Part shown: piece after piece, positions 1-64,000 of the stretch
How the letters are laid out: each line of letters begins with the position of its first letter
Position numbering within the stretch: position 1 is the first letter of the stretch
IMG/VR virus record: IMGVR_UViG_3300023278_000857
Span: 1 to 64,000 of that record
Strand: one strand, 5' to 3'
Length of the DNA: 64,000 nt
Source of the DNA: a virus
Translations under genes and position numbers: made by a program
The notes under the pieces: model-generated
Seen by the model: only the letters and a program-made list of their open reading frames with translations
What the model was told of the DNA's origin: nothing
The model's database searches: none

Positions 1-1
1 G

Positions 2-115
2 TTGTTTATTGAAGCAATTAAAGAAATTGATGAAAAATATCAAGCCAAGCAAGATGAACAACAAGCACAAATTGATATGCTTATGGAAGAAATAAAAAAA
101 CTTAAAGGTAACTAA
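2..115 (+). CDS. C-terminal end of a tail fibre protein (partial)
   Basis: An open frame enters from the left edge and stops at TAA 113-115. The visible 37 residues form a charged amphipathic helix rich in K, E and Q (EAIKEIDEKYQAKQDEQQ). This resembles the C-terminal coiled helix of the intramolecular chaperone (peptidase S74 type) that trimerises tail fibres and is then cleaved off. The next fibre gene starts 2 nt after the stop. The start and main body lie outside the window, so the fibre assignment is inference. Confidence 0.5.
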   Translation: MFIEAIKEIDEKYQAKQDEQQAQIDMLMEEIKKLKGN

Positions 116-117
116 TA

Positions 118-1509
118 ATGGCAATTTCATTTCCAGGTAGCCCAAGTACTGGACAAAAATTTACATCAGGAAACAAGGTCTGGACATGGGATGGTAATTC
201 ATGGAAAGGTGGAGTATCTTCTGGTGGTGATGCCGGGACACTTGATAGTCTAAATAGTACACAGTTCTTACGTAGTGATGCTGATGATACTACAACAGGT
301 AATCTTAGTGTAGGTACAACTAGTACATTCACAACAGGAGGAACAGCAAGACTTACTTTATCAGCAAGTAGTGTGCTTCTAAGTGCTGGTGCTTCTAATA
401 GTGATATGTTCTATATTAGACGGCAAAGTGCTGGTAATTTCGCATGGCAATCCTATAATAGTGGTAACAGTGGCACTATCCAGCTTCAACCATATGGTGG
501 CAACGTTGGTATTGGTACAGATAATCCAGGTGCTAAACTTGAAGTCAACGGTGATGCACTTGCAACAAGTTCATTTCGTATAGGTGATAACAGTCATTGG
601 AAAATACGTGGAAATAACGCATACACAGATCTAGCGTTTGAATATGCTACATCAAGTGGACTGAGTGATGCCAATATTAAAATTACTATGAAGCCCAATG
701 GTGATTTGGTTGTAGGTAGAAATTTATATGTAAATGGTGATTTTATTACAATTCCAACTTCCGCAACTGATCCTAGTGGAGCAGTAGCTGGTTCTATGTA
801 TTATAATACTAGTTCACAAAACTTAAAAGTTTATAATGGAACTAGATGGGGATTAATTCCAGCAGATACTATTTTTGATATTTTTGGAGATGGTAGTATT
901 GAAGCATTTTATGAGTTTAATAATAATCTAAATGATACTGGTGGTGTACACAATATGAGTGTATCAGACTTTCAAACTACTGATGGTAGTGGATACGTTA
1001 CTGGAAAAAGTGGTATGGCGTGGAAAGTTGGGTTTGAAGATTGGTTATTGTATCGTGGAATTGGATTAGGAAATGCAAGTAGTTGGAGCTTATGGTGTAA
1101 AGACTTGAATAGTGAAGGATCTAACTCTATATTATTTGGCGCTGGAGTATGGAATTCCGGTTCCAATGGTGATCTACCTGGTTATGGAATTTTTGTAGAT
1201 AGCTCTAATAATTGCTATCCTTATAATAAACCAGGCGGTACATATAATTGGACAAGTACTTTTACTGTGTCGGGTTGGACGCATATTGCTATGACAAGCG
1301 GTAGCAACACAATTAAAACATACGTAAATGGATCATTGTGGAATACTAAAACCAGCACAACAACTGCTACTTCAATTAATACATTAACAGCTGGAAGAAG
1401 ACTATATCATCATGATGAAGATATGGCAGTAACTTTAGATAATGTAAGAATATACAATCGTGTTTTAACTGATGCTGAAGTCACTCAGATTTATAATTTG
1501 GAGAATTAA
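118..1509 (+). CDS. Tail fibre-like protein with C-terminal LamG/concanavalin-like domain
   Basis: 463 aa virion surface protein. The N-terminus (FPGSPSTGQKF, then WTWDGNSWKGG) is the short tryptophan-rich module that often starts fibre and adhesin proteins of marine T4-like phages. The middle is Ser/Gly/Thr-rich and contains GNVGIGTDNPGAKLEV, a repeat typical of trimeric fibre shafts. The last 200 residues, with WTHIAMTSGSNTIKTYVNG and LDNVRIYNRVLTDAEVTQIY, match the LamG-like jelly-roll (Laminin_G_3) fold used for carbohydrate binding. It probably binds a host surface glycan. It follows the previous fibre gene by 2 nt and is followed by a small gene 1 nt after its stop. Confidence 0.75.
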   Translation: MAISFPGSPSTGQKFTSGNKVWTWDGNSWKGGVSSGGDAGTLDSLNSTQFLRSDADDTTTGNLSVGTTSTFTTGGTARLTLSASSVLLSAGASNSDMFYIRRQSAGNFAWQSYNSGNSGTIQLQPYGGNVGIGTDNPGAKLEVNGDALATSSFRIGDNSHWKIRGNNAYTDLAFEYATSSGLSDANIKITMKPNGDLVVGRNLYVNGDFITIPTSATDPSGAVAGSMYYNTSSQNLKVYNGTRWGLIPADTIFDIFGDGSIEAFYEFNNNLNDTGGVHNMSVSDFQTTDGSGYVTGKSGMAWKVGFEDWLLYRGIGLGNASSWSLWCKDLNSEGSNSILFGAGVWNSGSNGDLPGYGIFVDSSNNCYPYNKPGGTYNWTSTFTVSGWTHIAMTSGSNTIKTYVNGSLWNTKTSTTTATSINTLTAGRRLYHHDEDMAVTLDNVRIYNRVLTDAEVTQIYNLEN

Positions 1510-1510
1510 T

Positions 1511-1861
1511 ATGTTAATTAGAGTAGTAGACAATAAAATATATAGAATTAACAATGGTTTAACTCCAGAACAAGAACTTGAATTTGCTGAAAATAATGCT
1601 AATGCTGGCTTTATGATAATTGATAGCTTACCCACTGTTGACCCAGATCAAGGGAAACACTTTAAATTTGCGGGTGATGATATTGTTCCTGATGACGATC
1701 GTAATGCAATTGATGCTCAAAATGTAGTAAATCAATCTAATAGAAAACAGTTAGAAGATACTGATTGGAAAGTCATCCGCGAATTAGAGCGTATGTATTT
1801 GTCCGATACTGTATTAAATACAGAGCGTGAAGAATTACGAACTAGTATAGTGGACAGTTAA
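1511..1861 (+). CDS. Small protein downstream of fibre gene, possible fibre assembly factor
   Basis: 116 aa. ATG 1511 was chosen because it sits just after the fibre stop with GGAG-like purines upstream; a longer reading from 1472 would overlap the fibre gene. The C-terminus (DWKVIRELERMYLSDTVLNTEREELR) resembles the helical tail of phage tail-fibre assembly or adhesin-chaperone proteins, where an acidic DW-x-VIR-x-LE stretch is common. No catalytic motif is visible. The function is inferred mainly from position behind the LamG fibre. Confidence 0.45.
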   Translation: MLIRVVDNKIYRINNGLTPEQELEFAENNANAGFMIIDSLPTVDPDQGKHFKFAGDDIVPDDDRNAIDAQNVVNQSNRKQLEDTDWKVIRELERMYLSDTVLNTEREELRTSIVDS

Positions 1862-1949
1862 GTCAGAATAAAATTCAAACTCTAAGTTAAAAATCACATA
1901 AATAGTTACAATGATATCCTTACATGATTTTTTGTATTGACAAAAATAC

Positions 1950-1956
1950 ATAAATA
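1950..1956 (+). promoter_or_regulatory. Late promoter element ATAAATA
   Basis: ATAAATA lies in the 125-bp gap 1862-1986, 30 nt before the start of the small structural gene at 1987. A TTGACA hexamer also occurs at 1937-1942 but no -10 hexamer follows at 16-18 bp. Nothing else is seen in the gap. Confidence 0.5.
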
Positions 1957-1986
1957 TAGTAGTATAGAATGAAATAGGACCGAAAC

Positions 1987-2151
1987 ATGCCATTACCAGC
2001 AACAGGTAGTCAAATATCCATAAACCAAGTGCAAATACACTATGGGTTTACAAGTGGCAGTACTAGAACAATGAGTGCTCTTGGTACACAAGTAGGTATT
2101 ACTGCTGGCAATACAGTGTTGTTGAGTTCTAGTTTCGGTGGACAACCATAA
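1987..2151 (+). CDS. Small structural-type protein
   Basis: 54 aa, ATG 1987 to TAA 2149-2151. It begins MPLPATGSQISINQVQIHYG and ends in SSSFGGQP. This plan (short Pro/Gly start, SIxxVN segment, final S-x-F-x-G) is common for small virion proteins encoded beside fibre genes in T4-like marine phages. It lies between a late promoter element at 1950 and the gene at 2169. No domain with known function is visible. Confidence 0.55.
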   Translation: MPLPATGSQISINQVQIHYGFTSGSTRTMSALGTQVGITAGNTVLLSSSFGGQP

Positions 2152-2168
2152 ACTCATAGGAGAAATTA

Positions 2169-2606
2169 ATGTCTGAATTTGAATACACAACATTTGTCTT
2201 GGGCAGATGTTCAAGTCCCGCATCTAAGTATGCGAAAGTTACTCAAGATATCACTGATACAAAAGCTACACCATTCTGGAGAAAGAATCGTAGTCATATC
2301 AAGATGCTAAAAAAAGTTAAAAGTAATTTAGAAAAAGAATATAAATCAGATGAATTACAATTTAAAAATAATGTAGCACAAGTTGAATACTATGTAGAAA
2401 GACTAGCTAAACGCAGTGCCATTGAACTATTAGCAACTGGTAAAGTAAGCACAGAAACAATGGAAGATATGACGTGTTTAGGCAATGATTACTTTATTGA
2501 CTGTGTACGTAAAGCAACTATTATTTCTTCTCAACTTAACAACGAAGTACAAAATGCTGAAAAAACAGTACAGCAAGATGACGTTGTGCCACTAAACATG
2601 ATGTAA
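2169..2606 (+). CDS. Conserved-looking hypothetical protein
   Basis: 145 aa, preceded by an AGGAGA ribosome binding site at about 2157-2162 with good spacing. Predicted to be largely helical and charged, with a lysine-rich segment (KKVKSNLEKEYKSDELQFKN) and a more hydrophobic helix around VEYYVERLAKRSAIELLA. No family recognised. Its stop is 1 nt before the glycosyltransferase start, so the two are probably translated from one late message. Confidence 0.55.
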   Translation: MSEFEYTTFVLGRCSSPASKYAKVTQDITDTKATPFWRKNRSHIKMLKKVKSNLEKEYKSDELQFKNNVAQVEYYVERLAKRSAIELLATGKVSTETMEDMTCLGNDYFIDCVRKATIISSQLNNEVQNAEKTVQQDDVVPLNMM

Positions 2607-2607
2607 T

Positions 2608-3207
2608 ATGATTGGTATATGTGTTCCGGTTAGAGATACGTTACACACTAACTTTGCTTATTGCTTAGTACAACTAACGTCACATCTAACAAAAAATAAT
2701 ATAGACTATAAATTATATTTTGAGAATGGTAGTTTAATTGCTGATCAGCGATATAGGCTTACTAGTTTAGCAGTGCAAGAAAAATGTACAGAAATATTAT
2801 GGCTTGATAGTGATATGGTATTTCCTGCAAGTATATATATGTCATTATCCAGTCATAATAAAGATGCGGTTGCGTGTACATATAGTACTAGAACAAAACC
2901 ATACCGTAATGTTGCGTTTGTATCCAATGATTTAACAGCGACTGCAAGTCATACATCAGGATTGCATAAAGTATACGCAGTAGGTATGGGTATTATGTTG
3001 ACAAAAACAGAAGTTTTTGTCAACATACCACGTCCTTGGTTTAATACATATTGGGATTATCAAACTGAGTCATTTAGTGGAGAAGATATTTACTTTTGTA
3101 ATCAACTACATAATTATAATTACAGTCTATATGTTGATTTTGAATTAAGTGCTAGTTGTGGGCATATTGGAAGTACAACAATTAAAATGGAAAATATTAA
3201 TGTTTAA
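2608..3207 (+). CDS. GT-A fold glycosyltransferase-like protein
   Basis: 199 aa. The order of motifs fits a small GT-A (GT2-like) glycosyltransferase: N-terminal beta strand GICVPVRDT, a central WLDSDMVFP strand whose DSD is the metal/nucleotide-sugar DxD motif, an R-x-KPY segment, a G-x-G-x-MLTK strand, and a C-terminal GEDIYFC that resembles the ED catalytic-base region. It would transfer a sugar from a nucleotide donor, perhaps to virion protein or host glycan; the acceptor cannot be inferred. Its last codons overlap the start of the next gene at 3200. Confidence 0.65.
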   Translation: MIGICVPVRDTLHTNFAYCLVQLTSHLTKNNIDYKLYFENGSLIADQRYRLTSLAVQEKCTEILWLDSDMVFPASIYMSLSSHNKDAVACTYSTRTKPYRNVAFVSNDLTATASHTSGLHKVYAVGMGIMLTKTEVFVNIPRPWFNTYWDYQTESFSGEDIYFCNQLHNYNYSLYVDFELSASCGHIGSTTIKMENINV

Positions 3208-4369
3208 CACCGCTTCATTGAATACGTTTAGTTTTACTAAATCTAAATGGAATCGATATCCAATTATTGAAACATTAGATATGAATGATTACTCAGTAGT
3301 TGAAAAATATAAGTCTAAATATCCGTATGTGTGGCTTAAAAACAAAGAGTATGATATTTTAGAAACATTTAATTGGAACTATACTCCAAGTGATGACACT
3401 GCTAACCAAATACATATTTTTCCGTTATGCAATGAACTAGGAAAGCGTCCAATTAATTGGGAAGCACTGAAACTTATTCCCACTGCAGTTAATTCAAGTA
3501 CTACTGAACATAAAAGCTCAAATATTGCATCATACCAAAAAAATATAACCCCAATATATTTTTATTCCTTTAAGGACAGATCTGCGATAAAGAAATTTAA
3601 ACATCGTATGGAATTTTTTAACCATACACGTTGTCATTTATTAAATGATAAAGATACATTCGACGAAGTTCTTTATTCTATTGCAGCTAATGTTAATTTA
3701 ACTCAACCAATTTGGATAATTAATCTAGACGTTAATATAGAAAAATCAGATATGTTAACATCCAAGTATGCTAATAATTTAATGTACACATTTGGCGCTG
3801 ACATTTATCTTTTTGATGTAATCCACAACAGCACTAATCAATGTTACGCAGATACGTCAGTGGCATTAGTTAATCCAGGATTTTTAGCAAAGCTATCAAA
3901 CAATGTTTTAAAATCTAAAACTAGTACACAATCGACGCTAGCAACAGCTAATGTTATCCCTATCCATAAACAAATCGGTTATCTAGATGAGACTACTAAT
4001 CCATACCGTGCTTGGGCCAACGCATATCTCACATGTTTAATGCTTAATAATACTAAACTGCCACACTTAAAAAAACAAAAAAATAAAATTTTAAGTACAC
4101 ATTTTGAATTATCAGACACTAATGTAAACAGGTACGTTAAAGCAGGGTTACAGCAAGCGTCAAAAGATCAAGAACTTGAAACATTTAATTTCAATGAGTA
4201 TGAAATTTGGTCAAATATTTTTAAGAGATTTACTGAATGGAATAACACTAGTTCAACTGAATCCTCTAAATTACTGGATAGGCGTATGTCTCAAGTTAAA
4301 AAAGTTTATGGTGAGGATAGTGATGAGTATCAAAAACTATCAAGCCAATTAGGCAAGTCTTCTTTATAA
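3200..4369 (+). CDS. Hypothetical protein after the glycosyltransferase
   Basis: 389 aa. ATG 3200 overlaps the previous stop, which suggests translational coupling; a frame extension to 3149 exists but would overlap the glycosyltransferase by 59 bp. The protein is rich in N, K, Y and T. The C-terminus (SQVKKVYGEDSDEYQKLSSQLG) forms a charged helix. Segments such as PIWIINLDVNIEKSDM and YLFDVIHNSTNQCYADTSVALVNPGFL could be part of a Rossmann or glycosyltransferase-like fold, which would suit its neighbour, but no diagnostic motif is visible. It converges on the Nudix gene, overlapping it by 40 bp. Confidence 0.55.
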   Translation: MFNTASLNTFSFTKSKWNRYPIIETLDMNDYSVVEKYKSKYPYVWLKNKEYDILETFNWNYTPSDDTANQIHIFPLCNELGKRPINWEALKLIPTAVNSSTTEHKSSNIASYQKNITPIYFYSFKDRSAIKKFKHRMEFFNHTRCHLLNDKDTFDEVLYSIAANVNLTQPIWIINLDVNIEKSDMLTSKYANNLMYTFGADIYLFDVIHNSTNQCYADTSVALVNPGFLAKLSNNVLKSKTSTQSTLATANVIPIHKQIGYLDETTNPYRAWANAYLTCLMLNNTKLPHLKKQKNKILSTHFELSDTNVNRYVKAGLQQASKDQELETFNFNEYEIWSNIFKRFTEWNNTSSTESSKLLDRRMSQVKKVYGEDSDEYQKLSSQLGKSSL

Positions 4370-4806
4370 CGTTGTCTTTCCCATATAGCTACAATTTTAT
4401 CAACCATATCTGCTTTTTCCAGTACTACACGAGCACCACGATGTAGTGGCTTGGGCCAAGCATTTACTTCTACCCACGCATAACCTGCTGTTTCATTATT
4501 AGTAACTGGAATAAATTCTTCAAATACAGTAACACAATATGTATGATATGTAAATTTTTTATCATTACTTACAAATGTGTGTATGGGATATACTTTTTCA
4601 ATATCAGGTAAATCGCCCATTTCTTCACGACACTCACGTAGTAGTGTTTCTATAGGACGTTCTTTTTTCTCAGACTTTCCACCCCAAAAACTCCAAGTAA
4701 GTGGATGACTTACTGTTTTACTACGTTGCTGCAGCATTAGCCGTCCTGTGTTAAGAGCTAAAAAGCAACAACCACTAGCTGTTAGCATTATAAGTATATT
4801 CTCCAA
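4330..4806 (-). CDS. Nudix hydrolase
   Basis: 158 aa. A Nudix box is visible starting at the GG of FWGGK: G-x5-E, then seven residues, then REC-REE-MGD, fitting the pattern GX5EX7REUXEEXGU. The enzyme would hydrolyse a nucleoside diphosphate linked to another group; the substrate cannot be read from the sequence. Upstream LALNTGRLMLQQRSK and WSFWGG are typical of the Nudix beta sheet. It is last in the minus-strand tail operon and overlaps the end of gp15 by 19 bp, suggesting coupled translation. Small Nudix enzymes occur in many T4-like marine phages and are usually explained as housecleaning or RNA-end modifying enzymes. Confidence 0.85.
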   Translation of the reverse strand: MENILIMLTASGCCFLALNTGRLMLQQRSKTVSHPLTWSFWGGKSEKKERPIETLLRECREEMGDLPDIEKVYPIHTFVSNDKKFTYHTYCVTVFEEFIPVTNNETAGYAWVEVNAWPKPLHRGARVVLEKADMVDKIVAIWERQRYKEDLPNWLDSF

Positions 4807-6155
4807 AACCCACTATTGTATGTGCCTTCGTATGCGTTGATCCATTGTGAACCATTCCATTTAAGTTTATCCATAGTAGTTGTGTTTGTTGTATGTTCGG
4901 TAGTACTAACAGTGCTGGCGTCAAATGAGACACTCCATGTAGTACCATTATAGCTGATAATGTCGTTCTTCTTAGCAGATATAGTACCCCAAGAGCCACC
5001 ACTAGGTACTTCATTAAGTATAAGGTAACGGTCGCCAGATACAGCAGCAGTTAAGGTTCCATCTCCTGGATAACTTGTTTGCGGGTCAATTACAGCATCT
5101 ACTGCCGTTTGTGAATCCGCTGTTATAGTACTATTGTCTAACGTTACTGTTAAAGTATTTGATGTACTATCTCCACTAAGTGTACCAATAATGTCAGTGG
5201 TCATATCACTAGGATCGTCTGTTTGTTTAAATCTTATTTGACTGGTGCTTTCTCTAAGTTTAGCACCATATTGTTTAAAAATAGTATCCCAATCCAACTC
5301 ATTTACTACGGCACCAGCTTCACTTAATATCTGTGCTGTTGCTACTCCACCTGTTACGTCTAGTTTCACTTTATTATCAACGGCTATTACTGTATAACTG
5401 GTTGTAATAGCGTTAATGTCGTTGAGTACTTTTATACTATCAGCATCACCAGTAGCCACTTCATGTAAGTTAGTAATGATAGTATGAATCATACTACTTT
5501 TGCTTACTTTAGCTGGTGGATTAATTAAGATTGGCATTTCAAATGTTAAACTACAGATGTCAATAATGTCATCAACACCACTTGGTATGCTACGGTTTGT
5601 CCACTGTGTATTAACAAGCTCAACAACACTTAAACTACTCCAGTCTAGTGGGTTGTTTGTAGTATGTATATTAAGACTTGGATTAAACAATACTAGTATT
5701 TGCTCTAGCATTTGCATTTTTTGATCTGTATTACTTGTCCATATGTCAGTTTGCATTCTTAACGTATAAGGCACTGGCATATGACGTTCTACTGTGTACA
5801 CACTGCCTTGTTTATTTTCGTAACTGTTGGTATTAGTATTGTACTCTTTTTCAATAACAGTCATTTTTTCTTCAAACTGTGGATATACACGCTTGTTTAC
5901 ATCTGGCTGTAAGTCAGTGACATAACAACTAATAAAAGGAACAGTGCTTAATGTATTCTCACTATTCTCTCTTTGTATATGTGCCGCCATACGACTAATG
6001 TCACCATAGCGAACTGGTGTTGTGTGGTATATTGGATCACCTTGTTCAGTGTATCCTTTTACATACTGAAATCCAGCAAACAATCTAATAAACTGCTGAA
6101 TATAGCGTCTAAATTGTTTGTCATAAAAGTATGGTACTGCGGTTATATTTGTCAT
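4788..6155 (-). CDS. 15: Tail sheath stabilizer/completion protein gp15-like, with C-terminal extension
   Basis: 455 aa. The N-terminal 250 residues follow the T4 gp15 pattern: YFYDKQFRRYIQQFIRLFAG, then the TPVRYGDISRMAAHI and TVPFISCYVTDLQPD strands, VPYTLRMQTDIWTSN, MLEQILVLFNPSLNI and the SLTFEMPILINPPA end. gp15 forms the hexameric terminator that locks the sheath and joins tail to head. T4 gp15 is 272 aa, so about 200 extra residues follow, Ser/Thr-rich with repeated strands and ending in WNGSQWINAYEG-type fibre motifs. It is 8 nt downstream of the protease gene and overlaps the Nudix gene. Confidence 0.8.
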   Translation of the reverse strand: MTNITAVPYFYDKQFRRYIQQFIRLFAGFQYVKGYTEQGDPIYHTTPVRYGDISRMAAHIQRENSENTLSTVPFISCYVTDLQPDVNKRVYPQFEEKMTVIEKEYNTNTNSYENKQGSVYTVERHMPVPYTLRMQTDIWTSNTDQKMQMLEQILVLFNPSLNIHTTNNPLDWSSLSVVELVNTQWTNRSIPSGVDDIIDICSLTFEMPILINPPAKVSKSSMIHTIITNLHEVATGDADSIKVLNDINAITTSYTVIAVDNKVKLDVTGGVATAQILSEAGAVVNELDWDTIFKQYGAKLRESTSQIRFKQTDDPSDMTTDIIGTLSGDSTSNTLTVTLDNSTITADSQTAVDAVIDPQTSYPGDGTLTAAVSGDRYLILNEVPSGGSWGTISAKKNDIISYNGTTWSVSFDASTVSTTEHTTNTTTMDKLKWNGSQWINAYEGTYNSGFWRIYL

Positions 6156-6163
6156 ATTACTAT

Positions 6164-7918
6164 TTACCCACGCCTACGTGTTCTAGTTCTAGGATACATC
6201 ACACCGCTTGTAGGACGATCATTTACGTCTTTGTTGTATGTGTTAAACGCCATATTACCTGCCGTTGCTCTGTGATTCTTCCACAGTGCTATTCTATCAA
6301 TGTCTGAACCGTCTAGGCTTACTCTTGTGTCGGTGGTTCCAGTTATGTCTTCTGTTGTGTCTTCCATTAATCCTGTGACAGCATTATCATACAAATATGC
6401 TTTTGCTTGTGCCTGTGTGAGTGTAGGATATATTTCTGCTAAACAAGCCAACATGCCTGCTATAAACGGCGAACTATAACTTGTTCCTGATCCAGATCCT
6501 ATTGTGTCCCAGTTTGTTGTATTTGCTTCCTGTCCTGGATACGGAAACCCACCAAACATTATGGCACCTGTCTCTCCTGCGCCAAAGCAACCCTCTCCTG
6601 CGGCATATATATCTACACCTGGACCCCAACAGCTGAAACCCGATTTGCCGTTATCTGCTCTAGTACCTAACGAACCTACATTGATAGCACCGTTGAGTGA
6701 ATAGGTGTCGCCACGATGGTAATAATTTCTGAACGGATAATAACCTCCAACAAAGTAGTTACGCATTGGATATTCCATCTGACCAACAATGTAGTTGTCC
6801 CAGTTGTCTCCACTAGGCAGATCAATATATCTGTTGGCGTTGCCGCCCGCAGTTACCACAATGATACCTTCTGTAATAGCATCTTGAAGATCACTATTAG
6901 GTGATGACGAATTTACTTTAAAATTTTGATCGCTAGTCCATTCTCTGTCACCTGGACCAATACCTCTTGCTGTTAGTTCTGCTTCTGATAGATCATTGCC
7001 TGAGCCGTTGTCTAAAGTTACACCCTGGAAGTGAATTAAATTAGCACCGCCACCTATCGAGTTTTCTGTCCCCAAACTCAAATTCACAATGGTAGGATTT
7101 TTCCTGCCTGTTGTTGGATTCACTGCTTTGGTTCTGTGGAACTCTCTGATGTAGGCAAAGGTTCTATCTGTGTTGTTACCGCCTGACTTTGAGCGTTCGT
7201 AAACTTTATCATACATATAGATGTTGGCATCGTTAGCAAGTCCGTATAGTGTTCCTGCCGCATAACTTGTGACTGCTGTAGGATGATGGCCTTGAGCACT
7301 ATAGTTGTCACGAGCATCTGCGTTGCTGTATGTGTAGTTGGTTCCACCATCAATTGTGTTGTAGTGTTGACCCCAGTTGTAGTCTACTATTCTATTTGAA
7401 TAATCTTCATGGTCGCATAATGTCTCTAATTCAACAATAACAATGTCTACATTTTTACCACTTGCTGAATATGTTACACTGTCATCAACATACCTGTCGG
7501 ATAGACTTGTAGCAGTTGATGACCAGTTGGTTCTGTTTGTGGGTTCAATGTGTCTTACCATGCCCCAATTTTTATGGTCAACATCATACTTCATTCCTGG
7601 TGTGTTATTTGCTTTTGTGAATGCTACCTGGCCGCTTGGAACACCTTTGTCAAATCTACCGGTGAAAGTACTTGCTGGTTTATCTACAATTCTGTCCAAA
7701 ACACTCTGTGGCACAACTACTTCTACTCTGTCGTCATCAGCTACTTCTTGTGCTTCTTCTAAGGTAAGCATATAGCCTGTGGTTCTTGAAGTTGGTCGTC
7801 TGTTTTCACAATCTACAGTACGATCTGGAATAGTTAAAGCACCACCTGGTGTTTCCATATCATCATAAAACGCTTGGATGTCTTCGCCACGTTTGAGTGT
7901 TACTTGGAATAACTCCAT
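6164..7918 (-). CDS. Subtilisin-like (S8) protease-family protein
   Basis: 584 aa. The S8 fold is visible: VDIVIVE strand (Asp box), GHHPTAVTSYAAGTLYG (His box in HPTxV form), VVTAGGNAN with the oxyanion Asn, and GSGTSYSSPFIAGM with the catalytic Ser. The position of the catalytic Asp appears to carry Glu (IVIVE), and the His box is HPT rather than HGT, so activity may be altered. The end is basic (RTRTRRRG). Such proteins sit in tail operons of marine T4-like phages; a role in tail processing or host-surface digestion is inference. It lies between a small structural gene and gp15, with spacing of 1 nt and 8 nt. Confidence 0.8.
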   Translation of the reverse strand: MELFQVTLKRGEDIQAFYDDMETPGGALTIPDRTVDCENRRPTSRTTGYMLTLEEAQEVADDDRVEVVVPQSVLDRIVDKPASTFTGRFDKGVPSGQVAFTKANNTPGMKYDVDHKNWGMVRHIEPTNRTNWSSTATSLSDRYVDDSVTYSASGKNVDIVIVELETLCDHEDYSNRIVDYNWGQHYNTIDGGTNYTYSNADARDNYSAQGHHPTAVTSYAAGTLYGLANDANIYMYDKVYERSKSGGNNTDRTFAYIREFHRTKAVNPTTGRKNPTIVNLSLGTENSIGGGANLIHFQGVTLDNGSGNDLSEAELTARGIGPGDREWTSDQNFKVNSSSPNSDLQDAITEGIIVVTAGGNANRYIDLPSGDNWDNYIVGQMEYPMRNYFVGGYYPFRNYYHRGDTYSLNGAINVGSLGTRADNGKSGFSCWGPGVDIYAAGEGCFGAGETGAIMFGGFPYPGQEANTTNWDTIGSGSGTSYSSPFIAGMLACLAEIYPTLTQAQAKAYLYDNAVTGLMEDTTEDITGTTDTRVSLDGSDIDRIALWKNHRATAGNMAFNTYNKDVNDRPTSGVMYPRTRTRRRG

Positions 7919-7919
7919 G

Positions 7920-8474
7920 TTATGCCTCCAGTTGTAGTATGTTTAGATCTATTTGTACCGTACCTGTGCTACCGCTTTTGTTTGTAACTCTACATGGTAT
8001 GTTTGTTGTTGGTGTGCCTTCTAAGTTGAATCCATAAGCACCTGGGCTTATAATAACTGTTTCAGCACCAGTTGTAATAACTTCTGCTATCAATCCTGCG
8101 TCTGCTGCTGGATCTGTACCTTCTGCTCTTGCGGCATCTGCTGTTCTTGTTGCGGCATTTACATATAATCTTACACGAGCCGCCTTATCTGTTGTAATAG
8201 TTAGCAGTGTGTATGATTTGAATCCTGTGATATCTAAGTCTGCTTCAGCTGCATCTGCCAAACTGCCAGTTGTGCTTGTGACACTACCTCTGCTTTGTAG
8301 TCCTGAGCCGCCGCCGCCGCCACCGAGACCTACTAAATCAACTCCGCCTGCTGTTGCTCCGTCACTGATCTTTATTTTATTTGTGTCAGTGTCTACCCAC
8401 AGCTCACCGTCTTTGCCAATGTACTGTGTGCTATCAGAGTTAATATTTTTTGAAATTAATTTTCTTGTTGCCAC
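7920..8474 (-). CDS. Small structural protein with fibre-like N-terminus
   Basis: 184 aa from GTG 8474. That start was chosen because an AGGAG ribosome binding site precedes it by 10 nt; a TTG further upstream at 8507 would place the ribosome binding site inside the gene. After the start, TQYIGKDGELWVDTDTNKIKISDG matches the module (DGELxVD...KxYxGDG) that opens many phage fibre and tropism proteins. A glycine run follows, then SGLQSRGSVTSTTGSLADAAEADLDITGFKSYTLLTITTDKAARVRLYV, a jelly-roll-like domain. Probably a decoration or fibre-associated virion protein, first gene after a late promoter at 8541-8549. Confidence 0.6.
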   Translation of the reverse strand: MATRKLISKNINSDSTQYIGKDGELWVDTDTNKIKISDGATAGGVDLVGLGGGGGGSGLQSRGSVTSTTGSLADAAEADLDITGFKSYTLLTITTDKAARVRLYVNAATRTADAARAEGTDPAADAGLIAEVITTGAETVIISPGAYGFNLEGTPTTNIPCRVTNKSGSTGTVQIDLNILQLEA

Positions 8475-8481
8475 TTTGATA

Positions 8482-8516
8482 ATACTCCTGTTACTACTAT
8501 TTAGCAACAGGAGTAT
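8482..8516 (-). promoter_or_regulatory. Hairpin sequestering the ribosome binding site
   Basis: A perfect 11-bp inverted repeat (ATACTCCTGTT at 8482-8492 and its complement at 8506-8516, 13-nt loop). In the minus-strand mRNA the 3' arm contains the AGGAG ribosome binding site of the gene starting at GTG 8474, paired with ACTCCT in the 5' arm. It lies between the late promoter and the gene, so it would be in the 5' leader. Confidence 0.6.
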
Positions 8517-8540
8517 ATTGTGTTAATATCCGTTTGGTTT

Positions 8541-8549
8541 TATTTATAG
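8541..8549 (-). promoter_or_regulatory. Late promoter CTATAAATA
   Basis: TATTTATAG on the plus strand reads CTATAAATA on the minus strand, an exact T4-type late -10 element. It is 66 nt upstream of the GTG start at 8474 and would drive the operon of the small structural gene, S8 protein, gp15 and Nudix. Confidence 0.7.
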
Positions 8550-8589
8550 TTTTACTTCTTTTGGTTCCATCATATTATAATACCTCCCA

Positions 8590-8826
8590 TTACTCAATTA
8601 CCCCAATAATAGCGGAAAGCCCTACTGTTCCAGATACATTAGCCACATTGTCGTTCCCACCTGAAAACCCACCAGAGGCTGTAGTGACCATTGTGCAGTA
8701 GGGTGACCAAAGTAATCTATAATATAGATTACTTTCGTCTGCACCTATCAGCGCCTTATCTGGGTAGCCTTTCATTACAGGAATGCCGCCATTCAGTGCT
8801 TCGGAGTTTGCTGTAATCTCAAACAT
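8590..8826 (-). CDS. Small protein following the SGNH fibre
   Basis: 78 aa, beginning MFEITANSEALNGGIPVMKGYPD with a GGF-SGGN segment in the middle. It starts 9 nt after the fibre gene with an AGGAG-like site in between (TAGGAGATTTTAATG on the minus strand). No family recognised. Position suggests a fibre-associated or fibre chaperone role. Its base composition appears closer to the GC-richer end of the fibre gene than to the surrounding phage genes, consistent with co-acquisition. Confidence 0.5.
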   Translation of the reverse strand: MFEITANSEALNGGIPVMKGYPDKALIGADESNLYYRLLWSPYCTMVTTASGGFSGGNDNVANVSGTVGLSAIIGVIE

Positions 8827-8835
8827 TAAAATCTC

Positions 8836-11277
8836 CTACGCATTCATAATGGCGTCTGCCCAAACCGCCCACATGCGTCGATAACCTTCAACAGTAGGAT
8901 GGTATTGGTCTGACATTGTTTCCGCTTTGTTTAACTGATTGATGTTTGACTTTCCGTAAATATCCGCAACAGGGATACCCCACTTGTCTCCCAAAGAACG
9001 AACTGCTTGCACATATTCATAGTAAGTCGAGCCATGCGAGTTTGTTGTTGTATCGTCGGGGTCGTGACCTGCGGCTAAACCAAACCCAGAAGTGATGCTA
9101 GTTAGAAACGCCTTATTCATTGTCCCTATAACAATCTTTGCATTTGGGTTTTTATCGTAAATCCGCTGGATCGCGAAGTTTAACGCACCAAGCATTGTGT
9201 CCAAGTCTGAATCCGTTAAGTCTGGATTTCCAGACCCATCAACAACATAAGGTACACACATGTCTATAGTCCCAATCGCGCTTTGATGCGTAATCGGGTC
9301 GTTCAGCGTAGCACTTAATAGGTAAATGTCGTATGTTTCAGCGGCTGGTTGTGCCAGCTCGTTTACCTGATAAACCCCTGATATGTTGTTTGGCGTGACC
9401 CAAGTAGGTGTCGCAGTAATTGCCCAACCCGAGCCACCCATTGCATAAGTGTCAAACTTGCTTCCAAGCATACCGCGCAAGCGGGACTTTGAACGCTCTG
9501 CTTTCCAACTTTGGGCAACGCTATCACCCATAATAACAATACTTTTTCCACTGTTCGGGTTCCCCGCAAGAGATAAAGCAGCACGGCCATCAGTCTTAAA
9601 CAAACGAATACCATCGTCTATAACGGATCCATCCATACACGAAACTAACAGTCTCTTTGCACCCGCAGGTGGCGTCCACGTGCTTGACCACTTTCCTACC
9701 GGAGTTGTGTAACTATTAACTGTTACCGTGTCACAGTCAGCGCCAAGGTTGTTCAATGTGGTGCCGTTGTGTGTTATTGCCCCAAAGTTTTGGTTCGTGG
9801 TCAAAGGCAAGTGTTCGACTATCTCAAGGTTTGAAATTGCCTGTGAGTAATTGTTCTTTGGGTCATAGTGAAACATATAAGTTTCTGTGTCTGAAATCGT
9901 GTAGCACCGAGTTTTAGAGAAACTATTTGATGGGGATGCGTTTTTGAATGTCCCATCACTCCACAAGTTCCCTACCATATCAAAATGGTCAACTTCGTTT
10001 TCATAAGCAAAAACGGCCTCATCGTCGCGCAGGGCAGCAGCTTGAACCGCTATTAAAGAACGGGCGTCTGCTATGGCAGTTATCTCATCTTCAGAAGTAA
10101 CGCCACGAGTAGCCCCATCAGCCCTTACTTCATGCAGTTCCAAGTAATTTGAATATCCAGCCCCGAGGTCATACGCCGATAGCTTTAGTGTGACTGTCCC
10201 CTCTGGCACAAAGATAAATGGGTCTACGAAGGTTACATCCCCGCCCCACGAAGCCAGTATTGTTCCATTAGCATCTTCGGCGTGAATGTATCTGACGCCG
10301 CCTTGCGTGTCCCAAGTAATCTTATACAGGCCTGTCTTCTCTACTGTGAAGAGGTAGTTTCTGCCCCCATAGCCACCCACTGTTCCGTTGCTAATATAGC
10401 TGCCCCCAGTAACAAACTCGATGAAGTAGCGAGCCACATAAGGCGAATTTACATAGCTACTTGACGGGTATCTAGCGACCTCCACTGCCACTGGTCCTGT
10501 GTCATGCCTATAACGAACAAGCTCATCGCCAACCGTCACAACAAACTGATCACTGACCGACGTTGCCGCAAGCCCTGCAGCAGTATCCGCGTAAACATCT
10601 GCATTGACCGCTGCCGCGTCCCTTGCCGTTTCCGCAAGCGTTTGTGCCGCTACAGCGCCAGCCTGAGCGGCTTGAACGCCTGACTGTGCTGCCACCGCGT
10701 TTGTTTCTGCTGTTTCTGCTGCTACCTGTGCAACTTCTGCTGCTACCTGTGCAACTTCTGCTGCTACCTGTGCAACTTCTGCTGCAGTTTGCGCAGCTTG
10801 ACCAGCGGAATCAGTTGCTGGTTTCCATTTAGAATCAGGAGCATCCCACTTTAATACTTGACCTGCCGCTGGCGGAGTAGTTGTTGTGTCTACATCACTT
10901 AAATCTCCAATACTTTCAGCAGTAATATTTGTTAACACTACACCTAAATCACTAATTTGACTTTTGGTAATGCTAATTGCTGTTGTATCAAGCGGGGTAA
11001 AAGTAAAGACACCAGTTATGTTATTATATTCTAAATCTTGTGTGCCAGCCGCCGCAGTAGTAGCACTAAACGATGTTAACCCTACACCAAGTGTACTTAA
11101 ACTAACAGTATTGCCGCCACTAATAGTTAAATCATTACCAACTAATGATAATGTTTGCCCGTCACTGTCTACAGCCGCCTCGAGTGTGCCAACTCTAGTG
11201 TCTAAATCAGTGAAGTTACCGTCTAACTCTATATGAGTTAACGCACTGCCTTTTACTAATCTTTTTGTTATTGCCAT
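8836..11277 (-). CDS. Tail fibre with C-terminal SGNH/GDSL hydrolase domain
   Basis: 813 aa chimeric fibre. Residues 1-150: AT-rich, phage-typical N-terminus (MAITKRLVKGSALTHIELDGNF, repeated SGGNTVSL and TSFSAT blocks) that should anchor to the tail. Residues ~165-240: an alanine-rich coiled coil with three identical AEVAQVA heptads. Residues ~240-560: beta-rich linker. Residues ~575-813: SGNH hydrolase with block I MGDSVAQSW near residue 583, a Gly block AMGGSGWA, the Asn block SATLNDP and block V DQYHPTVEGY near residue 790. Such domains deacetylate or de-esterify surface polysaccharide. The DNA for the C-terminal three quarters is clearly more GC-rich than its surroundings, a sign of acquisition. 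Confidence 0.8.
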   Translation of the reverse strand: MAITKRLVKGSALTHIELDGNFTDLDTRVGTLEAAVDSDGQTLSLVGNDLTISGGNTVSLSTLGVGLTSFSATTAAAGTQDLEYNNITGVFTFTPLDTTAISITKSQISDLGVVLTNITAESIGDLSDVDTTTTPPAAGQVLKWDAPDSKWKPATDSAGQAAQTAAEVAQVAAEVAQVAAEVAQVAAETAETNAVAAQSGVQAAQAGAVAAQTLAETARDAAAVNADVYADTAAGLAATSVSDQFVVTVGDELVRYRHDTGPVAVEVARYPSSSYVNSPYVARYFIEFVTGGSYISNGTVGGYGGRNYLFTVEKTGLYKITWDTQGGVRYIHAEDANGTILASWGGDVTFVDPFIFVPEGTVTLKLSAYDLGAGYSNYLELHEVRADGATRGVTSEDEITAIADARSLIAVQAAALRDDEAVFAYENEVDHFDMVGNLWSDGTFKNASPSNSFSKTRCYTISDTETYMFHYDPKNNYSQAISNLEIVEHLPLTTNQNFGAITHNGTTLNNLGADCDTVTVNSYTTPVGKWSSTWTPPAGAKRLLVSCMDGSVIDDGIRLFKTDGRAALSLAGNPNSGKSIVIMGDSVAQSWKAERSKSRLRGMLGSKFDTYAMGGSGWAITATPTWVTPNNISGVYQVNELAQPAAETYDIYLLSATLNDPITHQSAIGTIDMCVPYVVDGSGNPDLTDSDLDTMLGALNFAIQRIYDKNPNAKIVIGTMNKAFLTSITSGFGLAAGHDPDDTTTNSHGSTYYEYVQAVRSLGDKWGIPVADIYGKSNINQLNKAETMSDQYHPTVEGYRRMWAVWADAIMNA
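10721..10783. repeat. Three tandem 21-bp repeats in the fibre coiled coil
   Basis: The unit GCTACCTGTGCAACTTCTGC plus T occurs three times head to tail without a mismatch. It encodes repeated AEVAQVA heptads on the minus strand. Perfect identity at DNA level suggests recent slippage or unequal exchange that would change fibre length. Confidence 0.85.
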
Positions 11278-11289
11278 ATCTTTTTATCC

Positions 11290-12432
11290 TTACAGAACGT
11301 AATCGTCACCCACATACCCGTCTTCAACATATTCGCTATTAACTTTATTGTCTGGACGTGGCAGAATAACATCACTTATTGCTTGCTTCCTATTAAATTC
11401 TTCATCGTTTACCATTGACTTGGCATCTTCTGTAATATAATCACTTGCATTATATGTACGGTCTACCCAAGTCTTGTCAGTTACGTTATCATAACTTCTG
11501 TTCCACTTAGAACCTCTTCGTACAAACATTCGGTTTGGTGTAAAGTCTGTTCTAATAAAATATTCACCTTCATTAGCATCTGCTGGAAAAGCACTTCCGC
11601 TTGCTATTGTCTCTCCATGATTATATGTGTTGTCTTGTATTACTACACCGCCAGCAGTTGCATGTTCAAAACCATATAAGTGGTCTAATAAACTTGTGCC
11701 GTCTGGATCGTCTTGTGCTGCGCTGGCTACAATAGCATCACTAACATTAAATTCAGATTTGTATGTGCTTATGTCATGATTTAGTGTAGCACTATCAGCC
11801 GCATTTCCAAGTATATCATGAAACTCTTGTGCGTCCGTAAGTGGATTGAGTTTTACTCTCCAAATATGACTGTACCAAGTTTGACTAAATCCTTCAGCAC
11901 CACGGTTACCGTCTGCTACTACATAATACTTGCTTATAGGTGCTTTGTTGGCATCTAACAATAAATCATCACGTAAATGAGGCAACTCTAATACATCACC
12001 AGGCAATAGTTTTCGACCAAGTAACTCTACCATGTCATTAGTATGGAATGTCATATAAAACTGGTCGTTTGCTAAAAACATACCAAACTGTGTTAGGTCA
12101 AAATCATTGTCTTGTACATTATATATACCACGTAAGTCATAAATGTCTGGATCGTATTTTCTATCTCTGTTTTCCAAAAATAACAAGTCTTGTATTTTTG
12201 TTTCATTGATAATATTGTCTATGTTGATAAACTCTCCACTAAGTGGATCCACTTCACGTCCTTCAATATAGTTGGGCTGTGACGGATCATTTTGATCAGG
12301 CTGTGCAGCAGGTCCTACATACTTGTGTACATTAACTCCTGTGCCTCCAATCCAAAATTGCTCACGGATCTGTCGATCCATAAAGTGAAAATCGTTAGTT
12401 TTAGTTGGTTTATATAATGTTAAACGTGGCAT
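11290..12432 (-). CDS. 14: Neck protein gp14-like
   Basis: 380 aa. A segment with LLGRKLLPGDVLELPHLRDD followed by a YYVVADGNRGAEGFSQTWYSHIWRVKLNPL region matches the T4 gp14 layout, where a GD-LIYFP strand precedes the FEINWVEP region. gp14 with gp13 completes the head neck so that the tail can attach. T4 gp14 is shorter (256 aa); the extra sequence here includes HATAGGVVIQDNTYNHG and a C-terminal acidic YVEDGYVGDDYVL. It is first in a minus-strand operon followed by the SGNH fibre. The start codon is 5 nt from a late promoter element. Confidence 0.7.
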   Translation of the reverse strand: MPRLTLYKPTKTNDFHFMDRQIREQFWIGGTGVNVHKYVGPAAQPDQNDPSQPNYIEGREVDPLSGEFINIDNIINETKIQDLLFLENRDRKYDPDIYDLRGIYNVQDNDFDLTQFGMFLANDQFYMTFHTNDMVELLGRKLLPGDVLELPHLRDDLLLDANKAPISKYYVVADGNRGAEGFSQTWYSHIWRVKLNPLTDAQEFHDILGNAADSATLNHDISTYKSEFNVSDAIVASAAQDDPDGTSLLDHLYGFEHATAGGVVIQDNTYNHGETIASGSAFPADANEGEYFIRTDFTPNRMFVRRGSKWNRSYDNVTDKTWVDRTYNASDYITEDAKSMVNDEEFNRKQAISDVILPRPDNKVNSEYVEDGYVGDDYVL

Positions 12433-12437
12433 ACGTA

Positions 12438-12444
12438 TATTTAT
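12438..12444 (-). promoter_or_regulatory. Late promoter ATAAATA abutting gp14 start
   Basis: TATTTAT on the plus strand reads ATAAATA on the minus strand, with 5 nt between the element and the gp14 ATG (12432). There is no room for a ribosome binding site, which predicts a leaderless message. Confidence 0.65.
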
Positions 12445-12447
12445 GGC

Positions 12448-12476
12448 TTGACAATGTTTTCAAGATAGTGTATCGT
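12448..12476 (+). promoter_or_regulatory. Possible early promoter, divergent from gp14
   Basis: TTGACA at 12448-12453, 17-bp spacer, TATCGT at 12471-12476. The -10 is weak; TATATA follows at 12476-12481. It points toward the gene at 12512, which has a CAGGAGAAT ribosome binding site. Confidence 0.45.
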
Positions 12477-12511
12477 ATATAAGTAAGAGCAATATAGTTC
12501 AGGAGAATAAC

Positions 12512-13666
12512 ATGGCTAAATCAGCAACTCGTAAGAAAAAAACAGTACGTGCTACAAGACGTAAAGGCGCCTGGGATATGGTTCCACTAACAGATTGGCA
12601 TGGAACACACTATCACGTCCATTATCTAATGGAATCCAAAGAGTGGTTAAACCAAGTTAAAAACTATATCAAGAAGAACTATGATAAAGAAACACAACAA
12701 GCCATTAACAAACTTCCAGACTGGAAAGTTGGTGGTAAAAGTCATTATGCTACGGCGGCATTTATTGAAGAAAATAAGCCTGAGATCTTGCATCCTGATT
12801 ACACAGGTAAACTAAATGAATGGGTTGTCAGCCTGGCTGAAGAAGGTCAAAAGATCGTAGAGATTAAACAAGCTGAAGAAAGTACAAAAAAAGTAAAGTA
12901 CGTGCCTACTATTCAGGAACGGTTAATGGAAGCTACTATTGATAAAATGGAAGAGCTTGACCAGTGGGAAGATGAATGGATTCGTGATCCTAAAAAGAAT
13001 CCACTTAAAGATAAACAACCACTAAAACTATTTCGTAAGTTAGAAATTAATCTTGGTCATGCTCGTTGGATTCAACAATTTTACGAAGGTGCATATCAAG
13101 AACTAACTGAGCTTGTCAACTTGCCTACTCCTAAAAAACAAGACGATATGCAGCAACAACTTGCTGAAGGCTTTAGTCATTTAAGTACAAAAGAGAAAAA
13201 AGAACTACATAGTTTTTATGAGCGTATTTTCCAAGCACTTGAAATACTACGTGCTGAAAAGAAACAAACACGAACTGTTCGCAAGCCAAAGCAAAAGAGT
13301 GCTGTTGACTTAGTTAAGAAGTTGAAGTTTAAAGCAAGCGATCCAGACTTTGGAATTAGCAGTATTCCTCCGCAAGACATTGTGGGTGCGTCAGCATTAG
13401 TTGTGTTTAACTGTAAAACACGTAAACTTGGCATTTACTATGCTGAACATGAAGCTACACTTCAAGTTAAAGGGACTACACTTCAGTTCTTTGATGAGAA
13501 AACAAGTAGACAAAAAACAGTACGTAAGCCAAGTGAAATATTGCCACAGTGGAAAAAGGTAACGCAGCACAAACTAAAAGCACAGTTCGGATATCTGAAA
13601 ACTACTGATATTAAAATGAACGGTAGACTTAATGAAGATACTATTCTACTAAAAGCCTTCAAATAG
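12512..13666 (+). CDS. Hypothetical basic protein upstream of gp13
   Basis: 384 aa, clear AGGAGAAT ribosome binding site. The N-terminus is very basic (MAKSATRKKKTVRATRRKGAWD), suggesting nucleic-acid binding. Several lysine-rich helices follow, and a C-terminal region with GASALVVFNCKTRKLGIYYAEHEATLQVKGTTLQFF, predicted beta, then KAQFGYLKTTDIKMNGRLNEDTILLKAF. No catalytic motif is apparent. It is preceded by a possible early-type promoter but lies just upstream of the late gene gp13. I do not recognise the family with certainty. Confidence 0.65.
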   Translation: MAKSATRKKKTVRATRRKGAWDMVPLTDWHGTHYHVHYLMESKEWLNQVKNYIKKNYDKETQQAINKLPDWKVGGKSHYATAAFIEENKPEILHPDYTGKLNEWVVSLAEEGQKIVEIKQAEESTKKVKYVPTIQERLMEATIDKMEELDQWEDEWIRDPKKNPLKDKQPLKLFRKLEINLGHARWIQQFYEGAYQELTELVNLPTPKKQDDMQQQLAEGFSHLSTKEKKELHSFYERIFQALEILRAEKKQTRTVRKPKQKSAVDLVKKLKFKASDPDFGISSIPPQDIVGASALVVFNCKTRKLGIYYAEHEATLQVKGTTLQFFDEKTSRQKTVRKPSEILPQWKKVTQHKLKAQFGYLKTTDIKMNGRLNEDTILLKAFK

Positions 13667-13674
13667 TATAAATA
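13667..13674 (+). promoter_or_regulatory. Late promoter TATAAATA abutting gp13 start
   Basis: Exact TATAAATA, overlapping the end of the upstream gene, with 5 nt (CTTAC) before the gp13 ATG at 13680 and no ribosome binding site. Confidence 0.7.
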
Positions 13675-13679
13675 CTTAC

Positions 13680-14420
13680 ATGGCAAAACGTGATGAATTA
13701 ATTAAAGAAATCGAACTTCGCTTAGGCGGACAAATGGTAGACGTAGAGCTCGACCCAGAGCACTACGATCTTTCCATTCGCAAAGCATTGGAAAAATATA
13801 GACAGCGTAGTGAAAACGCTGTTGAAGAAAGCTTCATTACATTAGACTTAGTAGTTGATGTTGCGGACTATACTTTACCTGATGAAGTTATAGACGTTTA
13901 TACCATTTACAGACGAGCAAGTGGCACACTTAATGGTAGTGGTGGTGCTGATATGGAACCATTTGAAGCAGCTTACTTAAACAATTACCTACTACACGGC
14001 GGTAGAGCTGGTGGACTAGCAACTTTTGATGCGCTATCACAACATCGTGAAACACTTGGACGTATTTTTGGTAAAGAGCTATTATTTACTTGGAACACTG
14101 TTAGCAAAAAAATAACAATTCATCGTAGAAACAAAGCGGCTGATACTGTATACTTACATACCTACAAACAGCGTAGTGAAGAAGAATTACTTACTGACAC
14201 ATATGCTATGCCATGGATTAAAGAACTAGCACTAGCATACAGTAAATTAATGTTAGCTGAAGCTCGTGGTAAGTTTAACACTATTGCTGGCCCACAAGGT
14301 GGTACAAGCCTTAATGCTGACGCACTACGTAGTGATGCGCAAATGGCAATTGATAAACTAGACGATGAGCTAAAAACTTATACTGACGGTCAAGCAGGTC
14401 TTGGCATAATTATTGGTTGA
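13680..14420 (+). CDS. 13: Neck protein gp13-like
   Basis: 246 aa. The N-terminal helix-strand pattern (RDELIKEIELRLGGQMVDVELDPEHYDLSIRKALEKYRQRS, then DVADYTLPDEVIDVYTIYRR) is characteristic of the gp13/head-completion neck family of T4-like phages. KKITIHRRNKAADTVYLHTYKQR and the C-terminal helix with LALAYSKLMLAEARGKFN complete the fold. It assembles below the portal and joins gp14. T4 gp13 is about 309 aa. Its stop codon TGA is part of the TTGACA of the next promoter. Confidence 0.75.
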   Translation: MAKRDELIKEIELRLGGQMVDVELDPEHYDLSIRKALEKYRQRSENAVEESFITLDLVVDVADYTLPDEVIDVYTIYRRASGTLNGSGGADMEPFEAAYLNNYLLHGGRAGGLATFDALSQHRETLGRIFGKELLFTWNTVSKKITIHRRNKAADTVYLHTYKQRSEEELLTDTYAMPWIKELALAYSKLMLAEARGKFNTIAGPQGGTSLNADALRSDAQMAIDKLDDELKTYTDGQAGLGIIIG

Positions 14421-14445
14421 CAAATACACCTAACTGCGCTATCAT
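14417..14445 (+). promoter_or_regulatory. Early promoter for the kinase gene
   Basis: TTGACA 14417-14422, 17-bp spacer, TATCAT 14440-14445, followed 6 nt later by the ATG at 14452. The -35 overlaps the gp13 stop. The predicted start of transcription coincides with the start codon. Confidence 0.65.
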
Positions 14446-14451
14446 ACAAAT

Positions 14452-14967
14452 ATGAAATTAAAATTACTCGTTATAGGTCATGGACGTCATGGCAAAGATA
14501 CTGTCTGTGAGATACTCAGAGATACGTATGGATACACATTTGAAAGTAGCAGCAAGTTTTGTAGTAAACAATTTATATACAATGACCTAAAGGACAAGTA
14601 TGAATATGCTAATGAAGAAGAATGTTATGCTGACAGGCATAATCACAGAGCAGAATGGTATGATGCTATCTGCGCTTATAATGTACCTGATGCAGCGACT
14701 CTAGGTAGAGAAATGTTTCAAGCGTACGATATCTATTGTGGGCTACGCAACAAAAAAGAATTCCATGCTATGAAAAACACAGGTGTATTTGATTACTGTA
14801 TTTGGGTTGACCGTAGTGATCATTTACCTCCAGAAAATAAAAATAGTATGAGTTTGGAACAATGGATGTCAGACTTTACTATCTGTAATAATGGAAGTCT
14901 GGAAGATTTAAAATTTAATGTACATTCTTTAGTGGCGCACATTGATTCATACAGTGCAAGTAAATAA
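14452..14967 (+). CDS. P-loop deoxynucleoside monophosphate kinase-like protein
   Basis: 171 aa. An N-terminal Walker A motif reads GHGRHGKDTV in the strand-loop-helix context of T4 gp1-type dNMP kinases and related phage kinases. A D-A-A-TLGREMFQ stretch could be the LID or NMP-binding helix, and the C-terminal strand DFTICNNGSLEDL is the typical end of this family (I-x-NNG-s-x-xDL). It probably phosphorylates a deoxynucleotide to supply replication. It carries its own early promoter between late structural genes, so it is likely expressed earlier than its neighbours. Confidence 0.75.
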   Translation: MKLKLLVIGHGRHGKDTVCEILRDTYGYTFESSSKFCSKQFIYNDLKDKYEYANEEECYADRHNHRAEWYDAICAYNVPDAATLGREMFQAYDIYCGLRNKKEFHAMKNTGVFDYCIWVDRSDHLPPENKNSMSLEQWMSDFTICNNGSLEDLKFNVHSLVAHIDSYSASK

Positions 14968-15011
14968 CTACGTAGTTAACCACTGTTTCCCCCCTGATAT
15001 ATAGCTATCCT

Positions 15012-15019
15012 AATAAATA
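15012..15019 (+). promoter_or_regulatory. Late promoter AATAAATA upstream of sheath gene
   Basis: AATAAATA located 34 nt before the gp18 ATG (15054), which in this case has a normal AGGAG ribosome binding site at about 15043-15047. Confidence 0.6.
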
Positions 15020-15053
15020 CTAACATCGATAGATATGACCAGAGGAGAATAAA

Positions 15054-17438
15054 ATGGCTTTAGTATCACCAGGTGTACAGGTTAGTGTAACTGATGAAAG
15101 CGCATATGGCGCCGCCGGAAACGGAACAGTACCACTAATTGTTGTAGCAACGAGAGAAAATAAAACAGATCCAACTGGTAGTGAATCAGATGGTATCGCA
15201 AAATTTACAAAAGCAACACAAGCTGGTAATGTAATTTCAGTTACATCACAGCGTGAGCTTACACAATATTTTGGTAATCCAACATTCACTACAAACGGAA
15301 CAGCTATTGTACAAGGTAGCGAAACAAGTGAATACGGCTTATTAGCCGCATACAGTTATCTAGGACAAGGATCACGTGCTTTTATCGTTCGTGCTAACAT
15401 TGACCTAGCACAATTAGATTCAACAACAATTCAACCAACAAGTGCTTACTCAACAGTGGGTTCATATTGGTTAGACACAGATGCTAGTAAGTATGGTATC
15501 CATGTATGGAATTCAACCACTTCACTATGGGAAAATAAAATACCAACAGTAGAAGTAATTAGTACAGCAGCAGGCACAGCACCAGCAGCCGCAGTAGTAA
15601 CTGGCGGTTATCATGTTGTAATTTCAACATTAAGTAACAGTATTGAATATTACAAAGAAGATGCTAGCGCATGGGCAACAGCCGGCGCAACACTTGACAA
15701 ACACTATAACGCTCCAGCATCACCAAGTAATGGCGATGTTTGGGTTAAAACAACTAGCCCAGGTAATGGTGTAAGTATTGCTATTAGTACATTTACTACA
15801 GCATGGATTCCACAAACAGTAGCAGGCGTAAGTGATGGTTCAGATAATGCTGATATTACTACATTTGTACCACAAGATGGTTCAAGTGCTACAGCGTTAA
15901 CATCAAGTGCTACCGCAGGTGGCGTACTATTGGGTAAAGCTGCAGATCAAATTGATATTACTATTGTAAGTGGAGCAGGTGCTCCAATAGCAATATCTAC
16001 TTCAACACTAGCACAAATTGCAACACCAGTAGCAACAGCAGCAACTGGACAATACTGGTTTGATAATACAATTAATTCATTAGACTTATATGTTAGCGCA
16101 GGAGCCGCTTGGACAGCAGCAACTGACGTACAGTATGGTACAACAGCCCCAACAACTGACAAAGATGGAAACGCACTAGCAGACGGTGATATTTGGGTAG
16201 ACACAACATTAGCATCTTCAGGATTAGTTAATGAACGTGATTATCCAAAGATTTATCAACACAATGGTGCTGCTTGGGTTAAACATTCAAATAGTGACCA
16301 AACAAGTGCTAACGGTGTATTGTTTGCTGACATTGATGATACAGCAGGCGGTGGAGCGGCTATTACTGGAGCACCAAGCGCAGTAATTTATCCAGACGGA
16401 CTATTAGCAGTCAACATGTGTCAAAGTAGAAATACTGTACGCAGTTGGAACGGCACAGCATGGAGAAATGCTGCGTCAAATAATTCAGATGGCAGTGGCG
16501 CATTTGGCAGATATGCTCAGCGTAAAGTTGTAGCGGCTGGAATGCAAGCAGTAGTAGCAGGAGCAGATTTACGTGAAGAGCAGTACGCATACAGTTTACT
16601 AGCAGCACCTAACTATCCTGAACTAACAGACGAGTTAGTTACACTAAACAGTGACCGTGGAGAAACAGCATTTATTATCATTGATACACCAATGCGTAAA
16701 AACGCAACTGACGCAATTAGTTGGGTTAAAAATAGTAACGCAGCTACTGAAAATGGTGAAGATGGATTAGTAACAAATAATACTTACAGTGCTGCTTACT
16801 ATCCAGCAGGTAATTCAACAGAGCCAGTTGGTGGTAAAACAGTAGTTGTTCCAGCAAGTCACATGGCGCTATATACGTTTGCTTATAACGACAACATTAG
16901 TTTCCCATGGTTTGCTCCAGCAGGTCTAACACGTGGTGTTGTACAAAACGCAAGCGCAGTTGGTTTTATTAATGGCGAAAACGAATTTAAAGCTATTACA
17001 CTAACACAAGGACAGCGTGATGAAATGTACCAAAACAAACTAAATCCAATTACAACGTTTATTGGACAAGGTACAGTTATATTTGGACAGAAAACATTAG
17101 CAAGTACAACTACAGCACTTGACCGTGTTAATGTAGCACGTTTAGTTGCTTACTTGAGAGAACGTTTTGATGAGATTGCTAGACCATTCTTGTTCGAACA
17201 AAACGATACACAGACACGTGCCAGAGCAAAACAAGTGTTTGAACGTTTCCTAGCAGACATCTTAAGTCGTAGAGGCGTAACAGACTTTGCTGTTGTATGT
17301 GATACAAGTAACAACACACCAGCACGTATTGACCGTAATGAACTTTATATTGATGTGGCAATTGAGCCAACTAAATCAGTAGAATTTATTTACATTCCAA
17401 TCCGTATTGTTAACAGTGGTACACTATCTAACGTATAA
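15054..17438 (+). CDS. 18: Tail sheath protein gp18
   Basis: 794 aa. The N-terminus LVSPGVQVSVTDES and the C-terminal third (GLTRGVVQNAS, LNPITTFIGQGTVIFGQKTLASTTTALDRVNVARLVAYLRERFDEIARPFLFEQNDTQTRARAKQVFERFLADI, then CDTSNNTPARIDRNELYIDVAIEPTKSVEFI) are diagnostic for T4 gp18, the contractile sheath subunit. T4 gp18 has 659 aa; the extra length is in the surface-exposed middle (residues ~130-480), which holds several imperfect copies of a GDxWVDT...W module. A strong terminator follows. Confidence 0.93.
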   Translation: MALVSPGVQVSVTDESAYGAAGNGTVPLIVVATRENKTDPTGSESDGIAKFTKATQAGNVISVTSQRELTQYFGNPTFTTNGTAIVQGSETSEYGLLAAYSYLGQGSRAFIVRANIDLAQLDSTTIQPTSAYSTVGSYWLDTDASKYGIHVWNSTTSLWENKIPTVEVISTAAGTAPAAAVVTGGYHVVISTLSNSIEYYKEDASAWATAGATLDKHYNAPASPSNGDVWVKTTSPGNGVSIAISTFTTAWIPQTVAGVSDGSDNADITTFVPQDGSSATALTSSATAGGVLLGKAADQIDITIVSGAGAPIAISTSTLAQIATPVATAATGQYWFDNTINSLDLYVSAGAAWTAATDVQYGTTAPTTDKDGNALADGDIWVDTTLASSGLVNERDYPKIYQHNGAAWVKHSNSDQTSANGVLFADIDDTAGGGAAITGAPSAVIYPDGLLAVNMCQSRNTVRSWNGTAWRNAASNNSDGSGAFGRYAQRKVVAAGMQAVVAGADLREEQYAYSLLAAPNYPELTDELVTLNSDRGETAFIIIDTPMRKNATDAISWVKNSNAATENGEDGLVTNNTYSAAYYPAGNSTEPVGGKTVVVPASHMALYTFAYNDNISFPWFAPAGLTRGVVQNASAVGFINGENEFKAITLTQGQRDEMYQNKLNPITTFIGQGTVIFGQKTLASTTTALDRVNVARLVAYLRERFDEIARPFLFEQNDTQTRARAKQVFERFLADILSRRGVTDFAVVCDTSNNTPARIDRNELYIDVAIEPTKSVEFIYIPIRIVNSGTLSNV

Positions 17439-17462
17439 AAAGACTAAAATAACTACAAACTT

Positions 17463-17491
17463 AATGGGCGCCAAGTGCGTCCATTTTTTTT
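17463..17491 (+). terminator. Rho-independent terminator after sheath gene
   Basis: AATGGGCGC pairs with GCGTCCATT around a CAAGT loop (one G-T pair), followed by eight T residues. It separates gp18 from the late promoter of the tube gene. Confidence 0.8.
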
Positions 17492-17502
17492 CACTGATTT
17501 CT

Positions 17503-17510
17503 TATAAATA
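17503..17510 (+). promoter_or_regulatory. Late promoter TATAAATA for tail tube genes
   Basis: Exact TATAAATA, 27 nt before the gp19 ATG (17538), which has a GAGGAG ribosome binding site. Confidence 0.75.
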
Positions 17511-17537
17511 GTATTAGCTAGTATAGAGGAGACTAAC

Positions 17538-18128
17538 ATGGCAGTATTAACAACACTAGGTGTTCCAGACAATTCAGGAAACACCACTACTATTATGCCA
17601 AAACTACAGTACCGTTTCAGAGTTACTTTTGAAGGTGAAGGCTTTAGTGCTACACCAACAAGAAACGTTATCAGTACAAGTAGACCTGGATTAACACACG
17701 AACAAATTCCAGTAGATGCATACAACAGTAGAATTTATTTGGCAGGTAAACACACATGGGAACCTGTAAGTATTGTATTACGTGACGACATTGATGGCGT
17801 TACACTAAGAGAATTAAACAACCAACTTAACAGACAAGTTGACCATGCTAACCAAAGTTCAGTAAGAGCAGGCGCAGGTTACAAATTTACAACTTCAATA
17901 GAAACACTTGATGGCGGAAACCCAACACCAGGTGTACTAGACAAGTTTGAACTTAGTGGTTGCTACATCACAAACATTCAGTATGGCGATATGGCATACA
18001 GCGCAAGTGATCAAATACAAGTTACAGTACAAATTCAATACGACAACGCAGAGATTTATGACGCTTCTGGTAACGCAACACTTACAGGCGCTGCAGTAGA
18101 CAATACATTAGTTAACGCAACAGGCTAA
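17538..18128 (+). CDS. 19: Tail tube protein gp19
   Basis: 196 aa. The sequence follows the T4 gp19/tube fold: LQYRFRVTFEGEGF, then RNVISTSRPGLTHEQIPVDAYNSRIYLAGKHTWEPVSIVLRDDIDGVTLRELN, KFTTSIETLDG and the FELSGCYITNIQYGDMAYSASDQIQVTVQIQYDNAEI end. T4 gp19 is 163 aa. It stacks as hexamers inside the sheath to form the tube for DNA passage. It is 6 nt upstream of a second tube-like gene. Confidence 0.9.
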   Translation: MAVLTTLGVPDNSGNTTTIMPKLQYRFRVTFEGEGFSATPTRNVISTSRPGLTHEQIPVDAYNSRIYLAGKHTWEPVSIVLRDDIDGVTLRELNNQLNRQVDHANQSSVRAGAGYKFTTSIETLDGGNPTPGVLDKFELSGCYITNIQYGDMAYSASDQIQVTVQIQYDNAEIYDASGNATLTGAAVDNTLVNATG

Positions 18129-18134
18129 TAACTA

Positions 18135-18773
18135 ATGGGAATAACCTCTAGCACTGGTCCAGTTAATGCGGCAGCATCGATTTACGGAGTCGACGACCTC
18201 GTAATGTTCAAGAAGCCAAGACAGAAATTTAATTTTTCTGTGTTTATGGAAATTGACGATGCTGCTACACTATCTGATGAAAGCTACGGAAAATCATTTG
18301 TATTTGATAGAGTATCAGGAGTTGAACTACCTGACTACCAATACAATGTAACAAAATTAAATCAATATAATCATCAAAGATTTGTAACAACTAGACAGGA
18401 TATTTCACCATCGTCAATAACATTTTATGATACTGTTGATGGTCACTTCCAAAATTTACTTACTTCTTATGCTTCATATTATTACTCACAAGGATTAACT
18501 GAACTTGCTATGCCATTTTCATCTAATGCTACTGCTGGCGGAATTAGTACACCAAGTGGACTTAACGCAATAAATTCTTTAGGTAGATTTTTCTTTAGTA
18601 GAATTACTATTGGCACGGTTGATACTCAAGGCCCACAAACTGGCCGAAAGGTGATTATGTCTAACTGCATGATGACAAATGTTACTCATGACAGACTAGA
18701 TTATTCAGACAGCACACCAGTTACTTTTACAGCACAATTTCAACCAGAACACGTTGCTTTTGAAAACTTTTAA
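18135..18773 (+). CDS. Second tail-tube-like protein (gp19/gp54 paralogue)
   Basis: 212 aa. Predicted tube-fold pattern parallel to gp19: QKFNFSVFMEIDD, FVFDRVSGVELPDYQYNVTKLNQYNHQRFVTTRQDISPSSITFYDTVDGHFQNLLTSYASYYYSQGL, then GRKVIMSNCMMTNVTHDRLDYSDSTPVTFTAQFQPEHVAFE. The final segment repeats the gp19 pattern SGCYITNIQYGDMAYSASDQIQVTVQIQYDNAEI. It could be the tube initiator (gp54 role) or a tube-terminating paralogue; T4 gp54 is longer (320 aa). Identity is therefore inference. Confidence 0.65.
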   Translation: MGITSSTGPVNAAASIYGVDDLVMFKKPRQKFNFSVFMEIDDAATLSDESYGKSFVFDRVSGVELPDYQYNVTKLNQYNHQRFVTTRQDISPSSITFYDTVDGHFQNLLTSYASYYYSQGLTELAMPFSSNATAGGISTPSGLNAINSLGRFFFSRITIGTVDTQGPQTGRKVIMSNCMMTNVTHDRLDYSDSTPVTFTAQFQPEHVAFENF

Positions 18774-18778
18774 TTAAA

Positions 18779-18786
18779 CATAAATA
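18779..18786 (+). promoter_or_regulatory. Late promoter CATAAATA for gp4
   Basis: CATAAATA with 8 nt to the ATG at 18795. The short leader contains no ribosome binding site. Confidence 0.6.
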
Positions 18787-18794
18787 CGTATATA

Positions 18795-19244
18795 ATGGCA
18801 TCTAAGTTTCAACAAGGAATATTCACACCTAGAAATTTATCTAGGTATATTGGTAAACATTCACCGAGATATCGTAGTGGATGGGAATTAAAATTTATGA
18901 GATTTTGTGATACACATCCTAGTGTAGTAGCATGGGCAAGTGAATCACATAGAATACCATATTTTCATCCAGTTAAAAATAAACAAACAATGTACGTGCC
19001 AGACTTTTTTATAGTGTATGAAGATGTAAACAAAAAAAGACATGCTGAGTTTATAGAAATTAAGCCTGCTGGACAAATACTTGGCAATGCTAGAAGTCCA
19101 GCACAAAAAGCCGCCGCAGTAGTAAACGAAGCCAAGTGGCAAGCCGCAAAGTTGTTTGCTTCAAAACAAGGTGTAGGATTTAGAGTACTAACTGAAAATG
19201 AACTTTTTAATAATCCTAAGAAAACAAAGAAGAGAAAAAAATGA
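18795..19244 (+). CDS. 4: Head completion protein gp4 (TnsA-like nuclease fold)
   Basis: 149 aa, the same size as T4 gp4. FTPRNLSRYIGKHSPRYRSGWELKFMRFCDTHPSVVAWASE is the typical start of the gp4/gp50 head completion family. YVPDFFIVYED and the HAEFIEIKPAGQ strand provide the D and ExK of a PD-(D/E)XK/TnsA-like nuclease fold. It acts on filled heads before neck assembly, possibly trimming the packaged DNA end. The end is basic (PKKTKKRKK). The stop overlaps the start of the next gene (ATGA). Confidence 0.85.
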   Translation: MASKFQQGIFTPRNLSRYIGKHSPRYRSGWELKFMRFCDTHPSVVAWASESHRIPYFHPVKNKQTMYVPDFFIVYEDVNKKRHAEFIEIKPAGQILGNARSPAQKAAAVVNEAKWQAAKLFASKQGVGFRVLTENELFNNPKKTKKRKK

Positions 19245-19768
19245 GTAAAAAAATTGAAGAAGTTTTTAACATGGCCAGTCCAGAAACACCAGAACATACT
19301 ACAGCAGATGAAACTGGATTTGATTTAGAATCAATGCAACAAGCATTAGATATTGCTGATAAAATTGACCAAGCATTACCAGCAGTGCGTGATTTAGAGT
19401 CACTTGATAAAGACATGGACGATTATGCCCAACAAGCAATGGATGCGTTTAAGGATCTTATGGACCTTGGACAAAACGTAGAAGACAGACATGCTGCTCC
19501 AGTGTTTGATAGCGCAAGTAAAATGATGACAAATGCCATTACAGCTAAGACAGCAAAGATGGACAAAAAATTAAAGATGATTGAGATGCAAATGCGTAAA
19601 CGTAAACTTGATTTAGAAGAAAAGAAAGTTGAAATGCAAATTGCTAAAATTAATGACACCCCAATTGACGGCGGCCCGATTGAAGGTGCTGCTGAAGAAT
19701 TTGATCGCTCTAGCCTTATTAACGACATTATGGCAAAAGTAGCAGAATCAAAGAACGGTGATAAATAA
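19241..19768 (+). CDS. 16: Small terminase subunit gp16
   Basis: 175 aa. The central coiled coil with DLMDLGQNVEDRHAAPVFDSASKMMTNAITAKTAKMDKKLKMIEMQMRKRKL parallels the [25 protein letters not shown] segment of T4 gp16, the ring-forming DNA-recognition subunit of the packaging motor. The acidic, disordered ends also match. The large subunit gene lies 2.3 kb downstream rather than next to it, because four small acidic genes are placed between. Translationally coupled to gp4 by a 4-nt overlap. Confidence 0.75.
   Translation: MSKKIEEVFNMASPETPEHTTADETGFDLESMQQALDIADKIDQALPAVRDLESLDKDMDDYAQQAMDAFKDLMDLGQNVEDRHAAPVFDSASKMMTNAITAKTAKMDKKLKMIEMQMRKRKLDLEEKKVEMQIAKINDTPIDGGPIEGAAEEFDRSSLINDIMAKVAESKNGDK
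19761..19767 (+). promoter_or_regulatory. Late promoter ATAAATA for the acidic gene block
   Basis: ATAAATA overlapping the gp16 stop codon, 21 nt before the ATG at 19789; AGGATA at about 19778 may serve as ribosome binding site. Confidence 0.55.
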
Positions 19769-19788
19769 CTATAAGATAGGATAATATT

Positions 19789-20289
19789 ATGAAAAGTTTA
19801 AAGCAATATTTGGCAGAATCTGAGAAAACATATAACTTCAGACTACGTACTGTGGCTGAAATGTCAGATGATCAACTAGATAAATTAGAGAAGCACTTAG
19901 CAAGATACAATGTAGAAAGCGTAAGTTCTCCTAAGACTAGTATTATTCAAAGAAGTCCAGCTGGATTTGGCGATATTGGTCCAAGTGCAGTATTGACTAT
20001 GGAAATTGTAACACACCTACCATGTACTCCAAATGTAATGCAAGAAGAAGTTGCCGCGGCAACTGGTATTCACATTGGCGCAATTAGAATATATAATGAG
20101 GGTGAGTTTATCGATGAGGAAGAAGATTTAGAAAACTCTACTGAAAAAGATAGCAAAAGTGTATTAGCAGATGCTGATTACAGTGAAGCTGAAAAAGTAG
20201 AACATAAAGATAATTTTGGAAATGAATTTGTTTCTAACTTTGTTAAGAACTTACCTAAATCAGAACTAGCAACAGAGTATAAGGTATAA
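19789..20289 (+). CDS. Candidate internal head protein with capsid-targeting-like N-terminus
   Basis: 166 aa. The first residues MKSLKQYLAE-S resemble the capsid targeting sequence of T4 internal proteins (MKTYQEFIAE-A), with L-A-E fitting the L/I-x-E cleavage rule of the gp21 prohead protease. A globular part (residues 17-105, with IGPSAVLTMEIVTHLPCTPNVMQEEVAAATGIHIGAIRIYNEGEF) is followed by an acidic tail. I do not recognise an activity. Being in the late cluster between the terminase genes, it may be packaged with DNA and processed. Confidence 0.6.
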   Translation: MKSLKQYLAESEKTYNFRLRTVAEMSDDQLDKLEKHLARYNVESVSSPKTSIIQRSPAGFGDIGPSAVLTMEIVTHLPCTPNVMQEEVAAATGIHIGAIRIYNEGEFIDEEEDLENSTEKDSKSVLADADYSEAEKVEHKDNFGNEFVSNFVKNLPKSELATEYKV

Positions 20290-20293
20290 AAAA

Positions 20294-20914
20294 ATGGATT
20301 TAAGAGACTTAGTAAAATTAGCAGGAATTGTAAACCCAGAACTTCTTAACAGAATTGAAACAACAGCAGAAGTTGAAGAAGCAGAAGGCGCAGGCTTTGA
20401 GCAAGCAACAACCGCACCAGATGAACAAATGATGGATGACCCAATGCAATCAATGGGTAGTGATGTAGATACAAGTTTACGCCGTTACTTGAAAGCAAAA
20501 GGCGATCATGTTAGTGTAGACGAAACTGTATATCCAGACCATACAGTGGAAAGTGTAAGCGAAGCATATGCGTCATTTAAAGAAGGCAGTGCTGAAGATG
20601 AAAAAGCAATAAGACGTGCTTTTGATAAAGCAGACGAACCAGAGCGTGGCGAGAAAAGAAAAAAAGTATCTCTTGAAAAAGCACCATGGGAAAAAGACGA
20701 CGATGATAAAGTAGACGAAGCAAAAGTTGAAGAAGACGATATTGACGAGAATGCTTTTAATCAAGCGGCTGCTGCAGCATCAAGAGCTGGTAAAGACAGT
20801 TTTGAGTTTGGTGGCAAAACACATAAAACTACAATGAAAAAAGATACAGCACACAAACTATCTGATAGTGTTGATAGTGAGCTAGCAGTACTTAGAAGAA
20901 ACGCAGGAATTTAA
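20294..20914 (+). CDS. Acidic protein with LAGI-type termini
   Basis: 206 aa, highly charged and probably disordered. It starts MDLRDLVKLAGIVNPELLNRI and ends LAVLRRNAGI, so an L-R-x-L-AGI-like motif occurs at both ends. The middle has acidic runs (EKDDDDKVDEAKVEEDDIDE) and one SFEFGGKTHK segment. Possibly a scaffold-like or internal virion protein. It is spaced by 4 nt from the previous gene and 1 nt from the next, and belongs to a set of three adjacent proteins with the same terminal tag. Confidence 0.55.
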   Translation: MDLRDLVKLAGIVNPELLNRIETTAEVEEAEGAGFEQATTAPDEQMMDDPMQSMGSDVDTSLRRYLKAKGDHVSVDETVYPDHTVESVSEAYASFKEGSAEDEKAIRRAFDKADEPERGEKRKKVSLEKAPWEKDDDDKVDEAKVEEDDIDENAFNQAAAAASRAGKDSFEFGGKTHKTTMKKDTAHKLSDSVDSELAVLRRNAGI

Positions 20915-20915
20915 T

Positions 20916-21674
20916 ATGGCACATTCAAAAATAGACAATACATTTAATAGAGCAATGGATAAACTAACAGAACTTAGTAGTGTATTCCGTGAAGATGGAA
21001 AACTAGCTGAAGCATGTGGAAGTGATTGCGATTTAAATGGAGTTAGATCTGCTTTTGAAGAACTAATGGGAGCAATGCGTGAAGCACACACAGAAGCAAC
21101 CATGGAAGAGTCAGTAACTGAAGATGCTGGCAAAGTTGGCTACATGGAAATGTTCTTTACAGACCGTGATGGTGGTGAAGTTAGTTATGAAGTTGAAGTT
21201 ACACTTAACAATGGTAAGCTAGACGTTACTGGCCCTATGCCAGGCCCAGAAGACGACCTATATTGGGATGACGCAGACATTGATGAGCAACTACGTGATG
21301 CAATGGCTGATCCAAGTGTTATTACTTGGATGAACGAAGCCATGGGCGCACCAGACTACAACCCATCACGTGGTGAATATGATAGTAACCGCGAATATGG
21401 AATGTTTAGTGACGAAGGCAATGCTGAAGTTGCTGAACTTGTAGACGATATTGTTAAACGACATGAAGCTGGTGAATTTGATAGTCCAGAGCGTGCTATT
21501 GATGCCGCTATGTCAGACTTAATGACCCTGTCAGATGATAACGATGATTTTGGAGAAGCGTCTGATACAGATGTTAGAGATCAAGTAGCACGTGACTTAG
21601 ACAGTCGTATTGGTCGTGATAGTGGATTTGGTGAAGCTATCGAATATATGAAAAAATTAGCAGGAATAGAATAA
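20916..21674 (+). CDS. Acidic hypothetical protein with C-terminal LAGI tag
   Basis: 252 aa. Strongly acidic. A possible small domain at residues 70-110 (KVGYMEMFFTDRDGGEVSYEVEVTLNNGKLDVTGPMPGPEDDLYWDD) looks like a short beta sheet. The end IEYMKKLAGIE repeats the tag seen at the ends of its two neighbours. The stop TAA shares bases with the next ATG (TAATG). Function unknown; position suggests a virion internal or assembly role. Confidence 0.55.
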   Translation: MAHSKIDNTFNRAMDKLTELSSVFREDGKLAEACGSDCDLNGVRSAFEELMGAMREAHTEATMEESVTEDAGKVGYMEMFFTDRDGGEVSYEVEVTLNNGKLDVTGPMPGPEDDLYWDDADIDEQLRDAMADPSVITWMNEAMGAPDYNPSRGEYDSNREYGMFSDEGNAEVAELVDDIVKRHEAGEFDSPERAIDAAMSDLMTLSDDNDDFGEASDTDVRDQVARDLDSRIGRDSGFGEAIEYMKKLAGIE

Positions 21675-22018
21675 TGAAATCATTTACTGAATATTTAAAC
21701 GAAGGAACTAAAGGTTGTTCTGATTGTGAATACATGAAAGACGAAACTGATGGTGAAATTGACACATGTGATGAGTGTGCTGCTGAGAAGCGTGAAAAAA
21801 CTAATGAAGCTGGCGGATACTACACCCAACCAATATACGATATGATCGAAGAGCATGGTATTGATAAAGTAATGCACGAACTACTAACTGCCTTAGACGC
21901 AGATGTTATACAAGCCGCACTGTCTAGAATGGCAAAAAATTTAGATGAAGCAACAAATGATGAGCATACACACGCACACGAAGAATTAGATTACTTGCGC
22001 AAACTAGCGGGTATATAA
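21674..22018 (+). CDS. Small Cys-containing protein with targeting-like N-terminus and LAGI tag
   Basis: 114 aa. It starts MKSFTEYLNE-G, again like a capsid targeting peptide with an L-N-E protease site. A CSDCEYMKD...DTCDECAAEK pair of CxxC motifs (about residues 15-36) may bind zinc. The end is LDYLRKLAGI. It combines the N-terminal signal of the gene at 19789 and the C-terminal tag of the genes at 20294 and 20916. A strong terminator follows. Confidence 0.6.
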   Translation: MKSFTEYLNEGTKGCSDCEYMKDETDGEIDTCDECAAEKREKTNEAGGYYTQPIYDMIEEHGIDKVMHELLTALDADVIQAALSRMAKNLDEATNDEHTHAHEELDYLRKLAGI

Positions 22019-22054
22019 TATACAACCCTTAATTACAGGCTTAAGGTTTACATT

Positions 22055-22093
22055 GGGGAGACTAACAATATAAATTGTTGTCTCCCCTTTTTT
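22055..22093 (+). terminator. Strong bulged rho-independent terminator
   Basis: GGGGAGAC pairs with GTCTCCCC, then after a one-base bulge AACAAT pairs with ATTGTT around an ATAA loop; six T residues follow. It ends the gp16-to-LAGI operon before gp17. Confidence 0.9.
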
Positions 22094-22113
22094 AACTCAA
22101 CATAAGTAATAGT

Positions 22114-23670
22114 ATGTCAGTAGATACAAAACTAACCAAAACCCCATATCAAAGAGAAAAGTATACAAGTGAGCAACTGCAAGAACTTGCTAGGTGTACT
22201 ATTGATCCACAACACTTTATTACAGAGTACTGTTGGATTCAGCATCCTACTAAAGGACGTTTAAAGTTTGATCTCTTTGATTATCAGCGTGGACTGTTAG
22301 ATAGTTACCACGATAACAGATATAGTATTGCGCTCATTAGTAGACAAATGGGTAAGTCAACAGCGGCGGCGGCATACTTACTATGGTATGCGATGTTTAT
22401 GCCTGACCAAACTATCCTTATTGCGGCACACAAATACAGTGGCGCACAAGAGATTATGCAACGTATACGATTTGCTTACGAATTACTACCAAACTTTATA
22501 CGAGCAGGTGTTACCGCATATAACAAAGGTAGTTTAGAATTTGACAATGGTAGCCGTATTGTAGCACAAGCAACTACTGAAAATACTGGACGTGGTTTGT
22601 CTATCTCACTAGCATACTTAGACGAGTTTGCGTTTGTGCGACCTACCATTGCCCGTGAATTTTGGACAGCATTGTCACCAACACTTAGTACAGGTGGTAA
22701 ATGTATTATTACAAGTACACCAAACCAAGACGATGACCAATTTGCCCAAATTTGGCGTTCAGCACTAAAAACTACTGATGCTTACGGTAATGAACGTTTA
22801 GTAGGTGAGAATGGATTTAAAGCATACAGTGCTGATTGGACATTTCATCCAGATAGAGACCAAGAATGGGCAGACGTAGAACAAGGTAAGATTGGTGAAG
22901 AACGTTTCCGTCGTGAACACTTAAATGAATTTATTGCGTTTGATGAAACACTTATTGATAGCTTAAAACTAACGCTATTAGAACATAAAGATGTTTATAA
23001 AAAGACAGGACAGGTGCGTTGGTATCGTCCAATACAAAACGGAAAAACTTATATAGCAGGACTTGATCCTAGTTTAGGTACAGGAGGCGACAATGCCGCA
23101 ATACAAGTTTATGAATTACCAGGTATGCGACAAGTTGCTGAATGGATGCACAACAAAACGCCAATACAACAGCAAATTAAAATACTACGTGGAATGTTAG
23201 CTGATATACAAACAGGCGCACCAGAAAGTGAAATCTACTGGAGTGTAGAGAATAATACACTTGGAGAAGCAGCACTAGTAGTAATTAATGAAATGGGCGA
23301 AGAGAATATAGCTGGTACATTTATTAGTGAACCACGTAAGTCTGGTTCAAGTAGAGGTTATAGAAAAGGGTTTACAACTACAAATAAAAGTAAACTTGCT
23401 GCTTGTAGTAAATTTAAAAACTGGATTGAAGTTGATAAAATGGAAATTGCTAGTAGTACATTGTTACGTGAAACAAAAACATTCATTGCTCGTGGTGCTA
23501 GTTATGCCGCAAAAGAAGGCGAAACAGATGATTTAGTAATGGCTGCACTACTTGTTGTACGTGTTGCTCAGCAAGTAGCGCAATATGATGAAGTTACATA
23601 TAATGAGTTAAAAGATAGTTTTGGTGAAGAAGAAGACCTCGCTCCTATGCCATTTACGTTTTTGGTATAA
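22114..23670 (+). CDS. 17: Terminase large subunit gp17
   Basis: 518 aa packaging motor. ATPase domain: adenine motif FDLFDYQRGLLDSY, Walker A ISRQMGKSTAAAAYLLWY (like T4 SRQLGKT), Walker B AYLDEFAF, coupling motif IITSTPN. Nuclease (RNase H-like) domain: AGLDPSLGTGGDNAAIQVYE with its catalytic Asp, WSVENNTLG, and ETDDLVMAALLVV with the last acidic residues. T4 gp17 is 610 aa. It follows a strong terminator without a clear promoter hexamer in the 20-nt gap; read-through or an unrecognised late element is possible. Confidence 0.95.
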   Translation: MSVDTKLTKTPYQREKYTSEQLQELARCTIDPQHFITEYCWIQHPTKGRLKFDLFDYQRGLLDSYHDNRYSIALISRQMGKSTAAAAYLLWYAMFMPDQTILIAAHKYSGAQEIMQRIRFAYELLPNFIRAGVTAYNKGSLEFDNGSRIVAQATTENTGRGLSISLAYLDEFAFVRPTIAREFWTALSPTLSTGGKCIITSTPNQDDDQFAQIWRSALKTTDAYGNERLVGENGFKAYSADWTFHPDRDQEWADVEQGKIGEERFRREHLNEFIAFDETLIDSLKLTLLEHKDVYKKTGQVRWYRPIQNGKTYIAGLDPSLGTGGDNAAIQVYELPGMRQVAEWMHNKTPIQQQIKILRGMLADIQTGAPESEIYWSVENNTLGEAALVVINEMGEENIAGTFISEPRKSGSSRGYRKGFTTTNKSKLAACSKFKNWIEVDKMEIASSTLLRETKTFIARGASYAAKEGETDDLVMAALLVVRVAQQVAQYDEVTYNELKDSFGEEEDLAPMPFTFLV

Positions 23671-23673
23671 ATA
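23666..23673 (+). promoter_or_regulatory. Late promoter TATAAATA
   Basis: Exact TATAAATA spanning the gp17 stop codon, 24 nt upstream of ATG 23698. Confidence 0.7.
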
Positions 23674-23697
23674 CATTATATAGAAAGTTAAAGAAAT

Positions 23698-25062
23698 ATG
23701 TTGAGTTCAGAATTAGTTGCAGAAAAGATGTTTAAAATACTCAAAGGCAACGGTCATGATTTAAAATTGTATACTGATCAAGGTGCTGATACAGTAGATC
23801 CTTCAGTGGCTAGACGATTTTATATAATAGACAATGGAACTATGATTAGTTTAGATGAAACTGAAAATACTCGTAATATAAAAGTGAGTTTAGGATCAAA
23901 TGTAGATCATCAATCAATAAAAGAAACATTGGGACAAATTAAAAGTTTAGCCAATCGTAGCATTATTGAATACACACTAAAAAATTATACTAAGTCAATT
24001 GAACCAAAAGATTTCGACTACCAAGCTCAAAAGGTAAAAGATATGAATCAAGATACAGTAAATGAAGGCATCGGAGCCGCATACGGAAGTAGCAAAAGCA
24101 GCTACCAAAAATTAGAAAGTGCTAGACTTGTTATTAAACATAACAAAGCAGTGAATGAAGAACAACGTGGATCACGTAGTAGAAACATTCAAGCCATCTA
24201 CATTGAAAACAGCGAAGGCGAACGTTACAAGTTTCCAAGTAATAACTTAGCAGGCGGTAGAGCTATGCTACGTCACGTACAAGCTGGTGGTAATCCAATG
24301 GATGACTTCGGAAAGCATATCGCAGAACAATGTTCAGAATTAAAGAAACTTAAAGAGTTTAGACGTTATAGTGAAAAGAATGGACTTGTTAACGAAGATA
24401 CAGCAGATATTGTAGAAGCGGTTATTGGACGTATTAACAGTATACGTGAAACATTAAATCGTATGAAGGGCGCAAGAACCTATTCATCAATGATTGAAGC
24501 ATTTACGGCCAGTGATGAGCAACTGGACGAAGATGGACTAGACGATATCAAAACAAAATTTACAGTACATCACTTTGATGAAAATGTAGAAGGCGCACTA
24601 CCTTATGTTCAGTCACTTGTAAGAGAGATGCAAGCAGTACGTGAACACAATACAAAAGTAGCAGAAACAATCAACAACCTTGTAAGCGTTGTTGAAAACA
24701 GTGGTAAAACAGTTTGGGTTAAAGAAGGCACCGACATTGTCGGCGATCCTGAAAATCCAATGAACCACACATTTGAGAATTCTTCAGCACGAGCGCAACT
24801 AGGCGCAGTGATGGAGTATATTGCTAACGTTCTTGATGAGAGCGAAAGCACAATGTCGAATTGTCTTGCAGAAGCAAGTAAATTGGTTGACAGCATCAAC
24901 GACGATGCTATACTGGGTAAATCAGCAAAAGCACTTGCTTCGCTGATGCCTAAACTACAGCCAACACACAATGAGACACCAGTACATGCTGAAACTAATC
25001 AATGGGAAGACGATATCAATACCGTACTTGAAAACTACGATATTAATAAACTTTTTACTTGA
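23698..25062 (+). CDS. Putative virion structural protein downstream of terminase
   Basis: 454 aa. No enzymatic motif. The N-terminal ~90 residues look beta-rich (FYIIDNGTMISLDETENTRNIKVSLGS); a central segment has SRNIQAIYIENSEGERYKFPSNNLAGGRAMLRHVQAGGNPMDDFGKHIAE; the rest is helical. Large proteins of this kind next to gp17 in T4-like cyanophages and pelagiphages are generally annotated as structural. It has its own late promoter and ends where the gp32 early promoter begins. Confidence 0.6.
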   Translation: MLSSELVAEKMFKILKGNGHDLKLYTDQGADTVDPSVARRFYIIDNGTMISLDETENTRNIKVSLGSNVDHQSIKETLGQIKSLANRSIIEYTLKNYTKSIEPKDFDYQAQKVKDMNQDTVNEGIGAAYGSSKSSYQKLESARLVIKHNKAVNEEQRGSRSRNIQAIYIENSEGERYKFPSNNLAGGRAMLRHVQAGGNPMDDFGKHIAEQCSELKKLKEFRRYSEKNGLVNEDTADIVEAVIGRINSIRETLNRMKGARTYSSMIEAFTASDEQLDEDGLDDIKTKFTVHHFDENVEGALPYVQSLVREMQAVREHNTKVAETINNLVSVVENSGKTVWVKEGTDIVGDPENPMNHTFENSSARAQLGAVMEYIANVLDESESTMSNCLAEASKLVDSINDDAILGKSAKALASLMPKLQPTHNETPVHAETNQWEDDINTVLENYDINKLFT

Positions 25063-25087
25063 CAAGTTAACGCAGGTATATTATATT
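25059..25087 (+). promoter_or_regulatory. Early promoter of gene 32
   Basis: TTGACA 25059-25064, 17-bp spacer, TATATT 25082-25087. The -35 overlaps the stop codon of the upstream late gene. It gives a leader of about 80 nt before the gp32 ATG. Confidence 0.8.
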
Positions 25088-25110
25088 AGTGATAATAAGT
25101 ACATTGTCAC

Positions 25111-25176
25111 TTAGGCAAACTTAGGCAAAAGTTGCATTACGCAACACACATAGGCAAACATATTAGGAGAATAACT
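25111..25176 (+). promoter_or_regulatory. gp32 leader with AGGCAAA repeats and hairpin
   Basis: Direct repeats TTAGGCAAA at 25111 and 25121 and TAGGCAAAC at 25151 flank a small hairpin (GTTGC/GCAAC, 25131-25145). AGGAG at 25165-25169 is the ribosome binding site. T4 gp32 represses its own translation by binding its leader next to a pseudoknot, so this may be an analogous operator (inference). Confidence 0.45.
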
Positions 25177-26205
25177 ATGGCATCATTGGCAGAAATTAAA
25201 GCAAAACTACAAGCACAGGACAACAGCGGTCCAAGCAAACAAAGCGGCGGTGGCGATAACGCAATTTACCCGTTTTGGAATATCCCAGAAAATTCAACAA
25301 GTGTAATTCGTTTCCTTCCAGATGGAGATACGAGTAATACTTTCTTTTGGCGTGAGCGTCAAATGATTCGCATGGAGTTTCAAGGAATTGAAGGACAACC
25401 AGACAGTCGTCGTTGTGTTGTAAACGTTCCATGTAATGAAATGTGGGGACCAGTTGGAAGCTGTCCAGTTCTTTCAGAAGTACGACAGTGGTTTAAAGAT
25501 CCAAGTCTTGAAGACATGGGCCGTAAGTATTGGAAAAAACGTTCATACGTATTCCAAGGTTTTGTAACTGAGAACTCACTTGATGAGGAATCTCCAGAAA
25601 ATCCAATCCGTCGATTCGTAATTAATCCAAGTATCTTCAATATTATTAAAGGTGCTCTAATGAGCAGTGACTTTGAAGAACTACCTACAGATTACGAAGC
25701 TGGTACAGACTTCCGTCTTACTAAAACAACAAAAGGCCAATACGCAGATTATTCAACTAGTGGCTGGGCTCGTCGAGAGCGTAGTTTGGATAGTAACGAA
25801 CGTGCAGCAATTGAAACACACGGATTGTATAATCTAAATGACTATCTTCCAAAGCAACCAAGTGAAGCAGAGTTGGCAGTAATTGCTGAAATGTTTGAAG
25901 CTAGTGTTGATGGTAAAATGTATGATCCAGTACGTTGGGGTAATTTTTATCGCCCAGCAGGTGTACAAATTGATACGTCAAATAGTATGCCTAACAATGG
26001 TAGTGCGCCAACAGCGGTATCTACTCCAGTAGCAACACCAGCACCACAGCCAGTGGCAGTATCTGCTCCAGTAGCAGAAGCAACTACTGATACAGGTTGG
26101 CAAGCACCTACTCCTGCGCCAACACCAACACCTGCTCCAGTAGCAGCTGAAGGTGAAAAGCCAAGTGCACAGGACATCTTAGCAGCAATCCGCTCAAGAG
26201 CATAA
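25177..26205 (+). CDS. 32: Single-stranded DNA binding protein gp32
   Basis: 342 aa from ATG 25177, chosen for the AGGAG site 7 nt upstream; an in-frame ATG at 25132 lies in the leader. NAIYPFWNIPENSTSVIRFLPDGD and FFWRERQMIRMEF are typical gp32 core strands. CVVNVPCNEMWGPVGSCPVL supplies Cys ligands of the zinc-binding subdomain. The C-terminal 80 residues are Pro/Ala/Val-rich (TPVATPAPQPVAV) and end KPSAQDILAAIRSRA, where T4 has an acidic protein-interaction tail. It coats ssDNA in replication and recombination; uvsX and uvsY follow in the same order as their functional partnership. Confidence 0.92.
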   Translation: MASLAEIKAKLQAQDNSGPSKQSGGGDNAIYPFWNIPENSTSVIRFLPDGDTSNTFFWRERQMIRMEFQGIEGQPDSRRCVVNVPCNEMWGPVGSCPVLSEVRQWFKDPSLEDMGRKYWKKRSYVFQGFVTENSLDEESPENPIRRFVINPSIFNIIKGALMSSDFEELPTDYEAGTDFRLTKTTKGQYADYSTSGWARRERSLDSNERAAIETHGLYNLNDYLPKQPSEAELAVIAEMFEASVDGKMYDPVRWGNFYRPAGVQIDTSNSMPNNGSAPTAVSTPVATPAPQPVAVSAPVAEATTDTGWQAPTPAPTPTPAPVAAEGEKPSAQDILAAIRSRA

Positions 26206-26223
26206 ATCCTTAACAAACAAATA

Positions 26224-26257
26224 GGGGCGACAGGTAGTCGCCCCACACTTTCTTTTT
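26224..26257 (+). terminator. Terminator/attenuator between gp32 and uvsX
   Basis: GGGGCGAC (26224-26231) pairs with GTCGCCCC (26237-26244) around AGGTA; a broken T-run (ACTTTCTTTTT) follows. It may reduce read-through so that gp32 is made in excess over UvsX. Confidence 0.75.
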
Positions 26258-26268
26258 AGGAGACAATA

Positions 26269-27393
26269 ATGGCACGACCATTTGATATTAGTAAATTCCG
26301 TAAGAGTATTACAAAAGCGGTACCCGGACTAAGTGTCGGGTTTAATGATCCAGATACTTGGATTTCAACAGGTAATTATACACTAAACAAACTTATTAGT
26401 GGAGACTTTAACAAAGGTATTCCACTAGGCAAAGTATCAGTACTAGCTGGTGAATCAGGCGCAGGCAAATCATATATTGCGGCTGGCAACATTGTTAAAC
26501 AAGCACAACTTCAGAACATTTTTGTTGTGTTAATTGATACTGAAAACGCACTAGATGAGACTTGGTTACATGCACTGGATGTAGATACTAGTCCTGAAAA
26601 ATTGCTAAAACTTAACTTAGCAATGATTGACGATGTAGCCAAAGTTATGAGTGATTTCATGACAGACTACAAAAAAGATTACGCAGATACAGACAAGGAC
26701 GAACGTCCTAAAGTATTGTTTGTGATTGACTCATTAGGCATGATGTTGACACCAACTGATGTTAAACAGTTTGAAGCAGGTGACATGAAAGGTGACCTTG
26801 GACGTAAGCCCAAAGCATTAACATCGCTTGTTCGTAACACTGTTAACATGTTGGGCGAATACAATGTAGGGCTAATGGCAACTAACCACACATACGCATC
26901 ACAAGATATGTTTGACCCAGATGATAAGATTTCAGGCGGACAAGGCTTTATCTATGCTAGTAGTATTGTGGTAGCAATGCGCAAGTTAAAACTAAAAACT
27001 GATTCAGACGGCAATAAGACTTCACAAGTACATGGTATTAGAGCGGCATGTAAAGTAATGAAAACACGTTATGCTAAACCGTTTGAAAGTGTACAAGTGG
27101 AAATTCCATATGAAACTGGTATGAGTCCATATAGTGGTCTTGTTGAGTTTTTGGAAGCAAAAGATGTACTCAAGAAAAGCGGCAACAGTTTAGAATACAC
27201 TAGCCCGACAACAGGCGAAGTAATTAAAATGTTCCGTAAACCTTGGAATGCTAACAAAGACGGCGCCTTAGATCTTATTATGTCAGAATGGGACGATAAA
27301 GTCGCTGATGCCGTAAAAGAAGATATTGATGTAGATGAACTAAATAACGAGAACACATTATCTGAGGAAACTGAATCATATGAAACTAAGTGA
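26269..27393 (+). CDS. uvsX: RecA-like recombinase UvsX
   Basis: 374 aa. Walker A GESGAGKSYIAAG near residue 64-72, Walker B KVLFVIDSLGMML, and ATNHTYASQDMFDPDDKISGGQGFIYASSIVVAM as the L1/L2 DNA-binding region. Length is near T4 UvsX (391 aa). It forms presynaptic filaments on gp32-coated ssDNA, loaded by UvsY, for recombination-dependent replication and repair. The AGGAGACAAT ribosome binding site is strong. The end is acidic (DVDELNNENTLSEETESYE), as in T4. Overlaps the next gene by 14 bp. Confidence 0.95.
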   Translation: MARPFDISKFRKSITKAVPGLSVGFNDPDTWISTGNYTLNKLISGDFNKGIPLGKVSVLAGESGAGKSYIAAGNIVKQAQLQNIFVVLIDTENALDETWLHALDVDTSPEKLLKLNLAMIDDVAKVMSDFMTDYKKDYADTDKDERPKVLFVIDSLGMMLTPTDVKQFEAGDMKGDLGRKPKALTSLVRNTVNMLGEYNVGLMATNHTYASQDMFDPDDKISGGQGFIYASSIVVAMRKLKLKTDSDGNKTSQVHGIRAACKVMKTRYAKPFESVQVEIPYETGMSPYSGLVEFLEAKDVLKKSGNSLEYTSPTTGEVIKMFRKPWNANKDGALDLIMSEWDDKVADAVKEDIDVDELNNENTLSEETESYETK

Positions 27394-27628
27394 AGACGAA
27401 ATTGAACAGTTCGTGAATCTTTGGATGGCAGTAAAGCCATACATTACAGCAAAGGACAAGTATGACGCTTGCCAAAAGTTCTTAATGACCCTTGAAGATT
27501 CAATTGATATTGAAGAAGTATCTGATGAACTAGTTGGTTTTGACGGAACTATTGACAAAGTTATCCGAGACAAATATACTGAATATGTAGATTTGGACGA
27601 GTTTAACGAAGATGATGAAGAATGGTAA
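27380..27628 (+). CDS. Small acidic protein between uvsX and uvsY
   Basis: 82 aa, pI clearly acidic (ends VDLDEFNEDDEEW). It overlaps uvsX by 14 bp and touches uvsY (TAA then ATG), so all three should be co-translated. No domain recognised. An accessory role with the recombinase is a guess from gene order only. Confidence 0.6.
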   Translation: MKLSEDEIEQFVNLWMAVKPYITAKDKYDACQKFLMTLEDSIDIEEVSDELVGFDGTIDKVIRDKYTEYVDLDEFNEDDEEW

Positions 27629-28084
27629 ATGAGCTGGTTTAACGATATACGAAAAGATATCAGTAACATTATCCCTGCAATTGATTATTACGAAAAAGAA
27701 TTAGACGAAGCACGTAAAGAGTGTGGCCTTAAAGGCAGTGTTGAAAGACATTCACGAGACATGCCTGGTATAATTGAATATCGTTTTAATCAGTTACAGG
27801 AGATAGAAGCAGTACTTGAATATCTGAATATAGAACTTCGTAAAATAAAAACACAGAAGTATAAAAAGTTTCTAGAGCATTATAATCGTGCTCTAAGTAG
27901 CCGTGATGCTGACAAGTATGCTGAAGGCGAGCAAGATGTTATTGATCAGCAACATATCTGTAATGAGTTTGCTCTTATACGAAACAAGTATATGGGACTA
28001 ATCAAAGCACTAGATGCTAAAGGTTTCCAGATTAACAACATTGTAAAATTAAGATCAGCAGGATTAGAAGATATTTCATTATGA
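27629..28084 (+). CDS. uvsY: Recombination mediator UvsY
   Basis: 151 aa (T4 137 aa). The C-terminal stretch ALIRNKYMGLIKALDAKGFQINNIVKLRSAGLED aligns by eye with T4 (GALDAIKSRGFAIKHIQDMRAFEAG), and LEHYNRALSSRDADKYAEGEQDVIDQQ matches the YYSGRGDGDEFSMDRYEKSEM region. UvsY is a hexameric mediator that helps UvsX displace gp32. Position immediately downstream of uvsX supports the call. Stop overlaps the next start (ATGA). Confidence 0.82.
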   Translation: MSWFNDIRKDISNIIPAIDYYEKELDEARKECGLKGSVERHSRDMPGIIEYRFNQLQEIEAVLEYLNIELRKIKTQKYKKFLEHYNRALSSRDADKYAEGEQDVIDQQHICNEFALIRNKYMGLIKALDAKGFQINNIVKLRSAGLEDISL

Positions 28085-28236
28085 GTAAAAAAACATGTGA
28101 CGCATTTTTCTGTACAAAACAAACACCTAAGAAATATCGTTACTGTTATGACTGCGCCAAAAACAAAGGCTTAATTGGTAGTACCAACTGGATTGGTTGG
28201 CTAATATTAATTTTAATTTTAATGGCATTTTTTTAA
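28081..28236 (+). CDS. Small zinc-ribbon membrane protein
   Basis: 51 aa, ATG 28081 overlapping the uvsY stop as ATGA. CDAFFC, then CYDCAKNKG, give four cysteines (C-x4-C ... C-x2-C) for zinc, followed by a C-terminal membrane helix WIGWLILILILMAFF. The combination predicts a protein anchored in the inner membrane with a cytoplasmic zinc knuckle. Function unknown; translational coupling to uvsY argues that it is real. Confidence 0.6.
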   Translation: MSKKTCDAFFCTKQTPKKYRYCYDCAKNKGLIGSTNWIGWLILILILMAFF

Positions 28237-28245
28237 AAAACCGGC

Positions 28246-28274
28246 TTGACAACCAAGACGTCTTACTGTATATT
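28246..28274 (+). promoter_or_regulatory. Early promoter, conserved-spacer family
   Basis: TTGACA 28246-28251, 17-bp spacer containing ACCAAGACGTCTTACTG, TATATT 28269-28274. The spacer is nearly identical to that of the promoter at 63254. Drives the SWIM/SprT-like pair. Confidence 0.85.
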
Positions 28275-28310
28275 ATAAGAGTAAGTTAATTGTTAAGAAG
28301 GTAGCTTTAC

Positions 28311-28514
28311 ATGAGAGGTCCTAAAACATGGCCGTCGGAAGTTATTAATACAAAAGGTCATTGGGCCGTTGATACTGAATGGACCAGAGTTGGTAGCAAA
28401 GGTGATGAATACACTATTAAACTAACAAATGCTGGATGGCAATGTGATTGTCCAGCATTTCGTAAATGTAAACATATCAAATCTATTGAGGAATTGTTTA
28501 ACAATGATGTATAG
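28311..28514 (+). CDS. SWIM-type zinc finger protein
   Basis: 67 aa. WQCDCPAFRKCKHIKSI fits the SWIM motif CxC-xn-CxH that binds zinc and often contacts nucleic acid or protein. The rest (KGHWAVDTEWTRVGSKGDEYTIKLTNAGWQCDC) is the usual beta hairpin before the finger. Small early SWIM proteins in phages have no settled function. Overlaps the metalloprotease gene by 11 bp. Confidence 0.65.
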   Translation: MRGPKTWPSEVINTKGHWAVDTEWTRVGSKGDEYTIKLTNAGWQCDCPAFRKCKHIKSIEELFNNDV

Positions 28515-28878
28515 TGTAATCGGCGGTACTAAAAAAGAACGACAACTGGTAACAGAAGCACTATGGTTTGCTAAAGATTACTGGTTGCCACGCCACCGTA
28601 AACTAGCAGTTGATGTAGAGATTGCGCCAGGATTGGCCGCTGAAGCAGACTGTTTAGAAGGCGATGATGATCGTGAGTATGAGATCCGTGTTCGCAAAGG
28701 TCTGAAAGCTGAAGACCTTATTACTGCTATCTTCCATGAGTTTGTACATATTAAACAAGCAGTACGTAAAGAGTTTCCCATGTTTGAACCTAGCGATATT
28801 CCTTACTTTGAACGTCCTTGGGAGATTGAAGCATATGCTGAACAAGAAAAAATGTTAAAAAAATACAAAAAAAGTTAA
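28504..28878 (+). CDS. SprT-like zinc metalloprotease-family protein
   Basis: 124 aa, ATG 28504 (or 28507) overlapping the SWIM gene. HEFVHIKQ is an HExxH zinc site, and PWEIEAYAEQEKM provides a downstream Glu in the arrangement seen in SprT-like/WLM-type minimal metallopeptidases. It may cleave DNA-bound or regulatory proteins; the target is unknown. A longer reading from 28429 would run through the SWIM coding region in another frame and is rejected. Confidence 0.65.
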   Translation: MMYSVIGGTKKERQLVTEALWFAKDYWLPRHRKLAVDVEIAPGLAAEADCLEGDDDREYEIRVRKGLKAEDLITAIFHEFVHIKQAVRKEFPMFEPSDIPYFERPWEIEAYAEQEKMLKKYKKS

Positions 28879-28886
28879 ATTAGGTA

Positions 28887-28926
28887 TTGACATCTTGGTC
28901 TAGAACTGCTAGACATTATGTATAAG
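28887..28926 (+). promoter_or_regulatory. Promoter/operator module with TCTAGAACTGCTAGA palindrome
   Basis: TTGACA 28887, then 6 nt, the palindromic TCTAGAACTGCTAGA at 28899-28913, 7 nt, TATAAG at 28921 and a TTAAGCAAA leader. The same parts with identical spacing occur at 34635-34674. TTGACA and TATAAG are 28 bp apart, too far for a plain sigma70 promoter. Confidence 0.6.
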
Positions 28927-28948
28927 TTAAGCAAACAGGAGTTAGCAA

Positions 28949-29356
28949 ATGGCGTATGTATCACAAGAAACGAAAAAAGAATTAGCACCAGGCATCAAAG
29001 CAGTGCTAAAAAAGTATCGTATGAAAGCTAGCATTAGTGTTAACAATCACTCAACAATTTGTGTAAACATTAAGAGCGGTCCAATTGACTTTATTGGTGA
29101 AGCTAATAAAAAGAATATGGAGATCGCAGAACGCCGTGGTACACCATACTATGAAAATGATGGATACATTCAAGTAAACCCTTACTATCCTGAAACATAT
29201 GGTGACGCTAGTGACTTTCTAGTAGAGCTAGTAGATGCTATGAAAGGCCAAAATTATTTTAACAATGATGACGCAATGACTGATTACTTTAGTCGTTCAC
29301 ACTACACTGATGTTAATGTTGGTAAGTGGAATAAACCATATACATTGGAGGTATAA
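28949..29356 (+). CDS. Conserved hypothetical early protein
   Basis: 135 aa with a CAGGAG ribosome binding site. It starts with a helix (KKELAPGIKAVLKKY) and a beta strand pair (KASISVNNHSTICVNIKSGPIDF), and contains YYENDGYIQVNPYYPETY. This pattern resembles a small domain found in large polyvalent proteins of phages and plasmids, but I cannot assign the family firmly. It is controlled by the palindromic promoter module. Confidence 0.5.
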   Translation: MAYVSQETKKELAPGIKAVLKKYRMKASISVNNHSTICVNIKSGPIDFIGEANKKNMEIAERRGTPYYENDGYIQVNPYYPETYGDASDFLVELVDAMKGQNYFNNDDAMTDYFSRSHYTDVNVGKWNKPYTLEV

Positions 29357-29360
29357 GTTA

Positions 29361-29645
29361 ATGAAACTATCAGATTTTAAAAAAATGGAAACACGTCCTG
29401 GATCTTTCCAGACAATACTACAGTTTGGAGACCAAATAGAACTGTCAGTTATTAGCGGAGACGGATCTTATTCCAGTATTGATGCTCCATATGAAATCGC
29501 AGTATTTCGCAACGGTGAGTTTACTCAGTTTCCAGGTATTACAGGCCCAGACGATGATGTTCGTGGACATCTAGTTGAACAGGATGTTGATTTGGTTATT
29601 AAGAAACTTGTTACTGTAACTAAAGCCGATCCTGTACAAGTATAA
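29361..29645 (+). CDS. Hypothetical protein before the tRNA island
   Basis: 94 aa. ATG 29361 was chosen for the GGAGGT site at 29347-29352. KKMETRPGSFQTILQFGDQIELSVISGDGSYSSID suggests a small beta barrel, followed by a FPGITGPDDDVRGHLVEQDVDLVIKKL helix. No family recognised. It probably shares the message of the preceding gene. Confidence 0.55.
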   Translation: MKLSDFKKMETRPGSFQTILQFGDQIELSVISGDGSYSSIDAPYEIAVFRNGEFTQFPGITGPDDDVRGHLVEQDVDLVIKKLVTVTKADPVQV

Positions 29646-29670
29646 AGTAAACTAAAAACAATAGAATTAA

Positions 29671-29747
29671 GGTTCCTTAGCACAGCTGGATAGTGCAGCC
29701 GCCTTCTAAGCGGCAGGTCATAGGTTCGAATCCTATAGGGACCACCA
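29671..29747 (+). tRNA. tRNA-Arg (TCT)
   Basis: Cloverleaf with GGTTCCT/AGGGACC acceptor, GCAC/GTGC D-stem, GCCGC-CTTCTAA-GCGGC anticodon arm (TCT, reads AGA), ATAGG-TTCGAAT-CCTAT T-arm and an encoded CCA end. Confidence 0.95.
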
Positions 29748-29754
29748 GAATACA

Positions 29755-29838
29755 CCTAGTGATGATAAATGGGGAATCTCAGCGCTCATAACGCTTCGTC
29801 GTAAGACCGAGTTGGTTCGATTCCAACCGCTAGGACCA
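29755..29838 (+). tRNA. tRNA with CAT anticodon and long variable arm
   Basis: CCTAGTG/CGCTAGG acceptor, GAT/ATC D-stem, loop CTCATAA (anticodon CAT), GTTGG-TTCGATT-CCAAC T-arm, encoded CCA. Unusual: the region between anticodon and T arms is 14 nt with a GTC-GTAA-GAC hairpin, i.e. class II shape, not expected for Met or Ile. Position 8 is A rather than T. It could decode AUA if the C is modified, or AUG. Confidence 0.75.
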
Positions 29839-29873
29839 ATAATCTGTTACGCAGTGGTTTTAAGTTCGAATAG

Positions 29874-29880
29874 ATAAATA
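29874..29880 (+). promoter_or_regulatory. Late promoter ATAAATA abutting HNH gene 1
   Basis: ATAAATA with 5 nt (ACTAT) before ATG 29886, no ribosome binding site. Confidence 0.65.
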
Positions 29881-29885
29881 ACTAT

Positions 29886-30323
29886 ATGAACAAATGTAAC
29901 CACTGCGAAGCAGACACAAACAACCCAAAGTTTTGTAGCAAATCTTGTGCTGCAAAATATAATAACAAAGGTGTTAGACGGCACGGCAAAGATCCTATTA
30001 AGTGTGTAGTATGTAATACAGAAACACGCAATAAGAAATTTTGTAGTAGTAAGTGTTCAGGCTCTGTTAGGAAAAAAGATCCTAAACTAATAGCCGCAAG
30101 TAATGCCGCAAGGCAAGCACGTTACAGAGCAAAGTATGGATATAATAGAGCATATGCCAAAGACGCCAATAAAGAAGTGATGAAGATGATATATGAGAAT
30201 TGTCCAGTGGGACACGAAGTAGACCATATTATGCCATTGTCAAAAGGCGGACTACACCACGAAGATAATCTACAATATCTTACTGTAAAAGAAAATAGGA
30301 AAAAAGGTAATAGTACTCCTTAA
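29886..30323 (+). CDS. HNH endonuclease 1 (tRNA island)
   Basis: 145 aa. Two Cys clusters (CNHCEAD...CSKSCAAKY and CVVCNTE...CSSKCSG) form treble-clef/zinc-ribbon DNA-binding units. The HNH motif is HEVDHIMPLSKGGLHHEDNLQYLTVKENRKKGN: DH, N and the final KN-like K-x-N. It would nick or cut a specific DNA site, typical of free-standing homing endonucleases in T4-like genomes. Set between tRNA genes with a late promoter directly at its start. Confidence 0.85.
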   Translation: MNKCNHCEADTNNPKFCSKSCAAKYNNKGVRRHGKDPIKCVVCNTETRNKKFCSSKCSGSVRKKDPKLIAASNAARQARYRAKYGYNRAYAKDANKEVMKMIYENCPVGHEVDHIMPLSKGGLHHEDNLQYLTVKENRKKGNSTP

Positions 30324-30509
30324 GAGTACCAAAAGACGTGTTGGGTAGCACCAGCTAGTATGGGTTAGCAAATCCCATATGACGAGAAGTGATGTTGCAG
30401 TCACAACAAAAGGCTCGATGAAAGTATTCCGGCATGTGTTTGTCGTTAGCGTGGATAGGCGGAGCGAAAGCGTTGAGAACCTCCCACGCATACACAGAAA
30501 TTAGATACT
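30313..30509 (+). other. Intergenic segment with several hairpins, possible structured RNA
   Basis: Between HNH gene 1 and tRNA-Leu. GTACTC/GAGTAC at the HNH stop (30313-30329) may be a weak terminator. Then GTG/CAC around TTGGGTAG (30338-30351, D-arm-like), TATGGG/CCCATA (30359-30379), GTGA/TCAC (30389-30404), and GCGTGG...CCACGC with inner AGG/CCT and a GC-GAAA-GC tetraloop (30449-30489). No ORF and no T-arm consensus, so it is not a normal tRNA. Confidence 0.4.
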
Positions 30510-30594
30510 GCCCGCGTGATGGAATGGTAGACATAACAGACTTAAAATCTGTGGCCTTCAAGGCGTGTCGGTTCGAGTCCGACCGCGGGTACCA
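30510..30594 (+). tRNA. tRNA-Leu (TAA)
   Basis: Acceptor GCCCGCG/CGCGGGT, anticodon arm ACAGA-CTTAAAA-TCTGT (TAA, reads UUA), long variable arm GGCCTTCAAGGC as expected for Leu, T-arm GTCGG-TTCGAGT-CCGAC, encoded CCA. Confidence 0.95.
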
Positions 30595-30599
30595 AAAAT

Positions 30600-30690
30600 G
30601 GAAGTGAGACTTGGTAGTCAGAGGAGTCTTATAAGCTCTTTGCGCCAGATTAGCGCCTTTGAGGTGGTTCGAATCCACCCACTTCTACCA
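30600..30690 (+). tRNA. tRNA with TAT anticodon and long variable arm
   Basis: Acceptor GGAAGTG/CACTTCT, short D-stem GAC/GTC, anticodon arm GGAGT-CTTATAA-GCTCT (TAT, reads AUA), T-arm GGTGG-TTCGAAT-CCACC, encoded CCA. Between them is a 23-nt variable region with GCGC/GCGC stem, class II like Leu and Ser tRNAs rather than Ile. Isotype by anticodon is Ile, but charging is uncertain. Confidence 0.75.
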
Positions 30691-30711
30691 ATTTAAACGA
30701 CAGACGAATAG

Positions 30712-30740
30712 TTGACAGACACTAAATAAACTGTTATAAT
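30712..30740 (+). promoter_or_regulatory. Perfect sigma70 promoter inside the tRNA island
   Basis: TTGACA 30712-30717, 17-bp spacer, TATAAT 30735-30740. It precedes tRNA-Asn and tRNA-Ser and is the best sigma70 match in the window. Confidence 0.85.
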
Positions 30741-30795
30741 AAACAAGTAAGCAAAGACGTTTACAACGCTATTTAAGATTTAAGAAACTAAATGT

Positions 30796-30870
30796 TCCGA
30801 CGTAGCTCAGCGGTAGAGCAGTTGACTGTTAATCAATTGGTCGTAGGTTCGATCCCTACCGTCGGAGCCA
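30796..30870 (+). tRNA. tRNA-Asn (GTT)
   Basis: Acceptor TCCGACG/CGTCGGA, D-arm GCTC/GAGC, anticodon arm GTTGA-CTGTTAA-TCAAT (GTT), T-arm GTAGG-TTCGATC-CCTAC, G discriminator, encoded CCA. Confidence 0.95.
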
Positions 30871-30876
30871 AAATAA

Positions 30877-30967
30877 GGAGAGTTGGCCGAGTGGCTTAAG
30901 GCACCCGATTACTAATCGGACGAACGTTAATAGCGTTCCGTGGGTTCGAATCCCACACTCTCTGCCA
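30877..30967 (+). tRNA. tRNA-Ser with ACT anticodon
   Basis: Acceptor GGAGAGT/ACTCTCT, G discriminator and long variable arm GAACG/CGTTC identify a Ser-type tRNA. The anticodon loop TTACTAA gives ACT where GCT is normal, with a 4-bp CCGA/TCGG stem plus a C-A mismatch. T-arm GTGGG-TTCGAAT-CCCAC, encoded CCA. Confidence 0.85.
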
Positions 30968-30969
30968 TA

Positions 30970-30976
30970 ATAAATA
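30970..30976 (+). promoter_or_regulatory. Late promoter ATAAATA abutting a microprotein gene
   Basis: ATAAATA with 5 nt (AGTAC) to ATG 30982. Confidence 0.55.
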
Positions 30977-30981
30977 AGTAC

Positions 30982-31059
30982 ATGGTTAATAAATGTCCTG
31001 AATGTAAATTTGAATTGGATCATAATGATTTTTGTCCAATTTGTAGAGTAAAAAGATAA
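30982..31059 (+). CDS. 25-residue zinc-ribbon microprotein
   Basis: ATG 30982 to TAA 31057-31059. KCPECKFELDHNDFCPICRVK has two CxxC knuckles 11 residues apart, enough for one structural zinc. It uses the same late-promoter layout as the HNH genes nearby (5 nt to ATG). It could be a free DNA-binding knuckle left from an HNH protein or a true microprotein. Confidence 0.5.
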   Translation: MVNKCPECKFELDHNDFCPICRVKR

Positions 31060-31080
31060 CGCCGCAATAGATGGTTTAGT

Positions 31081-31106
31081 TTTGCTCAACTAATAGAGCA
31101 AATTTT
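31081..31106 (+). terminator. Weak terminator-like hairpin
   Basis: TTTGCTC (31081-31087) pairs with GAGCAAA (31096-31102), loop AACTAATA, followed by TTTT. It would close the microprotein message before the next late promoter. Confidence 0.5.
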
Positions 31107-31116
31107 GCTTAAAAGG

Positions 31117-31123
31117 ATAAATA
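31117..31123 (+). promoter_or_regulatory. Late promoter ATAAATA for HNH gene 2
   Basis: ATAAATA 22 nt before ATG 31146; unlike its neighbours this gene has a GGGAGA ribosome binding site. Confidence 0.6.
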
Positions 31124-31145
31124 CTTTTGAGCAAGGGAGACACCA

Positions 31146-31652
31146 ATGTTTAAATGCGGTGAATGTAAAAAAGAATATGCTACCCAAAGAGCGTTGAACG
31201 CACATATGGTAGCACATAAAGAAGGAAGTAGATATAGCGTTAGCAGAGCAGGACCTATAAAAACATTTATATGTCTACACTGTGGAAATGAAAACAAATG
31301 GTCACACTCGACTAAGAATAAATTTTGTAATTTAGAGTGCCAACATAGTTTCCAACATAACGAACACATTCGTAGTTGGAAGGAAACAGGTAAACTAAGC
31401 AAAGGACCAGTTAAGCGTTACTTGGCAGAACAAGTAAGTGGATGCTGGGAGTGCGGAATTACTGAGTGGAACCAAAAGCCAATTGTGTTAGAATTAGAAC
31501 ACAAAGATGGCAATTCAGAAAATAACGCTGAAGATAATCTAAGTTTGTTATGTCCTAACTGTCATAGTCAGACATCAACATACAAGGGTAGAAATAAAGG
31601 AAACGGACGACATAGTAGAATGAAACGCTATTATGAAGGACAAAGTTTCTAA
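31146..31652 (+). CDS. HNH endonuclease 2 with N-terminal C2H2 zinc finger
   Basis: 168 aa. Residues 4-25 form a C2H2 finger: C-GE-C-x12-H-MVA-H. A second Cys cluster (ICLHCGNEN...FCNLEC) and the HNH domain follow: CWECGI, LELEHKDGNSENNAEDNLSLLCPNCHSQTSTYKGRNKG, where the H-x-D/G, N and H residues of the beta-beta-alpha metal fold are present. Likely a site-specific homing nuclease. Its stop codon is immediately followed by the first base of tRNA-Thr, as if inserted flush with the tRNA. Confidence 0.85.
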   Translation: MFKCGECKKEYATQRALNAHMVAHKEGSRYSVSRAGPIKTFICLHCGNENKWSHSTKNKFCNLECQHSFQHNEHIRSWKETGKLSKGPVKRYLAEQVSGCWECGITEWNQKPIVLELEHKDGNSENNAEDNLSLLCPNCHSQTSTYKGRNKGNGRHSRMKRYYEGQSF

Positions 31653-31727
31653 GCTGATGTGGCCCAATGGTAAGGCAACTGATTTGTAATCAGTAGATTG
31701 GGAGTTCGATCCTCTCCATCAGCACCA
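31653..31727 (+). tRNA. tRNA-Thr (TGT)
   Basis: Acceptor GCTGATG/CATCAGC, anticodon arm ACTGA-TTTGTAA-TCAGT (TGT, reads ACA), GAG-TTCGATC-CTC T-arm, encoded CCA. It starts on the base after the HNH gene 2 stop. Confidence 0.95.
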
Positions 31728-31734
31728 TTAATAT

Positions 31735-31756
31735 GCGCCTGTGGTGAAATTGGTAG
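31735..31756 (+). tRNA. 5' half of a split tRNA-Leu
   Basis: GCGCCTG followed by TGGTGAAATTGGTAG is the acceptor strand and first part of the D arm of a Leu tRNA. The D-stem is not completed. The acceptor strand is perfectly complementary (7 of 7) to CAGGCGC at 32558-32564, the 3' half some 800 nt downstream. A hairpin (GGTAG..ACAAA / TTTGT-CTACC, 31752-31782) and a late promoter come directly after it. Confidence 0.75.
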
Positions 31757-31789
31757 GTAAAACAAATATGCGTTTGTCTACCAACTTAG

Positions 31790-31796
31790 ATAAATA
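31790..31796 (+). promoter_or_regulatory. Late promoter ATAAATA abutting HNH gene 3
   Basis: ATAAATA with 5 nt (ACTGT) before ATG 31802, no ribosome binding site. Confidence 0.65.
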
Positions 31797-31801
31797 ACTG
31801 T

Positions 31802-32428
31802 ATGAACAATACAGATATACCATTAGGAAAACTTTGCGATAGCGGCTGTGGACAACAGGCACAGTATTTTAGTAAAGACACAGGAAGATATAGGTGTCTT
31901 AAAAGTGCTAACAGTTGTCCTGCTAATAAAGCAAAGAATAGCAAAGGCTTAAAGAAAGCCCACGCTGAAGGAAGAATACCCGTCTTTACAGACGAAATGC
32001 GTGAGAAATCACATATTAGTCATAGGCGCAAATTAGTAGAAGAGAAACCTTTTGAGGATCTTGGACACATATTGCGGAAAAAGATTGTACTGGAAGAACA
32101 AGACTACAAGTGCTTACATTGCAATTTAGATGAATGGATGGGGTTGCGTATAACATTAGAGTTGGATCATATCGATGGCAACAATAAAAATAATGTTAGA
32201 AGCAATTTAAGATGCCTTTGCCCTAACTGCCATAGTATTACAGATACTTGGAAAGTAGGAAATATCAAAGGCAAAAACACAAGGAAGCGTAGCGATGAAG
32301 AAATCATCGCTGCCTTTAAGAAGTGTAGTAGTATGAATGCTACATTAAAGGAATTAGGTTATAACTGGGGTAGTGCTGGTACTGTAAAAAAAGTACTATT
32401 CCAATATAAACTAATAGAAAGTATTTAG
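31802..32428 (+). CDS. HNH endonuclease 3, inside the split tRNA-Leu
   Basis: 208 aa. N-terminal Cys cluster (LCDSGCGQQAQYF...YRCLKSANSC), a basic linker, then the HNH domain: CLHCNLDEWMGL, LELDHIDGNNKNNVRSNLRCLCPNCHSITDTWKVGNIKG with H-x-D, N and H residues. The C-terminus (DEEIIAAFKKCSSMNATLKELGYNWGSAGTVKKVL) is a helix-turn-helix-like DNA-binding module typical of phage HNH homing enzymes. It lies between the two halves of a tRNA-Leu, directly before an intact tRNA-Leu(TAG). Confidence 0.87.
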   Translation: MNNTDIPLGKLCDSGCGQQAQYFSKDTGRYRCLKSANSCPANKAKNSKGLKKAHAEGRIPVFTDEMREKSHISHRRKLVEEKPFEDLGHILRKKIVLEEQDYKCLHCNLDEWMGLRITLELDHIDGNNKNNVRSNLRCLCPNCHSITDTWKVGNIKGKNTRKRSDEEIIAAFKKCSSMNATLKELGYNWGSAGTVKKVLFQYKLIESI

Positions 32429-32432
32429 GTAT

Positions 32433-32517
32433 GCGGGTGTGGCGAAATTGGTAACCGCATCACGTTTAGGTCGTGACGCCGCAAGGCTTGGGGGTTCGAG
32501 TCCCTTCACCCGTACCA
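32433..32517 (+). tRNA. tRNA-Leu (TAG)
   Basis: Acceptor GCGGGTG/CACCCGT, anticodon arm TCACG-TTTAGGT-CGTGA (TAG, reads CUA), long variable arm with GCC/GGC, T-arm with TTCGAGT loop, encoded CCA. It starts 4 nt after HNH gene 3. Confidence 0.95.
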
Positions 32518-32524
32518 AATATAA

Positions 32525-32568
32525 AGGTGCTTTACGGCGTGGGGGTTCAAGTCCCTCCAGGCGCACCA
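32525..32568 (+). tRNA. 3' half of a split tRNA-Leu
   Basis: GGTGCTTTACGGCGT (variable arm type seen in Leu tRNAs) then GGGGG-TTCAAGT-CCCTC T-arm, acceptor strand CAGGCGC (32558-32564), A discriminator and encoded CCA. There is no acceptor 5' strand, D arm or anticodon arm upstream within tRNA distance; the matching 5' strand is at 31735-31741. Confidence 0.75.
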
Positions 32569-32657
32569 TATAAAGGGTTTTGTTCCCCTTGTAAAACAAT
32601 TGAGCAAATGGTGCCCAGGATGTCCTAAGCAGGACCCAAAACTGCTTACACTAATTC

Positions 32658-32742
32658 GTCAATGCGGGTTTGCTAACAGTAACAGACACTACAGGCGTCA
32701 TGTCAACTACTGCGGTAAGGTTCGACTCCTTAATTGACACCA
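32658..32742 (+). tRNA. tRNA-like element, isotype not assignable
   Basis: 85 nt. GTCAAT at 32658 pairs with ATTGAC at 32733-32738; a good T arm (TAAGG-TTCGACT-CCTTA), A discriminator and encoded CCA are present. No D arm with GG loop and no 7-nt anticodon loop with T33 can be drawn; GACAC/GCGTC around TACAG is the best middle hairpin. Either a degenerate tRNA, an interrupted tRNA, or a tRNA mimic. The stretch before it (32569-32657) holds GTCCT-AAGC-AGGAC and GTTTT/AAAAC hairpins but no gene. Confidence 0.5.
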
Positions 32743-32748
32743 AGACAA

Positions 32749-32824
32749 TGGAAAGTAGATCAATTGGTAGATCATTTGTTTTTGGTACAAAAGGTTGAAG
32801 GTTCGAGTCCTTCCTTTCCAGCCA
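32749..32824 (+). tRNA. tRNA-Gln (TTG)
   Basis: Acceptor TGGAAAG/CTTTCCA, D-arm GATC/GATC, anticodon arm TTTGT-TTTTGGT-ACAAA (TTG, reads CAA), T-arm GAAGG-TTCGAGT-CCTTC, G discriminator, encoded CCA. Confidence 0.95.
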
Positions 32825-32853
32825 AAGTTATAAAAATATAAAGGAAAAATAAA

Positions 32854-33108
32854 ATGGATATTATTTTAATTGCAGTAATCCTCTCGGGCCTAGTAGGTTA
32901 CTGGGCAAACAACTGGGGGCGCAATGGCTGGCTTTGGTTTGCTGCTTCGTTACTAGTATCATCACTAATCACAGCAATTGTGTTGTTCTTTATGGGCAGA
33001 GATGGTGCCGCAAAAGAAGAAAAAGAAGCACAAGAGATTGAAGCAGAAGCACAGAAATCTGCTGCTATCGAGAAACGTAAATCAGAATTAATGAAGGATA
33101 AAAAATGA
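32854..33108 (+). CDS. Small two-helix membrane protein
   Basis: 84 aa. Two hydrophobic segments (IILIAVILSGLVGYWA and GWLWFAASLLVSSLITAIVLFF) joined by a short NNWGRNG turn, then a charged helical tail (EEKEAQEIEAEAQ...KSELMKDKK). Architecture fits class II/III holin-like or other small phage inner-membrane proteins, but the genome position after the tRNA island gives no support for lysis. AAAGGAAAAATAAAATG supplies the ribosome binding site. Overlaps the next gene by 4 nt. Confidence 0.6.
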   Translation: MDIILIAVILSGLVGYWANNWGRNGWLWFAASLLVSSLITAIVLFFMGRDGAAKEEKEAQEIEAEAQKSAAIEKRKSELMKDKK

Positions 33109-33305
33109 AAGAACAATTAGTAAAAGCCGCACGTATGCATGCCGAAGGCGAGTTAGAACGTGCTAAAACAAACGTCATGGTTTACATGAACAATGCCACA
33201 GGTATTGGTGAGCATAGTGACATTGTAGAAGCTATCCAAGAAGAACTTGATAAAATGGCTGCGGCTCATGACCGTATGGAAATGCTAACTAAATACTTTC
33301 CATAA
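33105..33305 (+). CDS. Small hypothetical protein
   Basis: 66 aa, all-helical prediction (KAARMHAEGELERAKTNVMVYMNN and SDIVEAIQEELDKMAAAHDRMEML). Start overlaps the membrane-protein stop (ATGA) and its stop overlaps the next start (TAATG). A coupled three-gene set of unknown function. Confidence 0.6.
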   Translation: MKEQLVKAARMHAEGELERAKTNVMVYMNNATGIGEHSDIVEAIQEELDKMAAAHDRMEMLTKYFP

Positions 33306-33541
33306 TGTACAGCATAGAAATGGACCATGATGAAATTGTAATTACAATCATGGACGACACTGGCAGTGAATCCGATATCATTATCAATAGTTTTGATGAT
33401 ATAGTATACATTAGGCAATTTGAAGATGATAATCCCCGCCCACAGTCAATAGCAATGACACCAAAGATGTGGGAAGAACTTATCACCGCGATAGATAGTC
33501 CAGAAGGCTTCTTTAAAACAGTCAATAGGAACAAAAAATGA
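33305..33541 (+). CDS. Small acidic hypothetical protein
   Basis: 78 aa. Beta-rich start (YSIEMDHDEIVITIMDDTGSESDIIINSFDDIVYI) and a short helix (PKMWEELITAID). No family recognised. Stop overlaps the following start (ATGA). Confidence 0.55.
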   Translation: MYSIEMDHDEIVITIMDDTGSESDIIINSFDDIVYIRQFEDDNPRPQSIAMTPKMWEELITAIDSPEGFFKTVNRNKK

Positions 33542-34356
33542 CATCTAAGACTTTAATCTTTACTATTGGATTAACTGACGCCGTCGATAATAATAATGAA
33601 TGGGGTGTGCATGCCGAGCATAAAATGGAAAAAGGGCACCAATTATACAATTTGTATAAGCAGAATCCAGAAGTAGAAAAAGCATCTATTTCCTGGAAAC
33701 TGAATATGAATAATCCACTAATTGCTAAACTGATTTACCAATGGGAAGAAACAATTAGAAAACCACACCTTAAAATGGTGACTACACAACATACTGATTT
33801 CCATTATAACAAAGAATATTTAAATATGTTCTTGGATTTAGCACATATTCCATTACTGCCTGGCAGTGATAATATATCAATGACTAATAAAGAGCTAATG
33901 GATTATGATCTGACCCTAGCACAAAATGTTACATGGGGAGCATTAAAAATAAATGTAGATCGAATATATGATTTTAATAATGCAGAGCTCCAATCATTCT
34001 CTCGACAAATTGATGAAGTACATACAACTGAAAAATTTATTGTTGATTCATATGATGTCGTTAGTAACAAAATACTAGATATACCATTAAGTTTTAGTTT
34101 TAACCTAGAATTATCTCAAATGAAAAGGAAAAAACCATCACTGTCATTCAGTGACTTAATGCATCACCAACAATCAATTTTTACCAAGTATGAATCAGAA
34201 CTAAGTGATTTAGGATATGATAAAGAACTATATACAAAATTACTTACTAGTGAAGTAATAGTAATTGGCGAACCAAATGATTCTCCTGCAACTCGTTACG
34301 AAACTTTTTCTAAATATCCAACAGTGTGTCGTACTAGCTTAACCAAAGAGGAATAA
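33538..34356 (+). CDS. Hypothetical protein
   Basis: 272 aa. N-terminal strand KTLIFTIGLTDAVDNNNEWGVHAEHKMEKGHQLYNLY, later segments KPHLKMVTTQHTDFHYNKEYLNMFLDLAHI and LDIPLSFSFNLELSQMKRKKPSLSFSDLMHHQQSIF. No motif recognised. It closes the coupled gene set that starts at 32854. Confidence 0.5.
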   Translation: MTSKTLIFTIGLTDAVDNNNEWGVHAEHKMEKGHQLYNLYKQNPEVEKASISWKLNMNNPLIAKLIYQWEETIRKPHLKMVTTQHTDFHYNKEYLNMFLDLAHIPLLPGSDNISMTNKELMDYDLTLAQNVTWGALKINVDRIYDFNNAELQSFSRQIDEVHTTEKFIVDSYDVVSNKILDIPLSFSFNLELSQMKRKKPSLSFSDLMHHQQSIFTKYESELSDLGYDKELYTKLLTSEVIVIGEPNDSPATRYETFSKYPTVCRTSLTKEE

Positions 34357-34358
34357 CA

Positions 34359-34574
34359 ATGAAAATTTTAAAAACATTTAAGAAAGAAGACAAATCAGCT
34401 GTAATTAGTATTAGTAAAGAAGTGTTAACTTGTGCCTTTTATGAAAGCGAAACTCGTATTGGGGAGATTGAATATCCCAACAATACTTTCAGACACGTAG
34501 AAGATGCTGCTGAAAACTGGACCACTGGTATTTTGAAATTAGAAACTATTCAACAATATGGAAAAGTTGCTTAA
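34359..34574 (+). CDS. Small hypothetical protein
   Basis: 71 aa, ATG 2 nt after the previous stop, GAGGAATAAC as ribosome binding site. KTFKKEDKSAVISISKEVLTCAFYESETRIGEIEYPNNTFRHVEDAAENWTTGIL looks like a small alpha/beta protein. No family recognised. Confidence 0.5.
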   Translation: MKILKTFKKEDKSAVISISKEVLTCAFYESETRIGEIEYPNNTFRHVEDAAENWTTGILKLETIQQYGKVA

Positions 34575-34605
34575 ATTAATTCAAATTATTTTATAACCTA
34601 TTGAA

Positions 34606-34632
34606 AACAAAGAAAACCTTTGTTCTGTTTTC
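34606..34632 (+). terminator. Terminator-like hairpin before the palindromic promoter
   Basis: AACAAAG (34606-34612) pairs with CTTTGTT (34618-34624), loop AAAAC, followed by CTGTTTTC. Same arrangement (CTATTGAAA, hairpin, promoter) as at 63223-63282. Confidence 0.5.
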
Positions 34633-34634
34633 TG

Positions 34635-34674
34635 TTGACTTACTGATCTAGAACTGCTAGAACATGCATATAAG
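34635..34674 (+). promoter_or_regulatory. Promoter/operator module, second copy
   Basis: TTGACT 34635, 6 nt, TCTAGAACTGCTAGA at 34647-34661, 7 nt, TATAAG at 34669, then TTAAACAAA. Spacing is identical to the module at 28887. Confidence 0.6.
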
Positions 34675-34698
34675 TTAAACAAAAGCAAGGAATACAAA

Positions 34699-34983
34699 AT
34701 GGTAATGTTAAACACAGCAATTCAAGCAATTCAAAACAGTGACCGTAATGAGCTAAATCAGATCATTGCAGCAGTTAAACTGCGTCAAACATTCCTTGCT
34801 CGCCAAGCATCACGTTCGTTTATGGTAGGTGACATTGTATCATTTACAGGACGCCGTAATGCTACAGTAACAGGGCGTGTTACAAAAGTTAACCAAAAGA
34901 CTGTAGTTGTTCTTGACAACAACTCGTCTACACAGTGGAAAGTTACAGCATCAATGTTGACGCCACTTAGCATAGGAGTGTAA
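34699..34983 (+). CDS. Small KOW/SH3-like protein
   Basis: 94 aa. Helical first half (NTAIQAIQNSDRNELNQIIAAVKLRQTFLARQ), then MVGDIVSFTGRRNATVTGRVTKVNQKTVVVLDNNSSTQWKVTASML, the pattern of a KOW/SH3 barrel (G-D-V-x-F...G-x-V-x-x-x-x-x-x-x-V) found in nucleic-acid or ribosome-binding proteins. AAGGAATAC precedes the ATG. Early expressed under the palindromic module, so it may act on host RNA or transcription (inference). Confidence 0.6.
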   Translation: MVMLNTAIQAIQNSDRNELNQIIAAVKLRQTFLARQASRSFMVGDIVSFTGRRNATVTGRVTKVNQKTVVVLDNNSSTQWKVTASMLTPLSIGV

Positions 34984-34987
34984 TCAG

Positions 34988-35197
34988 ATGTGGGCAATCG
35001 AAGCAAGAAATTTTGGTGAGAAAAAAGATTACTTTTACCAGTCTGGATTGACAATGAAAGAAGCTCACCGTATGATCGCAAAAATGTCCAACAGTGGCAA
35101 TTGGGCTAGCTGTCGTGCTTGGGATAAAGTTGCTGAGTGGAAGCAAGAAGAAGCTAACGAACGTATCCGTAAATTTGGTGGAAAGTTGTCAGTATGA
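34988..35197 (+). CDS. Small hypothetical protein
   Basis: 69 aa. WAIEARNFGEKKDYFYQSGLTMKEAHRMIAKMSNSGNWASCRAWDK resembles a small alpha/beta fold; charged C-terminal helix EWKQEEANERIRKFG. Overlaps the next gene by 4 nt (ATGA). No family recognised. Confidence 0.55.
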   Translation: MWAIEARNFGEKKDYFYQSGLTMKEAHRMIAKMSNSGNWASCRAWDKVAEWKQEEANERIRKFGGKLSV

Positions 35198-35889
35198 AAA
35201 AGCCAGAAACAGTTTATAATGTAGACCAAGTCTTGCAGTTATCTGTATATGTGGACGATCAGCAAGGTTTTATTAAAAGCGGGTTTGGCTTTTACGATAG
35301 CGATCGTGGTCAAGAAACCAAAGACAATAAAACTGCGATATTCCATTACATGAATGGCGCAGTTGACATGCCAGCTATTACTGAAGATCAAAAAGAACGT
35401 GCTAACAGTATCCGTGAATACTTTAAGGGTACACTAGTAGCAAAGAAGCTCATGGGCACACTTAATAGTTTTGAAGATGGTGTTATAAAATCTATTGGTA
35501 ATAACGAAACTAATAGTTTTGGTGTTAGTGTTATTGCTAGTTTGCCCAACAGTTTGCGTATTAGCAAAAAGCGTGATGATCTAGACGATTGGTTCGATAA
35601 CCTACGTGATAAAAGTGAGTTTATTGGCAAACGTGGTGAGCGCCTCCGCTTTGGAGCATATGTACGTGATGTAAAATTTATTGCCAAATATGGTATTCAC
35701 TTAGTAACTTGTGTTGATAAAAATGAAAACATTGTGAAGTTCTTCTTTAATAAAGAACCTGATATCGCAGGTTTGCTTGAAGGCCGTAATGTTACACTTA
35801 CTGGTAAAGTTAAACAACATGATGTTAGCAAGTTTAGTCAGTGTAAAGAAACTGTAATTAATTATGTAAGAGTAGAAGAAAGTACTTGA
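35194..35889 (+). CDS. Hypothetical protein with possible OB-like C-terminus
   Basis: 231 aa. The last 70 residues (FIAKYGIHLVTCVDKNENIVKFFFNKEPDIAGLLEGRNVTLTGKVKQHDVSKFSQCKETVINYVRV) have the alternating strands and the G-K-V-K-x-H...ETVINYV signature of an OB-like nucleic-acid binding barrel. The N-terminal part (residues 1-150) is unassigned and contains KKRDDLDDWFDNLRDKSEF. Its end overlaps the early promoter at 35886. Confidence 0.5.
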   Translation: MKKPETVYNVDQVLQLSVYVDDQQGFIKSGFGFYDSDRGQETKDNKTAIFHYMNGAVDMPAITEDQKERANSIREYFKGTLVAKKLMGTLNSFEDGVIKSIGNNETNSFGVSVIASLPNSLRISKKRDDLDDWFDNLRDKSEFIGKRGERLRFGAYVRDVKFIAKYGIHLVTCVDKNENIVKFFFNKEPDIAGLLEGRNVTLTGKVKQHDVSKFSQCKETVINYVRVEEST

Positions 35890-35914
35890 CATCTTGAATA
35901 ACTGGTGTTATTAT
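35886..35914 (+). promoter_or_regulatory. Early promoter for the AAA ATPase
   Basis: TTGACA 35886-35891, 17-bp spacer ending in TGT (extended -10), TATTAT 35909-35914. The leader carries AATGGAGTGAG before ATG 35950. Confidence 0.8.
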
Positions 35915-35949
35915 GAATATATAAACAGAGCAAATGGAGTGAGAAACAG

Positions 35950-36960
35950 ATGCAACAAGTAATAGTACATAACGGATCATACCGCAATATGCCAGTAACT
36001 GACAAAGTCTTTAAAATGACTAAAGAATTTAAGGACGGCGCAACTGGACCTTATATTACAGTATGTGGTAAAGAGCATAGTAATATGCCAGATCGTAATG
36101 TCCGTATTAATGTAAAAGGAACAACTTGCTTTTCATTAATGACAAATGGTGAGGTAGAAGCACCAGAAAAAACTGAAACAGACGCAGAGATAATTGAACG
36201 CCTGCGTGAACGTTTTCAAGTATTAGAAGATATGACATACGCATCATGTGATGGTGTTGTCCGTGGTATGGTTGTTACTGGTCCTCCAGGTGTAGGTAAA
36301 TCCTACGGTGTAGAGAAGGTAATGAATGAAGCGGAAATGATGAACAAAATGGGCGGAGGTACCACAGGTACTGGACGCAAATATGGAATGGAAAAAGGTG
36401 CCGCAAGTGCCATTGGTTTGTACAAGCTACTATTTGAATATGCCAACGAAGGCAGTGTGCTTGTACTAGATGACTGTGATAGTGTATTGTACGACGAGAC
36501 ATCACTTAACTTGCTTAAAGCAGCACTAGACAGTAGCCCAAAGCGGTTCCTAAGCTGGCGTAGTGAAAGCCGTGTGCTTCACAACGAAGGCATTCCAGAC
36601 AAATTCGAGTTTAAAGGTTCGATTATCTTTATTACTAACCTCAAGTTTGAAAAGACACGTGGTAAGATTAAAGATCACCTAGACGCTATTATGTCACGGT
36701 GTCACTATTTGGACCTTACACTGGATACAATGCACGAAAAGTGGTTGCGTTGTAAGCAGATCGTCAGTGACGGTATGCTAACCGAATATAACTTTGGTGA
36801 AACTGAACAATCAGATTTGCTGGATTATATACACGAAAACCGTAACAAGCTACGTGAAATGAGCTTGCGTATGGTGCTAAAGATCGCCGATCTCAAGAAG
36901 ATGAACGGTGACAAATGGAAGCGGTACGTAGAAATGACTTGTATGCGCCGTAACTCCTAA
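35950..36960 (+). CDS. AAA family ATPase
   Basis: 336 aa. Walker A GPPGVGKSYGV around residue 105-115 and Walker B VLVLDDCDSVLYDE around 175-188; sensor-like GSIIFITNLKFEK follows. The N-terminal ~80 residues are a separate region. It is not a clamp-loader gp44 by motif (no SRC box). MoxR/ATPase proteins of this size are common in T4-like marine phages; a role in remodelling a nucleoprotein complex is inference. Own early promoter and a following terminator make it a single-gene unit. Confidence 0.8.
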   Translation: MQQVIVHNGSYRNMPVTDKVFKMTKEFKDGATGPYITVCGKEHSNMPDRNVRINVKGTTCFSLMTNGEVEAPEKTETDAEIIERLRERFQVLEDMTYASCDGVVRGMVVTGPPGVGKSYGVEKVMNEAEMMNKMGGGTTGTGRKYGMEKGAASAIGLYKLLFEYANEGSVLVLDDCDSVLYDETSLNLLKAALDSSPKRFLSWRSESRVLHNEGIPDKFEFKGSIIFITNLKFEKTRGKIKDHLDAIMSRCHYLDLTLDTMHEKWLRCKQIVSDGMLTEYNFGETEQSDLLDYIHENRNKLREMSLRMVLKIADLKKMNGDKWKRYVEMTCMRRNS

Positions 36961-36966
36961 TAGACA

Positions 36967-37019
36967 GTACAATAGTGGACCTCCTCTGTCTGCGTCACTC
37001 TCACTCAACACTATTGTGC
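36967..37019 (+). ncRNA. Hairpin with a pyrimidine-rich loop containing ACCTCCTC
   Basis: GTACAATAGTG (36967-36977) pairs with CACTATTGTGC (37009-37019), 11 bp with one T-G pair. The 31-nt loop contains ACCTCCTC, close to the anti-Shine-Dalgarno core. It sits just after the AAA ATPase gene and before a terminator, so it would be the 3' end of that message. Confidence 0.4.
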
Positions 37020-37026
37020 AAACTGG

Positions 37027-37058
37027 GGCTCGGTAAGACATCTTACCGAGCCTTCCTT
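37027..37058 (+). terminator. Rho-independent terminator
   Basis: GGCTCGGTAAG (37027-37037) pairs with CTTACCGAGCC (37042-37052), loop ACAT, followed by TTCCTT. Ends the AAA ATPase unit. Confidence 0.85.
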
Positions 37059-37071
37059 ATTATAAGTATTA

Positions 37072-37100
37072 TTGACAACCCCCAATAGATAGTGTAGTAT
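37072..37100 (+). promoter_or_regulatory. Early promoter for uvsW
   Basis: TTGACA 37072-37077, 17-bp spacer, TAGTAT 37095-37100, 7 nt to the uvsW ATG (37108). Predicts a leaderless or almost leaderless message. Confidence 0.65.
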
Positions 37101-37107
37101 ATCAAAT

Positions 37108-38562
37108 ATGAAATGTAAAATTATTCTCAAAGACGAAGTCAACTGCAAAATTTCAGGATTGGACTTACAAACTCGTCGTAAATGTGAACAGAAATTAAAG
37201 TTTATGTTACCATACGCTAGACATGTTCCTGCTTATAAACTAGGACGTTGGGATGGTTGTGTTGGTTACTTTACTATGGGTGGCAACACATTTGTAAATG
37301 CGCTGAGTCATATTATTCCAATTCTTCAAGAACAGCGATATGATTTTGATATAGAAGACAATCGTAAGAGTTGGGATCTAAAGTTTTCAGAAATAACTGA
37401 AGATCATTTTAGTGATAGAGCATGGCCAGAAAAACATCCTGCCGCAGGACAACCTGTTGTACTACGTGATTATCAAGTTGCGATTATAAACAAGTTTATA
37501 TCCAATACACAAAGTATTCAAGAGATTGCCACAGGCGCAGGTAAAACACTAATGACAGCCGTGCTTAGTAATCTAATTGAGCCTTATGGCCGTAGTATCG
37601 TTATTGTACCAAACAAAGATTTGGTTAACCAAACAGAAGCAGACTACATTAACTTAGGATTAGATGTGGGTGTATACTTTGGTGACCGTAAAGACTTTGG
37701 TAAAACACACACCATTTGTACTTGGCAAAGTTTAAACATTATGGAAAAACGTTTCCGTGATGGTGACCAAGACTGGGGACTAGACGATTTTGCTGAAGAC
37801 GTAGTATGTATTATGGTAGACGAAGTACACCAAGCAAAAGCAGATGTACTTAAAAAACTACTAACAGGCTCATTCCGTAATGTGCCAATACGTTGGGGGC
37901 TAACAGGAACAATACCCAAAGCTGATTACGAACGACTAAGTTTAGAAGTAAGTTTAGGAGAAGTTGTGCATCAGTTAGCCGCAAGTGACTTACAGGAGCA
38001 AGGTGTACTGGCACAGTGTAATGTTAACGTACTACAGTTACAAGACACTGTTAGCTATGGAAACTATCAAAGCGAATTAACTTACTTGACAACTGACAAA
38101 AATCGTTTAGACTACTTAGGAGACCTTATAGCAAACTTAGCTAAGTCAGGCAATACACTTGTATTGGTTGACAGAATTAAAGCAGGTGAAGGATTGCTGG
38201 AACGACTGGGTGAAGATGTTGTGTTTATTAGTGGCAGTATGAAGTCTAAAGATAGGAAAGATGAATATGATGAAGTTAGTGAAGCAGATAATAAAGTTAT
38301 CATCGCAACCTATGGTGTGGCTGCCGTGGGTATTAATATTCCTCGTATTTTTAACTTGGTTCTTTTGGAGCCTGGCAAGTCCTTTGTAAGAGTAATCCAA
38401 AGTATTGGACGTGGTATACGTAAAGCACAAGATAAAGACAGTGTTCAGATATGGGACATAACTAGTAGTGCTAAGTTTAGTAAACGCCACTTAACTGAAC
38501 GCAAGAGGTTTTATAAAGAAGCAAATTATCCGTTTAGGGTAGAGAAAGTCAATTTTAAATGA
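37108..38562 (+). CDS. uvsW: DNA/RNA helicase UvsW
   Basis: 484 aa (T4 UvsW 503 aa). N-terminal UvsW domain (MKCKIILKDEVNCKISGLDLQTRRKCEQKLKFMLPYARHVPAYKLGRWDGCVGYF). SF2 helicase motifs: Q-like LRDYQVAIINKF, motif I IATGAGKTLMTA, motif II VDEVHQAK, motif III GLTGTIPK, motif VI SIGRGIRKAQDK. It unwinds R-loops and branched DNA and helps switch from origin to recombination-dependent replication. The next gene overlaps by 4 nt. Confidence 0.93.
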   Translation: MKCKIILKDEVNCKISGLDLQTRRKCEQKLKFMLPYARHVPAYKLGRWDGCVGYFTMGGNTFVNALSHIIPILQEQRYDFDIEDNRKSWDLKFSEITEDHFSDRAWPEKHPAAGQPVVLRDYQVAIINKFISNTQSIQEIATGAGKTLMTAVLSNLIEPYGRSIVIVPNKDLVNQTEADYINLGLDVGVYFGDRKDFGKTHTICTWQSLNIMEKRFRDGDQDWGLDDFAEDVVCIMVDEVHQAKADVLKKLLTGSFRNVPIRWGLTGTIPKADYERLSLEVSLGEVVHQLAASDLQEQGVLAQCNVNVLQLQDTVSYGNYQSELTYLTTDKNRLDYLGDLIANLAKSGNTLVLVDRIKAGEGLLERLGEDVVFISGSMKSKDRKDEYDEVSEADNKVIIATYGVAAVGINIPRIFNLVLLEPGKSFVRVIQSIGRGIRKAQDKDSVQIWDITSSAKFSKRHLTERKRFYKEANYPFRVEKVNFK

Positions 38563-39059
38563 AAGTATTAACAGTAGAGAATCAAAGTTATGATTTAGAT
38601 TACGTACCAGAAGAAATAGAAGATATACGTTATTGTGTATTAGATTACAGCGACAAGGATAACGCAGATTACATATTTGTACCATTAGTATTTTTGGAAA
38701 GTTTTAGTTCTCCTGCGGCGGTGTTAAAAATAGGAAAGCATACAGTTAATGTACCACTAGACTGGAGTTTAATTGTATGTGATCCAATGGTAGGCGAGCC
38801 AGAAGTATTGCCTATCACAAGTTTAAATGATCGTGGATTTCAAGCATTTTCGATTAATCCAATTAGTGGATTTATGCCTGAGTTCAACGAAGTAGAAATA
38901 GTAAACATTTATCAAGATATGAAATGGTATTTTCCTAAATTAAAATATGGGCATATACTAGCAGTACCACTTGAAGATAAAGAAAAACCAATGTGTGCTT
39001 ATTTCGTAAAAGAGACTAATAAAATACCTGATGTACTGAGTACTGATGATTTATGGTAA
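38559..39059 (+). CDS. Conserved hypothetical protein after uvsW
   Basis: 166 aa, start overlapping the uvsW stop (ATGA). Highly structured sequence: EEIEDIRYCVLDYSDKDNADYIFVPLVFLESFSSPAAVLKIGKHTVNVPLDWSLIVCDPMVGEPEVLPITSLNDRGFQAF, ending KYGHILAVPLEDKEKPMCAYFV. It reads like a conserved core-region protein of T4-like marine phages without known activity. Coupling to uvsW suggests a recombination or replication role. Confidence 0.6.
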   Translation: MKVLTVENQSYDLDYVPEEIEDIRYCVLDYSDKDNADYIFVPLVFLESFSSPAAVLKIGKHTVNVPLDWSLIVCDPMVGEPEVLPITSLNDRGFQAFSINPISGFMPEFNEVEIVNIYQDMKWYFPKLKYGHILAVPLEDKEKPMCAYFVKETNKIPDVLSTDDLW

Positions 39060-39077
39060 TTTCAAAAGGAGAATAAA

Positions 39078-39254
39078 ATGACACTACACGAACAAATTGT
39101 AGAAGCATATGACGCATATGTAAACGAACACGAAATCTGGGAAGGCAAAAGCACTAAAGCGGCGGCTGGTAGAGCTCGTAAAGCACTGGGAGAACTAGGC
39201 AAACTAACTAAGACTCGTCGTGCTGAGATCCAAGAACGTAAGAACTCAATGTAA
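39078..39254 (+). CDS. Small basic protein
   Basis: 58 aa, ATG 39078 with AAGGAGAAT ribosome binding site. TLHEQIVEAYDAYVNEHEIWEGKST is followed by a basic half, KAAAGRARKALGELGKLTKTRRAEIQERK, suggesting a histone-like or nucleic-acid binding helix. Stop TAA overlaps the next ATG. No family name assigned. Confidence 0.6.
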   Translation: MTLHEQIVEAYDAYVNEHEIWEGKSTKAAAGRARKALGELGKLTKTRRAEIQERKNSM

Positions 39255-39463
39255 TGAGTGGGCAAAGACGCTGGCTTAAAGTTTGGAGTAGAACAGTTGG
39301 CATGCCAGCTGGGCTTAATGACGACGATAAGCCAGAGTTTTTGCCTCTACGACATAACGATGTTATTAAAGCATTATGGTTCAGAACGTTCTGGATTGTC
39401 TTGCATATTGTAACATGTTGTGCTATTATAGCTGGTAACGGAAGGACACTTGGTATATGGTAG
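39254..39463 (+). CDS. Small single-pass membrane protein
   Basis: 69 aa. Basic start (GQRRWLKVWSRTVG), then a hydrophobic helix FWIVLHIVTCCAIIAG near the C-terminus. Start shares bases with the previous stop and it overlaps the next gene by 7 bp. Function unknown. Confidence 0.5.
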   Translation: MSGQRRWLKVWSRTVGMPAGLNDDDKPEFLPLRHNDVIKALWFRTFWIVLHIVTCCAIIAGNGRTLGIW

Positions 39464-39918
39464 GTAAACTTAGCATTGCTAGCGAAATGAAAGCAATTGA
39501 TACTAAAGATCGTAACTGGTATAAAACACTTGATGATGAAGAACGTACAAAGTACGACAAACAAATGTGGATACAGCAGCGTTGGGCCAGTAGTGTTCAA
39601 GGCAGTAACGCAGTACAGTATCTAATCCTAGTTAATGACTATTCAAATGTTAACTTTAATCTACTAGCTAAACACCCAGAGCTACAGCTACAGTCTTTAC
39701 AAATTGCTGGTGTAGGTAAAACACAAAAACATGATTGGATGCCTCCTGGTAAAAAAGGTAAAAAGAATAAACTAGCTGAATGGCTAGTAGCACAGTATCC
39801 AGAATGTAATGATGATGAACTTATGATTTTAGCAGTAACAGGTGACAAAAAAGAGTTTTGTGATATGATGGAACAACAAGGAATGAAACCCAAGGAAATA
39901 AAAGAGTTATTAAAATGA
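39457..39918 (+). CDS. 62: Clamp loader small subunit gp62-like (tentative)
   Basis: 153 aa. SSVQGSNAVQYLILVNDYSNVNFNLLAKHPELQLQSLQIAGVGKTQKHDWMPPGKKGKKNKLAEWLVAQYPECNDDELMILAVTGDKKEFCDMMEQQG has the same order of elements as gp62: a helix ending in PEL/PEC, a G-x-G turn, a basic loop and a final helix with K-E-L. T4 gp62 is 187 aa and similarity is low. gp62 partners gp44 to load the sliding clamp; gp44 and gp45 are not in the window. Position in a replication block supports the call. Confidence 0.5.
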   Translation: MVGKLSIASEMKAIDTKDRNWYKTLDDEERTKYDKQMWIQQRWASSVQGSNAVQYLILVNDYSNVNFNLLAKHPELQLQSLQIAGVGKTQKHDWMPPGKKGKKNKLAEWLVAQYPECNDDELMILAVTGDKKEFCDMMEQQGMKPKEIKELLK

Positions 39919-40568
39919 AGTGCGAGTATTGTGGCAAAGTTTTTAAGCGTGAAAGCACACTTATGTCACATATCTGTGAAAAGAAACGGCGATGGTTACA
40001 AAAAGAGTTTCCTGAAACTATAGCTGGCTTTGTGGCATTTGATTTATTCTATCGTCTAGGTATGCAAAGTAAACCAAGAGAGTATTCACAGTTTGTTGAC
40101 AGTCAGTATTTTAGTGCGTTTGTAAAGTTTGGTAGTTATTGTATTAATACTCGTGTCATTGATGCTGAAGCATATACACGATGGTTAGTACGTAAACAAG
40201 CAAAGCTCAAGGACTGGGCAACTGACCGTATGTATATGCTGTTTATTAGAGAACATCTAAAAAAAGAAACAGTTGATAGAGCATTGGAAAGATTTGTAGA
40301 ACACGCAAGTAAGACGTCTTACTTTGATACGTTCTGGGAAAGTGCTGGTGGTTATGTTATAGCAGATTGGGCAGAGAGTGGTAAAATATCTCCCTGGATT
40401 ATTATTTGTAGTAAACGAGCACAATCAGCATTAAACAATATGAATGAAGAATGCTTTAATCGTGTAGCAAACAGTATTGATGCTAGCCATTGGGGTAGAA
40501 AAACACAACAACAACCACAAGACGTGCAGTGGGTTAAAACAATTATAGACGGAGATAGTAATGCGTAA
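39915..40568 (+). CDS. Protein with N-terminal C2H2 zinc finger
   Basis: 217 aa. Residues 3-21 (CEYC-GKVFKRESTLMSH-IC) form a C2H2/C2HC-type finger. The rest is helical with many aromatics (FVAFDLFYRLGMQSKPREYSQFVDSQYFSAFVKFGSY) and no known catalytic motif. It overlaps neighbours by 4 and 8 nt, so it belongs to the operon that begins with uvsW. Function unknown, probable DNA contact through the finger. Confidence 0.65.
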   Translation: MKCEYCGKVFKRESTLMSHICEKKRRWLQKEFPETIAGFVAFDLFYRLGMQSKPREYSQFVDSQYFSAFVKFGSYCINTRVIDAEAYTRWLVRKQAKLKDWATDRMYMLFIREHLKKETVDRALERFVEHASKTSYFDTFWESAGGYVIADWAESGKISPWIIICSKRAQSALNNMNEECFNRVANSIDASHWGRKTQQQPQDVQWVKTIIDGDSNA

Positions 40569-40854
40569 AATGTACAATAGTGTAATAGAGTTTTTTAAAG
40601 ATAGTTATAAGTTTTCGCCGTTTGCGTTTTACTGTGAACTAATAGAGGCTGTAATGCTAATTAGTGCTAGTGCGGTGTTAACATACACAGTATTAGATCC
40701 AGCAACTAAGATCTTTATTCCTATGTATTTGGTAGGCAGTATACTTGGTGTAATCAGCACATGGATTAGACGAGCAGGCTTTGCTATTGTACTAACAGTA
40801 TGGTTTGTTGTAATGAATAGTATCGCTATGGTACAGTTATTTTGGTTGGGATAA
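40561..40854 (+). CDS. Small membrane protein
   Basis: 97 aa with three hydrophobic segments (FCELIEAVMLISASAVLTYTVL, IFIPMYLVGSILGVISTWI, GFAIVLTVWFVVMNSIAMVQLFWLG). No signature of a known holin. Overlaps the upstream gene by 8 nt. Confidence 0.6.
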   Translation: MRKMYNSVIEFFKDSYKFSPFAFYCELIEAVMLISASAVLTYTVLDPATKIFIPMYLVGSILGVISTWIRRAGFAIVLTVWFVVMNSIAMVQLFWLG

Positions 40855-40857
40855 AGT

Positions 40858-41415
40858 ATGCCAGATATTGATTTAGACTTTGCTGATAGAAAACTAGCAT
40901 TAAAGTTAGTACGTCATGTACCAGCAAGGATAAAAAGCAAGAAGCATAATACAGGTGTATATACACATCGTGTACCAGTAGATCCATTAAATGGCTATTG
41001 TACACTGGATCATAAAATGGCAGATGAAAAGGGCTTCTTTAAATTAGATGTACTAAATGTTAGTATATACAAAGATGTAAGAGATAACGATCATCTAGAA
41101 CAACTCATGAATAAAGAGCCAATGTGGCAATTACTAGAGCATACAGACTTTGTTGATAAAGTTTTTCATCTTTCAGGACATGATAAACTGCTAAAACAAT
41201 TACGTCCTAGTACACTAGAACAACTAGCGGCAACATTGGCAATTATACGTCCAGCTAAACGGCATTTGGCAAATCAAAGCTGGCAAAGAATACTACAAGA
41301 AGTCTGGACCAAGCCAGCTGGTAACGAATACTACTTTAAGAAAAGTCACGCTCATTCATACGCAATGGCGTGCATAGTACATATTAACTTGATATGTGAA
41401 CAATTGGGATATTAA
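40858..41415 (+). CDS. DnaE (Pol III alpha)-related fragment protein
   Basis: 185 aa. It starts MPDIDLDFADRKLALKLV, like the PDIDxDF motif of bacterial DnaE. KGFFKLDVLNVSIYKDV resembles the G-x-x-K-x-D-x-L-G-L-x-x-L segment, and the end KPAGNEYYFKKSHAHSYAMACIVHINLI resembles FNKSHAxxYAxxxYQxAYLK. The complete palm and fingers are missing (DnaE is over 1000 aa), so it cannot be a full polymerase. It might be an interaction module or a dominant decoy; whether one palm Asp pair suffices for activity is unknown. Confidence 0.65.
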   Translation: MPDIDLDFADRKLALKLVRHVPARIKSKKHNTGVYTHRVPVDPLNGYCTLDHKMADEKGFFKLDVLNVSIYKDVRDNDHLEQLMNKEPMWQLLEHTDFVDKVFHLSGHDKLLKQLRPSTLEQLAATLAIIRPAKRHLANQSWQRILQEVWTKPAGNEYYFKKSHAHSYAMACIVHINLICEQLGY

Positions 41416-41416
41416 C

Positions 41417-42154
41417 ATGAATAGAGATAATTTTTTACACGATTTAGATCATATAGGATTCACAGTTCAGCGTGATGCTTTTGATATAGAAAAGATAAAC
41501 GAACTTAATAACTTTGCTGAAACAATAAGACCCGAACGTGGCCATACCAAAGATAAAAAATGGGTTGGATGGAATCAAGTAAACGATATTGAAAATCCCA
41601 AGACTGATATTGATTGGGCGTATTACTGGACTGAACAAGTTCAACATCCAATAATCAATGAAATGAAAAATACACTAGGACAATACGCAGACGCAGCATT
41701 TGGTGAACATAATTGGGTATGGCATGTACAAGATTTTATTGTATTACATCCAGGTATGAACTTTTATCGTCCACATATTGATACACCTTATAGATTTCCA
41801 GAATTTCGATATAATCAAGAATTATTGGGTCTACAGTTTATGGTGATGATGTGTGATTTTAATGAACACAACGGAGCAACGGGATACGTTCCCGGAACTC
41901 ACAAATACATGTTCGATCCAAAAAGCATTCAAGACGATAAAAGCTGGGATACATTCTATGCCGACAACTATCAACAATACACAGCAAACGCTGGTAGTTT
42001 TGTAGCGTGGCATCCGAGGTTGCTACATAGTACTATGCCTAATAAAAGTAATGAAATTAGACGAGCATTATTACTACATGCGGCAGAAAAAACAACCAGT
42101 CGTAGACTAAGTGTAATTGATCCGCAAGTAAACAGTAATCTTAGAACTAGTTAA
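41417..42154 (+). CDS. PhyH-family 2OG-Fe(II) dioxygenase
   Basis: 245 aa from ATG 41417, just after the DnaE-like stop. H120-x-D122 (RPHIDTPYRF) and the distal H204 (WHPRLLHSTMP) with R214/R215 (NEIRRALL) form the Fe(II) and 2-oxoglutarate sites of the phytanoyl-CoA dioxygenase family. The substrate is unknown; such enzymes are frequent in marine T4-like phages. It converges on the minus-strand gene at 42147 with 8 bp overlap. Confidence 0.8.
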   Translation: MNRDNFLHDLDHIGFTVQRDAFDIEKINELNNFAETIRPERGHTKDKKWVGWNQVNDIENPKTDIDWAYYWTEQVQHPIINEMKNTLGQYADAAFGEHNWVWHVQDFIVLHPGMNFYRPHIDTPYRFPEFRYNQELLGLQFMVMMCDFNEHNGATGYVPGTHKYMFDPKSIQDDKSWDTFYADNYQQYTANAGSFVAWHPRLLHSTMPNKSNEIRRALLLHAAEKTTSRRLSVIDPQVNSNLRTS

Positions 42155-42530
42155 CTTTACGTACTAACTGAATATTACGGCGTTTAACTCGTTTCTGGCA
42201 GATATCACTTAGGCTAATAGTTGGACCATGTACTACTTGAAAGTCTTTAAGACTAAATGTAACCAATGATGATCTATATTTGCTCCACTGACTTTTAAAA
42301 ATAATGTTAATAGGGATCATTCTATTTGTTCCCCACCACCATTCTTCGCCTAGTTCAATAAATTCTTCTTTGTGTTTATCATTTTTGATATTATCAAAAC
42401 AATACATACTGGCCATCTGATGGTCCTGATTTTGCATTATTCCAACGTACTCGTTACCACCATACAGAACCAAGGTTAAGAATGGAAAGTCTTCTAGTAG
42501 TTTTTGATATTTGTTTGGTATATGTGTCAT
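42147..42530 (-). CDS. Conserved hypothetical protein, isolated minus-strand gene
   Basis: 127 aa. KYQKLLEDFPFLTLVLYGGNEYVGIMQNQDHQMASMYCFDNIK, then ELGEEWWWGTNRMIPINIIF and DFQVVHGPTISLSDICQKRVKRRNIQLVRKV. The WWW-xx-NR-x-IPIN core and the basic C-terminus look conserved and fit a small nucleic-acid associated protein of T4-like marine phages. It is the only minus-strand gene between 12.4 and 64 kb. No promoter was recognised in the 20 nt shared with the divergent late promoter. Confidence 0.6.
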   Translation of the reverse strand: MTHIPNKYQKLLEDFPFLTLVLYGGNEYVGIMQNQDHQMASMYCFDNIKNDKHKEEFIELGEEWWWGTNRMIPINIIFKSQWSKYRSSLVTFSLKDFQVVHGPTISLSDICQKRVKRRNIQLVRKVN

Positions 42531-42549
42531 TGTTATTATTACTTATCAC

Positions 42550-42557
42550 TATAAATA
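42550..42557 (+). promoter_or_regulatory. Late promoter TATAAATA
   Basis: CTATAAATA exact, 18 nt before ATG 42576, with GGAG ribosome binding site at 42563-42566. Confidence 0.7.
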
Positions 42558-42575
42558 GTAGTGGAGATCCGAAAC

Positions 42576-43367
42576 ATGAATTATCAAAGCAAAGCATATA
42601 GTTACAACCAACGAAGCGAAATTGTCATACCAAATCGTAGAGGCACAACGTACTATGGTTCACAAAATCATAAGCCGTTAATTGCTTATGAAGGTGTTAC
42701 TAATGATTTTGAGTTCTTTGTTATTGATAACAGCCGTAAAAGTATTAGTTTAGCTAATAAGAGTTTTATAGCAACTATAGTTAACAGAACAACTAAGGTT
42801 GCTATTATAACTAAAACTCTTGTTACACTTGATACTGATACTGGAAGCGTTTTGATGCGCTTAACTGAATCTGATCTAGGTAAATTATCTCCTGCGTTAT
42901 ATGATGTTACCATTACTTATACCGATAGTGAAGCACTAGTATTTGGACTGTATAGTGACCAAAACGCTCGTTTAACTTATGTATTAGAAGTAAAGGCTAA
43001 TCCAGCTGGTACCATTAAAACTAGTTTGATTTATGACGGGTTTAGTGGATCTCAAGACAAATCAGACCGCTTTGCTAGTACAGCTCAAAGTCAGAATAGT
43101 GACGGAACAAATACTGTTGTAGCGTATACTACTAACTTTAGTGGTATGTTTTATGCGCAAGGATCACTAGAGCAAGATCCAACATCTGGTACTGATTGGT
43201 TCCAAATACAACTTAACCCTGGTGACGCCGAAGATGGCTGGAAGTTTACAAACTTTACTGGACTAGAACCGTTTACATTTGATGGTATGTTCATGTGGGT
43301 GCGTTTTACTTACATTTCTGACGCTGGTAACCAAGGAACACTTGACAAAGTGCTATTTAGAAGTTAA
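42576..43367 (+). CDS. Virion structural protein (fibre/baseplate type)
   Basis: 263 aa from ATG 42576. A GTG at 42561 is possible but would swallow the ribosome binding site. NDFEFFVIDNSRKSISLANKSFIATIVNRTTKVAIITKTLVTLDTDTGSVLMRLTESDLGKLSPALYDVTITYTD resembles the N-terminal beta domain (BppU-like) of phage baseplate and receptor-binding proteins. The C-terminal part, DWFQIQLNPGDAEDGWKFTNFTGLEPFTFDGMFMWVRFTY, fits a structural beta domain. A late gene embedded in the replication block. Confidence 0.6.
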   Translation: MNYQSKAYSYNQRSEIVIPNRRGTTYYGSQNHKPLIAYEGVTNDFEFFVIDNSRKSISLANKSFIATIVNRTTKVAIITKTLVTLDTDTGSVLMRLTESDLGKLSPALYDVTITYTDSEALVFGLYSDQNARLTYVLEVKANPAGTIKTSLIYDGFSGSQDKSDRFASTAQSQNSDGTNTVVAYTTNFSGMFYAQGSLEQDPTSGTDWFQIQLNPGDAEDGWKFTNFTGLEPFTFDGMFMWVRFTYISDAGNQGTLDKVLFRS

Positions 43368-43376
43368 ACTGCATAT

Positions 43377-44396
43377 ATGATAGTTTTAGATTTTGTACGC
43401 CAGAGCATTCCTGGTGGCTGGAAACAGTCCCCAAGTGGATGGACAAGTGGTAATTGTCCAATGTGCCATACTCGTGGACACAGTAGAGATACTCGTGGAC
43501 GTGGCGGACTAATGTTCCAGGACGATAAAGTTCAATACAACTGTTTTAACTGTAATTACAAAACAGGTTGGAGCCCTGGTAAACGTATTAACACAATGTT
43601 ATCTGATTTACTAGTAGCGTTTGGTGCTGACCCAGCACAAATACAACGAGTTAATTTTGAACTGCTTAAAGAGAACGAAAAAGATCAAGTAGCACAACAG
43701 TTTATTTCAACTACTGAACGTAAAGAAAAAGCTAAAATTACATGGCAACCCATGGAATTGCCAACTAACGCAACTACTTTTGATAAATGGGATACTGATA
43801 CACTAACTCCAAGACAACTAGAAAGTTTTATAAACGCAGTACAGTATGTTGAAGAGCGTGGAATGAGCTTCTATGATGGTTGGCAGTGGACACCAGAAAG
43901 CCATTTCAGAAATCGTATCATATTGCCGTTTTACTATAAAGGAAAAATAGTAGGGTATACAGCACGTTGGGTAGGAAAAACTCCTGACAAAGCTACACCA
44001 AAATACTATCATCAGATGCCTAAACACTTTGTTTATAATATAGATAAACAACGTACACATAAGTATACGATCGTTACAGAAGGTCAAATGGACGCACTAT
44101 TAGTAAATGGCATTGCTACTAGCGGTAATACACCAAGTAACGTACAGTGTGATATTATTGATGATCTAAAAAAAGAAGTTATAGTTGTGCCAGACGCAGA
44201 TAAAGCAGGCATGGACTTGGTTAAAACAGCAATCCGTAGAGGATGGAACGTAAGTTTTCCCCCTTGGGAAGACTGTAAAGATGCGGCAGATGCTGCTGTA
44301 AAATATGGTAGATTATTTACAGTGAGGAGTATTTTAGACAGTGCTGAGAGTAATTCAACAAAAATACAACTACTAGCAAAGGGATACTGTAGGTAA
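43377..44396 (+). CDS. 61: DNA primase (gp61-like)
   Basis: 339 aa. Zinc ribbon CPMCH...CFNCNYKTG in the first 65 residues, then helices, then a TOPRIM core: KYTIVTEGQMDALLVNG (acidic E) and KEVIVVPDADKAGMDLV (DxD). T4 gp61 has 342 aa. It makes RNA primers for lagging strand synthesis in the primosome with gp41, whose gene follows 225 nt downstream. Confidence 0.88.
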   Translation: MIVLDFVRQSIPGGWKQSPSGWTSGNCPMCHTRGHSRDTRGRGGLMFQDDKVQYNCFNCNYKTGWSPGKRINTMLSDLLVAFGADPAQIQRVNFELLKENEKDQVAQQFISTTERKEKAKITWQPMELPTNATTFDKWDTDTLTPRQLESFINAVQYVEERGMSFYDGWQWTPESHFRNRIILPFYYKGKIVGYTARWVGKTPDKATPKYYHQMPKHFVYNIDKQRTHKYTIVTEGQMDALLVNGIATSGNTPSNVQCDIIDDLKKEVIVVPDADKAGMDLVKTAIRRGWNVSFPPWEDCKDAADAAVKYGRLFTVRSILDSAESNSTKIQLLAKGYCR

Positions 44397-44397
44397 T

Positions 44398-44628
44398 ATG
44401 TTTAAACCAATAAGTGCTTATAGTGATTTACAAAGTTATTGGACTAAGCATTTTGCTTGGACACCAACACGTAGTGATCATAGCGGAAAGTTTATTTGGT
44501 TGACAAATTACTGGGAATACGCTATAACTATGGATATGAATGGCGCAGTACCACGCAAAGGTGATGCTTGGCGAATGATCTACACTCGAGAGGAATATAT
44601 ATTGAAGAAGTTAACAAATAATGAGTGA
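44398..44628 (+). CDS. Small hypothetical protein between primase and helicase
   Basis: 76 aa, start 1 nt after the primase stop, overlapping the helicase gene by 8 nt. ISAYSDLQSYWTKHFAWTPTRSDHSGKFIWLTNYWEYAITMDMNGAVPRKGDAW is rich in Trp and Tyr. No family recognised. Confidence 0.5.
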   Translation: MFKPISAYSDLQSYWTKHFAWTPTRSDHSGKFIWLTNYWEYAITMDMNGAVPRKGDAWRMIYTREEYILKKLTNNE

Positions 44629-46006
44629 AGAGTACACAGAAGATTTACAAAAGTTATATCTAGAGTTTTTACTTGCTGACAAAGATTTGTTTGTACGCTG
44701 TAATGCGATTACAAATAGCAAATACTTTGTTCGTAAGTATCAGCCTGTTATGGACTTTATACAAGAACATGTTGAAGGTTATAATGACTTACCAACACAT
44801 GAACAAATTAAAGCTAAAGTAAGAATTGAATTTGACGATGTAAGAGCAAAGATTACTGATGACCATAAAAAATGGTTTATGGATGAATACGAAAAGTTTT
44901 GTAGACACAAAGCACTTGAAGGTGCTATCTTGGAAAGTGCTGATAAATTAGAACGGCATGAGTACGGAAGTGTTGAGCAACTGATTAAAGATGCTGTTGG
45001 TATTGGCCTAGCAAAAGACTTTGGACTTAACTACTGGGATGATCCAGCAGGACGTATACAAGCAATTAAAGACAATCGTGGACAAAATAGTACTGGTTGG
45101 GAGAGCTTGGACAAAGTATTGTATGGTGGATTTAATCCAGGCGAACTAAACATCTTTGCTGGTGGTAGTGGTAGTGGTAAAAGTTTGTTTATGCAAAACA
45201 TGGCACTCAACTGGAGTTTGGCTGGCAAGAATGTAGTGTATGTTAGTTTAGAGCTTAGTGAAGAACTATGTAGTATGCGTATTGATGCTATGGTTACAAA
45301 CCAGAGTACTAAAGATGTTATGCGTAATGCTGATGATACAGCACTTAAAGTTAGAATGGCTAGTAAAAAAGCAGGCGTACTACAAATGATACAAATGCCA
45401 AATGGTGCCACAGTTAATGATATTAAGGCATATATTAAAGAATATCAGATTCAAAACGACATTAAAATTGATGGATTGTTTGTAGACTATTTGGATCTTA
45501 TGATGCCTGTTAGTGTTAAAGTTAATCCAAGCGATCAGTTTATTAAAGACAAGTATGTAAGTGAAGAACTACGTAACTTGGCTATTGAGCTTAACATATT
45601 GTTTGTTACAGCCTCACAGTTGAATCGTGGTGCTGTTGATGAAGTAGAGTTTGACCACAGTCACATTGCTGGTGGTATTAGTAAGATTAATACAGCAGAC
45701 AACCTAATCGGTATCTTTAGCTCAAGAGCAATGCGTGAGCGTGGTAGAGTACAGATCCAGTTTATGAAAACACGTAGTAGTAGTGGTGTTGGGTCTAAAC
45801 TAGACTTGGGCTATGATATGAATACACTTAGAATTACAGACTTGGATGAAGATGAACAAGGCGAAGCTGGACAAGTGGCAAGTATCTATCAGAGCTTAAA
45901 GAATAAAGCAACTGTTAGTCCTGCTGGTACTGAGTCAGCACAACCTGATAATACCGCAGTGGAAAACGCCGCAAGATTACAAAATTTACTTAAACGAAGG
46001 GAATAG
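44621..46006 (+). CDS. 41: Replicative DNA helicase gp41 (DnaB-like)
   Basis: 461 aa (T4 gp41 475 aa). RecA-fold core: TGWESLDKVLYGGFNPGELNIFAGGSGSGKSLFMQNMA (Walker A GGSGSGKS), VVYVSLELSEELCSMRID (H1a), DGLFVDYLDLM (Walker B), FVTASQLNRGA (H3) and QFMKTRSSSGVG (arginine finger region). It unwinds 5' to 3' on the lagging strand as a hexamer. The N-terminal domain spans residues 1-130. The stop codon TAG provides the first base of the 15-bp inverted repeat. Confidence 0.93.
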   Translation: MSEEYTEDLQKLYLEFLLADKDLFVRCNAITNSKYFVRKYQPVMDFIQEHVEGYNDLPTHEQIKAKVRIEFDDVRAKITDDHKKWFMDEYEKFCRHKALEGAILESADKLERHEYGSVEQLIKDAVGIGLAKDFGLNYWDDPAGRIQAIKDNRGQNSTGWESLDKVLYGGFNPGELNIFAGGSGSGKSLFMQNMALNWSLAGKNVVYVSLELSEELCSMRIDAMVTNQSTKDVMRNADDTALKVRMASKKAGVLQMIQMPNGATVNDIKAYIKEYQIQNDIKIDGLFVDYLDLMMPVSVKVNPSDQFIKDKYVSEELRNLAIELNILFVTASQLNRGAVDEVEFDHSHIAGGISKINTADNLIGIFSSRAMRERGRVQIQFMKTRSSSGVGSKLDLGYDMNTLRITDLDEDEQGEAGQVASIYQSLKNKATVSPAGTESAQPDNTAVENAARLQNLLKRRE

Positions 46007-46198
46007 TTGTTAAAACATTGATGCCGTTGACCTTATGTGTTGTCTATAATATGATGTACGAACAACGGGCGAAGATATTAGCCTGAATTGCTGCCCGCAT
46101 CCCATAGTTGGTATTAATTCTTATTGCCTATGGATCCTAAGTTCACGATCAGGAAATGCAAAGTTGCCATAAGTACTATCCACCAATGTTTTAACAAC
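46006..46198 (+). ncRNA. Candidate structured RNA closed by a 15-bp helix
   Basis: GTTGTTAAAACATTG (46006-46020) and its exact reverse complement (46184-46198) bracket 163 nt with no ORF. Inside: GTTGT/ACAAC, CGGGC/GCCCG around ATATTAGCC, and CCATAG/CTATGG. TATAAT at 46045 has no proper -35. The downstream late promoter begins 6 nt after the repeat. Nothing identifies the RNA class. Confidence 0.5.
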
Positions 46199-46204
46199 AA
46201 TATT

Positions 46205-46212
46205 TATAAATA
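46205..46212 (+). promoter_or_regulatory. Late promoter TATAAATA
   Basis: Exact TATAAATA with 8 nt to ATG 46221; no ribosome binding site in the gap. Confidence 0.7.
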
Positions 46213-46220
46213 GTATTGAT

Positions 46221-46457
46221 ATGAAACGTAAAACGAGATCTATTTTAGAAGAAATTAATTCGATGTCACCAAAGCGTGATAGACGGCAACTTGTTGAAGC
46301 AAATGCCGCTCAGGTAATTGCTACGGCAATTAACCTAATTGAATTAATTAATGAAACATTTGATGACGAAACTGCTGCAGACTTGAATAAAAGATTAATT
46401 AATTCAATTCGCACAAAGGATCCTCGGAAGTTTAAAAGAGGAGTATCAAAGCTGTGA
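46221..46457 (+). CDS. Small protein upstream of the nucleotidyltransferase
   Basis: 78 aa. Basic start (KRKTRSILEEINSMSPKRDRRQ), helix VEANAAQVIATAINLIELINETFDDETAADLNKRLINSI, basic end. I-L-E-E near the N-terminus could be a prohead protease-type site. Overlaps the next gene by 4 nt (GTGA). Confidence 0.5.
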   Translation: MKRKTRSILEEINSMSPKRDRRQLVEANAAQVIATAINLIELINETFDDETAADLNKRLINSIRTKDPRKFKRGVSKL

Positions 46458-47242
46458 AGATTAAAGACATACTAGGCGGAATGAGCAAACGCAAAATCCG
46501 TCGTGGAAGCCGTATTAAAAGATTAAGACAAGAAGATTTACATCTTAGAGAAGGTGGCAATGTATTTCCTGACAGCGTAGGATTTGATCACAAACTAATA
46601 CCTGGCATTATGAAATCAATTAATTCAGTACTGGCAAAAACTGGCAGTACTGCTATACCAATTGGTAGTGGAGCAACTCCAACACCTGGTAAAGTAAGCG
46701 GCGACTTGGATATGATTGTAGACGTTAATCAACTGAAACAACATTTTAATATGGAAGACGCTAAAGATGGTGATATCCGTAAAAAACTACGTCAAGTATT
46801 TGACTTAGCAGGATTTAACACAGGGCAAAGTGGCACTAGTGTACACGTAGAAGTTCCAATTGGTGATAATACACACCAAGTAGATGTTATGGTAGTACCA
46901 AATGCTGGCAATGCGGCAAAGTTTCATACACACAGTATTCCACAAGGTTCAAAGTGGAAAGGTGTAAACAAGCAAATAGCATTGGCTAATTTAGCTAGAA
47001 AACAAAACTTATTGTGGTCAAACTTCCAAGGTCTATTTAAAAGACTGGAAAATGGTAAAAAAGACCCAAATGGATTAATTACAGATAACATTGATAAAAT
47101 CGCACAGATATTATTAGGCCCTAATGCCACAGGAAAAGACATGGGCAGCGTTGAGAGTATTATGGCAGCGTTGGGTAAAGAAGCAGGTGATGCACTACTG
47201 GTAGATTTAAGAAATGATCCTAACTGGAAAGAACTAGAATGA
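46454..47242 (+). CDS. Pol-beta-type nucleotidyltransferase-like protein
   Basis: 262 aa, GTG start overlapping the previous stop. Residues 71-90 read GSGATPTPGK-VSGDLDMIVD: the GS motif and D84-x-D86, and D144 (HQVDVMVV) is the third carboxylate of the nucleotidyltransferase superfamily. The N-terminus is very basic (KRKIRRGSRIKRLRQ). It would transfer a nucleotide to an RNA, protein or small molecule. Directly upstream and overlapping by 4 nt is the ligase-like gene, so both should be made together late in infection. Confidence 0.6.
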   Translation: MKIKDILGGMSKRKIRRGSRIKRLRQEDLHLREGGNVFPDSVGFDHKLIPGIMKSINSVLAKTGSTAIPIGSGATPTPGKVSGDLDMIVDVNQLKQHFNMEDAKDGDIRKKLRQVFDLAGFNTGQSGTSVHVEVPIGDNTHQVDVMVVPNAGNAAKFHTHSIPQGSKWKGVNKQIALANLARKQNLLWSNFQGLFKRLENGKKDPNGLITDNIDKIAQILLGPNATGKDMGSVESIMAALGKEAGDALLVDLRNDPNWKELE

Positions 47243-48315
47243 AAGCCCGTCAATTTTTAGCAGAAGCAGCCAAGGTAGGGCGTGAATATCAACACCTCGA
47301 AGACCTTGTGTTTGCTGAAGGCAGTGCCGGCGCCCTACGAGCGGCGAGTATATTACAAAGGCTCGGACAAGATTCAAATGATGTAGCTATTAAATGGGAC
47401 GGGAACCCTACTATCTATTGGGGAAGAGAAGCAGACGGAACGTTTGTACTAACTGGTAAAAATGGTTGGGGTAAAAATAAAAGTACTAGCAGTGATGATC
47501 TAAAATCATTTGTTATGAGTACTGGTAAAGGCGAAGACTGGCGACAGGAATTTGCTAATAACATGGGCGATGTATTTGACATCATGCAGCGTAACACACC
47601 AAATGATCTACGTGGCTTTATATATGGTGACTTATTGTACTCACCAAGCAAACCATACGTATCAAACAACGACTCATATCAGTTTGAACCAAATAGTGTT
47701 CTATATACTGTAGATGCTAATAGTGATCTTGGCAAGAGAGTTGGCGCAAGTAGTATTGGTATTGCGGCGCACAGTATATACGGAGAGTTTGGTGACAAAA
47801 CTGGCACTCCTATTAAAGATACAAAAAGAATTAATACTAATGAAGTGGTAGTTATGGGACAAACATACGTACCGCATCAAGCTAGTGTAGATACTAGTTC
47901 AGTAGAAGCCATTATAAAAGCAACTAATGCTAATGCTCAAGCAATTGATAACTGGTTAACACCTGAACAAGGGCTTAGTAACAAAGGTAATATCATTTAT
48001 ACATACGTAAATCAAATGGTAAAACAAGGTAAATTAAAGCAATTACAAAGTGGTTTTTTCGATTGGTTAAAAACTAGTAAAGTAAGTGCTGGGCAACAAG
48101 CAAAGTTAATGGCAGGAGATTCCAATGGACTGTCAGCAATTTTAGGCTTAGTTGTACAAATTATGACAGTAAAAAATAATATTATTGATCAGCTAGACAA
48201 TGCTCCAGCTGATGTAACAGCAACTACAAAAGGTGAAAGTGGTGGCGAAGGTTATGTAGTAGGTAGAGATAAGATTAAACTTGTGCCAAGACATCGCTGG
48301 ACACCAAACTTATAA
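47239..48315 (+). CDS. KxDG ligase-like nucleotidyltransferase with capsid-targeting-like N-terminus
   Basis: 358 aa. IKWDGNPTIYWG (K52-W-D54-G55) fits motif I of covalent nucleotidyltransferases (DNA/RNA ligases), DLRGFIYGDLLYSP resembles motif III, and EGYVVGRDKIKLVPR (E337 to K347) fits motifs IV and V. It resembles uncharacterised DUF6267-type phage proteins, which also start MKSFKQFL-x-EA and carry a KWDG box; ligase activity is inference. MKARQFLAE-A is like the T4 capsid targeting peptide with a prohead protease site after E9. Confidence 0.6.
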   Translation: MKARQFLAEAAKVGREYQHLEDLVFAEGSAGALRAASILQRLGQDSNDVAIKWDGNPTIYWGREADGTFVLTGKNGWGKNKSTSSDDLKSFVMSTGKGEDWRQEFANNMGDVFDIMQRNTPNDLRGFIYGDLLYSPSKPYVSNNDSYQFEPNSVLYTVDANSDLGKRVGASSIGIAAHSIYGEFGDKTGTPIKDTKRINTNEVVVMGQTYVPHQASVDTSSVEAIIKATNANAQAIDNWLTPEQGLSNKGNIIYTYVNQMVKQGKLKQLQSGFFDWLKTSKVSAGQQAKLMAGDSNGLSAILGLVVQIMTVKNNIIDQLDNAPADVTATTKGESGGEGYVVGRDKIKLVPRHRWTPNL

Positions 48316-48318
48316 ATA
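48311..48318 (+). promoter_or_regulatory. Late promoter TATAAATA abutting start
   Basis: TATAAATA overlapping the ligase-like gene stop, 5 nt to ATG 48324. Confidence 0.65.
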
Positions 48319-48323
48319 CTAGC

Positions 48324-49109
48324 ATGGAAAAACAATATACAGCAAAGCAATGGTCAGAAATTGAAGGCGGACATACTATGAGCGAAAATAGTAAACCTGA
48401 ATTTGGGTTTATTAACGATCTTAATGAAGCCAGTAAAATGTACAGAACTCGTCAACAACTTGAAACAGTTGATTTGAGAAATACACTAGACTTTGCGTTT
48501 ATGAATTTAATAACAATGCACATAATGTCACAAAATCCAAGTACTAAACTAATAGCGCAAGATTATGCTAAAAGAACACTTGCTGGTGGTGGTAACTTTA
48601 AAAATTATCGCAGAGATGGAAATGATCTTTATCACGCACTTCATAAAATATCAACTAAAACTGGTATTGATGCCAATGAAAAAGGTTTAGCATCTAAAGT
48701 TAGTATACCAGATCAACAATTAAAAACATATTTGAGATCTATAGCTGTTGGACAAGATTCCAAACAAGCTAGTGGATTATTCATGCGTCTTGAACGTAAC
48801 TTTGACATCAAAGAAGCTAACTATAAGTCTTTAAGACGAATGGCAACTAACTGGCAAGGATTACAGGCAGGACAAAAACAATTATCAGCAACTAGAATAA
48901 TTCAATATTATAGAGCTAATGCTATACGCAGTGAATTATATGAACCATTTAAACAATTTAGTAAAGCAGGTGGATTAATTAATCCAGATATTTCTAGCGC
49001 AGAGCCAAAAATTACTGCTAGAAAAATTGCCAGAAAAGCAGCCATTGGTACTGCGGCGTTTGCTGGTGGGTTTGCTGGTGGTAGAGCATTTGGTAGAAGT
49101 CTAGTTTAA
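48324..49109 (+). CDS. Putative virion or ejection protein
   Basis: 261 aa. FINDLNE-A near residue 35 fits an L-x-E processing site. The body is helical and basic. The C-terminus is a Gly/Ala-rich hydrophobic helix (ARKAAIGTAAFAGGFAGGRAFGRSLV) that could insert in a membrane. This combination suits a protein carried in the head and ejected with DNA, but no family is recognised. It starts on a predicted leaderless message. Confidence 0.5.
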   Translation: MEKQYTAKQWSEIEGGHTMSENSKPEFGFINDLNEASKMYRTRQQLETVDLRNTLDFAFMNLITMHIMSQNPSTKLIAQDYAKRTLAGGGNFKNYRRDGNDLYHALHKISTKTGIDANEKGLASKVSIPDQQLKTYLRSIAVGQDSKQASGLFMRLERNFDIKEANYKSLRRMATNWQGLQAGQKQLSATRIIQYYRANAIRSELYEPFKQFSKAGGLINPDISSAEPKITARKIARKAAIGTAAFAGGFAGGRAFGRSLV

Positions 49110-49117
49110 GGTGTCAT

Positions 49118-49522
49118 TTGATACAACAATACATAGCTTACACGTTAGTTGATATTACAAATAATCGTAATACTAAGAATACTTCAGCGTATAATCAAAA
49201 ACAAAATCTTAATACATTTATACAACTAGCTGGCATGAGAAGCCAGCCAATATCTATCGCAGTTAAGTGTCTTAAAGCACAAGATGTAGTTGATTACCGC
49301 TTCGGATCAGCACATAAAGGACTACATCATGTGTGGAAAATTGAATTTGCAGTAGAGCATGCCGACGTTTATATGTTAAATGATAATCCAGTACATTTCT
49401 TAGAAAACGATTTTGATGGTGTAGCATTTACGCCTTATTTGACAGAAACCGCAAACTTTATCACTAATACATTTGAGACTTATGATGAAAAACTATTAAA
49501 CATATACTTTAAGAAAATGTAG
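49118..49522 (+). CDS. Conserved-looking hypothetical protein
   Basis: 134 aa, TTG start with AAGGTG upstream. IQLAGMRSQPISIAVKCLKAQDVVDYRFGSAHKGLHHVWKIEFAVEHADVY resembles a compact alpha/beta domain. ENDFDGVAFTPYLTETANFITNTFETYDEKLLNIYF closes it. No motif recognised. It is 8 nt after the preceding gene and likely on the same late message. Confidence 0.5.
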   Translation: MIQQYIAYTLVDITNNRNTKNTSAYNQKQNLNTFIQLAGMRSQPISIAVKCLKAQDVVDYRFGSAHKGLHHVWKIEFAVEHADVYMLNDNPVHFLENDFDGVAFTPYLTETANFITNTFETYDEKLLNIYFKKM

Positions 49523-49528
49523 TCATCA

Positions 49529-49650
49529 ATAAATAGTATTAACAAATAAAGACGGAGTTCGCCACAAGCCTCCGATATCAAAAAGGCTACATAAAAGGAC
49601 GGCTGTTAACAAGGCACAACGATGTGCTGAAGACACAGTTGAGATAAGTT
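49529..49650 (+). promoter_or_regulatory. Late promoter ATAAATA with a 110-nt structured leader
   Basis: ATAAATA at 49529-49535. The leader to ATG 49651 contains CGGAG/CTCCG (49553-49574) and GCAC/GTGC (49614-49627) hairpins and no ribosome binding site of the usual kind. Confidence 0.5.
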
Positions 49651-49947
49651 ATGTCTATAGGAACGATTGGGGCAACCCAGTTAGAGAAACAGAATTTAGA
49701 AGCGCATGTTGACCTGTGCGCTGAGAGGTATCGTGTGTTAGAAGAGAAAGTCAACAATATTGATACCCGTCTCAATAATATTGAGAAGAGTGTTGCTCAA
49801 ATGCGCGAAGAAGGCATCCGTGAATTATCTAAAATGCGTGAAGAAATGATTAAAGCAAACGCCACAACAAATAAAATAATGATGGGAACAGGCGGTACAG
49901 TTCTTGCTGGTGTACTAACATTACTAGCAACATTATTAATGTCATAA
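49651..49947 (+). CDS. Coiled-coil protein with C-terminal membrane helix
   Basis: 98 aa. A long coiled coil (RYRVLEEKVNNIDTRLNNIEKSVAQMREEGIRELSKMREEMIK) ends in a membrane helix MMGTGGTVLAGVLTLLATLLMS. This is the architecture of XhlA-type hemolysin/holin accessory proteins and some phage tape or anchor proteins; no lysin is nearby. Confidence 0.6.
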   Translation: MSIGTIGATQLEKQNLEAHVDLCAERYRVLEEKVNNIDTRLNNIEKSVAQMREEGIRELSKMREEMIKANATTNKIMMGTGGTVLAGVLTLLATLLMS

Positions 49948-49954
49948 AAATCTA

Positions 49955-49961
49955 ATAAATA
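49955..49961 (+). promoter_or_regulatory. Late promoter ATAAATA abutting start
   Basis: ATAAATA with 5 nt (ACTAT) before ATG 49967, same sequence as in front of HNH gene 1. Confidence 0.65.
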
Positions 49962-49966
49962 ACTAT

Positions 49967-50254
49967 ATGAACTTAAATGAACTCACATCAGAAGAACCTG
50001 TTGTCGAAGCACAGTTAGTCTGGGCTCGCAAAGGTAATAAAATTGTTAGAAAATTTCGCTGTAGCGTAGGACAGCGACAAGGCAGAGTGGTGAGTGATCC
50101 ATCACAATGTGCTAAACCTATTGATCTAAAGAAAAGAATGACCTTGCGCAAAACTAAAGCAAAAATGGGTGCTAGAATAGCTAAAAAAGCACAGCGTACT
50201 AAACGTATGAATCCAGCAAGTAAAGCAATACAAAGGCTAAACAAGGTAAAGTAA
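49967..50254 (+). CDS. Small very basic protein
   Basis: 95 aa. After an acidic start (NLNELTSEEPVVEAQ) the protein is strongly basic (RKGNKIVRKFRCSVGQRQGRVVSDPSQCAKPIDLKKRMTLRKTKAKMGARIAKKAQRTKR). L-T-S-E-E near the N-terminus may be a cleavage site. It likely binds DNA and could be an internal head or DNA-condensing protein. Confidence 0.6.
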   Translation: MNLNELTSEEPVVEAQLVWARKGNKIVRKFRCSVGQRQGRVVSDPSQCAKPIDLKKRMTLRKTKAKMGARIAKKAQRTKRMNPASKAIQRLNKVK

Positions 50255-50255
50255 C

Positions 50256-50648
50256 ATGAAGATATTTGATATTATCACTGAAGACAAAAAAACATGGATG
50301 AAGGACGGTGTTGAAATGTGCAGCAAAGACTGTTGTGGACAACCTGTTACTGAATGTGAATGTGGTCCAGAATGTAAACATTGTGACTGTTACAAAGTTA
50401 ATGAAGCATATGGTTTAGCTCAGGGTAGATCGAGTGCGGGTAAATTTGCTAATGATCAAAAAAATATGAATAAACGTATGAACAATACAATGGCAAATAC
50501 TAACCGAGAGCTTACAATTAAACAAACACAAATGAATAAAAATGCCAACAGAGATGCAAGACGTCTTCCTACTGGCACACCAAACCGTGCGGCGTACGAC
50601 AATATGCGTCAGGATTTACTAAGAGCCAGAGGGATACAAAACCAATGA
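50256..50648 (+). CDS. Cys-rich candidate internal virion protein
   Basis: 130 aa. MKIFDIITE-D resembles a capsid targeting peptide with an I-x-E site. Residues 20-47 are Cys-rich (EMCSKDCCGQPVTECECGPECKHCDCYK) and may bind metal. The rest is N/Q/R-rich (NKRMNNTMANTNRELTIKQTQMNKNANRD). No family recognised. Confidence 0.55.
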   Translation: MKIFDIITEDKKTWMKDGVEMCSKDCCGQPVTECECGPECKHCDCYKVNEAYGLAQGRSSAGKFANDQKNMNKRMNNTMANTNRELTIKQTQMNKNANRDARRLPTGTPNRAAYDNMRQDLLRARGIQNQ

Positions 50649-50872
50649 GAGCGTTTGTAACCAAAGGTGGGTTCCCTACATTTATTAATATTCGTGAAAG
50701 TGATTTCTTAGATCAACATTTTACAGAAGATAAACTGTTGGAAAAAAAATCATTAAATGAACGTGATACATACATTGCGCAAAACTTAGTTGGACGTGGC
50801 GTATTAGATAAAGTAGTAAACAATGGCGGTGCCAGTTACAAACTTAACATTAATAATTATGGAAAAATTTAA
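50645..50872 (+). CDS. Small hypothetical protein
   Basis: 75 aa, overlapping its neighbours by 4 nt and 1 nt. FVTKGGFPTFINIRESDFLDQHF...EKKSLNERDTYIAQNLVGRGVLDKVVNNGGASYKLNI. The C-terminal half resembles a winged-helix fragment. Function unknown. Confidence 0.5.
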   Translation: MRAFVTKGGFPTFINIRESDFLDQHFTEDKLLEKKSLNERDTYIAQNLVGRGVLDKVVNNGGASYKLNINNYGKI

Positions 50873-51339
50873 TGACCAGGTCACTCAAAGATATCTTAAC
50901 TTCTCAAGTTAATGAAACTAGCGCAATGCTTAATGAAGCTGCGGAATCTGATATTAATCTAAAAGTTGCCATGACACAAACTATAACCGAACAATCAATT
51001 ACAGTACAAAACTATCGTATTGATATTGTTAGCGAAGAGTTTGCTGGTAGACAAAAAAACTTTTACAATGTAGTTGATGGCAAAGAAGTAATACACAGTG
51101 ACTTAGCATTGTTTGAAACAGCAATGGGTATTGTTAAAAAATATATCACTAATAAAACATCAGGAATTAAAGAACTAGAGCAGTATGACCATGATTATAG
51201 TAATGCGCTATATGAAACTTGGGCGCACCAATCTAGAGCGAATAAAGGCGGTATCAATGAAGATATTGCCATTGCTAAAGCCAGTAGGGCAAAGCAAAAA
51301 GTACAAGAAGCAAAGCAAAGAATTTTAGCACGTCTGTAA
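50872..51339 (+). CDS. Hypothetical virion-cluster protein
   Basis: 155 aa. TRSLKDILTSQVNETSAMLNEAAE is a charged N-terminal helix with L-N-E-A, a possible processing site. QNYRIDIVSEEFAGRQKNFYNVVDGKEVIHSDLALFETAMGIVKKYI may be a small beta/alpha domain. Charged helical end. Part of the coupled late block 49967-52883. Confidence 0.5.
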   Translation: MTRSLKDILTSQVNETSAMLNEAAESDINLKVAMTQTITEQSITVQNYRIDIVSEEFAGRQKNFYNVVDGKEVIHSDLALFETAMGIVKKYITNKTSGIKELEQYDHDYSNALYETWAHQSRANKGGINEDIAIAKASRAKQKVQEAKQRILARL

Positions 51340-51347
51340 TAGATGTG

Positions 51348-51355
51348 TATAAATA
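51348..51355 (+). promoter_or_regulatory. Late promoter TATAAATA
   Basis: Exact TATAAATA, 24 nt before ATG 51380; CGGGGAA lies in between. Confidence 0.65.
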
Positions 51356-51379
51356 TAATAAACAACGGGGAATTATACA

Positions 51380-52228
51380 ATGTATTTAAACGATTTAAAC
51401 TCAGCTGCCCACAACGTAGAAAAAATTAACAAAGTATTGGCTAATACATTTGGTCATAATGTTAATATTGCGGAAATGAGCAGTGAATCATTAGGGCGTA
51501 TGTTAAGCGCAACTAATGCAAAGATTACAGCAATTAAAGAAAGCACTAGTGCGTATTGGGAAGATAAAACTTATAATAAATTAAGTTTAATTTCACACTC
51601 ATTACGTACATATATTAATGAAGTCGCGCCAACACGTAACGATGGTAAAAAGATGAAAACCAAAGTTCGTGAATCAGCAGAACTAGAGCAAGCAGAAGTA
51701 ATGCTAGCTGCTCAAGAGTTAGTTGATGGACTACAAAAAATAGTTGAAGACTTAGCAGGAATGCAAGTACAAAAACTTATGCCAATTGTTGATGCTATGA
51801 AAGAACAAGTTGGCTTTGAACAAGCTGAAGCGTACAATGCTAGTGCTGAAGCGGCATTAGGTGGATTACTAGATCAAGCAAAAACTGCTAAAGGTGAACT
51901 AGAGAACGCAACACTTGTAGCACGTGGCGAACAGCCAGCACAAGCAATGCCAACAGACATGGGTGTAGACTCAATGGATATGGGCGACACAGATGAACTA
52001 GACATGGGTGACGACTTTGGTGGAGACGATGCTGCAGCTGGTGATGATAATCAACTTGGACGTGAACTAAAGGGCGAAAGTGCTTTAGCAAACATGGAAA
52101 GAGATGCGTTAGCTGAAAAAAAGTTTCTAGAGAGTAAAGACAAGCTCTTTAAAATGGTTGAAAGTGGAACAATGTCACATGCCCAGTTTATTAATATTAT
52201 CAATGAACTAGACACGGACAACAAGTAA
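51380..52228 (+). CDS. Putative scaffold- or core-like virion protein
   Basis: 282 aa. Mostly helical: residues 60-190 form long charged helices (LEQAEVMLAAQELVDGLQKIVEDLAGMQVQKLMPIVDAMKEQ), followed by an acidic Met/Asp/Gly repeat (DMGVDSMDMGDTDELDMGDDFGGDD) and a final helix (KFLESKDKLFKMVESGTMSHAQFINIINELD). Acidic helical proteins of this shape are typical of prohead core/scaffold factors, but no homologue is recognised with confidence. Confidence 0.5.
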   Translation: MYLNDLNSAAHNVEKINKVLANTFGHNVNIAEMSSESLGRMLSATNAKITAIKESTSAYWEDKTYNKLSLISHSLRTYINEVAPTRNDGKKMKTKVRESAELEQAEVMLAAQELVDGLQKIVEDLAGMQVQKLMPIVDAMKEQVGFEQAEAYNASAEAALGGLLDQAKTAKGELENATLVARGEQPAQAMPTDMGVDSMDMGDTDELDMGDDFGGDDAAAGDDNQLGRELKGESALANMERDALAEKKFLESKDKLFKMVESGTMSHAQFINIINELDTDNK

Positions 52229-52545
52229 TGCTAATTAATGAAGTTATGACAACCGAGGGGCAAGACTATGTCTTAAATGGTATTGAAGAATTAATTGTTC
52301 GATCCAAAGCACGTGGCATGACTTCAATTAAAACACCAGCATTATTAGCTAAACTACAGTCTAGTGGATATTATTTAGAAATGAAATCACTAGTACGTAT
52401 GCTGAACAGTATTAATGCTGTTGGCAGTGCTAACAAAGAAGAAGTAAAATTAGATTCAGCTCTCCCCACTGAAACTGATCCTACTGACGATACTGTTAGT
52501 AAAATGGCATCAAAACAACTGTCAAAGAAAGATAAGAAACTATGA
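52228..52545 (+). CDS. Small hypothetical protein
   Basis: 105 aa, start shares bases with the previous stop (TAATG). TEGQDYVLNGIEELIVRSKARGMTSIKTPALLAKLQSSGYYLEMKSLVRMLNSINAVG resembles a winged-helix or small helical domain. Charged C-terminus. Function unknown. Confidence 0.5.
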   Translation: MLINEVMTTEGQDYVLNGIEELIVRSKARGMTSIKTPALLAKLQSSGYYLEMKSLVRMLNSINAVGSANKEEVKLDSALPTETDPTDDTVSKMASKQLSKKDKKL

Positions 52546-52883
52546 GTTATCAGGTAAGCGCACAACAAGCAAGAACAACAGCAAGAAATGATTTAACAAT
52601 CTTTGATGAAACATCAGCATTGATGCGTCAAGTTATAGTTGATGCTGGCACTGGCGCTTACCAGACAACAATATTAGATGGCACCACAATGACAGAAAGT
52701 GATCCATCAGCAACTGCTGATGCGCAAGCATATTTTAATGTTTGGCAAGGCACTGTTACTGACGCAGGAAAATCTGATCAAATGAAGCAGGTTATTAGTT
52801 ATTTCGAGAACTTGGGCTATACAATAGTACGTCAGACAAATACTAGTACAAATACTACATTTAAATGGGTAATCAACTATTGA
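52542..52883 (+). CDS. Small late-cluster hypothetical protein
   Basis: 113 aa, ATGA overlap with the previous gene. DETSALMRQVIVDAGTGAYQTTILDGTTMTESDPSATADAQAYFNVWQGTVTDAGKSDQMKQVISYFENLGYTIVRQTNTSTNTTFKWVINY. The last strands (GYTIVRQTN...FKWVINY) are typical of short phage proteins that pack against a larger structural partner. The stop overlaps the next early promoter. Confidence 0.5.
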   Translation: MSYQVSAQQARTTARNDLTIFDETSALMRQVIVDAGTGAYQTTILDGTTMTESDPSATADAQAYFNVWQGTVTDAGKSDQMKQVISYFENLGYTIVRQTNTSTNTTFKWVINY

Positions 52884-52908
52884 CAATGTAGTTCATTAGT
52901 GCTATAGT
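52880..52908 (+). promoter_or_regulatory. Early promoter for the exonuclease gene
   Basis: TTGACA 52880-52885, 17-bp spacer, TATAGT 52903-52908, 6 nt to ATG 52915. Predicted transcript starts at the start codon. Confidence 0.7.
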
Positions 52909-52914
52909 CACTAT

Positions 52915-53580
52915 ATGTTAAAAATTACCACACCCTACCCGTATCAACAATTTAAACGTAAGAGCGTACACGGCAAACGTCTGTACGAAAATCCGTATGG
53001 CGATCCTGTGCCTAGTGTTACTACTATCCTAAGTAAAACAAAGGATATGACACACCTTAATGCTTGGAAAAAGCGTGTAGGTGAAAAGAAAGCACAACAA
53101 ATTGTAACTGAAGCTGCTGGCGTAGGTTCAATAATGCACGAAATGTTGGAAGCATGGAGCCTTAACCAAGAGTACACAGGCAAAACTATGCTACAAGCCA
53201 AGATGATGGCAGAGACCGTTATAAAAAACGTAGAAGCTGACATTGACGAAGTTTGGGGTAGTGAAGTAAACTTGTGTTATCCAGGATTGTATGCTGGTAC
53301 AACTGACTTGGTTGGTATGTACAAAGGCAAACCAACTATCATGGACTTTAAACAAACCAACAAGCCCAAGAAGCGTGAATGGATTGACGATTACTTTATG
53401 CAAGCCGCCGCTTATGCCATGGCACACAATGAAATATTTGAAACAAAGATTGAGCATGCCGCTATCTTTATGTGTAGTCGAGACTTAGACTGGCAATTAT
53501 TTGAAGTAGGACCAGAAGAGTTTAAAGTTTGGGAAGAAAAGTGGGCCGGCAAAGTAGCAGAGTTTTATAACCTGTCATAA
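52915..53580 (+). CDS. PD-(D/E)XK exonuclease (RecB/Cas4-like)
   Basis: 221 aa. GSIMHEMLEAW gives the motif His, GLYAGTTDLVGMYKGKPTIMDFKQTNKP gives D and DxK of the PD-(D/E)XK core, and QAAAYAMAHNE gives the QxxxY motif. RecB/Cas4-type nucleases of this size occur in many T4-like marine phages and act in DNA degradation or recombination. It is an early gene placed between two late structural genes. Confidence 0.82.
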   Translation: MLKITTPYPYQQFKRKSVHGKRLYENPYGDPVPSVTTILSKTKDMTHLNAWKKRVGEKKAQQIVTEAAGVGSIMHEMLEAWSLNQEYTGKTMLQAKMMAETVIKNVEADIDEVWGSEVNLCYPGLYAGTTDLVGMYKGKPTIMDFKQTNKPKKREWIDDYFMQAAAYAMAHNEIFETKIEHAAIFMCSRDLDWQLFEVGPEEFKVWEEKWAGKVAEFYNLS

Positions 53581-53583
53581 ATA
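53577..53583 (+). promoter_or_regulatory. Late promoter ATAAATA
   Basis: ATAAATA across the exonuclease stop, 20 nt before ATG 53604, with AGAGGAAAAG ribosome binding site. Confidence 0.65.
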
Positions 53584-53603
53584 CATTATAGAGGAAAAGA
53601 CCA

Positions 53604-54263
53604 ATGGCAGACACACGTATTAGTAAAATTAAAGTAAGACAAGGCGACTTCGCAGATTTGCCTATGCTTGATCCAGGTGAAATTGGATACGCAACAGATA
53701 ATCAAAGGTTGTTTATCGGGAATACTACTATTAGTGTAGGTACAGGTAATGGCGTAAATACTGCGTTTGTTGTACCAAGTACATTACTACAAAATGGAGT
53801 AGTTGCTATCTTTGATGCTGGCACACAAGTTAATGTTGCTGATTATAGTATTGTAGGCAGTACATTAACATTTTCTACAGCACCAACGGGTGCTATTACA
53901 GCAAACTACAATGGTGAAATTAGCATGGAGCGTTACGCAACAATTCCAAGCATTATTGAACTTGCTGCTAATGGTAGTAGTGCTATAACTGGCTTTAGTA
54001 TTGATACCACACTATACAATATCGCTATCATTGATTATACATTAGAAAGTACTAATGGTGTACGTGTTGGCCAAATCAGAATGGCAACAGACATTAGTGC
54101 TTCAACAAGCGCAATTGATGATAATTATACCGAAACCTCGGCAGTAGACGTAACCTTTAGTGCTGATATTAGCGTAGCAAATACACTACGTTTAATGTAC
54201 ACTGATGGCGCTAATACTATAACGAAATTTAAATATACATATCAACTTTGGAACAGCAATTAA
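53604..54263 (+). CDS. Structural protein with tropism-determinant-like N-terminus
   Basis: 219 aa. RISKIKVRQGDFADLPMLDPGEIGYATDNQRLFIGN is the classical N-terminal module (LxPGExGYxTDxxRLFIG) of phage fibre, baseplate hub and tropism proteins. The rest is Ser/Thr-rich beta sheet (GVNTAFVVPSTLLQNGVVAIFDAG) as in receptor-interacting domains. Overlaps the next gene by 16 bp. Confidence 0.7.
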   Translation: MADTRISKIKVRQGDFADLPMLDPGEIGYATDNQRLFIGNTTISVGTGNGVNTAFVVPSTLLQNGVVAIFDAGTQVNVADYSIVGSTLTFSTAPTGAITANYNGEISMERYATIPSIIELAANGSSAITGFSIDTTLYNIAIIDYTLESTNGVRVGQIRMATDISASTSAIDDNYTETSAVDVTFSADISVANTLRLMYTDGANTITKFKYTYQLWNSN

Positions 54264-54700
54264 ATAATCAAGCCTGGTACGAGTCACCTAGCAAGCGTTT
54301 AAGTATGTGGCGTGACTTCCGTAATGGCTTGGATAAAACAAACACACTTGAAGTAAGTAATACTGTTATGCACTGGTGGAAAAATGCCCCTTTGAGTAGT
54401 ATAACTATTGATCCTGTTAATTCAGAACACTGGCCAACGCCTTGGGAAATGCTACACCAAGGCCACTTTTGTCAAAACAGCGTAGCGTTAGGCATGGCAT
54501 ATACTATCTATTATGCTAACCCAGACATACAAAATGAACTATTGTATGTAACATGTCTTGGTCAAAGTTTTCAACGGCTTTGTGCGTTAATCGACAATAA
54601 ACACTTGCTTAACTTTGATCATGGCCGTATAAGTACATTACCCACTGAAGATATATGTTCTGTTTCCTACAGAACTAAAATAAAAAATATAATAAAATAA
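54248..54700 (+). CDS. Hypothetical protein
   Basis: 150 aa. WYESPSKRLSMWRDFRNGLDKTNTLEVSNTVMHWWKNAPLSSITIDPVNSEHWPTPWEMLHQGHFCQNSVALGMAYTIYYANPDIQ reads like a conserved enzyme-like or structural protein with many aromatic residues. No family recognised. The gap that follows (54701-54759) has CCGAA/TTCGG inverted repeats (54711-54729). Confidence 0.5.
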   Translation: MEQQLNNQAWYESPSKRLSMWRDFRNGLDKTNTLEVSNTVMHWWKNAPLSSITIDPVNSEHWPTPWEMLHQGHFCQNSVALGMAYTIYYANPDIQNELLYVTCLGQSFQRLCALIDNKHLLNFDHGRISTLPTEDICSVSYRTKIKNIIK

Positions 54701-54759
54701 AAATAACTCACCGAACTAAGATGATTCGGCATTAGATATACTATAAGGACGAAAACAGT

Positions 54760-57060
54760 ATGAGCAATATTCAAGTAACAAAAAGAGATGGAAGTAAAGA
54801 GGCAATAGACCTTGAAAAGCTACATAAAGTAGCTTTTTATGCCTGTGAGGGTATTAACGGAGTTAGCCCTAGTCAAGTTGAGATGAAGAGTAACTTACAT
54901 TTTTACAATGGCATTACAACTGATGATATCCAAGAAACACTTATTAAAAGTGCTTCAGAGTTAATTGAAGAAGATGCTCCAAACTATCAATGGGTAGCAG
55001 GGCGCCTTATTGTGTATCATTTGCGCAAACAAGTATACGATAGCTTTGAACCTTGGCATATTTTAAAACTAATTAAACGTAATGTTGCGGACGGTTGGTA
55101 TGACCCAGCGTTACTTAGTGAATACACTGACGCTGAGTGGGAAGATTTAAATCAATACATCAAACACGAACGTGATCAAGACTTTACATATGCTGCTATG
55201 GAGCAGTGGCGTGGAAAGTATCTTGTACAAAATCGTGTTACAGGACAAAAACTAGAAACACCACAAATGGCATATATGCTAATTGCGGCAACATTATTTG
55301 CTTCATATGATAAAGATACAAGATTAAAATGGGTTAAGGATTATTACGATGCCATTAGTACTTTCGATATTAGTTTACCTACTCCTGTTATGGCGGGCGT
55401 CCGTACTCCACAGAGACAATTTAGTTCGTGCGTTCTTATTGAAACTGGCGATAGCCTTGATAGCATTAACGCAACTACTAGTAGTATTGTCAAGTACGTA
55501 TCACAAAAAGCAGGAATTGGTATTGGAGCAGGAAGTATACGAGCTCTCGGCTCCCCTATACGTAAGGGTGACGCATATCATACCGGGGTCGTTCCTTTCT
55601 TTAAGATGTTCCAGTCTGCTACCAGATCATGTAGCCAAGGCGGCGTGCGAAATGGAGCAGCAACATTATATTACCCGATTTGGCATCTCGAAGCAGAAGA
55701 TTTACTAGTTCTTAAAAACAATAAAGGTATTGAGGACAATCGTGTACGTCAAATGGATTATGGTGTACAGTTTAATAAACTAATGTATGAGCGTCTAATT
55801 ACTGGTGGAGATATTACTTTATTCTCACCTAGTGATGTACCAGGTCTATACGAAGCATTTTTTGCTGATCAAGACGAGTTCAAACGTCTATATGAAACAG
55901 CAGAGCGTAATACTAGACTACGTAAGAAGACAGTACCAGCACTTGAATTGTTTAGTCACTTTATGGGCGAGCGCAAAGATACTGGACGCATTTATTTACA
56001 AAACGTAGACCATTCAAACGAACACGGCAGTTTTAAACCTAATCTAGCACCAATTAAACAAAGCAACTTATGTTGTGAAATTAATCTACCCACCAAACCA
56101 CTTAATGACTTTAATGATCCAGAAGGTGAGATTGCCTTATGTACACTTAGCGCAGTCAACTGGGGGAATATTCGCAAGCCAAGTGACTTTATTCGTATTG
56201 GTAAACTAGCAGTACGTGGACTTGATGCCTTACTCAGTTATCAGAACTATCCAGTAATTGCTGCTGAAATGGCAACCATGGGCAGACGCCCACTGGGTGT
56301 AGGTATTATTAACCTAGCATACTGGATGGCACGTAATAATATGACATACAGCGAGCCCAATCTAGAAATGATTGATGAGTATGCTGAAGCATGGAGTTAT
56401 AGCTTAATTAAAGCAAGCGCAGACCTAGCACAAGAGCAAGGCGCATGTTTGTGGAATGACCAAACAAAGTATAGTGATGGTATCTTGCCTATTGACACAT
56501 ATAAGAAAGATGTTGATGAACTAGTAGCACATAAAGAACGTATGCCATGGAAAGAACTAAGAAAACAATTAGCTGAAACTGGTATCCGTAATAGTACACT
56601 AATGGCCCTAATGCCAGCCGAAACATCAGCACAAATTAGTAATGCGACAAATGGCATTGAACCACCACGTAGTCTTGTTAGTATTAAACAATCAAAGCAT
56701 GGTGTACTAAAACAAGTTGTGCCTGGTATCCATCATCTTAAGAACAAATATGAGCTACTATGGGATCAAACATCTCCAGAAGGTTACTTGAAAATTATGG
56801 CAGTGTTACAGAAATATATTGATCAAGGCATTAGTGTTAATACAAGTTATAATCCACAGCACTTCCCAGATGAGAAGATTCCAATGAGTAGTATGCTACA
56901 ACACCTAATGATGTTCTACAAGTATGGCGGCAAACAGTTATACTATTTTAACACATATGACGGTGCGGGTGAAATAGATATTGACAAACTTGAACAATCA
57001 AGTATAGTAGAAGATAATATAACAATTGATGACGAAGCATGTGAAAGCTGTGTACTTTAA
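54760..57060 (+). CDS. nrdA: Ribonucleotide reductase alpha subunit NrdA
   Basis: 766 aa, class Ia. N-terminal ATP-cone (IQVTKRDGSKEAIDLEKLHKVAFYACEGI). RQFSSCVLIETGDSLDSI carries the first redox Cys, QSNLCCEINLP the active-site N-x-C-x-E, ALCTLSAVNWGN the second redox Cys, and the end is DDEACESCVL, the mobile CxxC for regeneration. It reduces ribonucleoside diphosphates. In operon with nrdB and the glutaredoxin that re-reduces it. AAGGACGAAAACAGT precedes the ATG. Confidence 0.97.
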   Translation: MSNIQVTKRDGSKEAIDLEKLHKVAFYACEGINGVSPSQVEMKSNLHFYNGITTDDIQETLIKSASELIEEDAPNYQWVAGRLIVYHLRKQVYDSFEPWHILKLIKRNVADGWYDPALLSEYTDAEWEDLNQYIKHERDQDFTYAAMEQWRGKYLVQNRVTGQKLETPQMAYMLIAATLFASYDKDTRLKWVKDYYDAISTFDISLPTPVMAGVRTPQRQFSSCVLIETGDSLDSINATTSSIVKYVSQKAGIGIGAGSIRALGSPIRKGDAYHTGVVPFFKMFQSATRSCSQGGVRNGAATLYYPIWHLEAEDLLVLKNNKGIEDNRVRQMDYGVQFNKLMYERLITGGDITLFSPSDVPGLYEAFFADQDEFKRLYETAERNTRLRKKTVPALELFSHFMGERKDTGRIYLQNVDHSNEHGSFKPNLAPIKQSNLCCEINLPTKPLNDFNDPEGEIALCTLSAVNWGNIRKPSDFIRIGKLAVRGLDALLSYQNYPVIAAEMATMGRRPLGVGIINLAYWMARNNMTYSEPNLEMIDEYAEAWSYSLIKASADLAQEQGACLWNDQTKYSDGILPIDTYKKDVDELVAHKERMPWKELRKQLAETGIRNSTLMALMPAETSAQISNATNGIEPPRSLVSIKQSKHGVLKQVVPGIHHLKNKYELLWDQTSPEGYLKIMAVLQKYIDQGISVNTSYNPQHFPDEKIPMSSMLQHLMMFYKYGGKQLYYFNTYDGAGEIDIDKLEQSSIVEDNITIDDEACESCVL

Positions 57061-57079
57061 TAATAAAGAGAGAAAATAA

Positions 57080-58207
57080 ATGAGTGTTTTTGACGTAACT
57101 AACAAAGGTAGCCAAACAAATAACTTGGCATTCCTTGATCCATCAGGTGGTGTAACAATTCAACGTTACGATACAATGAAGTATCCTAGCTTTGATAAGT
57201 TTACAGACAAACAACTGGGATTCTTCTGGCGTCCAGAAGAAGTTGACACATATCGTGACGGCAAAGACTTTAAATTACTAACAGATCATGAACAACATAT
57301 CTTTACAAGTAATCTTAAAAGACAAATCTTGTTAGACAGTGTACAAGGACGTGGTCCAGTAGAATCGTTTGGCAGTATTGTAAGTTTGCCAGAACTAGAG
57401 AACTGGATTATTACTTGGACATTTAGTGAAACAATTCACAGTCGTAGTTACACACATATTATTCGTAATGTGTATAATGACCCAAGTGTTATTTTCGATC
57501 AACTTATGGATATTCCAGAGATTATTGAATGTGCTGGAGATATTTCCAAGTACTATGATGATTTAATTGAAGGTGCTGGTTGGTATAATCTATTAGGCGA
57601 AGGCACACATACTGTTAATGGCAAGAAGATTAAAGTTGATCTGTATGAGCTTAAAAAGAAACTTTGGTTAGCACTAATGAGTGTTAACATTCTTGAAGGT
57701 GTTCGTTTTTACGTATCATTTGCGTGTAGCTGGGCGTTTGCTGAACTTAAAAAGATGGAAGGCAATGCTAAAATTATTAAGTTTATTGCTCGTGATGAAA
57801 ACCTACACTTGGGATCAACACAGTTATTACTTAAAACACTGAAAAAAGATGATCCAGTGTTTGAACAGATTGCTCGTGAAACAGAAGCTGAATGTATTAA
57901 GATGTTTACTGATGCGGTAGACCAAGAAAAAGCATGGGCTGACTATTTGTTTAAAGATGGTAGTATGCTTGGCTTAAACAAAGAACTACTAAGTCAGTAT
58001 ATTGAACACATTGCTATGAAGCGTATGACAAATGCTGGACTACCTAAGATTTACACACAAACTAGTAACCCATTACCTTGGACACAAAAATGGATTGCTG
58101 GCGGAGATGTACAAGTAGCACCACAAGAAACAGAAATTACAAGTTATATTAATGGTGGTACAAAGCAAGATGTAAACGCAGATACATTCAAAGGATTTAG
58201 TTTATGA
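57080..58207 (+). CDS. nrdB: Ribonucleotide reductase beta subunit NrdB
   Basis: 375 aa. SETIHSRSYTHI has the Glu/His/Tyr set of the diiron-tyrosyl radical site, and ARDENLHLGSTQ the second Glu/His pair. It forms the radical for NrdA. Located 19 nt after nrdA with AGAGAG as ribosome binding site. Overlaps the glutaredoxin gene by 4 nt. Confidence 0.97.
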   Translation: MSVFDVTNKGSQTNNLAFLDPSGGVTIQRYDTMKYPSFDKFTDKQLGFFWRPEEVDTYRDGKDFKLLTDHEQHIFTSNLKRQILLDSVQGRGPVESFGSIVSLPELENWIITWTFSETIHSRSYTHIIRNVYNDPSVIFDQLMDIPEIIECAGDISKYYDDLIEGAGWYNLLGEGTHTVNGKKIKVDLYELKKKLWLALMSVNILEGVRFYVSFACSWAFAELKKMEGNAKIIKFIARDENLHLGSTQLLLKTLKKDDPVFEQIARETEAECIKMFTDAVDQEKAWADYLFKDGSMLGLNKELLSQYIEHIAMKRMTNAGLPKIYTQTSNPLPWTQKWIAGGDVQVAPQETEITSYINGGTKQDVNADTFKGFSL

Positions 58208-58482
58208 TTACAGTATACAGCAAAAACTTATGCGGGTACTGTGACATGGCTAAGGATTATTTAAAAAAGAACGGATTCGAATTTGAGGAGATCAATGTCG
58301 AGTCTGTTCCAGAAGCACGTGAGTTTCTAATTACAGAAGGTCACAGAACAATGCCACAAATTTATCATAATGGCAAATTATTAGTAGAAGGCGGCGGAAT
58401 GGCGTTAGTAAGATTACAACCTCAAACTGTACGTGAACTCATAGGAGAAGTAGACTTAAATGTTAAAGATTTCAAACTTTAA
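58204..58482 (+). CDS. grx: Glutaredoxin
   Basis: 92 aa. Redox site CGYCDMAKDYLKKNGFEFEEINVE, cis-Pro in RTMPQIYHNGKLLVEGGGMALVRL. T4 NrdC has a similar role. It would re-reduce NrdA. Start overlaps the nrdB stop (ATGA). Confidence 0.93.
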   Translation: MITVYSKNLCGYCDMAKDYLKKNGFEFEEINVESVPEAREFLITEGHRTMPQIYHNGKLLVEGGGMALVRLQPQTVRELIGEVDLNVKDFKL

Positions 58483-58789
58483 AAAAGGCGATGTAATGAC
58501 TGTTAAATGTAGCACTGGTGAAGAAGTCGTTGCTAGATTTGATTCAGAAGATGAAAACGCACTTAACGTAATAAAGCCAACAGTGCTTACAATTAATCCA
58601 CAGGATGGCAAAGCAATGCTTATTCCTTGGATTATGAGTATTGATACAAAAAGCAATGATCCAGTGTTTATTGGTAAAGCGCAAGTTGTAGCAATTACAA
58701 AAACTGAAAAGAACTTAGCTGACGGTTATATGAAAAGTACCACTGGTATTACAACAGCAACCACAGCAGAAAGCAATTTTCTTATTTAA
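58460..58789 (+). CDS. Sm-like (LSm/Hfq-type) small protein
   Basis: 109 aa, overlapping glutaredoxin by 23 bp with GGAG about 11 nt upstream. MTVKCSTGEEVVARFDSEDENALNVIKPTVLTINPQDGKAMLIPWIMSIDTKSNDPVFIGKAQVVAITKTEKNLADGYMKSTTGI follows the LSm/Sm pattern: strand, G-E-E-V-x-A-R, PW strand, final VVAI strand. An Sm-fold protein of putative cyanophage origin is known structurally; equivalence here is inference. It may bind RNA. Confidence 0.6.
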   Translation: MLKISNFKKGDVMTVKCSTGEEVVARFDSEDENALNVIKPTVLTINPQDGKAMLIPWIMSIDTKSNDPVFIGKAQVVAITKTEKNLADGYMKSTTGITTATTAESNFLI

Positions 58790-58795
58790 TAAATA
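58789..58795 (+). promoter_or_regulatory. Late promoter ATAAATA abutting the PAAR gene
   Basis: ATAAATA overlapping the stop of the Sm-like gene, 5 nt to ATG 58801. Confidence 0.65.
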
Positions 58796-58800
58796 CGTGT

Positions 58801-59100
58801 ATGAACTTTGTACACCGAAATAATGATAAACGACTATGTGGCGCATCAACTAGAGCTATAGTTAATAATGTCAGAGTAAACAACCAATTTATTAGTACAG
58901 AGGGCGACCCCAACAGTCATGGTGGGGGCGCTCTTCAAGCTACTGCGACTAGTGGTAGAACTCGTGCTGGCGGTAAACCTATTATCATTTTAAATGATCC
59001 CTCGTCAGCAGACAGCTATTGCGGACGACCAGGTTATGGTCCTGAACACTGTGGACCATCAGCGACAAGCGCAAGCGGCAATGTAAGAGCCGGAGGTTAA
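58801..59100 (+). CDS. 5.4: PAAR-like baseplate spike tip protein
   Basis: 99 aa. LCGASTRAIVNNVRVNNQFISTEGDPNSHGGGALQATATSGRTRAGGKPIIILNDPSSADSYCGRPGYGPEHCGPSATSASGNVRAGG has the repeated V-N-x-x-x...GD-x-xSHG...A-S-x-x-VxAGG pattern and Cys/His positions of PAAR-type cones that cap the gp5 spike in T4-like phages. It sharpens the needle that pierces the outer membrane. One nucleotide separates it from the next structural gene. Confidence 0.75.
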   Translation: MNFVHRNNDKRLCGASTRAIVNNVRVNNQFISTEGDPNSHGGGALQATATSGRTRAGGKPIIILNDPSSADSYCGRPGYGPEHCGPSATSASGNVRAGG

Positions 59101-59101
59101 C

Positions 59102-61645
59102 ATGGCAGAATTTACTGATTTTAAAAATGGCTTACAAAACGCCAACGACTATCTTGATACTAGACATCATCTAAGTGGTACCACTGCTTTAGGTAATAGT
59201 AATTTACGAGCAGTAGCACAAGCAGAGTACAGTTTTACATTACGTGAACTACTATGTGGCGTGCTAGGCGGCAACGGTATAAAACTTCCAAACATTCAGA
59301 TTTGTATGAGCGCAAATATTAATGCGCTACTGGGTATACCAGCATTACAAGGAGAGTTATTTGATGCGTTATCACAACTAGATGGCGCAATGAACGACTT
59401 TATGGATCACACTAAGTTAGATAGTATACTTGGACGTCTTAATGGAGTATTAGCAGAAGCACAAAACGTTGCTAATATGATTAACTTTTGTAGCGCACCA
59501 GTAGATCCGATTGCTATTCCAAATATGTTGGAACGAGCAATGGGTAGTTTCCTTGGTGCTGGTAAAAACTTAATTGATCAAATTGGTAGCATCGTACCTG
59601 GTCAAGTATGTGCTTGTATAGGCACAGGCGGCTTCAATGGTAACGTGTTTAACGGTGGCATACTAGGTAACATTGCTAATAATATTGATGCTATTAATGC
59701 TGGGTCACTTGGACAAAGTGTAATTGACAGTATACGTGGAGATATTGAAGGTGTTGCTAGTGGTATTAAAAACTTAATTAGTTTTGAGAATAATATTAAT
59801 GGATCATATAGTTTAGGCGGAAGCCAATTTGCTACTCCTGATCCAAATTGTAATAGTGGTGTTGGTGTTATGCATAACCCACAAAACGGCAGTATTGCTG
59901 GAAATGCTCGATTAGCCTCAAGTATGAAAGGGTTATATGACAAACTTGCTGGTTATCCAGTTACATATAGACCAGGAACTTCTCTTGGTGGATCAAACGG
60001 CAATGTACCAATTAGCGCAAGTAACCTTGATCCGTCTGCGGCAGAACCAATTGAATACGAAAACATCTTTAAACTATTGTTTGATGATGATTTCTTAACA
60101 CTATTAGATCAAGCAGATGATCCACAGAGTAATGTAGACAATCAGATTCCAGTATACGATTATTGTGGTACAATCATTGGATATACTACACAAGTAGTAC
60201 AACGAGAAGCAGATAAAAGTTTAGGCAGTGATCCAACAGTACCTAATAGCCCAGGCTATTTGGCAGGTGGATTAAGCACTAGTGAAGGAAATACAGCTAC
60301 AGATAATCCAACAGTAGCAGGTGGTACTATTTCAGTACAAAGCGGTGGCGGTGCTAATGTTTATTTGGTTAATAGTGAAGCCGCACAGTTGGCACTACAA
60401 ACAAATACAAATGATTTGGTAGTAAGAACAGACATCTTAACTATATTTGCTCGCTTAGATACAGCTTCATTTAACTTTGGTACAATGGCAGACTATCAAC
60501 AAAGTAGTGTAACATTTACCGCATTTGGAAAAAACGTTAACGAATTATCTGGTACAGGATTTGTAGCAAAAGATGGTACAGTTGCTATAGCAAGATCAAT
60601 TAACGGTACTAATAATGAAATAACAGTTATTAATGGTAATGGTGCTGGCGGCAATCCTACTATTAGACTAGCTGATAATACAATTATACCAGGAAACGCA
60701 AGTCTTACAATTCCAGATGGAGATACTGCTCAACGTCCAACTAGTCCACAACAAGGAATGGTGAGATACAATACTACTAACAACAATGTCGAAGCATATT
60801 TTAATGATACTGGATTATGGGAACCATTTGCTACTGCTAATGATTTACAAAATAATCAATTTAACATTATTAATATTGGCACAGGTGTTGAAGTTTATAA
60901 ACAACTTAATGGAACAAACCAACACGAATTTAGAAAAATTAATGCTAGTGGTGCTCTTAGTATTGTACAAAATACTAGTGATATTACTATTAGTGATACA
61001 CTAACTGCTAGTAACTTAGGTACTGGAGCAGAGATATTTAAATCAAGAGTAACAAATGATTTACAATTCAGAAAACTAAAATCGTCTAATAACAGTGTAA
61101 CGATTACTGAAAATGCTAATGATATTGATTTAACTGTACCAGGTGTAGGAAATACAACCCTAACAACTACTGACGCAACATCAACACCAGTATTGTTTAA
61201 TGGATTAGCACTTAGTCCTGGTACTAACAAAACTTGGTTCTTTAAGATTTATGTTTTAGCTGGGCAGGCGACAACTAACCGAGCTTGGCAACTACAAGGT
61301 GTAGTACAAGATATTAACGATATAGATAGTTTTGTTGGCGCAGTTAGCCGTATAGACTATCAGCGTAACACTGGAGAGCTATCAATTAATCCTTGGAACG
61401 CTACTACAGCATACTCAACTGGTAATCAAGTTGAACACGACTTAATTATATATCAAGCAAATGCTGATATTTCTGCTAACACACCAAGTTCTTATACTAC
61501 TCCTGATGTTAATAGTGATTGGACTGTTACAGACTCTGGCTGGAATGCTAGTGTTATTATTAATAGTGGATCCATGTCTATTAGAGTACGTGGAGATACA
61601 AGCACTGTAAACTGGAGTGTTAAACTAGAATACGTTGAATTATAA
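59102..61645 (+). CDS. Large baseplate-associated structural protein with fibre-like C-terminus
   Basis: 847 aa. Residues 1-240: helical and Gly-rich structural region (LRELLCGVLGGNGIKLPNIQICMSANINALLGIPALQGELF, CSAPVDPIAIPNMLERAMGSFLGAGKNLIDQIG). Middle: beta-rich with Gly/Asn turns. Residues ~545-600 contain GDTAQRPTSPQQGMVRYNTTNNNVEAYFNDTGLWEPF, the standard phage tail fibre module, and the C-terminus is a beta domain. It sits behind the PAAR gene, matching the cyanophage order of spike tip then baseplate structural protein. Confidence 0.75.
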   Translation: MAEFTDFKNGLQNANDYLDTRHHLSGTTALGNSNLRAVAQAEYSFTLRELLCGVLGGNGIKLPNIQICMSANINALLGIPALQGELFDALSQLDGAMNDFMDHTKLDSILGRLNGVLAEAQNVANMINFCSAPVDPIAIPNMLERAMGSFLGAGKNLIDQIGSIVPGQVCACIGTGGFNGNVFNGGILGNIANNIDAINAGSLGQSVIDSIRGDIEGVASGIKNLISFENNINGSYSLGGSQFATPDPNCNSGVGVMHNPQNGSIAGNARLASSMKGLYDKLAGYPVTYRPGTSLGGSNGNVPISASNLDPSAAEPIEYENIFKLLFDDDFLTLLDQADDPQSNVDNQIPVYDYCGTIIGYTTQVVQREADKSLGSDPTVPNSPGYLAGGLSTSEGNTATDNPTVAGGTISVQSGGGANVYLVNSEAAQLALQTNTNDLVVRTDILTIFARLDTASFNFGTMADYQQSSVTFTAFGKNVNELSGTGFVAKDGTVAIARSINGTNNEITVINGNGAGGNPTIRLADNTIIPGNASLTIPDGDTAQRPTSPQQGMVRYNTTNNNVEAYFNDTGLWEPFATANDLQNNQFNIINIGTGVEVYKQLNGTNQHEFRKINASGALSIVQNTSDITISDTLTASNLGTGAEIFKSRVTNDLQFRKLKSSNNSVTITENANDIDLTVPGVGNTTLTTTDATSTPVLFNGLALSPGTNKTWFFKIYVLAGQATTNRAWQLQGVVQDINDIDSFVGAVSRIDYQRNTGELSINPWNATTAYSTGNQVEHDLIIYQANADISANTPSSYTTPDVNSDWTVTDSGWNASVIINSGSMSIRVRGDTSTVNWSVKLEYVEL

Positions 61646-61664
61646 ATAATACTGAAGAAAACAC

Positions 61665-61693
61665 TTGACAAATAAGTCGTTTTGCCGTATATT
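61665..61693 (+). promoter_or_regulatory. Early promoter
   Basis: TTGACA 61665-61670, 17-bp spacer, TATATT 61688-61693. A TATAAATA at 61641-61648 lies just upstream without an associated gene. Confidence 0.8.
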
Positions 61694-61709
61694 ATGTAAA
61701 GTAATAGGT

Positions 61710-61749
61710 TATGGTAAGACGTCATGGCAAACACTATAACTTAACCATA
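61710..61749 (+). promoter_or_regulatory. Leader hairpin with GACGTC loop
   Basis: TATGGTAAG (61710-61718) pairs with CTTAACCATA (61740-61749) with one bulged A; the loop contains the palindrome GACGTC. AGGCAAA occurs twice just downstream (from 61749 and 61759), as in the gp32 leader. Confidence 0.45.
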
Positions 61750-61754
61750 GGCAA

Positions 61755-62060
61755 ATGAAAGGCAAATTAATGAGATCGAAAGATACTGGAAACGGGCGCA
61801 AAATTATGGCAAAAGTCGAAGTACCCCTAGGGGTAGACGACATAACATTATACGCATTAAGATACCTCGATGAGATTGGCGATAACGATCCACGAGAAAC
61901 TGTATTATCAAGCACAAAAAGAGAAATATTTGGATTTGCGAAAAGAGCATTGTTCTTATACGGCGCAAATGAACCAAAACACTATGTAACAAACAAACTT
62001 AACGGACAAGTAAAAGTAGTTCGTAAGATTGTAGAATATAAATTTCCAGAGTGTGATTAA
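61755..62060 (+). CDS. Small hypothetical early protein
   Basis: 101 aa from ATG 61755; ATG 61770 (8 nt after AAGG) and 61806 are alternatives. AKVEVPLGVDDITLYALRYLDEIGDNDPRETVLSSTKREIFGFAKRALFLYGANEPKHYV suggests a helical protein. The stop TAA overlaps the next ATG. No family recognised. Confidence 0.55.
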   Translation: MKGKLMRSKDTGNGRKIMAKVEVPLGVDDITLYALRYLDEIGDNDPRETVLSSTKREIFGFAKRALFLYGANEPKHYVTNKLNGQVKVVRKIVEYKFPECD

Positions 62061-62293
62061 TGAGTAATGTAATAAACTTCAATCTAGAGAGAGCAACTCG
62101 CAAAAGTGGATTGCATCGAGCAGAATGTAAACAAATGATTGAAGATGGATTTGATCCAATGAACCCAACTGATATTGAACACTACGGCGATTGGTTCAGT
62201 GTTGCGGCCAATATTGAAATGGAACATAATTGGACAGACGAAGAAATACAACGGTTATTAACTGACGTATTAGGGCAAGAACCTAAAAAATAA
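62060..62293 (+). CDS. Small hypothetical protein
   Basis: 77 aa, coupled to the preceding gene by TAATG. RATRKSGLHRAECKQMIEDGFDPMNPTDIEHYGDWFSVAANIEMEHNWTDEEIQRLLTDVLG is acidic and helical. Function unknown. Confidence 0.5.
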   Translation: MSNVINFNLERATRKSGLHRAECKQMIEDGFDPMNPTDIEHYGDWFSVAANIEMEHNWTDEEIQRLLTDVLGQEPKK

Positions 62294-62296
62294 ATA
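62290..62296 (+). promoter_or_regulatory. Late promoter ATAAATA before HNH gene 4
   Basis: ATAAATA spanning the previous stop, 14 nt before GTG 62311. Confidence 0.5.
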
Positions 62297-62310
62297 TATT
62301 AAACAAAGAA

Positions 62311-62853
62311 GTGGACCAACAGTTGAGCGATGTACTTGTATTAAATGCTGACGCACAACCGGTTAGTTTCCTGCCACTAAGTGTAGTGCAATGGAAGGAA
62401 GCAGTGATGTATATGTACCATGATAAATGTACAGTACTAGACTGGTATGATGATTGGGTAGTAAGATCTACAAATTGGGAAACCCGAGTGCCGGCTGTTA
62501 TTATGCTAAAAAGTTTTATGCATAAAACCCGTAATCCACGATTTAGTAAAACTAATTTATATTTGCGAGATATGTATGAGTGTGGTTACTGTGGCAAGCG
62601 ACACCCTAAAAATGATCTAACAATGGATCATGTCATGCCTATCAGCAAAGGCGGCAAAACAAACTGGACCAACACAATGACAGCATGTAAGCCGTGTAAC
62701 TGGCGCAAGAGCGACAAAGTAGGGCCAGACTGGCGACCACTATATAAACCGTATGCTCCTGGTTATTATGAGCTAGTACGCAAACGTAAGCAACTGGATT
62801 TTACAGTACGACATCCGAGCTGGTATCAGTGGCTTGATTTAGAAGATACTTAA
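62311..62853 (+). CDS. HNH endonuclease 4
   Basis: 180 aa, GTG start (TTG 62323 is possible). LSDVLVLNADAQPVSFLPLSVVQWKEAVMYMYHDKCTVLDWYDD is the N-terminal region common to bacterial-type HNH_5 proteins. HNH: CGYCGKRHPKNDLTMDHVMPISKGGKTNWTNTMTACKPCNWRKSDK with D-H, N and K-x-D. This type is less like the tRNA-island HNH proteins and closer to free-standing nucleases of bacteria. GAAGTG before the start may serve as a ribosome binding site. Confidence 0.85.
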   Translation: MDQQLSDVLVLNADAQPVSFLPLSVVQWKEAVMYMYHDKCTVLDWYDDWVVRSTNWETRVPAVIMLKSFMHKTRNPRFSKTNLYLRDMYECGYCGKRHPKNDLTMDHVMPISKGGKTNWTNTMTACKPCNWRKSDKVGPDWRPLYKPYAPGYYELVRKRKQLDFTVRHPSWYQWLDLEDT

Positions 62854-62860
62854 AAACTTC

Positions 62861-62889
62861 TTGACAACTTATAACATTTATGTTAATAT
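62861..62889 (+). promoter_or_regulatory. Early promoter
   Basis: TTGACA 62861-62866, 17-bp spacer, TAATAT 62884-62889. Confidence 0.75.
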
Positions 62890-62897
62890 GGTGAAGT

Positions 62898-62932
62898 TGT
62901 GTGACTGTTCACACACCGGGAGACATAACCCG
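62898..62932 (+). promoter_or_regulatory. Two leader hairpins upstream of a membrane protein gene
   Basis: TGTGTGA/TCACACA with CTGT loop (62898-62915) followed by CGGG/CCCG (62917-62932). The leader then has AAAGGAG before ATG 62957. Confidence 0.5.
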
Positions 62933-62956
62933 TAAAACCTAAAAGGAGATAAAAAT

Positions 62957-63187
62957 ATGGATATTCTTAAAAAGATTAAAGGATGGGCTGCTGGCCTAAC
63001 AGACTTGGGACTTTCAATTGTAGCACTACTGCTAGTTGTTGAAGTACTAGGATTAGGAGCGATTCCGTTCTTCCCAGAAACAAGTGTAGTAGCAAACGTA
63101 TCAGCGATGCTAGGCACACTAAGCGCAGAAGGCCTAATGGGCTTGATTGCTATCTGGGTACTATATGCTATTTGGAATAGAAAATAG
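62957..63187 (+). CDS. Small membrane protein
   Basis: 76 aa. MDILKKIKGWAAGLTDLG is an amphipathic start, then two hydrophobic segments, LSIVALLLVVEVLGLGAIPFF and GLMGLIAIWVLYAIWNRK. The size and topology fit a small phage inner-membrane protein; holin, superinfection exclusion or host-membrane factor are all possible. It has its own early promoter, structured leader and terminator, so it is a separate regulated unit. Confidence 0.65.
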   Translation: MDILKKIKGWAAGLTDLGLSIVALLLVVEVLGLGAIPFFPETSVVANVSAMLGTLSAEGLMGLIAIWVLYAIWNRK

Positions 63188-63222
63188 ACAGGCTTTAATT
63201 TAAAAAAAATTATAAGCTATTG

Positions 63223-63251
63223 AAAGCGAAGGATTTTTTCCTTCGCTTTTT
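63223..63251 (+). terminator. Rho-independent terminator
   Basis: AAAGCGAAGG (63223-63232) pairs with CCTTCGCTTT (63240-63249), loop ATTTTTT, T-run at 63247-63251. The next promoter begins 3 nt later. Confidence 0.9.
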
Positions 63252-63253
63252 GC

Positions 63254-63282
63254 TTGACTACCAATACGTCTTACTGTATATT
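63254..63282 (+). promoter_or_regulatory. Early promoter, conserved-spacer family
   Basis: TTGACT 63254-63259, 17-bp spacer with ACCAATACGTCTTACTG, TATATT 63277-63282; nearly the same spacer as at 28246. Confidence 0.85.
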
Positions 63283-63311
63283 GATGGTATAAGTTAAACA
63301 AAGGATAGCAG

Positions 63312-63518
63312 ATGCATACGAAAAAAGAATACGCATTCACAACACAATCAGAAGCGCAAGAGTTTGCCAACAGATACTTAGGTCCATCTGGACGTCCAGA
63401 TCGTGACACTTATGTAACTGGTCCATTTTACCGTGATGATGCTGTTACTTTTAAAGATATGCCAGGTGTTGAGTGTAGACCACCTTTTTGGTCAGTTGGC
63501 ATAGAAATTTATTCATAA
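63312..63518 (+). CDS. Small hypothetical early protein
   Basis: 68 aa, AAAGGATAG before the ATG. TKKEYAFTTQSEAQEFANRYLGPSGRPDRDTYVTGPFYRDDAVTFKDMPGVECRPPFWSVGIEIYS. One helix and several strands. No family recognised. Confidence 0.55.
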   Translation: MHTKKEYAFTTQSEAQEFANRYLGPSGRPDRDTYVTGPFYRDDAVTFKDMPGVECRPPFWSVGIEIYS

Positions 63519-63534
63519 AAATACCTTTTAGGGC

Positions 63535-63563
63535 TTGACACCAAGACGTATTGGTGCTATATT
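63535..63563 (+). promoter_or_regulatory. Early promoter, conserved-spacer family
   Basis: TTGACA 63535-63540, 17-bp spacer starting CCAAGACGT, TATATT 63558-63563. Confidence 0.85.
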
Positions 63564-63593
63564 CGTAGTATGATAACAAACAAGGAAACAAAA

Positions 63594-63923
63594 ATGATGC
63601 TAACAGGTTACACAGAAAAGAAAATTATCGAAAACTTTGCTGACGCATATATGGATGGAGATGTAGTTCGTTGGGTATCCAATGACCGTGTTCCATTTCT
63701 TGATATGGTAACTGACTTTGCAACATTAGGTTTGATTGAAGATTTTCAAATTGAGCTTTCAGAAAACACTCGCAAGATTGAACAGTCTGCATTTTTAAAA
63801 GAGTACATGTTTTCACAAGCTAACCGTTCAGAAGAAGAAAAGAACGAAGAGCGTATGATGGCTCAAGCAGCTTTTGGTCCAGATACTAAAGTTGTTAACG
63901 TAATTACAGGAGAAGTTATATAA
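63594..63923 (+). CDS. Hypothetical early protein
   Basis: 109 aa from ATG 63594, which has AAGGA about 8 nt upstream; an in-frame ATG at 63570 lies exactly at the predicted transcription start and would give a leaderless 117-aa form. LTGYTEKKIIENFADAYMDGDVVRWVSNDRVPFLDMVTDFATLGLI looks helical. Its stop shares bases with the next ATG. Confidence 0.6.
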   Translation: MMLTGYTEKKIIENFADAYMDGDVVRWVSNDRVPFLDMVTDFATLGLIEDFQIELSENTRKIEQSAFLKEYMFSQANRSEEEKNEERMMAQAAFGPDTKVVNVITGEVI

Positions 63924-64000
63924 TGACTATTGAATCAGAACTGCCAATTGATGTACTTAATAAGATCGATAATATATATGATACTGTACATGGTGGCCCA
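63923..64000 (+). CDS. Start of a gene cut by the window end
   Basis: 26 codons are visible (MTIESELPIDVLNKIDNIYD), starting at the TAATG overlap with the preceding gene. Too little for identification. Confidence 0.5.
   Translation, partial: MTIESELPIDVLNKIDNIYDTVHGGP

What the first reader, a model, noticed from the sequence alone, without database searches (positions are those of the whole stretch)
31735..32568. tRNA-Leu split into two halves around an HNH gene and an intact tRNA-Leu
GCGCCTG plus the D-arm start (31735-31756) and a T-arm/acceptor half with CAGGCGC-A-CCA (32525-32568) are perfectly complementary (7 of 7 acceptor pairs) but 800 nt apart. Between them are a hairpin, a late promoter, HNH gene 3 and tRNA-Leu(TAG). 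Either an HNH insertion destroyed a tRNA gene, or the halves are transcribed and joined (intron or trans-splicing). The anticodon arm is not visible in either half.
Basis: partly seen in the sequence, partly recalled or inferred. Interest (0 to 1): 0.8.

Follow-up and report, generated by a model that had tools for sequence, protein, structure and literature searches.

The report
Endonuclease-tRNA cassette split a tRNA gene
In this phage a DNA-cutting-enzyme gene that carries its own working leucine tRNA has landed inside the phage's original leucine tRNA gene, cutting it into two dead halves while supplying a replacement; related phages show the same trick with leucine, threonine, lysine and asparagine tRNAs, which looks like a natural 'cut and rescue' selfish gene.

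Summary
The two halves are real and come from one gene. In at least 29 viral contigs (L003-L034) the 5' half's 22 nt (31735-31756) begin an intact tRNA-Leu(UAG), usually just after tRNA-Thr(UGU); the 42-nt 3' half (32527-32568) is its other end. Exactly 21 nt, the anticodon-arm stretch, are gone from this window. The halves therefore cannot be joined into a working tRNA, and there is no intron match. The insert is an HNH endonuclease gene followed within 4 nt by an intact, different tRNA-Leu(UAG). It recurs as a unit: all full-length relatives of this HNH (71-90% identical) are followed by tRNA-Leu(UAG) at 0-4 nt. In their 23-member clade every abutting tRNA is Leu (18/18). Two other assemblies (L128/L132) show the same split-plus-replacement layout in a different resident tRNA; L036 shows it for Thr, L143 and L159 for others; one-sided cases exist for Lys and Asn. 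Breaks fall mostly in the D-loop (TTGGTAG). Best reading: a free-standing homing endonuclease that targets tRNA genes and brings a replacement tRNA ('home and rescue'). Architecture and isotype association are shown; cleavage, homing and rescue are inferred. I found no description in the papers I could search.

The parts
31735..31756 (+). 5' half (nt 1-22) of the resident tRNA-Leu(UAG), ending in the D-loop TTGGTAG
   Evidence: identical to nt 1-22 of intact tRNA-Leu(TAG) in relatives
31750..31784 (+). hairpin; its 5' arm is the D-loop TTGGTAG of the tRNA remnant, its 3' arm CTACCAA lies in the insert
   Evidence: MFE -14 kcal/mol, z -1.0, not exceptional alone; same layout TTGGTAG..CTACTAA in L128
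31789..31796 (+). GATAAATA, T4-type late-promoter-like motif before the HNH gene
   Evidence: sequence; [ATG]ATAAATA in 41 of 120 HNH upstream regions against 3.8 in shuffles
31802..32428 (+). HNH3 endonuclease gene, 208 aa, HNH signature residues conserved
   Evidence: PHROG HNH endonuclease E 7e-25; invariant H123, N127, N135, H144 in alignment; no Pfam match
32433..32517 (+). intact replacement tRNA-Leu(UAG) carried by the cassette
   Evidence: ARAGORN, Rfam 50.5 bits; nearest relative is the cassette tRNA of L130, 88%, closer than any non-cassette Leu tRNA held
32527..32568 (+). 3' half (last 42 nt, variable arm to CCA) of the resident tRNA-Leu(UAG)
31061..31070 (+). remnant of the 5' end of a former tRNA-Thr (GCCGCAATAG), left of HNH2; the first 22 nt are kept in L036
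   Evidence: 93% match of 30973-31070 to L004 9728-9828, which runs into its intact tRNA-Thr(TGT); L036
31146..31652 (+). HNH2 endonuclease gene of a second cassette, 168 aa
   Evidence: PHROG HNH; 96% homolog L036
31653..31727 (+). intact tRNA-Thr(UGU) of the HNH2 cassette, starting at the base after the HNH2 stop codon
   Evidence: 99% identical to the cassette tRNA-Thr of L036
29886..30323 (+). HNH1 gene beside tRNA-Met(CAT) 29755-29838; probably a third, differently arranged case
   Evidence: Pfam HNH; the tRNA-Met neighbour recurs in L114, L115, L117-L120

Best explanation
HNH3 plus the following tRNA-Leu(UAG) is a mobile unit that entered the resident tRNA-Leu(UAG) gene at its D-loop. 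The endonuclease probably cuts leucine tRNA genes of co-infecting phages; repair from a cassette-bearing genome copies the HNH and its tRNA into the cut gene, leaving a 22-nt 5' half and a 42-nt 3' half and losing the 21-nt anticodon-arm stretch. The cassette's own tRNA-Leu(UAG), different in sequence around the break, replaces the destroyed gene, so insertion into a useful gene is tolerated. Shown: single origin of the halves, the exact deletion, co-inheritance of HNH and tRNA, isotype fidelity, repeated independent cases. Inferred: cutting, homing, resistance of the replacement tRNA, and its function.
For: Uninterrupted tRNA-Leu(UAG) with the same ends in many contigs, usually after tRNA-Thr as in the window. 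All HNH3 relatives with 71-90% identity (L035, L128/L132, L130/L131, L133) have tRNA-Leu(UAG) at 0-4 nt from the stop. Their 23-member clade: 18/18 abutting tRNAs are Leu, against about 10% Leu in the same loci; isotype changes on the HNH tree 17 against 29.8 mean (minimum 26) in 1000 shuffles. The nearest kin of the cassette tRNA is another cassette's tRNA. The same split layout with 7/7 acceptor pairing (G-U counted) in L128/L132, L143, L159 and, without matching acceptors, L036. One-sided halves of the same isotype as the abutting tRNA in L038, L134, L166, L169, L070/L075/L078/L080/L091. HNH signature intact. SegB of T6, a free-standing homing endonuclease, is shown to cut inside tRNA genes (PMC13096335).
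Against: No cleavage, homing or expression data. The insertion junction in this window is seen in one contig only; an exact scan for its right junction found no other. Many related HNH genes lie next to tRNAs with no detectable halves. In L036 the two Thr halves do not pair (3 of 7). The D-loop motif difference (0/28 cassette tRNAs with TTGGTAG against 61/199 others) may partly reflect ancestry. Some L-loci are related or duplicate contigs.
Confidence: 0.7

Rival explanations
1. The halves are a functional split or intron-containing tRNA, transcribed apart and joined.
For: Acceptor halves perfectly complementary, 7/7.
Against: The anticodon-arm stretch is deleted, not displaced; no intron family match at E up to 10; joined halves are not called as a tRNA; an intact tRNA with the same anticodon lies between them.
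Confidence: 0.02
2. Passive mosaicism: an HNH gene and a foreign tRNA-Leu were moved in by ordinary phage recombination, and the resident tRNA decayed; the enzyme neither targets tRNA genes nor needs a rescue copy.
For: tRNA arrays are recombination-prone; many HNH-tRNA neighbours have no halves; the right-hand junction looks ragged.
Against: HNH lineage predicts the isotype of the abutting tRNA; breaks recur near nt 20-25 in Leu, Thr, Lys and Asn genes; 48 of 120 HNH genes have a tRNA starting from 45 nt before to 6 nt after the stop.
Confidence: 0.17
3. The cassette is mainly a phage-beneficial device that exchanges or amplifies tRNA genes against tRNA-cutting host defences, as SegB does in T6; the split is a by-product.
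For: SegB amplifies tRNA-Tyr to overcome Septu (PMC13096335); cassette tRNAs differ from resident ones.
Against: No tandem amplification is seen here; isotype fidelity and broken cognate genes are explained by selfish homing alone. Not exclusive of the best explanation.
Confidence: 0.1
4. Insertion with target duplication: the element carries only a copy of the tRNA 5' part and restores the resident gene, as tRNA-integrating islands restore the 3' end.
For: In L075 and L091 the upstream 20-nt Lys half is nearly the same sequence as the start of the intact tRNA-Lys.
Against: In the window the intact tRNA differs from the resident over its length (acceptor 2 of 7 different) and the resident 3' half lies outside it; acceptors also differ in L128, L143, L159, L134, L166, L038.
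Confidence: 0.03

Closest known systems
SegB of T-even phages (free-standing GIY-YIG homing endonuclease in the tRNA region)
   Same: Lies in a phage tRNA array, cuts inside tRNA genes, late promoter upstream, co-localises with tRNAs (PMC13096335; PMC2988022).
   Different: HNH, not GIY-YIG. SegB's motif RAWTSGAAC reads as the T-loop on the other strand (my reading), whereas breaks here lie mostly in the D-loop. SegB shows no isotype preference in that study; here isotype follows HNH lineage. No split gene with replacement tRNA is described there.
Free-standing HNH homing endonucleases of T4 (MobA-MobE)
   Same: HNH nuclease outside an intron, in the direction of neighbouring genes (PMC2988022).
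   Different: The T4 ones are listed between protein genes; none is described with a replacement copy of the gene it interrupts.
Engineered home-and-rescue / cleave-and-rescue gene drives
   Same: A nuclease destroys a useful gene and the same cassette carries a version meant to be uncut (HomeR PMC7968924; ClvR PMC7951863, titles and abstracts).
   Different: Artificial, Cas9-based, in insects; here natural, an HNH enzyme and a tRNA. Analogy of logic only.
tRNA-integrating islands and phages
   Same: Insert into a tRNA gene with an intact tRNA left afterwards (own knowledge).
   Different: They use an integrase and restore the resident 3' end; here no integrase lies in the insert, both resident halves are left and a whole foreign tRNA is added.

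Membership tests
Free-standing homing endonuclease (HNH type) | Nuclease of a homing-endonuclease fold with intact catalytic motif, outside an intron or intein | tested here: met
   HNH PHROG match, conserved signature, no intron found
Free-standing homing endonuclease (HNH type) | Present in some and absent from other genomes at the same site (empty site exists) | tested here: met
   uninterrupted Thr-Leu pairs in L004, L010, L016 and others
Free-standing homing endonuclease (HNH type) | Cuts the empty allele and is inherited preferentially | not testable with these tools
   needs biochemistry and mixed infection
SegB family | GIY-YIG nuclease domain | tested here: not met
   only HNH families match
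Group I intron in a tRNA gene | Catalytic core RNA between the exons | tested here: not met
   no intron family at E up to 10 in 29600-32900
Split (trans-spliced) tRNA | Halves that together hold a complete tRNA including anticodon | tested here: not met
   21-nt anticodon-arm stretch deleted
tRNA-integrating element | Integrase gene and att duplication restoring the resident tRNA end | tested here: not met
   the insert holds only the HNH ORF and a whole tRNA; the resident 3' half stays outside
Home-and-rescue element (by analogy) | Carries a functional replacement of the gene it destroys | tested here: inconclusive
   an intact same-anticodon tRNA is present and co-inherited; function not tested
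Home-and-rescue element (by analogy) | Replacement copy resists the nuclease | tested here: inconclusive
   cassette tRNAs lack the break-site motif TTGGTAG, 0/28 against 61/199 (Fisher p 1e-4, not corrected for ancestry)

The most novel reading that the evidence does not exclude
A widespread family of natural home-and-rescue selfish elements in phage tRNA arrays: each HNH lineage specialises in one tRNA isotype (Leu, Thr, Lys, Asn, Val), destroys that tRNA gene in competitors and carries a cut-resistant replacement, so that losing the cassette also costs the phage the tRNA.
Probability: 0.5. Interest if true: 0.78.

Novelty: new variant of a known kind. Interest (0 to 1): 0.62.

Why it matters
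It offers a reason why phage tRNA arrays are full of endonuclease genes, tRNA fragments and diverged duplicate tRNAs: tRNA genes as homing sites with built-in replacement. It would be a natural counterpart of engineered rescue drives, a mechanism for tRNA exchange between phages, and it is testable with synthetic tRNA-gene substrates. It also warns that half tRNAs in such arrays need not be split tRNAs.

Tried and rejected
Split or trans-spliced tRNA and intron: rejected. Halves from two different tRNAs: rejected, relatives join them in one gene. Simple HNH insertion without a passenger: rejected, since the tRNA-Leu recurs with the HNH. Target-site duplication only: rejected for the window. 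A second contig with the exact right junction: none. HNH3 in bacterial and archaeal genomes: no relative in one single-protein scan. HNH3 in GenBank phages: the listed matches cover only the HNH core except one distant hit, LR756508. Phage isolates with HNH beside tRNA: RN05-S has an HNH frame whose stop codon lies in tRNA-Val, with a TTGGTAG..CTACCA hairpin upstream but no longer half; GAP32 has tRNA-Thr upstream of the HNH gene. No structure prediction was made: the family assignment did not need it. Papers: ten searches of the held open library found no description of tRNA genes split by endonuclease-tRNA cassettes; subscription literature was not searchable.

Full report
Observation. The window is 64 kb of a 72.6 kb IMG/VR virus record with tail-sheath, terminase, helicase and ribonucleotide-reductase genes, i.e. 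a tailed phage. A tRNA array spans 29671-32824 with three HNH genes in it. The 5' half (31735-31756) is nt 1-22 and the 3' half (32527-32568) the last 42 nt of one tRNA-Leu(UAG). The exact 22-nt 5' sequence was found in 32 viral contigs; in at least 29 of them it begins an intact tRNA-Leu(UAG), usually directly after tRNA-Thr(UGU) as in the window. The alignment with L004, L010 and L016 shows a single clean gap of 21 nt, ACACGCTAGATTTAGGTTCTA, which contains the anticodon and most of its arm. This sequence is nowhere in the window. Hence the halves belong together historically but cannot make a tRNA.

What was inserted. Between the halves lie a late-promoter-like GATAAATA, the 208-aa HNH3 gene and, 4 nt after its stop, an intact tRNA-Leu(UAG) of another sequence. 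A single-protein scan gave one relative, L035, 90% identical, with tRNA-Leu(UAG) at its stop codon in another context. A profile scan added L128/L132, L130/L131 and L133 (71-84%), each followed by tRNA-Leu(UAG) at 0-4 nt. The closest tRNA to the window's cassette tRNA is L130's cassette tRNA (88%), and to L035's it is L128's (96%); non-cassette Leu tRNAs are more distant. HNH and tRNA therefore travel together.

Is it repeated? L128/L132 (two assemblies) show the same layout in another resident gene: GCGGGTATAGGCCAATTGGTAG, HNH, intact tRNA-Leu, then ..CTCTACCCGCACCA, acceptor pairing 7/7. L143 and L159 also have both halves with 7/7 pairing, G-U counted. L036, a 96% homolog of this window's HNH2, has a 22-nt Thr 5' half, HNH, intact tRNA-Thr, and a Thr-like 3' half, although these two halves do not pair (3 of 7). 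L137 likewise has candidate halves that do not pair (3 of 7). One-sided halves of the same isotype as the abutting tRNA occur in L038 (Thr), L134 (Leu), L166 and L169 (Asn), and L070/L075/L078/L080/L091 (Lys). In shuffled flanks the best half-like score was 15; I counted real matches from 16, and several hits just above this threshold are doubtful. The 5' break is at nt 20-25 in most cases (22 in the window, L036 and L128) and near the anticodon loop in L038 (34) and L143 (36). In this window HNH2 has the same anatomy, with a decayed Thr remnant upstream (31061-31070) and an intact tRNA-Thr at its stop codon. HNH1 kin stand beside tRNA-Met(CAT) and seem to break the T-loop.

Statistics. Of 120 distinct HNH proteins, 54 have a tRNA starting from 45 nt before to 25 nt after the stop codon. 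In 30 of the 120 the nearest tRNA starts before the stop, so the gene ends inside the tRNA. The isotype follows the HNH tree: 17 changes against 29.8 on average and at least 26 in 1000 shuffles. The clade with HNH3 has 18 of 18 Leu (UAG, UAA, CAA). The loci were gathered by protein, not by tRNA, so this is not circular; relatedness within clades means that the 18 are not independent, which the tree-based count takes into account. Upstream of the HNH genes the motif [ATG]ATAAATA is found in 41 of 120 against 3.8 in shuffles, and a GAAC..GTTC inverted repeat in 26 against 1.6. This resembles the late promoter with hairpin described for T4 homing endonucleases (PMC2988022). In the window the remnant's own TTGGTAG is the 5' arm of a hairpin with CTACCAA; its energy is not exceptional.

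Mechanism. Shown: origin of the halves, deletion, unit of co-inheritance, isotype fidelity, recurrence. Inferred: the HNH protein cuts the cognate tRNA gene near the D-loop; repair from a cassette-bearing genome uses the two tRNA halves as flanking homology; the middle is lost; the carried tRNA replaces the lost one and escapes cutting because its D-loop region differs. In support, none of 28 cassette Leu and Thr tRNAs has TTGGTAG against 61 of 199 others (Fisher p 1e-4; ancestry not corrected). Capture of new resident genes, as in L128 against the window, needs occasional ectopic events.

Comparison. SegB of T6 is the nearest characterised system: it cuts inside tRNA genes and amplifies tRNA-Tyr (PMC13096335). 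It is a GIY-YIG enzyme with no reported isotype preference, and the authors do not describe split genes with replacement tRNAs. The logic is that of engineered home-and-rescue drives (PMC7968924, PMC7951863). I file the window's element as a free-standing HNH homing endonuclease by anatomy, with cutting untested.

Limits. The window's own junction rests on one contig. Most comparison loci are metagenome contigs, some of them duplicates. No expression or biochemical data were available.

Noticed in passing
window 32594-32748: A degenerate tRNA-like 3' end (GGTAAGGTTCGACTCCTTAATTGACACCA) before tRNA-Gln with no intact tRNA called; possibly another broken tRNA gene.
   Followed up: no
window 29755-29838 and 29886-30323; L115, L116: HNH1 kin stand beside tRNA-Met(CAT); in L115 and L116 a T-loop-like GGTTCAAA lies upstream and ..CCTACCGGGAGCACCA downstream of the ORF, suggesting a break in the T-loop rather than the D-loop.
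   Followed up: partly
L032 5739-5860, L025 (minus strand near 12841): A tRNA-Leu with the resident-type 5' end carries a stretch of roughly 35 nt inside its anticodon loop, near the place of the known tRNA-Leu(UAA) intron; possibly a tiny intron or its remnant.
   Followed up: no
L035 232-694: GOLLD RNA with a tRNA-Arg in it lies beside the HNH-tRNA-Leu cassette.
   Followed up: no
L137 1816-2102: A permuted tmRNA (Rfam RF04321, 100.9 bits) in a viral contig.
   Followed up: no
L035 1472-1548, L128 2957-3033, L134 3129-3206: Some cassette tRNA-Leu(UAG) are only about 77 nt long and lack the long variable arm usual for bacterial tRNA-Leu; whether they are charged with leucine is open.
   Followed up: no
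L112 1137-1658 (Synechococcus phage RN05-S): A cultured phage has an unannotated HNH reading frame whose stop codon lies inside tRNA-Val, with a TTGGTAG..TATAAATA..CTACCA hairpin upstream.
   Followed up: partly
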